DNA from: a virus
Virus record (IMG/VR): IMGVR_UViG_3300020183_000405
Location: 1 to 26,089 of that record
Length of the DNA stretch: 26,089 bases
Direction: 5' to 3' (one strand)
Below, piece by piece: positions 1-26,089 of the stretch. A program made the translations under genes and the position numbers. The notes under the pieces are model-generated. The model was not told where the DNA came from, made no database searches, and worked only from the letters and a program-made list of their open reading frames with translations. Within the stretch, counting starts at the first letter, position 1; each line of letters opens with the position of its first letter.

Positions 1-187
1 GTATTTTATTGTCAACTGGGGATAAATAAGGTATGACGATTTCTTCATTTGACCATTCAATTACGCTAGGATTATTGTCCAGGTGCACCATAACTCGGCG
101 TTCCCATAGCGATCTATACCAGACGTTTGTAGGATCACCTAAATATTTATTGGTATTTTTAGGACTAAATTTACCACTGTAAGCCAT
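1..187 (-). CDS. 4: Head-completion protein gp4-like (partial; 3' end outside window)
   Basis: Reading the minus strand from an ATG at 187-185 gives an open frame of 62 codons that runs off the left edge. The product begins MAYSGKFSPKNTNKYLGDP and continues with WYRSLWERR, NPSVIEW and EEIVIPYLSPVD. This is the N-terminal pattern of the T4 gp4 (gp50/65) head-completion family, about 150 aa in T4, which acts on DNA-filled heads before tail joining and is related to nuclease folds. Only about the first 40 percent is visible, so no catalytic residues can be judged. It is the only minus-strand gene here, divergent from gp48 with 22 bases between the start codons. No Shine-Dalgarno sequence precedes the ATG, and a late-promoter motif sits only 4 bases before it. 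Confidence 0.85.
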   Translation of the reverse strand, partial: MAYSGKFSPKNTNKYLGDPTNVWYRSLWERRVMVHLDNNPSVIEWSNEEIVIPYLSPVDNKI

Positions 188-191
188 CAAC

Positions 192-199
192 TATTTATA
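192..199 (-). promoter_or_regulatory. T4-type late promoter motif upstream of gp4
   Basis: The minus strand reads TATAAATA, the exact T4 late promoter -10 consensus recognised by the gp55 sigma factor, in the 22-bp gap between the divergent genes. It lies 4 bases before the gp4 ATG, so transcription would begin at about the start codon and leave no leader. An AT-only 8-mer is expected about twice per strand by chance in a window of this size and composition, so position is the main support. Confidence 0.5.
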
Positions 200-209
200 G
201 GTACAATTA

Positions 210-1583
210 ATGGCAATCGATCACAGTTCTAGATTATTTAAACGATTAAAAAGACACAATGTATTTCCTCATCTTGTTGCTGAAGATCTAGCAAATGGTG
301 TTGAACATACACCTGTGGATAGATTAAAACTTCAACAAATGTTACCTGGTTTCCCAGATCCTGTTTCAACAATAATAGTTACTGGTCGACCACCAAATCA
401 ACAAGATTTAAATAATGTAATTGGATCAGATCCACAATCTGCGCCATTTACAGTCGATAGAAGTTACCAGTATAAAGCACCAGATAATGCTGCTAAAGCA
501 ACAACTCCAAGTAAATTAGAAATTAAACAATTCCCATTGAACTTATCTTCTGCGGTCGGTGTTCCTTATGTTTTGTTTAAGATATTTAAATCTGAAACAG
601 GACCAGTAGAATCAACAGACGCGACTACCGTATCGTTGGTTCAAGGCGCAAATAGGGCAGCAAGTGTTGTTGCAGGTATACCTTTAGCAACTGCAGCAAC
701 TGCAGCAGTTTTCGGCGGTCAGGTTGCTGGATCAACTGGAGCAATAGCAGCAGCAATCGCAACGACTGAATCTGGGCAAGGTGCAATAAACAATGTCGCT
801 TCACAGATTTTTGGATCAGAAGTAAATATAACCAGTCAAGCCAAAAATCTTGTGAAAAATTTTGCATTAAAACGCAATATACAACAGCTTGAAGAAGCGA
901 TTGCGCTGTTTATGCCAGATGGAATTACATCTAATTATGATCATGAATATGATGTTTTATCTGTTACAGCAACATTAGGAGTTGCAGGATTTGCAGCACA
1001 AGCTGCTGGATCTGATGGTTTTGTTGGTGACGCAAATCCATATATCGCAGAAGCAGCTGCAACATTAGCAAGCAAAGTTATCGGTGGCGAGGATTTTGCT
1101 AAACTCGGATTATTTGCGACTACAGGATTGGTTCGCAATCCACAAATGGAATTAATTTATAGCACTCCAGTTCTTAGAAAATTTACCTTCGATTTTAGAT
1201 TAATCCCGAGAGATTCAAACGAAGCTGCAGCCATCATTAAGATTATTGATGACTTCAAATTTTTCTCTGCTCCAGAAATTTTAACTGGCACAGGTGGTAG
1301 GTATTTAATTCCCCCATCACAGTTTCAAATAGAATTTTACAAAGGCGATGGAACAATTAATGATAAACTGTTTAAAACTAAAAATTGTGTTTTAACTGGT
1401 GTTAGTGTGGATTATACACCTAATGGATTCGCAACATTTGCAGATGGTATGCCTGTTGAGATTAGAATGCAGTTGAATTTCCAAGAAACTTCAATTATTA
1501 GTAAGAGTGATATCTATTCTACGACATCATTTACTACAGACATTAATAGCGGCAACCCTGTTCCGATTAAGATGGGATACTAA
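210..1583 (+). CDS. 48: Baseplate tail tube cap gp48
   Basis: A 457-aa protein resembling T4 gp48 (364 aa), which sits on the baseplate hub and starts polymerisation of the tail tube. The recognisable part is the C-terminal 160 residues, with LRKFTFDFRLIPRDSNEA, IIDDFKFFSAPE, YLIPPSQFQIEFY and FADGMPVEIRMQLNFQET, typical of tube-initiator and tube-like beta-barrel proteins. Residues about 140-215 and 250-310 are rich in Ala and Gly with hydrophobic runs (for example ATAATAAVFGGQVAGSTGA), which accounts for the extra length. ATG 210 is preceded by AGG at 199-201. No gp54, the partner initiator that follows gp48 in T4, is found next to it; gp53 follows with a 1-base overlap. The family call is confident; the role of the Ala-rich insert is unknown. 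Confidence 0.85.
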   Translation: MAIDHSSRLFKRLKRHNVFPHLVAEDLANGVEHTPVDRLKLQQMLPGFPDPVSTIIVTGRPPNQQDLNNVIGSDPQSAPFTVDRSYQYKAPDNAAKATTPSKLEIKQFPLNLSSAVGVPYVLFKIFKSETGPVESTDATTVSLVQGANRAASVVAGIPLATAATAAVFGGQVAGSTGAIAAAIATTESGQGAINNVASQIFGSEVNITSQAKNLVKNFALKRNIQQLEEAIALFMPDGITSNYDHEYDVLSVTATLGVAGFAAQAAGSDGFVGDANPYIAEAAATLASKVIGGEDFAKLGLFATTGLVRNPQMELIYSTPVLRKFTFDFRLIPRDSNEAAAIIKIIDDFKFFSAPEILTGTGGRYLIPPSQFQIEFYKGDGTINDKLFKTKNCVLTGVSVDYTPNGFATFADGMPVEIRMQLNFQETSIISKSDIYSTTSFTTDINSGNPVPIKMGY

Positions 1584-2263
1584 TGTATTTTAGAAATTTT
1601 CCTAAAAATTTATATTCTTTTGACTTGTCTGGTGCAAGTCCAACGACTGTAACTAATATTTTTTCCAGATTTAATTTTAACAGCAATGTGCTTAACAACG
1701 CATTCGCATTTTACAAATATCAATTAGTCGACGGCGATACACCAGAGATTGTTGCGGCAAAAGTATATAACGATCCAATGTTGCATTGGGTGATCTGTTT
1801 AACAAATAATCTAGCAGATCCATTGTTTGATTTACCGCTTTCACAGGACGCGCTAGAAAGAAAAATTGTTAAGCAATATGAATATTCTTCTATCACAGAG
1901 GCATATTCTACGATTAGTCATTACGTTCTAGAAGTAAAAAAGACTTTATCCGAAGTCAATGGTCCAACAACTGTAACAACTAGTAATAATATTGTAACAC
2001 TTGATCAGTATAACTATTCTTCTAACACTATAGTAACACAGTCACTTAACACGACAACTACAGAAAAAATAACTTTTTATGCTAATAACTCTAATGCTAA
2101 CAGTGCAACTGTCGCAACACTAACAATAGCATCTACATACAAACCTGTTTATGTATATGATTATGAGGATAATCTCAATGAAGAAAAACGCGAAATCAAA
2201 ATACTAAAACAGGAATACATTGGACCATTGACTTTGGAATTAGAAACGGTGCTAAATGGCTGA
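1583..2263 (+). CDS. 53: Baseplate wedge subunit gp53
   Basis: A 226-aa protein matching T4 gp53 (about 196 aa), the wedge component that joins neighbouring wedges around the hub. The N-terminus MYFRNFPKN, the LysM-like core with LVDGDTPEIVAAKVYND and LHWVICLTNN, and the C-terminal EEKREIKILKQEYIG are characteristic. A Thr/Asn-rich stretch (about residues 130-190) between core and C-terminus looks like a lineage insertion. The ATG overlaps the gp48 stop in TAATG, and GGGA about 6 bases upstream is a usable ribosome site. The last 8 bases overlap the next gene. Confidence 0.88.
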   Translation: MYFRNFPKNLYSFDLSGASPTTVTNIFSRFNFNSNVLNNAFAFYKYQLVDGDTPEIVAAKVYNDPMLHWVICLTNNLADPLFDLPLSQDALERKIVKQYEYSSITEAYSTISHYVLEVKKTLSEVNGPTTVTTSNNIVTLDQYNYSSNTIVTQSLNTTTTEKITFYANNSNANSATVATLTIASTYKPVYVYDYEDNLNEEKREIKILKQEYIGPLTLELETVLNG

Positions 2264-3611
2264 TCTGAGAAAGGTATCTTCTAGTAAATCACTAGCAGTT
2301 CTTGAATGCAAACTTATCGGTTCGAATGGGCAAGTCATAGATCTAAAGAATCCTTTAATCTTTAACACCATTCAGATCTATGAGAGTATTTACTCCCCTG
2401 TAGTTACTGGAACAATACAATTAATCGAAGGTGTTAATCTTTATTCATTGCTCAGTATGCACGGCAATGAGTATCTGTACATCTCATTCTGCCGTCCTGG
2501 TGAAGAAAACAAAGATTCGAGATATACTAGAACATTTAGAATTTATAAATCAGATCATCGATCGAGGCATCAAACGTCTCAATCACAAACATATGTTTTG
2601 CATTTTTGTTCAAATGAATTAGTATTATCTTCAGGGCAAGTAATATCAAGAACACTAGAGGGGTTGAGTGCTGCAGAACATGTTTACAACATTCTAACGC
2701 AAGATCTATTAGCAAATAAAAAACGTGTTAAAAATTTTGAAAAATCTCAAGGTATTTTCAATTATACATTCACGCAATACAAACCATTTGAAGCGATTGA
2801 AAGATTGTCTAAATATTCCTATAATGAAAACAATTCTCCATTTTTGTTCTTTGAAAATAGAGATGGATACAATTTTATTTCGTTAGAGAAACTAGTAAAA
2901 CAAGATCCAGTAACAACATTAAACGCGAGTACAGCGAATTTCGCTTTAGATCCCAACGAAGCTCCGTTTGTTACTTCTAATGACATTAAGAAGTTTGAGT
3001 TCGAGCAGGGGTTTAATGTGCTAGAAGGTGTTAAGAATAATGCATTCTCTGGCAGATTGTTTACGTTAGATCTTATTCGACAAAAGTACGAACGAAACGA
3101 TTACAGCGCTTTAAATTTTCAATTGTTACCATCTATGCTAGATGGATATCCGCCATTTAACGACGCAAAGAATAGAGAAGGTAAATCATTGTTCCAGGAC
3201 TACGATGGAGTTCCAGATTATTTTTTGACAAATTTAAACCAAAACGAAACATCATATTTCGTTTCTAAAGGATACAAGGTTATTAACACTAACATCGAAA
3301 GAATTCATATGCACAGAAAGATGCTATTGGGTTTGTTAAATAACACTCGAGTTATGTGTCAGATATCTGGTAATCCTAATTTATCTGTTGGATATGTGGT
3401 TGCATTTAACATGCCAGCATATATGCCAAATAAATCAGATACAGCCACAGATCCATACAATTCAGGTAAATATCTGATCGCGCATGTTAGACACTCAATT
3501 ACACCTGATGATATTGAAACTGTTATGCTAATGAATAAAAACTCAGTCCTAACTCCGTTTGATGCTGCTTCTAATGAGAGCAGAGATTATACTGTTGCGA
3601 GAGACTTTTAA
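2256..3611 (+). CDS. 27: Baseplate central hub protein gp27-like
   Basis: A 451-aa protein that fits the gp27/gpD-like hub family (391 aa in T4), which forms the trimeric torus between the tail tube and the gp5 spike. Features seen are an N-terminal tube-like beta domain with SPVVTGTIQLIEGVNLYSL and YLYISFCRPGE, a middle region with ISRTLEGLSAAEHVYNIL, and FNYTFTQYKPFEAIERLSKY followed by SPFLFFENRDGYNFISLE, the usual hub pattern. A C-terminal barrel region contains VMCQISGNPNLSVGYVVAF and GKYLIAHVRHSI. The gene starts inside gp53 (8-base overlap ATGGCTGA) and ends in TAATG with the gp5-like gene, so hub and spike are produced in sequence. Assignment rests on motif layout and on being immediately before gp5. 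Confidence 0.8.
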   Translation: MADLRKVSSSKSLAVLECKLIGSNGQVIDLKNPLIFNTIQIYESIYSPVVTGTIQLIEGVNLYSLLSMHGNEYLYISFCRPGEENKDSRYTRTFRIYKSDHRSRHQTSQSQTYVLHFCSNELVLSSGQVISRTLEGLSAAEHVYNILTQDLLANKKRVKNFEKSQGIFNYTFTQYKPFEAIERLSKYSYNENNSPFLFFENRDGYNFISLEKLVKQDPVTTLNASTANFALDPNEAPFVTSNDIKKFEFEQGFNVLEGVKNNAFSGRLFTLDLIRQKYERNDYSALNFQLLPSMLDGYPPFNDAKNREGKSLFQDYDGVPDYFLTNLNQNETSYFVSKGYKVINTNIERIHMHRKMLLGLLNNTRVMCQISGNPNLSVGYVVAFNMPAYMPNKSDTATDPYNSGKYLIAHVRHSITPDDIETVMLMNKNSVLTPFDAASNESRDYTVARDF

Positions 3612-5203
3612 TGAACGCTGACTTTCTTGGATTAAACAATTTTGTCTGGTGGTTTGGTGTGGTCGAGAATCGTCTCGATCCACTAGAACTCGGTCGATGC
3701 CAAGTCCGTTGTTTCGGTTGGCACACTGAGGACATCAATCAAATTCCTATCGATAAATTGCCGTGGGCGCATCCAGTTGTTCCTTATGGTGTTAAGAATG
3801 TACAACCACCGCCAGAAGGAACGATGGTATTTGGATTTTTTGCCGATGGAAAAGAAGGTCAGTATCCTATTATTATGGGTACAGTTCCTGGTGTTCCTGA
3901 CGAGATTCGCCAAAATAATATGGGATTCACTGATCCATATACAGATGAACAGAAAGCAGCAAGCGATTTCCCTAGAAAGATTAAAGAATATGCGATGCGT
4001 ACCGACGCTCGTGGTCTTTCTTTTACAAACGATGTTGCTAAACGCAATCCTTCCAGACTTAACGAACCAACTGTATCTAGACTCGCCAGACCAACAAGAG
4101 TTAATGCTGAGAATGGAACATATGTTGGCGTAGATCCTGCTTCTATTGCAAATACGACCATCGAAATTCAGCGCAAGACTCGTTATGCCAACGTGATCAG
4201 TGCTTCTGGTTATAAATGGAGCGAACCTTATCCATCTTATAATGCAATGTATCCATTCAATAATGCTACGGAAACTGAATCTGGGCATGCATTTGAGATG
4301 GACGACACGCCAGACTTTGAGCGTGTGCAGTTATCACACAGAACTGGATCTACACTAGAGTTTATGCCAGAAGGGCATACCAAGATTAAATCTCAGAAAA
4401 GTCGTTATGATGTGACTATGGGCAATCATTGTTCCTATGTCAACGGTAGTAAAGAAGAGACAGTTCAATCTGACATGTTCCTTCGCATCAATGGTAAACT
4501 TGTTATTCAATGCGCAGGATTAGATATCTCTTCGCAAGGTCCAGTTAATATTAAAGGAACCGACGTTAGCATCAAAGCCGACAATAATCTAAATTTAGGA
4601 TCAGGTGGCTCGACAAGAGTTTCTGGATTTGATGTCGAAGTTCTCGGTTCGAATGCATTTAGGTCTTTCGGTGGCATAGAAGCAACGATGCAAAGCGCTG
4701 CAACAGCATCAGTCGGTGGATTGAACACATTGTTGAATGGCGGCACGATTGAATTTGAAGGCATTTTGTTGAAGTCCACATTTGGAATTCACGACTTTTT
4801 AACGCCACTGCCAGTCACTGCTAAACTCGGTAAAAAAGCGAAGTCCGCTAAAGCGCCAACGAATAAAGCAGCTGAGTTGGGTCCACGCAACTCACCATTT
4901 AATGCAACTACACCAAAGACTGATCGTTTCTCTGTTATTGAGACTGTCAGCACAGAACAAGTCACAGAACCTAAGACGCAGTCTTTAGGAATAACACCAA
5001 TTATTCCTACGTTGACTGGTGAAACGATTGCTAAAATCGATCAGATTACAGGCGCATTGAACGTGAAGATTACAATTCCACAGGTTAATATTTCTAATGA
5101 TGCAGAAAATCCTTTACAAGTTTCAACAGAGACAGATACAGGAACAATCGAAGCACCAGCGTTTACTAGTGCAGCAGCAACTGCGAATACAACAGCAGGA
5201 TAA
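3611..5203 (+). CDS. 5: Baseplate spike gp5-like, lacking a lysozyme domain
   Basis: A 530-aa central spike protein. Residues 1-105 form the gp5/VgrG OB-fold: WWFGVVENRLDPLELGRCQV, DKLPWAHPVVPYG, EGTMVFGFFADGKEGQYPI and MGTVPG. Residues 105-235 are a linker without the catalytic pattern of T4 lysozyme. Residues about 240-390 are a VgrG/gp5-type beta-helix, with SHRTGSTLEFMPEG, VNGSKEETVQSD, GPVNIKGTDVSIKADNN and further short strands. The last 120 residues are Ala/Thr/Pro-rich and low in complexity. T4 gp5 (575 aa) carries lysozyme between the OB-fold and the helix; here that domain is absent, so this is probably a membrane-piercing spike without murein hydrolysis. The start lies in TAATG with GAGAG upstream. 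Confidence 0.87.
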   Translation: MNADFLGLNNFVWWFGVVENRLDPLELGRCQVRCFGWHTEDINQIPIDKLPWAHPVVPYGVKNVQPPPEGTMVFGFFADGKEGQYPIIMGTVPGVPDEIRQNNMGFTDPYTDEQKAASDFPRKIKEYAMRTDARGLSFTNDVAKRNPSRLNEPTVSRLARPTRVNAENGTYVGVDPASIANTTIEIQRKTRYANVISASGYKWSEPYPSYNAMYPFNNATETESGHAFEMDDTPDFERVQLSHRTGSTLEFMPEGHTKIKSQKSRYDVTMGNHCSYVNGSKEETVQSDMFLRINGKLVIQCAGLDISSQGPVNIKGTDVSIKADNNLNLGSGGSTRVSGFDVEVLGSNAFRSFGGIEATMQSAATASVGGLNTLLNGGTIEFEGILLKSTFGIHDFLTPLPVTAKLGKKAKSAKAPTNKAAELGPRNSPFNATTPKTDRFSVIETVSTEQVTEPKTQSLGITPIIPTLTGETIAKIDQITGALNVKITIPQVNISNDAENPLQVSTETDTGTIEAPAFTSAAATANTTAG

Positions 5204-5207
5204 ATAG

Positions 5208-5396
5208 ATGTGCCTGCTCGCTGAAGATGTAACAAGATATAACTTAATTATGAAAAAAATTGGATTCTATGAAGCTCTATCAGAATCAGATATCGAATTT
5301 CTTAAAGAGCATAAGATTGAACATATTTACAAGTCATATCAAGTTCTTTTAGATATGATGAAACAGAGAGGTGCCGTGTCTTCATTGGTAAAATAA
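5208..5396 (+). CDS. Small hypothetical protein (62 aa, or 48 aa from ATG 5250)
   Basis: A short charged ORF following the gp5-like stop by 4 bases. ATG 5208 has AGGA at 5197-5200 at good spacing. An in-frame ATG at 5250 gives a more natural-looking start, MKKIGFYEALSESDIEFLK, without a clear ribosome site. The product is helix-prone and has no membrane segment or recognised motif. It ends 59 bases before the nearest accepted start of the 676-aa gene, whose frame is already open underneath it. Family not recognised; it may be a small virion accessory protein, or its end may mark a frameshift (see findings). Confidence 0.5.
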   Translation: MCLLAEDVTRYNLIMKKIGFYEALSESDIEFLKEHKIEHIYKSYQVLLDMMKQRGAVSSLVK

Positions 5397-5455
5397 TCGG
5401 AAAAATTATTAAAATTGTTCTCTGTCTAATCGGAGGATTACCGTTACTTCAGACC

Positions 5456-7486
5456 TTGGCGATTATGTTTACAGGGAAACCCATTGCATTCTCAAAAGGC
5501 AGTTTCGGTGGCGGTAAGTTCGGAGAATTAGCAAAGAAAATTGCTGAAGGCATCAAAAACGGCAAGGAATGGTTAAACAACTTTAAGAAGGATTTTATTA
5601 ATCCTCTTCTTAACGGTACACTCATCACTCAATTTAAGAGAGATGAGAACGGTAACATTCTTCGCGATGAAAACGGTAATGCACTAGTTGAAAAATCTAC
5701 AGATTTTTTGTCACCATTATCTGACCTTAATGCAACCATTGATCGATATACTGAAAATAACTATGAAGGATTACAAGCTGCTATTCCTGCATTGTTTAGT
5801 AACACCGAACCATCAATCGTATCAGCAAGAAATGCTTTATTAGACAGACTTGGTAAAGTAAATCAATCAACATCATATCGCATCGGTCCATTTAATATTG
5901 GTGAACTCAGCGAAATTGGCACTGTTGCAGACACCAGTTTCGTGCAGACAATGCGTGACTTCCATGACCACACCAATCAATTAGCAGGTGTGAGTTATGA
6001 CAGTGTTAAATTTACGCTGCAAAGATTGTATGGCAACGTCACCATTGCAGGCGCATCAGCAAACATTGCATCCTCAACCATTGTTTCGCCTAATCTAAGA
6101 TCAACAGTTTATCCGTTTACCAATATTGGCGATCTTGTTATCATTAACAGCGAAGAACGTCGTGTTATAGATAAAGGATTTACCGCTGCTCCTTCTGGAA
6201 TAGTTTCTGTATATGCCGACACGGTTGCAAATAGCGTTGTTGTAACCAGCGCATCTGTTGCAGTATTAAACTTGGCTGATTGTTTACTTGCTACCAGCGG
6301 AACACTAAAGGTTGGAACTGGTGTCTTTATTAATGTTAACAACGAGATTCGTCAGGTAAATAGTATTAATTCGCTTGGTGATTATCTTACTGTCCATATT
6401 CCATTTAGAAGCACGGCAACTGCTCAGACATTCTTTAAAGAAACGACGTTTACAGTTAATACTGCATTTAGCACAACTGCAACAGACCAGATCGTTAAGA
6501 TTAAGTCTGAGTTTATTGCCAATAGTCTCTGTCTAGACAATGTAATTACTGGTCGCGGCACATCGTTTACCACAGATCTTGTTGCAAACAATAAGATCTA
6601 CTATGATGAAAAAGAATACTTCGTGGTCTCGGTTACAGATACAACTATTGTGGTTGACGAACCATTAAGATTTACCAATAACTTCCCAATCTTTAAGGTC
6701 ACTGGCGAAACAGCAGCACTTAATTTTGCTGAGGATAGCAACTCTCCAGACGATATTTTAACCACATTTAGTTTGGTTGGACAATTGACCAATGAGAAGA
6801 ACTTCCTCAATGGGTTTACAACCAGAGTCAGAAGAGCAAATGGAATTTACCAAACAGTAAATGCTGCCAACGCATCAGACTCAGCACAATCTTTATTGCA
6901 AGCAGAACTAATGCGTAGGGGTAATCTATTACTAAAGGAAATGATTAATGACCTTCGTGGCGATGCAATCAATAAACTTACAACATCACAGGTTGTTGCC
7001 ACGTTAAGTGGATTCGAAACTCGAATTTTAAATATTCGCAACGAAGTCAAAGATGCCATTGAACAGGATCTTGCTGTCATTAACAAAGTTAAAGGTCTGC
7101 TCAAGGGTCTAATTAAACTCTTTACGACATCTTGCTCTAAGAAAAAACGCAAAGACGGTGATGGCACTTCAGATGATTACATGGATCTAATCTTAGTTCC
7201 AAATCCAGAACGTCAGGGATGCGATGCCACAGAAAGTAACTTTATAGAGATTTTAGATGATATTGACATTGAGTTTAATGATCCAGGAACTACCAATCCA
7301 AATATCTTCCAACCACCTTCTGGCGAGATTCCAACAAATGATATGTTGAATCCAGGAGATCAGTTGGTCGGTCCATACCCACCAAGACCTACCGATAACA
7401 TTACCGACGACGGATTGACTGGTAATCTTGATGGAATTGATCCAAATGTCAAGGCACCTGAAGATCCTTGTGCTAAACCTTGCTAA
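5456..7486 (+). CDS. Large structural protein of unknown function, 676 aa, between gp5 and gp25
   Basis: Not a T4 homologue that I recognise. Marine T4-like phages often carry a protein of this kind between spike and gp25, so a baseplate role is likely by position. The N-terminus is Gly/Lys-rich (GKPIAFSKGSFGGGKFGEL) and then helical. Residues about 210-430 hold three beta modules (IGDLVIINSEERRVI, VFINVNNEIRQVNSINS, KIYYDEKEYFVVSV) also found in the gp7- and gp8-like proteins. Residues 470-560 are helical, followed by a basic cluster (SKKKRK) and an acidic, Pro/Asn-rich tail ending in DPCAKPC. The start is uncertain: TTG 5456 or ATG 5465. Neither has a Shine-Dalgarno at normal spacing; a strong GGAGG at 5432-5436 is too far upstream. 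The frame is open back to 5321. Confidence 0.75.
   Translation: MAIMFTGKPIAFSKGSFGGGKFGELAKKIAEGIKNGKEWLNNFKKDFINPLLNGTLITQFKRDENGNILRDENGNALVEKSTDFLSPLSDLNATIDRYTENNYEGLQAAIPALFSNTEPSIVSARNALLDRLGKVNQSTSYRIGPFNIGELSEIGTVADTSFVQTMRDFHDHTNQLAGVSYDSVKFTLQRLYGNVTIAGASANIASSTIVSPNLRSTVYPFTNIGDLVIINSEERRVIDKGFTAAPSGIVSVYADTVANSVVVTSASVAVLNLADCLLATSGTLKVGTGVFINVNNEIRQVNSINSLGDYLTVHIPFRSTATAQTFFKETTFTVNTAFSTTATDQIVKIKSEFIANSLCLDNVITGRGTSFTTDLVANNKIYYDEKEYFVVSVTDTTIVVDEPLRFTNNFPIFKVTGETAALNFAEDSNSPDDILTTFSLVGQLTNEKNFLNGFTTRVRRANGIYQTVNAANASDSAQSLLQAELMRRGNLLLKEMINDLRGDAINKLTTSQVVATLSGFETRILNIRNEVKDAIEQDLAVINKVKGLLKGLIKLFTTSCSKKKRKDGDGTSDDYMDLILVPNPERQGCDATESNFIEILDDIDIEFNDPGTTNPNIFQPPSGEIPTNDMLNPGDQLVGPYPPRPTDNITDDGLTGNLDGIDPNVKAPEDPCAKPC
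6121..6720 (+). repeat. Beta module A, three copies inside the 676-aa protein
   Basis: Three successive segments share the pattern glycine-turn, hydrophobic strand, E-x-R/Y-x-V strand, then a loop and a hydrophobic strand. The signatures are IGDLVIINSEERRVI (about 6121-6170), TGVFINVNNEIRQVNSINS followed by LGDYLTVHIPF (about 6310-6420), and FTTDLVANNKIYYDEKEYFV followed by TTIVVDEPLRF (about 6560-6680). They are diverged, so this is protein-level rather than DNA-level repetition. Confidence 0.6.
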
Positions 7487-7489
7487 ATA
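7482..7489 (+). promoter_or_regulatory. Possible late-promoter variant before gp25
   Basis: GCTAAATA differs from the T4 late consensus TATAAATA at the first two bases. It overlaps the stop codon of the 676-aa gene in the 20-bp gap before gp25. A start about 6 bases downstream would leave only a very short leader carrying AAGGTG. The call is weak because similar AT-rich octamers occur inside genes. Confidence 0.2.
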
Positions 7490-7506
7490 TAAAAAAAGGT
7501 GTGTAG

Positions 7507-7899
7507 ATGGCACTAACGACCAGAGAATATAAAGACTTAGATTTAAATTTTAAAGCGCATCCAGTCACAAAAGACGTGGTTAAGCGAACTGGCAATGCAG
7601 CTATTATTGGAGCATTGCGTAATTTAATCTTAACAAATTTGTATGAAAAGCCATTTCAACCTATTTTCGGATCTAGAGTTCGTGGTTTATTGTTTGAAGA
7701 TGTCTCATTTATTACTGCAAACATTCTTCAAACTGAAATTAGTAATGTAATCGCCAATTTTGAACCTCGTGTTGGGATTGATGCGATTCGTGTGCAGGCA
7801 AATCCAGAACAAAATCGCTACGATATTACTATTCGATTCTTCATAAATAATCTCGAAGCACCAATCACAATCAACTTCTTCCTAGAGAAGGTCCGTTAA
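7507..7899 (+). CDS. 25: Baseplate wedge subunit gp25
   Basis: A 130-aa protein of the usual gp25 length (132 aa in T4). gp25 sits at the inner baseplate and is thought to nucleate sheath assembly through its sheath-like core. Family marks include DVVKRTGNAAIIGALRNLIL, TNLYEKPFQPIFGSRVRGLL with the EKPF-x-P-x-FGS core, FEPRVGIDAIRV and the closing ITINFFLEKVR. ATG 7507 has AAGGTG about 6 bases upstream, one of the best ribosome sites in the window. The stop overlaps the gp6 ATG in TAATG; the gp25-gp6 pairing is standard for T4-like phages. Confidence 0.95.
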   Translation: MALTTREYKDLDLNFKAHPVTKDVVKRTGNAAIIGALRNLILTNLYEKPFQPIFGSRVRGLLFEDVSFITANILQTEISNVIANFEPRVGIDAIRVQANPEQNRYDITIRFFINNLEAPITINFFLEKVR

Positions 7900-9968
7900 T
7901 GGCAAACACTGATCAAAAACTTGTAGTTTCTGAGTTAGATTTTACTCAGATTAAAAATAATTTAAAGAATTTCCTCAGAGACCAGTCTGAGTTTTCAGAC
8001 TTTGACTTCGAGGCTGCAGGTATTAATACCCTATTAGATATTCTTGCATACAATACGCATTATATGGCATTCTATAACAACATGATTGCTAATGAAATGT
8101 TCTTGGATACTGCGTTGCTTCGAGATTCAGTGGTATCTCATGCCAAAATGCTAGGATACACGCCTGTATCCTCAGTCGCATCGCGAGCGACGATAAATTT
8201 ACAAATTACTCGCCCGCAAGGTAATACACAAACAACGCTAACCTTACCCAGATTTACTCGATTACAATCAACGCCACTTAATGGTGTATCGTTCACATTC
8301 GTGAACACAGAAGCGAAAACAACTAATTATGATCCAACTTGTAATCGTTTTTGTTTTGATAATTTGTATATTTACCAAGGTCAACCATTAACCTATACAT
8401 TCACATATAATTCTACTAACAATCCAACTCAGTCATTCGAGTTGCCAGATGCTGGTATCGACACATCATCTTTGGAAGTTTTGGTACAAGAATCATCGAC
8501 GAGCCTTAAGACTGAACGATTTACATTAGCGACAGATGCAACAACAGTCGCTTCTAACTCTGCTGTGTATTTCATCGATGAGACGCGCAATGGCAAATAT
8601 AAAATTAACTTCGGCGATGGTGTAATCGGTAAGAGTTTAACAAATGGTAATATTGTAGTCGCTAACTATATTAAAACAGATGGCGCTGCAGCAAATAAAT
8701 CGAACGCATTTAGTTTAATAGATGCAGTTGGTGGATTTACAAGTTCTATTGTTTTTCCGATTGTGGCGGCTTCTGGGGGATCTGGTCAAGAGTCTGTAAG
8801 TAAGATTCGATTTAGTGCGCCAAAAGCCTATGTTTCAAACAATCGCGGTGTTACGAAAGACGATCTTGTTGCACTTATTAATAAAAATTATCCATACTTC
8901 GAAGCAGTTAATGTTTGGGGTGGTGAAGAAAATGATCCACCTGTCTATGGTAAAGTATTTATTGCTGCAAAACCAACACTCGGAGTTGAGGTTACGGAAT
9001 CTGAAAAACTTGATGTTATTAACAATGTTATTAAACCTGTTTCAGTTGTAACTGTATTACCTGAATTCGTAGACGTAGATTACAACTTTCTAAACATTTA
9101 TGCTGAAGTATATTACGATTCAACTAAAACTGTTCGTTCTAAGGATGCAATTAAATCCTTAGTTCGTACGGCAATTTTAAATTTTAAAGATTCTGAGTTA
9201 GATAACTTTAACAGTCGATTTAAATTGTCTAGATTACTTCGAACAATCGACGACTCAGAGATCTCGATTTCTTATTCTGATGCTGTTGCTGTTATTGAAA
9301 AACGAGTTGTGCCTCAAGTCGGAACTGCGAGAAATTACACACTTAATTTTAGAACGCCAATTACACGCGAAGATTCATCATATAGAATTTACTCGGCGCC
9401 AGGATTTCAACAGTTTGACTCTGATGGAATTCTTCGCGAATGTTTCTTTGAAGAAACTCCAGGATCTTCCTCTGGAATCGAAAAGATTATAATTTTAGAT
9501 GCACCAGGAAGTTATTTAAGTGTACCAACAATTACAATTAAAGGCGACGGTGTAGGCGCAAATGCATATCCGATAGTCGTAAATGGAAAAATTACACAAA
9601 TTGTAGTGGATAAACCAGGTAGTAATTATAAAACTGCAACAGCTGTTACCACATATGAAGAAGAGATTGATGAAACTGTTGATTTAAGTGTTTCCATTCA
9701 AAATCGATTTGGAATTTTACGCAGTTTCTTTTTCGATAAAAACAATATTAAAACTACTTTAAATCCTTCGGCTGGAACTATCGATTATTTGTTAGGTAAA
9801 ATCACATTAAACGAGTTTAACCCAGTTTCAATTAAAGATCCACTTAAAATTCTTCGATTATTTGCTCGACCAGCGACAAATAATTTTGAATCTGCACGCA
9901 GTTCAATTATTACTATTGACGATGATGATGCGAATGCAATTAAAATTGATACACGCATACTTAATTAA
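7899..9968 (+). CDS. 6: Baseplate wedge subunit gp6
   Basis: A 689-aa protein matching T4 gp6 (660 aa), which dimerises to form the continuous inner ring of the baseplate, with a gpJ-like core. Diagnostic segments are the N-terminal FEAAGINTLLDILAYNTHYM, NEMFLDTALLRDSVVSHAKM and LGYTPVSSVASRATI, the gpJ-like KYKINFGDGVIGKSL, and APKAYVSNNRGVTKDDLVAL. The region after about residue 500 is less conserved. Residues about 526-575 carry a GSYLSVPTITIKGDGVGANA-type insert (module B). The start lies in TAATG, with GAAGG upstream in the gp25 gene. Confidence 0.95.
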   Translation: MANTDQKLVVSELDFTQIKNNLKNFLRDQSEFSDFDFEAAGINTLLDILAYNTHYMAFYNNMIANEMFLDTALLRDSVVSHAKMLGYTPVSSVASRATINLQITRPQGNTQTTLTLPRFTRLQSTPLNGVSFTFVNTEAKTTNYDPTCNRFCFDNLYIYQGQPLTYTFTYNSTNNPTQSFELPDAGIDTSSLEVLVQESSTSLKTERFTLATDATTVASNSAVYFIDETRNGKYKINFGDGVIGKSLTNGNIVVANYIKTDGAAANKSNAFSLIDAVGGFTSSIVFPIVAASGGSGQESVSKIRFSAPKAYVSNNRGVTKDDLVALINKNYPYFEAVNVWGGEENDPPVYGKVFIAAKPTLGVEVTESEKLDVINNVIKPVSVVTVLPEFVDVDYNFLNIYAEVYYDSTKTVRSKDAIKSLVRTAILNFKDSELDNFNSRFKLSRLLRTIDDSEISISYSDAVAVIEKRVVPQVGTARNYTLNFRTPITREDSSYRIYSAPGFQQFDSDGILRECFFEETPGSSSGIEKIIILDAPGSYLSVPTITIKGDGVGANAYPIVVNGKITQIVVDKPGSNYKTATAVTTYEEEIDETVDLSVSIQNRFGILRSFFFDKNNIKTTLNPSAGTIDYLLGKITLNEFNPVSIKDPLKILRLFARPATNNFESARSSIITIDDDDANAIKIDTRILN
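9474..9650 (+). repeat. Beta module B copy inside gp6
   Basis: The segment IEKIIILDAPGSYLSVPTI then IKGDGVGANAYPIV and GKITQIVVDKPGSNY shows the two half-repeats of module B. Each runs I-x-x-I-x-I, then a G-x-Y turn, then P-T-I-x-I, with GxGA-N-A between them. It follows the conserved gp6 core and has no counterpart that I know of in T4 gp6. Confidence 0.6.
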
Positions 9969-12900
9969 TGTTTGCAAATAATTACATTTCAACCGTAGTC
10001 GAAAACCAGTTACCTGGTTTTATAAGAGCAGATCATCCTAATTTTGTTACATTGCTCAAAAAATACTATGAGTACATGGAGCAATCGAATAAAACATTAC
10101 ATCTTGGTAAACATCTTTATGATTACATGGATGTTGAAACAACTCGCACTGATCTTGTTAAATATTTTAAAACTAAAATTATTCCAAATTTTCCAGAAGA
10201 AACTGAGTTATCTACAGAAAAATTAATTAAATCTGCAAAATATTTTTATTCTAAAAAAGGTTCTGCTGATTCATTTAAATTTTTGTTTAGAACATTATAT
10301 CGTCAAGAAATCGATGTGTATTTTCCGAAAGAGGATATTTTAAAAGCCTCTGATGGTAAATGGAAATTACCACAAGCAATACGACTTGCTTTTACGGATA
10401 CAAGTTCTTTAGTTGTCGGTGGCAATGTAACTGTAAATGCGATTACTGCAAACGTAGTAAGCGCGAATGGATTTAATCTTATATCAAAAGGCATTACTGC
10501 TAATTCATTTATTCGTATAGGTGATTCGCGTCGTAAAGTTCTTACAGTTAATTCTGCTGGAGATTTTCTCAATGTAGAAATTGCATTTGCGAATACCTTT
10601 AACGTCGCTACTGGCGCTGTAATACCAAAAACATTTGATAGCGCAAAACTATTTAAAGTTCAGTTAAGCGAATACACTAATTTTAATATTAAATTGCTTG
10701 AAAAGAAACTCGGCGTTGGCGAAACTTCCAGAACAACTTGTGTTATTGAAAAAGCAGTATTAACAGTTGATGGAGAAACAGGTCGCGAGTTCGTAGAACT
10801 TTATGTATCAAATGTTACACGACTATTTGATGCGGGCGAGAATTTAATTGTTAAATACACTGAGGCAAATGTAGAAAAAACATTTAAATCGAAAATTGTT
10901 TCATTAATTTCTAACATCAGTTTGTTTAAAAATAGATTTGGTGTTGTACAAACTGGTAGAAAGTATATAACTGGCGATCCTGTTGTCATACATAAAGGAT
11001 TGGCAGATTCGCCCGATGCAGTAAAAGCAGTTGCTGTTGTTAATAATGTTTCTACTGGATCTATTGAGTCTATCGAAATTATAAAACCAGGATATTTTTT
11101 TAGAACTGACCCGAATTCTCTAGTTCGTGTGCTTTCTACAACAGGCATCGGCGCTAACGTATTAATTTCTGGTATTTGGGATGATGGTGGTGCAAACAGC
11201 GCAGACATTCAGTTTAATACAGATTCTGTTTACTATAAAAACGATATTTTATTAAATGCGTTAGAGTATGATTTCGATAATGTAACAACATTTGCAAATC
11301 AAACAATCGGCGCAGGAAATACTACAACATTAATTAATTTAAACACAGCAACTCATGTAGCCAGTACAACAAATGATTTTTATAAATCCTTTGTATTAAG
11401 AGTTATAAGCGGAACGGGTTCTGGTTCTTCACCAAATACAACGACAATCACTGCATATAATGGAACAACTAAAATTGCAACATTATCGCCAGCTCTTGGT
11501 TCTGCTGTAGATGGCACTAGCAATGTTAAAATTTTTGCAAATGCTCAAACAGAAATAGGCAGAGCATTAACATTTGAAACAATTACTCTCGGTAAAGTTC
11601 GTGCACTAAATCTAGAAGATGGTGGATCATTCTTTGAAGCACCACCTACTTTCGACGCGATTTCTTTACATAATTCCGATTATTCAACCGATCAGGGATT
11701 TTTAAGAATCCCCTCAGGTCAATTTTCTGTGTACAATCCATCAGGGGAACCACCAAGTATTCGTTTAAATTCGTCAAACTCAACATATAGTTTGGCAAAT
11801 GGATTTTATACTGGAAGTCGTTTATTTTTAGATGTCGGTGATACTGCTCACTATTCTGAAATAGTAGATTATGTTGTAAATGATCCAGGCAGTTCCGCGA
11901 ATACAAAAACCATATTTTTAGATAGAAAATTTGCAAATAATATTACAGCAATAAACATTTTAAATTTCGCATTATTTTTAGATTTTCGACCAAATGTTAG
12001 AGGCGCTGGCAAACTCGGTCTCGTTGAAATAAAAAGCGGAGGTAGTGGGTATAATATAACGAATAATGTAATTGAGTTTATAGGAACTGGATATGGCGCT
12101 AATGCATATCATACAGTTGATGCGAATGGAGCAATATCGAGTATAACCATTGATAATCGTGGAGAGGGTTATCCAGTAGCACCGACCATTTTAGTTAGAG
12201 ATACGAATACAGGTAATGTGTCCTCTGGAACTGGTGCTGTGCTCGAAGTCTATTTACTAAGTGATGGTGAAGAATTTTCAGCTGAAACCTCAGATATTGG
12301 TCGAATTCAAGACTTTAAAATCATTAATCGTGGATTTGAATATGCGAATACGCCGCTCACCTCATTAAAAATTGTTGATGTTTTGACCGACAATCTCGCT
12401 ACAAGTCAAATTATCGTGTCTGGTGATTCTGTTTGGCAAGGTGGAGCCACGAATGCCAATGCAACGTTCCGTGGCACGATTGATGACATTTATCGATCAG
12501 AATCAACTGGTGGCGCCTTTGGTTTAGGTAATACAGTTCTTCGTGTCTTTAACTATTCAGGAACAATCGACACCGCGCAGCCTATAAAAGCGAATACTGA
12601 AGCTGGTAATGTTGTTCTTAACGTCTCCACATCTAATGCAACCATATCCTTTAATGATATCAATGATGCTACGGAACGACAATATCCACATTACTATGGT
12701 GATGGATTAGCCAAGGCAAACACTGAGTTCCTTCGAGGCTTAATTAAATATGGTGGATTTTATTTAAACACTGATGGATTCTTAAGTGCAGATAAAAAGA
12801 TACAAAATGACGACTATTTTCATAATTTCTCGTATGAAATCGTCTCTGAAAAGACCTTAGAAGATTATAACGAAACAGTATATCGTGTTGCTCATCCCGC

Positions 12901-13453
12901 AGGTGTGCAATTACTAGCCAAATTTCTTATGAAGGATATTTTATCTGGGCAAATGAATTTAACATCCAATGTGTACACGTCCAACACATTGCAAGCCACC
13001 AATGCAAACACCTCATTTTCTAGCAATAGTTTCTTTGGTAATACCTCTAACTTTACAGTAAACGCGAGTAATGGTGATTTAATTGTAATAAATACTACAG
13101 AGACTGCATCTTTAAAACAATACACAAGAGTTATCGCGAACGTAGTAGATGCTAATCTTATTCATTTAGATTATCCGATTGGTGGTTTAGGTGATGGCAA
13201 ATTAAGAACAGTGAGTGGTAATGCAAATGTAATTGTGTTCTCAAACACATCAGCTGTTTCTGAAAGTTTAGAGGCAGGAGATAACATTAGATTTAATGTT
13301 GCAGGAACAATTTATGATCGATATGTTATATCAACGCCAACTAGTAACGTGGTGTTATTAAACACAACGATAAGCGACACAGGAAATGTGGTTTACAATA
13401 AAGAGCCGAAATATAATGTTATCTCGTATAAAATTATTCGAACAGGTTTATAA
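9968..13453 (+). CDS. 7: Baseplate wedge subunit gp7-like, rearranged and enlarged
   Basis: An 1161-aa protein assigned to gp7, the wedge connector that ties gp6 to gp8 and gp10 in T4 (1032 aa). Residues about 20-125 (LPGFIRADHPNFVTLLKKYY, FYSKKGSADSFKFLFRTLYR, QEIDVYF) match a block near the C-terminus of T4 gp7 (FYSTKGIEASYKFLFKVLYN, EEVEIEI). Residues about 945-995 (NFSYEIVSEKTLEDY, VYRVAHPAGVQLLAKFLMK) match the block following it in T4 (YYVMKIKS, VIRFVHPVGFGFIAI). Between them are roughly 800 residues of beta-rich sequence carrying modules A, B and C, and about 165 more follow. The T4 N-terminal domains are missing. The ATG overlaps the gp6 stop in TAATG with no Shine-Dalgarno, so translation probably depends on coupling. 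Its place between gp6 and gp8 supports the call. Confidence 0.8.
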   Translation: MFANNYISTVVENQLPGFIRADHPNFVTLLKKYYEYMEQSNKTLHLGKHLYDYMDVETTRTDLVKYFKTKIIPNFPEETELSTEKLIKSAKYFYSKKGSADSFKFLFRTLYRQEIDVYFPKEDILKASDGKWKLPQAIRLAFTDTSSLVVGGNVTVNAITANVVSANGFNLISKGITANSFIRIGDSRRKVLTVNSAGDFLNVEIAFANTFNVATGAVIPKTFDSAKLFKVQLSEYTNFNIKLLEKKLGVGETSRTTCVIEKAVLTVDGETGREFVELYVSNVTRLFDAGENLIVKYTEANVEKTFKSKIVSLISNISLFKNRFGVVQTGRKYITGDPVVIHKGLADSPDAVKAVAVVNNVSTGSIESIEIIKPGYFFRTDPNSLVRVLSTTGIGANVLISGIWDDGGANSADIQFNTDSVYYKNDILLNALEYDFDNVTTFANQTIGAGNTTTLINLNTATHVASTTNDFYKSFVLRVISGTGSGSSPNTTTITAYNGTTKIATLSPALGSAVDGTSNVKIFANAQTEIGRALTFETITLGKVRALNLEDGGSFFEAPPTFDAISLHNSDYSTDQGFLRIPSGQFSVYNPSGEPPSIRLNSSNSTYSLANGFYTGSRLFLDVGDTAHYSEIVDYVVNDPGSSANTKTIFLDRKFANNITAINILNFALFLDFRPNVRGAGKLGLVEIKSGGSGYNITNNVIEFIGTGYGANAYHTVDANGAISSITIDNRGEGYPVAPTILVRDTNTGNVSSGTGAVLEVYLLSDGEEFSAETSDIGRIQDFKIINRGFEYANTPLTSLKIVDVLTDNLATSQIIVSGDSVWQGGATNANATFRGTIDDIYRSESTGGAFGLGNTVLRVFNYSGTIDTAQPIKANTEAGNVVLNVSTSNATISFNDINDATERQYPHYYGDGLAKANTEFLRGLIKYGGFYLNTDGFLSADKKIQNDDYFHNFSYEIVSEKTLEDYNETVYRVAHPAGVQLLAKFLMKDILSGQMNLTSNVYTSNTLQATNANTSFSSNSFFGNTSNFTVNASNGDLIVINTTETASLKQYTRVIANVVDANLIHLDYPIGGLGDGKLRTVSGNANVIVFSNTSAVSESLEAGDNIRFNVAGTIYDRYVISTPTSNVVLLNTTISDTGNVVYNKEPKYNVISYKIIRTGL
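10459..10680 (+). repeat. Beta module A copy in gp7-like
   Basis: SKGITANSFIRIGDSRRKVL, then VNSAGDFLNVEIAFANTF and AKLFKVQLSEY, follow directly after the helical gp7 block. Compare VFINVNNEIRQVNSINS and LGDYLTVHIPF in the 676-aa protein: same strand order, the S/E-x-R-x-V motif, N-S-x-G-D-x-L and the terminal hydrophobic strand. A looser copy appears at the C-terminus of the same protein (about 13060-13340, GDLIVINTTE and GDNIRFNVAGTIYDRYV). Confidence 0.6.
11290..11560 (+). repeat. Beta module C copy in gp7-like
   Basis: GAGNTTTLINLN, then FVLRVISGTGSGS and ITAYNGTTKIATLSPALG. The YNGTTKIATL signature is common in phage tail and fibre proteins. The 17 bases at 11453-11469 are identical to 16539-16555 in the DUF4815 gene, so these two copies are related at DNA level. 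Confidence 0.7.
12001..12260 (+). repeat. Beta module B copy in gp7-like
   Basis: LGLVEIKSGGSGYNITN, then FIGTGYGANAYHTV and GAISSITIDNRGEGYPVAPT, with two G-x-GY turns and the GANAY link also present in the gp6 copy (GANAY at both sites). A half-copy lies upstream at about 11064-11170 (IESIEIIKPGYFFRTDP, GIGANVLI). Confidence 0.7.
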
Positions 13454-15085
13454 ATGAAGTCGTTAGTAACAAAAAGTTTTGGAATTACAAACGCTAAAAA
13501 CTTCGAAAAAATGGTTTCAGTTCCATTAGCGAATGTTTATATTCTAATAGGTAGATCATTACCATGGGCAAACACTGCCAATGCTGCTAATTTCGATGAT
13601 GTTACAATTACAACTCCGCACAATACTACACACTATGAAAATGGTATAAAGCGCGATGGATTAATTTTAACACGAATTACCAGCAATGATATTCAGCCAG
13701 TTATCCCAAGAGTAGATTGGTCGAATAACACAGTTTACGTTGCTTACGATCAAACGGCAAATCTTTTCATAAAAGTATTAGATACACAAGTTTCTGGCGG
13801 TAATGTAAATGTTTCTGCAGGTCTTGCTAATACTGTAAATGCTAATGGGATTAACTTCACTTCTTCATCGCCCGTAATCTCAGTCGGAGATTATATTAAA
13901 ATTGGTACAGAAATTAAAGAAGTAATTAAATCGAATGCAACAGCGTTGGTTGTAAACTCTAACTTTACAAGCGCATATACTTCTGCAAATATATTTGAAG
14001 TAAATTATTCCACAACGCAGTATTCCAATAAGTTTTATGTTCGTAATGGTCAAGATCAAGTATTTAAATGTTTATTTAATAACAATGACGCGCAATCTAA
14101 TACAATGCCACAAATTACTATAGGTGGCGAACTTCCTGAAAATCCATACATCGAGACGATTGATGGATATAAATGGAAATATATGTATACGATTCCCTCG
14201 GGATTAAAAAATAAATTTTTTACTGATAAATACATGCCAGTATTGCGTGACACTGTTGTATTCGACAATGCAAAAGATGGTCGTATTGATATTATTAAGA
14301 TTGTAAGCGGTGGGGATGGACACTTTGCTGGCTCTAATGTTAACAATTATTCTGTTGTTAGTGTAACAGGCGATGGAACTTTGGCGAATGTTACTGTAGA
14401 TGTTGTAAATGGTGTAATTACTGATATTAATATTTTAAATGGTGGTAATAATTATACAACAGCAACTATCACGATTAATGATCCGCTAAAACAATCAATT
14501 AGCAACACTGCAAATTTGCAAGCTGTAATAAGTCCACAGTACGGTCATGGACAAGATCCACAAAAAGAACTTGGCGGATCGAACATCATGATCTCAGTGG
14601 ATTTTGAGGGCGATGTTGCGGGTGAATTACCAGTTGAAAATGATGGGGGAGATTCTATACGACAAATTAGTTTAGTAAAAGATGTAAAACTTGCTAACGG
14701 AATATTTGGTAATGCATCAAACTTTCCAATGTATACTAAAATCTTTACCTCTAATCCACCTGTGGATTTTTCTCGCAATGAAACAGTTTTTGTCGTATCA
14801 GATGAGGCATCAGGCTTCGAAAACTCCATTTTTAATGCAAAAGTTATTCATTTCGATAGTACAAATAATGTGCTGTATGTGAATAACATTGTGGGCAATG
14901 TTAATCTTATTGAGGGTAAAAAGATTACTCAAAAGGACGCTCCATCGGCATTTGCGACAGTTTTTAGTGTTACCAAACCAGATATAAATATTTTCTCTGG
15001 AGAAATTATGTATATTGAAAATAGAGCCAAAATTACTCGTAATGAGAATCAAACTGAATCAACTAGATTTGTAGTAGAATTTTAA
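13454..15085 (+). CDS. 8: Baseplate wedge subunit gp8-like, enlarged
   Basis: A 543-aa protein recognisable as gp8 (334 aa in T4), which dimerises in the outer wedge and binds gp7 and gp10. Matches to T4 in order: YILIGRSLPW (T4 FITFGRSEPW), VIPRVDW (VIPRRDW), QVFKCLFNN (VYRCLD), DGYKWKYMYTIPSG (DGYVWEYLFEIPPD), IRQISLVKDVKL (FRQISIITNPLE), and the C-terminus SGEIMYIENRAKI with QTE near the end (SGEMIYMENRPPI). The extra 200 residues are mainly a module A insert (residues about 115-190) and a module B insert (about 275-355). Its ATG follows the gp7-like stop directly (TAAATG), with AGG about 6 bases upstream. Confidence 0.9.
   Translation: MKSLVTKSFGITNAKNFEKMVSVPLANVYILIGRSLPWANTANAANFDDVTITTPHNTTHYENGIKRDGLILTRITSNDIQPVIPRVDWSNNTVYVAYDQTANLFIKVLDTQVSGGNVNVSAGLANTVNANGINFTSSSPVISVGDYIKIGTEIKEVIKSNATALVVNSNFTSAYTSANIFEVNYSTTQYSNKFYVRNGQDQVFKCLFNNNDAQSNTMPQITIGGELPENPYIETIDGYKWKYMYTIPSGLKNKFFTDKYMPVLRDTVVFDNAKDGRIDIIKIVSGGDGHFAGSNVNNYSVVSVTGDGTLANVTVDVVNGVITDINILNGGNNYTTATITINDPLKQSISNTANLQAVISPQYGHGQDPQKELGGSNIMISVDFEGDVAGELPVENDGGDSIRQISLVKDVKLANGIFGNASNFPMYTKIFTSNPPVDFSRNETVFVVSDEASGFENSIFNAKVIHFDSTNNVLYVNNIVGNVNLIEGKKITQKDAPSAFATVFSVTKPDINIFSGEIMYIENRAKITRNENQTESTRFVVEF
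13795..14010 (+). repeat. Beta module A copy in gp8-like
   Basis: NANGINFTSSSPVISVGDYI, KIGTEIKEVIKSN, TALVVNSNFTSAYTS and NIFEVNY form an insert between the T4-conserved VIPRVDW and VFKCLFNN segments. SVGDYIKIGTEIKEV aligns with GVFINVNNEIRQV in the 676-aa protein and SFIRIGDSRRKV in gp7-like. Confidence 0.65.
14281..14520 (+). repeat. Beta module B copy in gp8-like
   Basis: IDIIKIVSGGDGHFAGS, then VTGDGTLANVTVDV and GVITDINILNGGNNYTTATI. Two half-repeats with the G-x-x-Y/H turns are inserted after the conserved DGYKWKYMYTIPSG region and before IRQISLVKDVKL. Confidence 0.65.
14983..14990 (+). promoter_or_regulatory. Possible internal late promoter before the DUF4815 gene
   Basis: An exact TATAAATA lies inside the 3' end of the gp8-like gene, about 105 bases before ATG 15096. 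A transcript from here would have a leader of about 100 bases into the next gene. One or two chance matches per strand are expected in a window of this length, and the octamer here encodes ordinary residues (ATA AAT after GAT), so support is positional only. Confidence 0.3.
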
Positions 15086-15095
15086 GGTGTAATTA

Positions 15096-18000
15096 ATGTC
15101 AGATTATAACGCATCACCATATTGGGACGATTTTAGGGCTACAAATGGAGCCTTAGAAAACAATTATATGAAGATTCTTTTTCGCCCTGGATTCGCAGTT
15201 CAGGCGCGAGAATTAACTCAAATTCAATCTATTTTACAGAATCAAATTAAACAATTCGGTAATCATATTTTTCAAGATGGATCGCCAGTTGTGGGTGGGC
15301 ACCTAACATTAGATACCTCCATTAATTATGTTAAGTTAAACACACAATTTAACAACGCAGACATTGATCTTGAGGATTTTTTAGGAATAGTCGTTTTTAA
15401 TTCTGGCTCACCAAAAACTCGCGCAAAAGTAATTCAAACCTTTTCTACTACAACAGATAGAGCTTTATTAATTAAATATCTGCGTGGTACTGTGTTTAGT
15501 GGTGGTCAAACAATCTCAACTGGCGCAGGTAACTCAGCTAATGTTCGAACTGATGCTGCTAATACTGGAACAGGTTCAGTTGTATCTATTAATCAGGGTG
15601 TGTTTTATGTAGATGGATTTTTTGTAAACGTCGCACCACAAACCATAGTGTTAGAACCATACTCTGCTACACCGACATATCGAGTTGGTCTAGAAATAGA
15701 TGAGGAAATTGTTACTGAGTCTGTTGATAATGCGTTACTAGATCCTGCGCAAGAAGCCTTTAATTATCAGGCGCCAGGAGCACATCGTCAACAATTTAAT
15801 CTTGTACTCGCAAAAAGAACAATCGAATCTGTTGATGATAGTAGATTTTTTGAACTGCTTCGTGTTGAAGGCGGTATTATTACTCGTCAAGTTAGTTATC
15901 CAATTTATTCAGAGCTTGAAAAAACATTCGCTCGCCGAACTTACGATGAGTCGGGTAATTACGCAGTTAAACCATTCCGTGTAAATCTTAGTGCAAATAC
16001 AGGCGTGTCAGCAAATGCTAACACATTTATCGTTAACATTGAGCCAGGAAAAGCCTATGTTAAGGGATTCGAATTCGAAACAATTGGCACAAGAAAAATT
16101 GCAGCTAATCGAGCAAGAACATTTAAAACGAACAAAGACTATGATTTATCAGTATATTATGGAAATAGAGTTCAGCTCGCAAATGTTATTGGTAGTAGCA
16201 CCAATGGCATTGTTCTCTCTGATAATTTAGATGAAGTTGATATTCACTGTGTTGCGAATAATCTTATAGATTTAACCTCAGGTATAAGCGCGAATCATTT
16301 TTCGACACGCATCGGCACTGCTAAGTTAAGAAATATTGAAAGAACTTCAAGCCCAATCGTTTATTATGCATATTTAACTGATATTAACTTCACACCAATT
16401 ATTTCTGTTACAGGTGGTGCTGGTTCGAATGTTCGAACAGTAAATCTAGGATCAAACTTCTCAACAACAACTGATGCATATGTTGGTGGCACACTAACAA
16501 TGATCGATCAAGTTGCTGGTAAATCAGGTCAAATCGTTGCATATAATGGAACAACGAAAATCGCGACACTTGATCGCGACTTTACTCAGACAATCGTTGT
16601 GAGTCAAAGATTTTCTCTGTCTATGCCCGTAAGTAGCGCAGAGTCTGTAATAATTGCAAATACAACATCGCTAACTTCAGCAAATTTACAAGCAAATATT
16701 GCACTCGGTGGTAAGAGCATTATAGGCGACGCGCAATTAGAAGACACTACATTTAATAAAATGTTATTCGAATTACCTAATTTTTATATTCGTTATGACA
16801 GTGATGCCGATGTTAATTTCTATAGAAAAAAGATTTTTAAAAATCAAAGTTTTTCGGAAGATTCTAATGGATCATTAACTGTTGCATTAACTGGGTCTGA
16901 AACATACGATTTCGGTACGGATGGACAAAATGTCTCCAATGCAGATATTATCGAAAATATTATTGCTGTTCCTACAACTGGATCAACACCAGGACAAGTT
17001 ATCGATTTAACTGCCTCTGGTAAGAGTGTAAAAAGAACTACAAATCAAACGATTAAATTGCACACTGATAGCGCCTCAGGTGCATCGTTCACTGGTGATG
17101 TGTACGTTACAACTAAAATTGCAAACGCTAACGGACCATTTCGTAGAACTAAAACTCTAATTCAGTCTAATACAACATTAACTGCTGGGGATTCTTTAAC
17201 CTCTGCTGATTCTGTTTTAGGGTACACAAATGTTAAGATAAACACATCTAATGGTATTACTTGGTTTACCACGGCAAATGTAATTAATAAGAATCCAGGC
17301 GAACGTCAATCATTATTTGTTGCTGATGTTATACAAATTAATAAAATATTTGATTCGGGTAATACGAGTCATGCGCCGAACACAACAAATATGATTGATA
17401 TTACTGATCGATATACACTTGATAGTGGTCAAAACGATAACTACTACGATCATGCATCAATTATATTAAAACCAGGGTCATCGGCTCCAACTGGGCAAAC
17501 TGCAGTGTTGTTTAATTACTATTCACACTCTGGTGAGGGATATATTTCTGCGAAATCATATGCGAGCACAATTTACGAGGCAGAGCAAATTCCAGTTTAT
17601 CAAAGTAGTTCTGGTAAAAAATATAATTTGCGCGATTGTATTGATTTACGTCCGATTCGCGAATCAGGAAAAATTACAACTCCATTTAGAACACTACCCA
17701 TTGATGCAAGAGTTAATATTGCTGTTGGCAGTTTAGGTGTAACTTCTAATCTTTCCTTAGCACAAAATATATTGACGCCTCCCATTGTCACAGGAACATT
17801 GATTAAAGTAAATGGTGAGTTTAGAACTGTGAATGCAATATCGAATTTAACACATGTTACAGTTACTAGTGGATTTAGCACCGCTGCAACAAATACTGCC
17901 ATTGAAGTTGTTCTTCAAAACTATGATTTTTCTGGTGGCATAATTCAAAGACCTACCGATCCTTTAGAATTAGATTATGATTATTACTTGGCGCGTATCG

Positions 18001-19046
18001 ATAAACTTATCGTTACAAAAGATAAAGAATTTAAAATGCTTAGTGGTGTTCCATCGCTTACACCGAAAGAGCCAGTTGAAAATGAAAATTCAATGGCAAT
18101 ATACCGAATGTATATTCCGCCATACACAGCCTCTTTACAATCTATCGATTTATCATTGATAGATAATCGTCGTTATACAATGAAAGATATTTCAAATATC
18201 GACAATCGCGTAAAAGAACTGGAATCATTTATTCAACTTAAAGAATCTGAAAAATCAATTATTCAAGATCCACCAAGATCGCCAACTACTCCAACAATTA
18301 ATAAACCAATTTATGGAACTTTGGTCGATGAGTTTGATGATCTCCTGCAAGTTGATCAGCATAATGATTTCGCTTGTTCTATTGAAAAAGGTAAACTATC
18401 TCCGTATAAAAAAATAACACAATTTCAACTAAAACCAAGTCAAACGATTTCGAGTGCAGAAGGTCTTCGCGATAAATTGCTTCTCGTACCATACTCATCA
18501 GAGGTCGCTTTCGCAGAACAAAAACTCGCCACTTCGAACGTAGCAGAAACAGTGCAATCTACGATGATCGCTAAATTTGAAGGATTTGTTACACTTACAC
18601 CTGAGAGTGATTTCTTTTATTCGCTCGAGCATCAACCTCTGGTAACTGATTCTTTTGGCAGATATTATGAATTGCGTCAATCAGTAAGAACATCACACGC
18701 ATCATTAACGAATACAGTTATCGACATTATTGGTGGCGGTGGTTATAATGAACAAACATATACTAATACAGTCTTAACGTCACAGAATTTACCAACGAGC
18801 GTAAATCCAACTGTGTTGGCTCCTGCTCATGCATCTTCTGTTGGGAATATTAATCCTGTTGTTACGCAACAAATTCCAATTAATCTTGCAGGTGTCGCGC
18901 CAGAAACATTCTTAAATCAAACTTGGACTGGGCAAGGCGCAGGCGCGAGATCATCCTCGAGCCCATTTGAAATTTATTCGCCAGATTGGACGAGAAATGG
19001 GCTTTTCTCGATTGATGATTATTCTGGCAGATTCGAAAATCAATAA
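15096..19046 (+). CDS. DUF4815-type large baseplate/tail structural protein, 1316 aa
   Basis: The N-terminal block (residues about 25-75: KILFRPGFAVQARELTQIQS, QIKQFGNHIFQDGSPVVGG) is the hallmark of the DUF4815 family found in large tail proteins of marine myophages. The next 300 residues include GSVVSINQGVFYVDGFFVNV and IEPGKAYVKGFEFETIGTRK, repeated strand patterns of this family. A module C copy lies at about residues 435-510 and a module A copy at about 890-945. Later parts contain YHARID-like ARIDKLIVTKDKEF, a helical stretch (IDNRVKELESFIQLKES) and a Gly/Ser/Thr-rich C-terminus. The site of action is probably the outer baseplate or fibre base; this is inference from position after gp8 and the family's virion association. 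ATG 15096 has AAGGTG 6-7 bases upstream. Confidence 0.8.
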   Translation: MSDYNASPYWDDFRATNGALENNYMKILFRPGFAVQARELTQIQSILQNQIKQFGNHIFQDGSPVVGGHLTLDTSINYVKLNTQFNNADIDLEDFLGIVVFNSGSPKTRAKVIQTFSTTTDRALLIKYLRGTVFSGGQTISTGAGNSANVRTDAANTGTGSVVSINQGVFYVDGFFVNVAPQTIVLEPYSATPTYRVGLEIDEEIVTESVDNALLDPAQEAFNYQAPGAHRQQFNLVLAKRTIESVDDSRFFELLRVEGGIITRQVSYPIYSELEKTFARRTYDESGNYAVKPFRVNLSANTGVSANANTFIVNIEPGKAYVKGFEFETIGTRKIAANRARTFKTNKDYDLSVYYGNRVQLANVIGSSTNGIVLSDNLDEVDIHCVANNLIDLTSGISANHFSTRIGTAKLRNIERTSSPIVYYAYLTDINFTPIISVTGGAGSNVRTVNLGSNFSTTTDAYVGGTLTMIDQVAGKSGQIVAYNGTTKIATLDRDFTQTIVVSQRFSLSMPVSSAESVIIANTTSLTSANLQANIALGGKSIIGDAQLEDTTFNKMLFELPNFYIRYDSDADVNFYRKKIFKNQSFSEDSNGSLTVALTGSETYDFGTDGQNVSNADIIENIIAVPTTGSTPGQVIDLTASGKSVKRTTNQTIKLHTDSASGASFTGDVYVTTKIANANGPFRRTKTLIQSNTTLTAGDSLTSADSVLGYTNVKINTSNGITWFTTANVINKNPGERQSLFVADVIQINKIFDSGNTSHAPNTTNMIDITDRYTLDSGQNDNYYDHASIILKPGSSAPTGQTAVLFNYYSHSGEGYISAKSYASTIYEAEQIPVYQSSSGKKYNLRDCIDLRPIRESGKITTPFRTLPIDARVNIAVGSLGVTSNLSLAQNILTPPIVTGTLIKVNGEFRTVNAISNLTHVTVTSGFSTAATNTAIEVVLQNYDFSGGIIQRPTDPLELDYDYYLARIDKLIVTKDKEFKMLSGVPSLTPKEPVENENSMAIYRMYIPPYTASLQSIDLSLIDNRRYTMKDISNIDNRVKELESFIQLKESEKSIIQDPPRSPTTPTINKPIYGTLVDEFDDLLQVDQHNDFACSIEKGKLSPYKKITQFQLKPSQTISSAEGLRDKLLLVPYSSEVAFAEQKLATSNVAETVQSTMIAKFEGFVTLTPESDFFYSLEHQPLVTDSFGRYYELRQSVRTSHASLTNTVIDIIGGGGYNEQTYTNTVLTSQNLPTSVNPTVLAPAHASSVGNINPVVTQQIPINLAGVAPETFLNQTWTGQGAGARSSSSPFEIYSPDWTRNGLFSIDDYSGRFENQ
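16399..16620 (+). repeat. Beta module C copy in the DUF4815 protein
   Basis: VTGGAGSNVRTVNLGSNFS, then GGTLTMIDQVAGKSGQI and VAYNGTTKIATLDRDF. The segment aligns over its full length with the gp7-like copy, and the core 17 bases are identical (16539-16555). A degenerate relative is visible in the 968-aa protein near 19975-20110 (ITIVSGTNMGFKANVVAFV). Confidence 0.7.
17765..17930 (+). repeat. Beta module A copy in the DUF4815 protein
   Basis: NILTPPIVTGTLIKVNGEFR, TVNAISNLTHVTVTSGFSTA and AIEVVLQNY. GTLIKVNGEFRTVNAIS is close to GVFINVNNEIRQVNSIN of the 676-aa protein, the clearest pair among the module A copies. Confidence 0.65.
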
Positions 19047-19062
19047 GTAAGATAGGAATTAC

Positions 19063-19066
19063 GGAG
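19063..19066 (+). promoter_or_regulatory. Ribosome binding site for the 968-aa gene
   Basis: GGAG sits 7 bases before ATG 19074 in a 27-base gap, one of the few junctions in the block where genes do not touch. It fixes the start of the 968-aa protein independently of coupling. Confidence 0.7.
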
Positions 19067-19073
19067 TAAAACT

Positions 19074-21980
19074 ATGCCAGGACATCCCAATCAAGATAAC
19101 GATCCAAGAAATCCGATAAATAAAACTGGTAGAATCGGATACCAAAGAGATTTCGAAGAGCGTTACAATCCGAAAACAGATCCTGATGAGCCATTAGTTT
19201 ATGCTGGATTAAGTCCATTTACACGCGAAAATGATATTAATTTTTCAGCTCGAAACTTAAAACCAGATGCTAATGCAAATTTTTTCTTTGATGATATTAA
19301 AGTCAACGATTTTACACAAAAAGCCTCTAGAATTAATGTAAGCTCGAACACCGTTTTAACGAGTGTTAAAATTAATATGGGTTTGTATGGATCAACCTCA
19401 AAAGCATACGCTGAAGTTCTCGGGACATCTCGCACAAGTACTCAAAATTTAATCTATATTAATGAAAATTTTATTACAGTTAAAATTGTAAAAGGGGCAG
19501 GTGCGACCGATTTAAGCGCATCGAATTTTTCTGTTGACGATTTAGTATATCAAACTGCGACTGGCGCTGCGCTTACTTACTTTTTAAATTTTTCACCACA
19601 ACCTGATTTCGCATTCGTCGGTAAAGTAAAAAAATGGGAAGTTATTGATGCTTCAAATGGATTTTTAGTTTTAGATCCAATTTTAGGTTCACTTAACACG
19701 TCACTTACGAATGACACTGCAAAAAATATTTGGAATTTAAGTAATTTTATTGCTCAGGTTCGCGAAGTATCAATTACTATGGCGAATAATAGATTCCAAG
19801 CTGGCGAAACACTTACTTTTGCCGCCAATGGAACTACACTTACAACTGTAAACACTGCGAATGCATATCTAGCATTCTCTTCATCCGTTACAGGAGCAAA
19901 CATAGGTAATACACCAATACGCTCTATCGTTATTTCCTCTAATAATATTTCGCGCGATGGAATTTCCACAATGAATGGTAATACAATTACTATTGTTTCT
20001 GGAACTAACATGGGATTTAAAGCAAATGTTGTTGCGTTTGTTGCGAATACTGCGAATGGTTTTAATGAGGCAATTGTCGACGCTACACTGCCAGTGCATT
20101 GCACATCTAATTCGGTTTACTCTATCGGAAATCATACTGTAGATGATGTTGGGGCACTAAATGGTATTTTTCATATTCCATCTGAGTCTAATTTAAGATG
20201 GTTAACTGGCGAGCGTGTATTTACTATTACTGATACTGCAACATTTAATGATAATGCGTATAAAATGCGAGCGATTGCTAAGTACAGCGCTGTTGGCAGA
20301 ACAAACACTGTAGAAAATGCGCGTAATTTTGTGTTGCGAGAACAAACACCCAACACGCTACAAGCAGCGCCAAAGGTAATTAATGAAACACAAAAAATTA
20401 ATGATCGCAAATTTATGGCGCAAACATTTTACACACCAAAGGGCAGTTCTATTGTTAATGGTGAAATAAAGAATGCATATGGCGTGTTTATGACTTCTGT
20501 GGATTTATTTTTTAAATCTAAACCAACAAATGCTGAAGAACAGTTACCATTTACAGTTGCTATTTCTAAGGTTGAGAATGGATTACCATCGAATGATATT
20601 ATTGCAGAGCGAACACTAGAACCTGAATATATTCAAACATCTAATAAACCAAGTGTCTCGAATACATCTACTCTAACAAATTTCGCATTTGTAGATCCTG
20701 TATTTTTATTACCATCAACTGAATATGCGATTAAATTAATAACTGAATCACCAGATTATGAAGTTTGGACTGCTACGCTAGGTGGAGAATTTACGGATGA
20801 ACTAGGAAATCTTCATCGCGTCTCTGAACAACCATACATTGGTAATTTCTTTAAATCACAAAACGCTTCTAATTGGAATCCAATTTTAAATCAGGATTTG
20901 ATGTTCCGCGTAAATCGTGCAGTATTTTCAACAATACCAGTTGAACGTCATTTTAATTTAATTCCTAATAAAGAACTTCAAACGAATACTGTAATGGATT
21001 TAGTTAAAATTTCTTCAACTACACAGCAATTTTCGCCGACATCCATTACTTACGAACTAAACTCATTCTTAACAGATGGAACTTCTGCAGGATTTATTAA
21101 ACTAGAAAACAATGAAATTTATAATTTTGGTAAAGATACTAATATTTCGAGTGTATCGTCGAAGCGTCGAAGATATATTCCATCAGGAAATGTTAATGGT
21201 ATTAATGTAAAAGTTACAATGGCTACAACTGACAGCTCTGTATCGCCAGTCTTTAATACTGAACGATTCGGTGTTTTTGCTCTTGAAAATATTATTAATA
21301 ATGCAGGCATTTCAAATAATTTAATTTCTATCACGAGCAGTGGAAATCACGCGAATGCAGCAAATATTTCCATAACGATTAGTTCACCAGACGTCGGATC
21401 GAATACAGCAACTGCGAATATTTTACCAAGTATGTTGTCTGGTGGAAAAGTAACTGCAGTTAATATTATAAATCCAGGTTCTGGTTATCTTACTACTCCG
21501 ACAATTACTCTTGTTGAAGCTGCAGCCTCAGCAAATGCAACTGCAATTATTAATGGCGAGACAGATAATTCTGGTGGCAATGTGTTATCAAGATATCAAA
21601 CTAAAGTTGTTACTCTTGACGATGGTTTTGATTCAGGAGATTTAGTAGTTCGATTAAGAGCTTATAAACCTCAAGGAACAAATATTCATGTTTATTTTAA
21701 AGTATTGTCTGCACTCGATGCTGATCCATTTATAGCCAAGAAATGGCAAAAAATGACAGTGGTAAAGGACGCTATTTCGCCAGATCAAACTACAGCGATT
21801 CCGTTAGAATATCGTTTCTCACTCACGAATGGCACAATCGAATACTTCGATGGGACGAAAACACTACCACTCGGCAAAACATTTAAATATTTTGCAGTAA
21901 AAATTCGATTAACAGCTGAGGATCCAACAGTGACTCCTGCAGTCGAATCCCTTAAAGTAATTGCAGTTCCTGGTGGTTAA
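19074..21980 (+). CDS. Large tail/fibre structural protein, 968 aa
   Basis: Begins with a hydrophilic N-terminus (MPGHPNQDNDPRNPINKTG), then NFSARNLKPDANANFFFDDI, a strand motif common in phage tail proteins. Residues about 440-625 hold a conserved phage beta domain (FMAQTFYTPKGSSI, GVFMTSVDLFFKSKP, LLPSTEYAIKLITESPDY, YIGNFFKSQNASNW, DLMFRVNRAVF). I know this pattern from large tail proteins where it often lies downstream of DUF4815 regions; here it is a separate gene next to the DUF4815 gene. A module B copy is at about residues 763-826. The C-terminus (VVTLDDGFDSGDLVVRLRAY, TNIHVYFKVLSALD) is another common tail segment. A baseplate-peripheral or fibre-attachment role is inferred from neighbours. 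Confidence 0.72.
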   Translation: MPGHPNQDNDPRNPINKTGRIGYQRDFEERYNPKTDPDEPLVYAGLSPFTRENDINFSARNLKPDANANFFFDDIKVNDFTQKASRINVSSNTVLTSVKINMGLYGSTSKAYAEVLGTSRTSTQNLIYINENFITVKIVKGAGATDLSASNFSVDDLVYQTATGAALTYFLNFSPQPDFAFVGKVKKWEVIDASNGFLVLDPILGSLNTSLTNDTAKNIWNLSNFIAQVREVSITMANNRFQAGETLTFAANGTTLTTVNTANAYLAFSSSVTGANIGNTPIRSIVISSNNISRDGISTMNGNTITIVSGTNMGFKANVVAFVANTANGFNEAIVDATLPVHCTSNSVYSIGNHTVDDVGALNGIFHIPSESNLRWLTGERVFTITDTATFNDNAYKMRAIAKYSAVGRTNTVENARNFVLREQTPNTLQAAPKVINETQKINDRKFMAQTFYTPKGSSIVNGEIKNAYGVFMTSVDLFFKSKPTNAEEQLPFTVAISKVENGLPSNDIIAERTLEPEYIQTSNKPSVSNTSTLTNFAFVDPVFLLPSTEYAIKLITESPDYEVWTATLGGEFTDELGNLHRVSEQPYIGNFFKSQNASNWNPILNQDLMFRVNRAVFSTIPVERHFNLIPNKELQTNTVMDLVKISSTTQQFSPTSITYELNSFLTDGTSAGFIKLENNEIYNFGKDTNISSVSSKRRRYIPSGNVNGINVKVTMATTDSSVSPVFNTERFGVFALENIINNAGISNNLISITSSGNHANAANISITISSPDVGSNTATANILPSMLSGGKVTAVNIINPGSGYLTTPTITLVEAAASANATAIINGETDNSGGNVLSRYQTKVVTLDDGFDSGDLVVRLRAYKPQGTNIHVYFKVLSALDADPFIAKKWQKMTVVKDAISPDQTTAIPLEYRFSLTNGTIEYFDGTKTLPLGKTFKYFAVKIRLTAEDPTVTPAVESLKVIAVPGG
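21361..21550 (+). repeat. Beta module B copy in the 968-aa protein
   Basis: ISITISSPDVGSNTATANIL, then GGKVTAVNIINPGSGYLTTP and TITLVEAAASANATA. GSGYLTTPTITL corresponds to GSYLSVPTITI in gp6 and GEGYPVAPTILV in gp7-like. Confidence 0.65.
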
Positions 21981-21983
21981 TGT

Positions 21984-22196
21984 ATGAGACATAAAATAGA
22001 AGGTACAAAATATTCTCGTGACTTAAATACTATGGCTGTTTTATGTAATGATCGATCAGAAGTTATTCGATATGAAAATGAGCTGAAAAAACATCAAGAG
22101 AACTTAGCTCGTGATGAGGAGATAAATAACATTAAGATGGAATTATCTGAAATAAAAGAAATGCTCAAGAATTTGAGCAGAGGACAAAATGGCTAA
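21984..22196 (+). CDS. Small coiled-coil protein, 70 aa, between structural genes
   Basis: A 70-aa hydrophilic protein starting [20 protein letters not shown], followed by a charged helix (residues about 25-65, [32 protein letters not shown]) with heptad-like spacing that predicts a coiled coil. ATG 21984 is 4 bases after the previous stop; an overlapping ATG at 21980 opens only four codons. The last 8 bases overlap the fibre gene. Small proteins of this shape occur beside tail genes in marine T4-like phages, but I cannot name a function. A minor virion part or fibre-assembly helper would both fit the position. Confidence 0.65.
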
Positions 22197-25100
22197 TGCA
22201 AACATAGCAACAATTTCTGTTACGAATACATTTGATGAGTGGCGCACACGCACAAATGACGTTATTACAGATAGAAATATTCTTCGTAATCATCCATATG
22301 TAAAAGATAATTCAAACTTTGTCGTTGCAAATGGTGCTATACAAATCGCTAGAACTGGTGGTGGTACATTACTTACAATTACAAGTGGTGATGCCTCGGT
22401 CGGTGGTACGACAACAACTGTTGATCTTATTGTAAGCGATGATGCCTCTGTAGCGAATCAATTAACCGTTACTGGAAATACAATTGTCACTGGTAATGTT
22501 TCTATTTCTAAAAATACAGCTGTTTCACAAAATTTAGTTGTTACAGGAACCGCAAATGTTACGGGCGATTTAAAAGTCACAGGAAACACGACATTACAAT
22601 CTAACTTGGCTGTATCGTCTAATGCGACTGTAAGTCAAAATTTAGTTGTTACAGGAACCGCGAATGTTACAAATAATTTAAAGGTTGCAGGAAATGCTGA
22701 ATTACAGTCTAATTTGACTGTATCATCTAATGCGACTGTAAGTCAGAATTTAGCCGTAAGTGGAACTGCGAATGTAACAAATAATTTTAAAGTTGGTTCT
22801 GATAAATTTTTAGTCACTGCTTCAACTGGTGATACAACAATCGAAGGCGATTTAACTGTTAACGGTGGCGATATTGTATCTACAGCAACAGCGAATGTTG
22901 CGAATGTTACAACTACAACATTAAATCTTGGTGGCGCTGCGACTGCTCTAAACATGGGTGCAGCTGCAGGAACTGTAACTGTTGCTGGAGATCTTGTAGT
23001 CTCTGGTGGGGATATTACCTCTACGGCAATAGCGAATGTTGCAAATGCTACGACTACAACATTAAATCTCGGTGGCGCAGCAACAGCATTAAACATGGGT
23101 GCTGCCACTGGCACGACCACTGTTAGAAATAATCTAAATGTTACTGGTAACACTGAGATTACAGGTACAGCTAATGTAACTGCTGATGTTAAAGTTGGCT
23201 CTAACAAATTTACAGTTAAATCTTCAGATGGAAATACAGCGATTTCTGGAACTTTAAGCGCAACTGGGAATACTGCTCTCTCATCTAATCTTTCTGTTGC
23301 ATCGAATGCAACTATTTCGCAAAATGCAACCGTAACTGGAACACTTAATTCTGGCGCAGCAACATTAGCATCAGCTGTTGTTTCTGGAGCACTTAATTCT
23401 GGTGCTGCGACATTAGCCTCTCTTGGCGTAACTGGTGCAACAACACTTAGTTCAACACTCGGTGTAACTGGTGCAACAACACTTAGTTCGACACTCGGTG
23501 TAACAGGAAATACAACTCTCTCGTCTAATCTTTCTGTTGCATCAAATGCAACTATTGCACAAAATGCGACTGTAACTGGAACATTAAACTCTGGTGCCGC
23601 AACATTAGCATCAGCTGTTGTTTCTGGAGCACTTAATTCTGGCGCAGCAACATTAGCATCAGCCGCAGTAACTGGACTAGCAACTGTTGGAACTACACTT
23701 GACGTTACTGGAAACACAACACTCTCATCTAATCTTTCTGTTGCAAAAAATACGACAATGACACAAAATTTGACTGTAACTGGTACAGCAAATTTAAATG
23801 GTAAAACCACTGCAACAAATATGGTTGTTGATACCGCTGGTTCATACACAATAAATCAAGGCAACGCTGTTTTTAACAATGTCTCAGTACAGGGAACACT
23901 TACAACTTTCCTCCCTGCGGTGAATGATACTGATGTGTTATTATTAAGAGCATTGGCATCTTCTGATGGCGATGCAACATTTCGCTCGCGTCGCGCAGGA
24001 ACATTAGGTAATTCAGAAATTAAGTTTTCTTCAGGTTCAAGTGTTTGGCAAGCAACGGCGAATGCAAATTCAGCATATCAGACAATTATTACCACAGGAA
24101 ATTTGTCAACTTCAGTAAGCAGCACAAGCACTGTTGACGCAGCTACACCGAGCGCAGTAAAAAGTGCATATGATTTAGCGAATCAAGGCGTGCAGTCTGC
24201 AGCTGCTAAAGTTGCCTCAGTATCAGGCACATCAGGTAGAGTTACTTCATCGGGTGGAACAACACCATCAATTGATCTCGCCACAGTAGGATCAATAGCA
24301 GGAACTTATAATTTAGCCACAGTAACTGTAGATAACTTTGGTAGAGTTACTAGTGTCAGCGCAGGATCGCAAGGCGCACAAGGTGCACAAGGATTTCAAG
24401 GCGCTCAAGGATTTCAAGGTGCAACAGGCAGTGTTGGCGCTCAAGGTGCAACAGGCGCACAAGGTGCAGCAGGTGCTCAAGGTCCACAAGGATTTCAAGG
24501 TGCAACAGGCAGTGTTGGCGCTCAAGGTGCAGCAGGTGCTCAAGGTCCACAAGGATTTCAAGGTGCAACAGGCAGTGTTGGCGCTCAAGGTGCAACAGGT
24601 GCTCAAGGTCCACAAGGATTTCAAGGTGCAACTGGCGCTCAAGGTCCAGCAGGCGCTCAAGGTCCACAAGGATTTCAAGGTGCAACTGGCGCTCAAGGTC
24701 CAGCAGGCGCTCAAGGTCCACAAGGATTTCAAGGTGCAACAGGCGGTAGTGGTGCTCAAGGTCCACAAGGTCTGACTGGTCCACAAGGTCTGACTGGTCC
24801 ACAAGGTCTGACTGGTTCACAAGGTCTGACTGGTCCACAAGGTCTGACTGGTCCACAAGGTCTCACTGGTGCACAAGGATTACAGGGTGCAACTGGTCCA
24901 GCAGGTTCTAACAACGTAAGCACACACGCGAAAACAGGTGGTCTTGCTGTTTGGGCATCAGGTGCACCTTCAGGAGCACAAGCTGCAGCTGCTGGAGAAA
25001 TTCGTGCTACTGGTGAAATTACTGCCTTCAATACATCTGATCGTAGATTTAAAGAAAATATTCGTAAGATTGAGAATGCTCTTGAATTAATTAAACAAAT

Positions 25101-25353
25101 TGAGGGTATTCGTTATGACTGGAAGGATGAGTATCTACAAACACGAGGTGGTGTTGACGGATACTTTGTTCGTAAACAAGACGTTGGTGTTATTGCTCAG
25201 GATCTCGAAAGAGTTTTACCAGAAGTTGTTGTTCAGAAAGAAGATGGAACATATGCAGTTCGTTATGAGAAAATTGTAGCATTGTTGCTTGCAGCAATCA
25301 AAGAACTCGATCATAAACATGATTCATTAGTGGCGCATTTAAGGAAAGTCTAA
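22189..25353 (+). CDS. Collagen-like tail fibre with C-terminal peptidase S74 chaperone domain, 1054 aa
   Basis: A probable trimeric receptor-binding fibre. The N-terminus ([20 protein letters not shown]) is a virion-attachment segment common in marine T4-like fibres. Residues about 80-560 are tandem VTGTANV / [12 protein letters not shown] type repeats, probably beta-helical or triple-stranded. Residues 726-908 are 61 uninterrupted Gly-X-Y triplets. The C-terminal 105 residues are an intramolecular chaperone of the S74 family: [46 protein letters not shown] and [15 protein letters not shown]. Ser950 and Lys955 are spaced like the Ser911/Lys916 dyad of endosialidase NF, so self-cleavage before Ser950 after trimerisation is expected. 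ATG 22189 has GAGG 5 bases upstream and overlaps the previous gene by 8 bases. No enzyme or lectin domain is seen between the collagen stalk and the chaperone. Confidence 0.88.
22531..22855 (+). repeat. Tandem 36-aa repeats in the fibre, three copies
   Basis: AATTTAG of the NLxVxGTANVT unit recurs at 22531, 22639 and 22747, an exact 108-base period. Units read [38 protein letters not shown] and [19 protein letters not shown], with SNATVSQ near each junction between units. Third positions differ between copies, so the repeats are old but still in register. Confidence 0.85.
22905..23110 (+). repeat. Tandem 47-aa repeats in the fibre, two copies
   Basis: [18 protein letters not shown] appears twice, with TTAAAT at 22921 and 23062, a 141-base period. 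Each copy is preceded by a [13 protein letters not shown] or [13 protein letters not shown] segment. Confidence 0.8.
23281..23680 (+). repeat. 80-aa duplication in the fibre, with a 12-aa repeat inside
   Basis: Bases 23281-23430 align with 23521-23670 at an exact 240-base offset with few differences ([28 protein letters not shown]). A partial third copy of SSNLSVA starts at 23725. Within the first unit, [12 protein letters not shown] is repeated at 23428 and 23464 (36-base period, nearly identical DNA), a sign of recent slippage or recombination. Confidence 0.85.
24364..24909 (+). repeat. Collagen-like Gly-X-Y region, 61 uninterrupted triplets
   Basis: Every third residue from Gly726 to Gly906 is glycine, with Gln, Ala, Thr and Pro dominating X and Y. 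Longer units [20 protein letters not shown] (with variants, 18-27 aa) come first. Then GPQGLT-type hexapeptides repeat six times (about 24766-24870, 18-base period with nearly identical DNA). It should form a triple-helical stalk. Confidence 0.95.
25036..25350 (+). other. S74 intramolecular chaperone segment with predicted self-cleavage point
   Basis: The codon at 25036 is Ser950, the expected first residue of the released chaperone, with Lys955 as its catalytic partner. The family folds the fibre trimer and is then cut off, so the mature fibre should end at Thr949, only 41 residues after the collagen stalk. Confidence 0.8.
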
Positions 25354-25973
25354 TGCCAGATCCGAGTCAAGTAACTGCAACTCAAATTAACACTGAACTT
25401 GGAGTTTCTGCATCCGCAGAATTGAAATGGGGAAATAACTGGGCAAGAAATGTGGCGACTCAATACACTGCAACAGATAGCCCTGTAAATGCTTCTAAGT
25501 TTCGCTGGGGAATTAATCTTCCTGGTGGTGATGCAAGTGGTGGTGGATTTACACCAAGATATGGACTTGACGATGCTCTACTTATATATGGAGATTCCTT
25601 TGTGGCATATGACGGAGTCAGTGAGGCTGGCGCATTCGCCACTATTATATTTCGCAGCAATGGACAATTGAGTATTTTAACAAATGGTAATATTGTTCAC
25701 AATAAAACTTGGTTGACTTCTGGGGGTGCAGGTGACTATACAATACAATTTTCAAAAACGGGTGGCACTCATGATCTCACAATTGGAACACAAAACACAG
25801 ATCTGATATTGAGTTCTGATTACAGTTTTGAATTGCAGAGTATTGTTGGTCCAAATGTAGGATATTCCTCTAAATCTACTTCTGGAAATTTCATTTTAAA
25901 AGAATATCCTTCTGGTGTAACACATATAACTCGTCCAACAGCCTTTGAAACCCAAGCAGAAGTTTCATTGTAA
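25353..25973 (+). CDS. Probable small virion/fibre-associated protein, 206 aa
   Basis: Starts in TAATG with the fibre stop, and AAGGA lies upstream. The N-terminal 50 residues (SQVTATQINTELGVSASAEL, SPVNASKFRWGINLPGG) follow a pattern seen at the start of small structural proteins of marine T4-like phages. The remainder is beta-rich with many aromatic, Gly and Thr residues (FTPRYGLDDALLIYGDSFVA, AFATIIFRSNGQLSILTNG, SGGAGDYTIQFSKTGGTHDL). No signal peptide or membrane segment is seen. Being coupled to the S74 fibre, which lacks its own receptor head, it may be a separate tip or adhesin; this is inference. Confidence 0.6.
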   Translation: MPDPSQVTATQINTELGVSASAELKWGNNWARNVATQYTATDSPVNASKFRWGINLPGGDASGGGFTPRYGLDDALLIYGDSFVAYDGVSEAGAFATIIFRSNGQLSILTNGNIVHNKTWLTSGGAGDYTIQFSKTGGTHDLTIGTQNTDLILSSDYSFELQSIVGPNVGYSSKSTSGNFILKEYPSGVTHITRPTAFETQAEVSL

Positions 25974-25991
25974 TATTAAAAGAGTTAAAAA

Positions 25992-26036
25992 ATGCCATAC
26001 GCAGAGTTTGCCGCAGCAATACTTGGACCATTATAA
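25992..26036 (+). CDS. Possible 14-codon ORF, doubtful
   Basis: ATG 25992, preceded by AAGAG, opens the short frame MPYAEFAAAILGPL. Its stop codon lies inside the late-promoter octamer. It may be a leader peptide, the remnant of a longer gene, or chance. Bases 25974-26070 otherwise contain only this, the promoter motif and the next ribosome site. Confidence 0.2.
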   Translation: MPYAEFAAAILGPL

Positions 26037-26039
26037 ATA
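26032..26039 (+). promoter_or_regulatory. T4-type late promoter motif before the last gene
   Basis: Exact TATAAATA, followed by an AT-rich stretch, in the non-coding space about 30 bases before ATG 26071. Spacing to the start leaves a leader of about 25 bases with a GAGG ribosome site, the arrangement expected of a late gene read by the gp55/gp33/gp45 system. This is the best-placed promoter in the window and suggests a new transcription unit. Confidence 0.65.
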
Positions 26040-26070
26040 TAAAAGAACAGAGTTCGAATGAGGCGTCAAA

Positions 26071-26089
26071 ATGGCAAGTTTTTTAGAGT
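26071..26089 (+). CDS. Start of a further gene (partial, six codons visible)
   Basis: ATG 26071 with GAGG at 26060-26063 begins MASFLE and runs off the right edge. An alternative ATG at 26058 in another frame lacks an equally good ribosome site. Nothing can be said about function. Confidence 0.5.

Follow-up and report, generated by a model that had tools for sequence, protein, structure and literature searches.

A start-less reading frame in a family of uncultured T4-like phages is probably expressed through an unusual start or a reading-frame switch

Several described systems resemble the junction analysed here, each in part. In the +1 frameshift of prfB, a strong internal Shine-Dalgarno sequence lies a few nucleotides 5' of the P-site codon, a short upstream reading ends just past the site, and the downstream protein lies in a different frame. 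The passages of PMC12421855 on this layout place CTTT three nt 3' of an AGGGGG-like element, and an excerpt of PMC5009743 gives the Shine-Dalgarno distance as 3 nt for forward (+1) frameshifting versus 9-14 nt for -1 frameshifting. Genes joined by termination-reinitiation coupling overlap by ~10-20 nt, with the Shine-Dalgarno in the upstream ORF and the stop near the restart. In ambiguous initiation at AUGUG or GUGUG, the two codons lie 2 nt apart, the distance to the Shine-Dalgarno picks the frame, and the second codon is favoured at short spacing: the sections of PMC9841429 on these pairs report that in E. coli, AUGUG pairs at DtoStart 10/12 and 11/13 initiate at their 3' codon only, and that short spacers act likewise for GUGUG. 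Influenza B virus and caliciviruses reinitiate through TURBS, with an rRNA tether near the stop, and part of PMC3035654 describes non-AUG reinitiation near the tether in influenza B virus. In the bypassing of T4 gene 60, and in a candidate from Streptomyces phage Hau3, the peptidyl-tRNA moves to a matched codon with a Shine-Dalgarno near the landing site, as partial accounts of these systems have it. Finally, starts at GUC were obtained in E. coli by means of a mutant initiator tRNA that reads GUC, according to an extract of PMC2268962.

The locus studied here lies in a stretch of viral DNA of 26,089 nucleotides (the window), and all its features are on the + strand. A small gene, ORF1 (5208-5396; 62 aa, MCLLAEDV..., stop TAA at 5394-5396), overlaps a large uncharacterised gene that we count from codon 1, a GTC at 5378-5380 proposed as its first codon from the comparison of 48 junctions. 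Counted this way, the large gene (5378-7486) has 702 sense codons. It stands between a gp5-like gene for baseplate hub and tail lysozyme (3611-5203; PHROG 430, E 2.9e-60, Pfam Gp5_OB) and a gp25-like baseplate wedge gene (7507-7899; PHROG 261, E 8.5e-43, Pfam GPW_gp25). PHROG and Pfam matches place it in a T4-like baseplate module that comprises, besides the gp5-like hub and gp25-like wedge genes, those for a tail tube cap, a gp53-like wedge and one more wedge protein; the T4 numbers gp48 and gp6 of neighbours follow the family descriptions. Within ORF1, a Shine-Dalgarno sequence, GAGGUG (5368-5373; -8.0 kcal/mol), lies at an aligned spacing of 4 from codon 1 (DtoStart 14). It is followed by a GTG (Val) at 5376-5378, which is read in the ORF1 frame and overlaps codon 1. 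The frame of the large gene is the -1 (= +2) frame of ORF1, and ORF1 overlaps the large gene in the +1 frame.

This arrangement departs from each of the systems above. The shift of prfB is +1, with CTTT-TGA, whereas here it would be +2 (or -1), on GTGTC or CCGCT and with a later TAA or TAG; moreover, sequences that lose the site here gain a start codon, and no in-frame fusion is found. Unlike in ordinary termination-reinitiation coupling, the codon at the restart position is not AUG, GUG or UUG in 45 of the 48 junctions, and the second codon of the overlapping pair is GUC or GCN instead of the GUG of ambiguous initiation. TURBS differ in that they use a eukaryotic tether, 18S helix 26, and in that the natural BM2 start is AUG. 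In contrast to gene 60 and Hau3, a move here would cover 2 nt between overlapping codons, with no conserved hairpin. A search of open-licence papers found no description of this junction element.

The family consists of uncultured T4-like phages, and every relative used is a metagenomic IMG/VR contig. With the window's protein as query we retrieved 15 related contigs, of which 14 have the junction, all without an indel, and profile scans extended the family to relatives ~30-40% identical. We tabulated 52 distinct junctions, retained 49 after applying a stricter motif and removing near-duplicates, and analysed 48, L074 being cut by the contig end. Codon 1 was aligned by anchoring on the conserved LCLIGG motif. 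Where a state is confined to one or two contigs (L071, L072, L097, L100, L137), errors may be present. In tblastn searches of a phage GenBank collection, the large protein had no match (limit 1e-5 for the window, 0.1 for L086 and L072, 1 for L133), nor had ORF1 at a limit of 1, and two profile scans of genome contigs gave no relative.

An earlier note, made from the window alone, had described a 676-aa frame without an evident start, and this description is accurate: the frame is open from 5321 to 7483 (stop at 7484-7486) and has no ATG, GTG or TTG before the TTG at 5456. The open frame encodes ...RVFIGKIIGKIIKIVLCLIGGLPLLQTLAIMFTGKP. The same lack is found across the family: from the last in-frame stop to LCLIGG, 43 of the 48 junctions contain none of ATG, GTG and TTG. 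In the other five there is a GTG at codon 1 (L098, L102, L106), a TTG at codon 2 (L072), which may be a genuine start in that sequence, or a TTG at codon 13 (L110), which sits within conserved protein. The comparison of this junction in related phages, proposed in the note, yielded 48 distinct junctions with a common anatomy. The pattern named in the note as a refutation, homologues all starting at GKPIAFSKG with an ATG, does not occur in the family.

The hydrophobic extension that the note had predicted from reading through proved to be real protein, conserved as such in the 48 distinct junctions. In the window it corresponds to 5378-5464, VFIGKIIGKIIKIVLCLIGGLPLLQTLAI, and is supported by codon-position statistics and alignments. 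We computed these statistics from codon 2 to LCLIGG, in a group of 21 sequences and in a more divergent group of 27. The mean entropy at codon positions 1/2/3 was 0.28/0.03/0.80 in the former and 0.68/0.42/1.02 in the latter. Pairwise codon differences in the frame of the large gene were 771 synonymous versus 315 nonsynonymous in the group of 21, and 968 versus 1283 in the group of 27; the two other frames gave synonymous/nonsynonymous counts of 181/925 and 24/1082, and of 300/1794 and 127/2058, respectively. These other frames contain stops in 21/21 and 20/21 sequences of the first group and in 27/27 and 23/27 of the second. The variation at third positions and the synonymous excess relative to the other frames show that translation 5' of LCLIGG is in the frame of the large gene. 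In none of the 48 junctions does this frame open more than 60 nt before codon 1, and in 12 of them an in-frame stop ends just 3 nt 5' of codon 1. Comparison of the aligned junctions shows that reading in this frame begins at codon 1 or within about two codons of it.

The absence of a start is confirmed as a real feature and not a sequencing fault, because the same indel-free junction is present in 48 distinct sequences; L002 and L003, which come from other samples, show 100% protein identity. The two explanations in the earlier note that invoked a sequencing indel or a plain TTG or ATG start therefore fail, the latter because neither codon is conserved and the sequence 5' of both is conserved protein. 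The TTG chosen by the ORF caller (5456-5458) is CTG in L008 and L012, and the ATG at 5465 is GTG or GTA in L071, L072 and L075 and ACA in L086. The two other options, a non-standard start and a frameshift from ORF1 into the large frame, survive, and the large protein is probably made through an unusual start or a reading-frame switch. The GGAGG that had been taken for an orphan Shine-Dalgarno is indeed present (5432-5436), but it consists of two Gly codons (GGA GGA) for which relatives have GGGGGC, GGTGGT or GGCGGT, so that the motif itself is not conserved. The relevant Shine-Dalgarno, at 5368-5373, had been overlooked.

Codon 1 is GTC in 30 of the 48 junctions, GCT in 13, GTG in 3, GCC in one and GCG in one, and its first base is always G. 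A canonical start therefore stands exactly at codon 1 in 3 junctions, and the codon is noncanonical in 45. Codon 1 is preceded by GT in 33 junctions, where the ORF1 frame then reads GTG, and by CC in 13; GTGTC is found in 30 and the CCG-GCT type in 12. GTG makes up 13.3% of the Val codons in these phages. In a tree of 47 large proteins (midpoint root, for drawing only), GTGTC occurs in both deep clades and CCG-CT at two places, and GTGTC is probably the ancestral state, as judged from its distribution. L127 (GCT) groups with L098, L102 and L106 (GTG) in a clade supported at 100/100, which means that a canonical and a noncanonical codon occupy the identical position within a single clade. The residues after codon 1 in the three sequences with GTG (VALSLSS.IIKW or VALSLSSVIKW) match those of relatives with GTC.

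The Shine-Dalgarno was compared in 51 rows. Of these, 48 have no in-frame GTG at codon 1; the Shine-Dalgarno reaches -5.3 to -8.0 kcal/mol in 47 of them and is missing in L072, and it is weaker in all three rows that have this GTG (-2.7, -4.0 and -4.0 kcal/mol). The aligned spacing to codon 1 in the 47 strong rows is 2-4, or DtoStart 12-14, whereas the ORF1-frame GTG, in sequences that bear it, lies 3-4 nt from the Shine-Dalgarno; on conversion (DtoStart = aligned spacing + 10), the ORF1-frame GTG comes to 10-12 and codon 1 to 12-14. For comparison, L101 lies on a 197-kb contig, G001, where an element of -5.0 kcal/mol or stronger precedes 45 of 220 ATG starts and occurs in 187 of 4000 random in-gene windows; start spacing there has its mode at 5 and is mostly 2-8. 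None of the 26 tRNA genes of G001, which include Val(UAC), Ala(UGC), Pro(UGG), Leu(UAG) and three Met(CAU), is an evident initiator for GUC or GCU. Two hairpins noticed by eye, UAAUC-GGAG-GAUUA and CUCUGU...ACAGGG, looked attractive in the window's clade but were discarded, as other lineages do not keep them and no notable covariation supports them. Slippage of the RNA polymerase was also rejected, since a homopolymer common to the junctions is absent at the site.

ORF1 is itself conserved as a protein and codes through the Shine-Dalgarno. In 46 of the 48 junctions it lies in the +1 frame and begins with MC..., the others being L098, at a contig end, and L137, where a deletion breaks ORF1. The +1-frame stop lies at +7 relative to codon 1 in 31 junctions, at +13 in 8, at +16 in 7, at +19 in one and at -5 in L097, where the TAA of ORF1 precedes the GTG. 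An in-frame fusion of ORF1 and the large gene was found in 0 of the 48 junctions.

The explanation that we tentatively put first, at slightly less than even chances, is that a ribosome tethered by the Shine-Dalgarno, and probably delivered by ORF1, starts the large protein at the noncanonical codon 1. A ribosome reading ORF1, or just done with it, would be held by the Shine-Dalgarno; the tether would place codon 1 in the P site, where the initiator tRNA would start on GUC, GCU, GCC or GCG instead of AUG, GUG or UUG. The frame would then be set by the tether, with the codon not decisive, and output would presumably be small and coupled to ORF1. In L098, L102 and L106, the same start would have been turned canonical by the in-frame GTG. 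Several observations favour initiation at codon 1: this GTG falls exactly at codon 1 with unchanged residues downstream, the Shine-Dalgarno is strong in 47 of the 48 noncanonical rows and weaker in the three GTG rows, the spacing of 2-4 falls within the range of the starts of G001, no junction has an in-frame fusion, and the ORF1 of L097 and of L137 leaves no room for a slip at the GTG. The choice of the 3' codon by E. coli ribosomes at short DtoStart and the non-AUG reinitiation of influenza B virus, both cited above, point the same way. Coupling to ORF1 is favoured by the +1-frame stops near codon 1, which resemble those of coupled genes. On the other side, GUC, and especially GCU and GCC, pair poorly with the initiator anticodon CAU, the GUC starts of PMC2268962 relied on a mutated initiator, and we know of no natural bacterial start at GUC or GCU in the open-licence literature. 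It also counts against initiation at codon 1 that GTC is one change away from GTG, yet GTG is found in just 3 of 48 junctions; that the ORF1-frame GTG, which plain initiation does not need, is retained in 33 of 48; and that the spacing is below the usual 5.

The main rival, which makes use of the retained GTG, is a programmed +2 forward slip (= -1), to which we give about one chance in three. The close Shine-Dalgarno would push the ribosome, the peptidyl-tRNA-Val on GUG 5376-5378 would move forward by two bases and re-pair with the overlapping GUC, and UUC would be read next, giving a fusion of ORF1 and the large protein. The frequency of the GTG, far above its share among Val codons, the presence of GTGTC in both deep clades as the probable ancestral state, and the +1 phase of ORF1 in 46/46 readable cases all fit such a slip. 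So do the spacing of 3-4 nt between Shine-Dalgarno and GTG, which matches the 3 nt of forward frameshifting, and the likeness of this placement to the prfB layout. However, re-pairing from GUG to GUC is absent in 18 of the 48 junctions (13 GCT, one GCC, one GCG and three in-frame GTG), the ORF1 codon in the CCG-GCT type is Pro, and the three sequences with an ordinary start need no fusion, which is never seen in frame, unlike in prfB. The slip at GTG is impossible in L097 and L137, because ORF1 stops before the GTG in the one and is broken by an upstream deletion in the other, although both are single metagenomic contigs whose ORF1 lesions may be errors. A conserved stimulatory RNA structure has no clear support either, the RNAalifold consensus showing no notable covariation (covariation terms of -0.25 and -0.82 kcal/mol). 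To our knowledge, limited to the open-licence literature, there is no natural bacterial +2 frameshift. A mixed version, in which a natural +2 slip from GUG to GUC fuses ORF1 to a virion protein of 700 residues across the family while other lineages use tether-set initiation independent of the start codon, appears unlikely, though not greatly so.

The GTG could also act in initiation itself. The initiator tRNA would bind the ORF1-frame GUG and be re-phased by +2 onto GUC since the Shine-Dalgarno is too close, in line with the preference of E. coli for the 3' codon of AUGUG and GUGUG at short spacing in the sections of PMC9841429 cited above. The 33 junctions with GTG would suit this process, but the 12 of the CCG-GCT type lack the codon on which it depends, and we find it improbable.

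A classical -1 frameshift near the end of ORF1, on A AAA TAA (5390-5396) or TCT TCN, is more improbable still. An A_AAA_TAR is found in the window's close clade, but ORF1 stops (TAG or TAA) before the A run in L038-L040, L075, L076, L081 and others, which refutes a shift on that run. The shift would then have to fall within AAC GTG TCT TCN, where UCU-GUC and UCN-UUC re-pair poorly and where the next codon of the large frame is CTA, CCA, GCA or TCA in other lineages. As the earlier note had remarked, the overlap holds no canonical X_XXY_YYZ heptamer, AAC GTG TCT TCN included, and other lineages differ there.

An infC-type start at the rare AUU (ATT 5384-5386) has a very slim chance: the codon sits 3' of the Shine-Dalgarno, and the window's close clade keeps it, but as a family-wide start it is refuted by its replacement with CTA in L038-L040, TTT in L037 and TTA, ATA or CCA in others. 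We consider negligible, and refuted by the junction comparison given above, an indel or an ordinary start at TTG 5456 or ATG 5465, which the homopolymer AAAA at 5390 and an ORF list beginning at TTG 5456 might have suggested.

Searches of Pfam, PHROG and PDB sequences with the large protein gave only weak, inconsistent matches and no family. An AlphaFold2 model built from 30 sequences has a mean pLDDT of 66.9, with residues 1-69 under 50, and predicts a low-confidence helical N-terminus, small beta-barrels at ~209-443 and, near 536-585, a long helix. Foldseek found no match in the PDB at E <= 0.001 and 17 matches in a viral library at that threshold, with low TM-scores. VIA-align mostly matched a small beta-barrel at ~209-443, the best Z being 9.4 over 81 aligned residues with an rmsd of 3.9. 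The place of the gene and the predicted folds suggest that the protein is a structural part of the baseplate.

An automatic gene call shortens the large protein, as TTG 5456 lies 26 codons past codon 1. Either initiation at codon 1 or a slip onto it would violate a rule on which gene callers and textbooks rely. The element is short, is conserved across deep divergence, and comes with the natural variants GTC, GCT, GCC, GCG and GTG. If the slip is true, the junction would be a natural +2 recoding site. If the tethered start is true, bacterial ribosomes would regularly start a conserved virion gene at GUC or GCU, held in place by a Shine-Dalgarno sequence and an upstream ORF.

In the small gene upstream of the probable baseplate gene (ORF1, window 5208..5396, + strand), differences were found between closely related loci from metagenomic contigs. 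At L137 (1531-1840), a deletion breaks ORF1 relative to the near-identical locus L135, and yet the Shine-Dalgarno, the proposed first codon of the probable baseplate protein (GTC 5378-5380 in the window), and the baseplate gene itself (window 5378..7486, + strand) are all intact. This deletion may be real or it may be an assembly fault. At L097 (2960-2995), a TAA closes ORF1 immediately 5' of the ORF1-frame GTG at the junction (window 5376-5378); the sister locus L096 has TAC instead, a single-base difference.

From CTCTGT to GGGAARCCCATT (window 5420-5500 and relatives), the window's clade and L037-L040 have almost the same DNA, while their overall protein identity is only around 50%. This likeness seems to exceed what the amino acids alone would need. 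Elsewhere in the probable baseplate protein, and also in the large proteins encoded next to it in the baseplate region, short motifs of similar type, e.g., INVNNEIRQVNSINSLGDYLTV, were seen by eye to be repeated (window 6200-6700, 9968-13453, and 13454-15085).

The 197-kb relative carries 26 tRNA genes (L175:14187-19801 and L176:10269-10343). The acceptor stem of one Met(CAU) tRNA, at L176, ends in a U-U mismatch, which is reminiscent of initiator tRNAs, but its D stem is elongator-like in appearance. Finally, window 22189-25353 encodes a fibre-like protein of 1054 aa in which the collagen-like repeats (GAQG, GPQG) are long and the C-terminal portion is reminiscent of an intramolecular chaperone.
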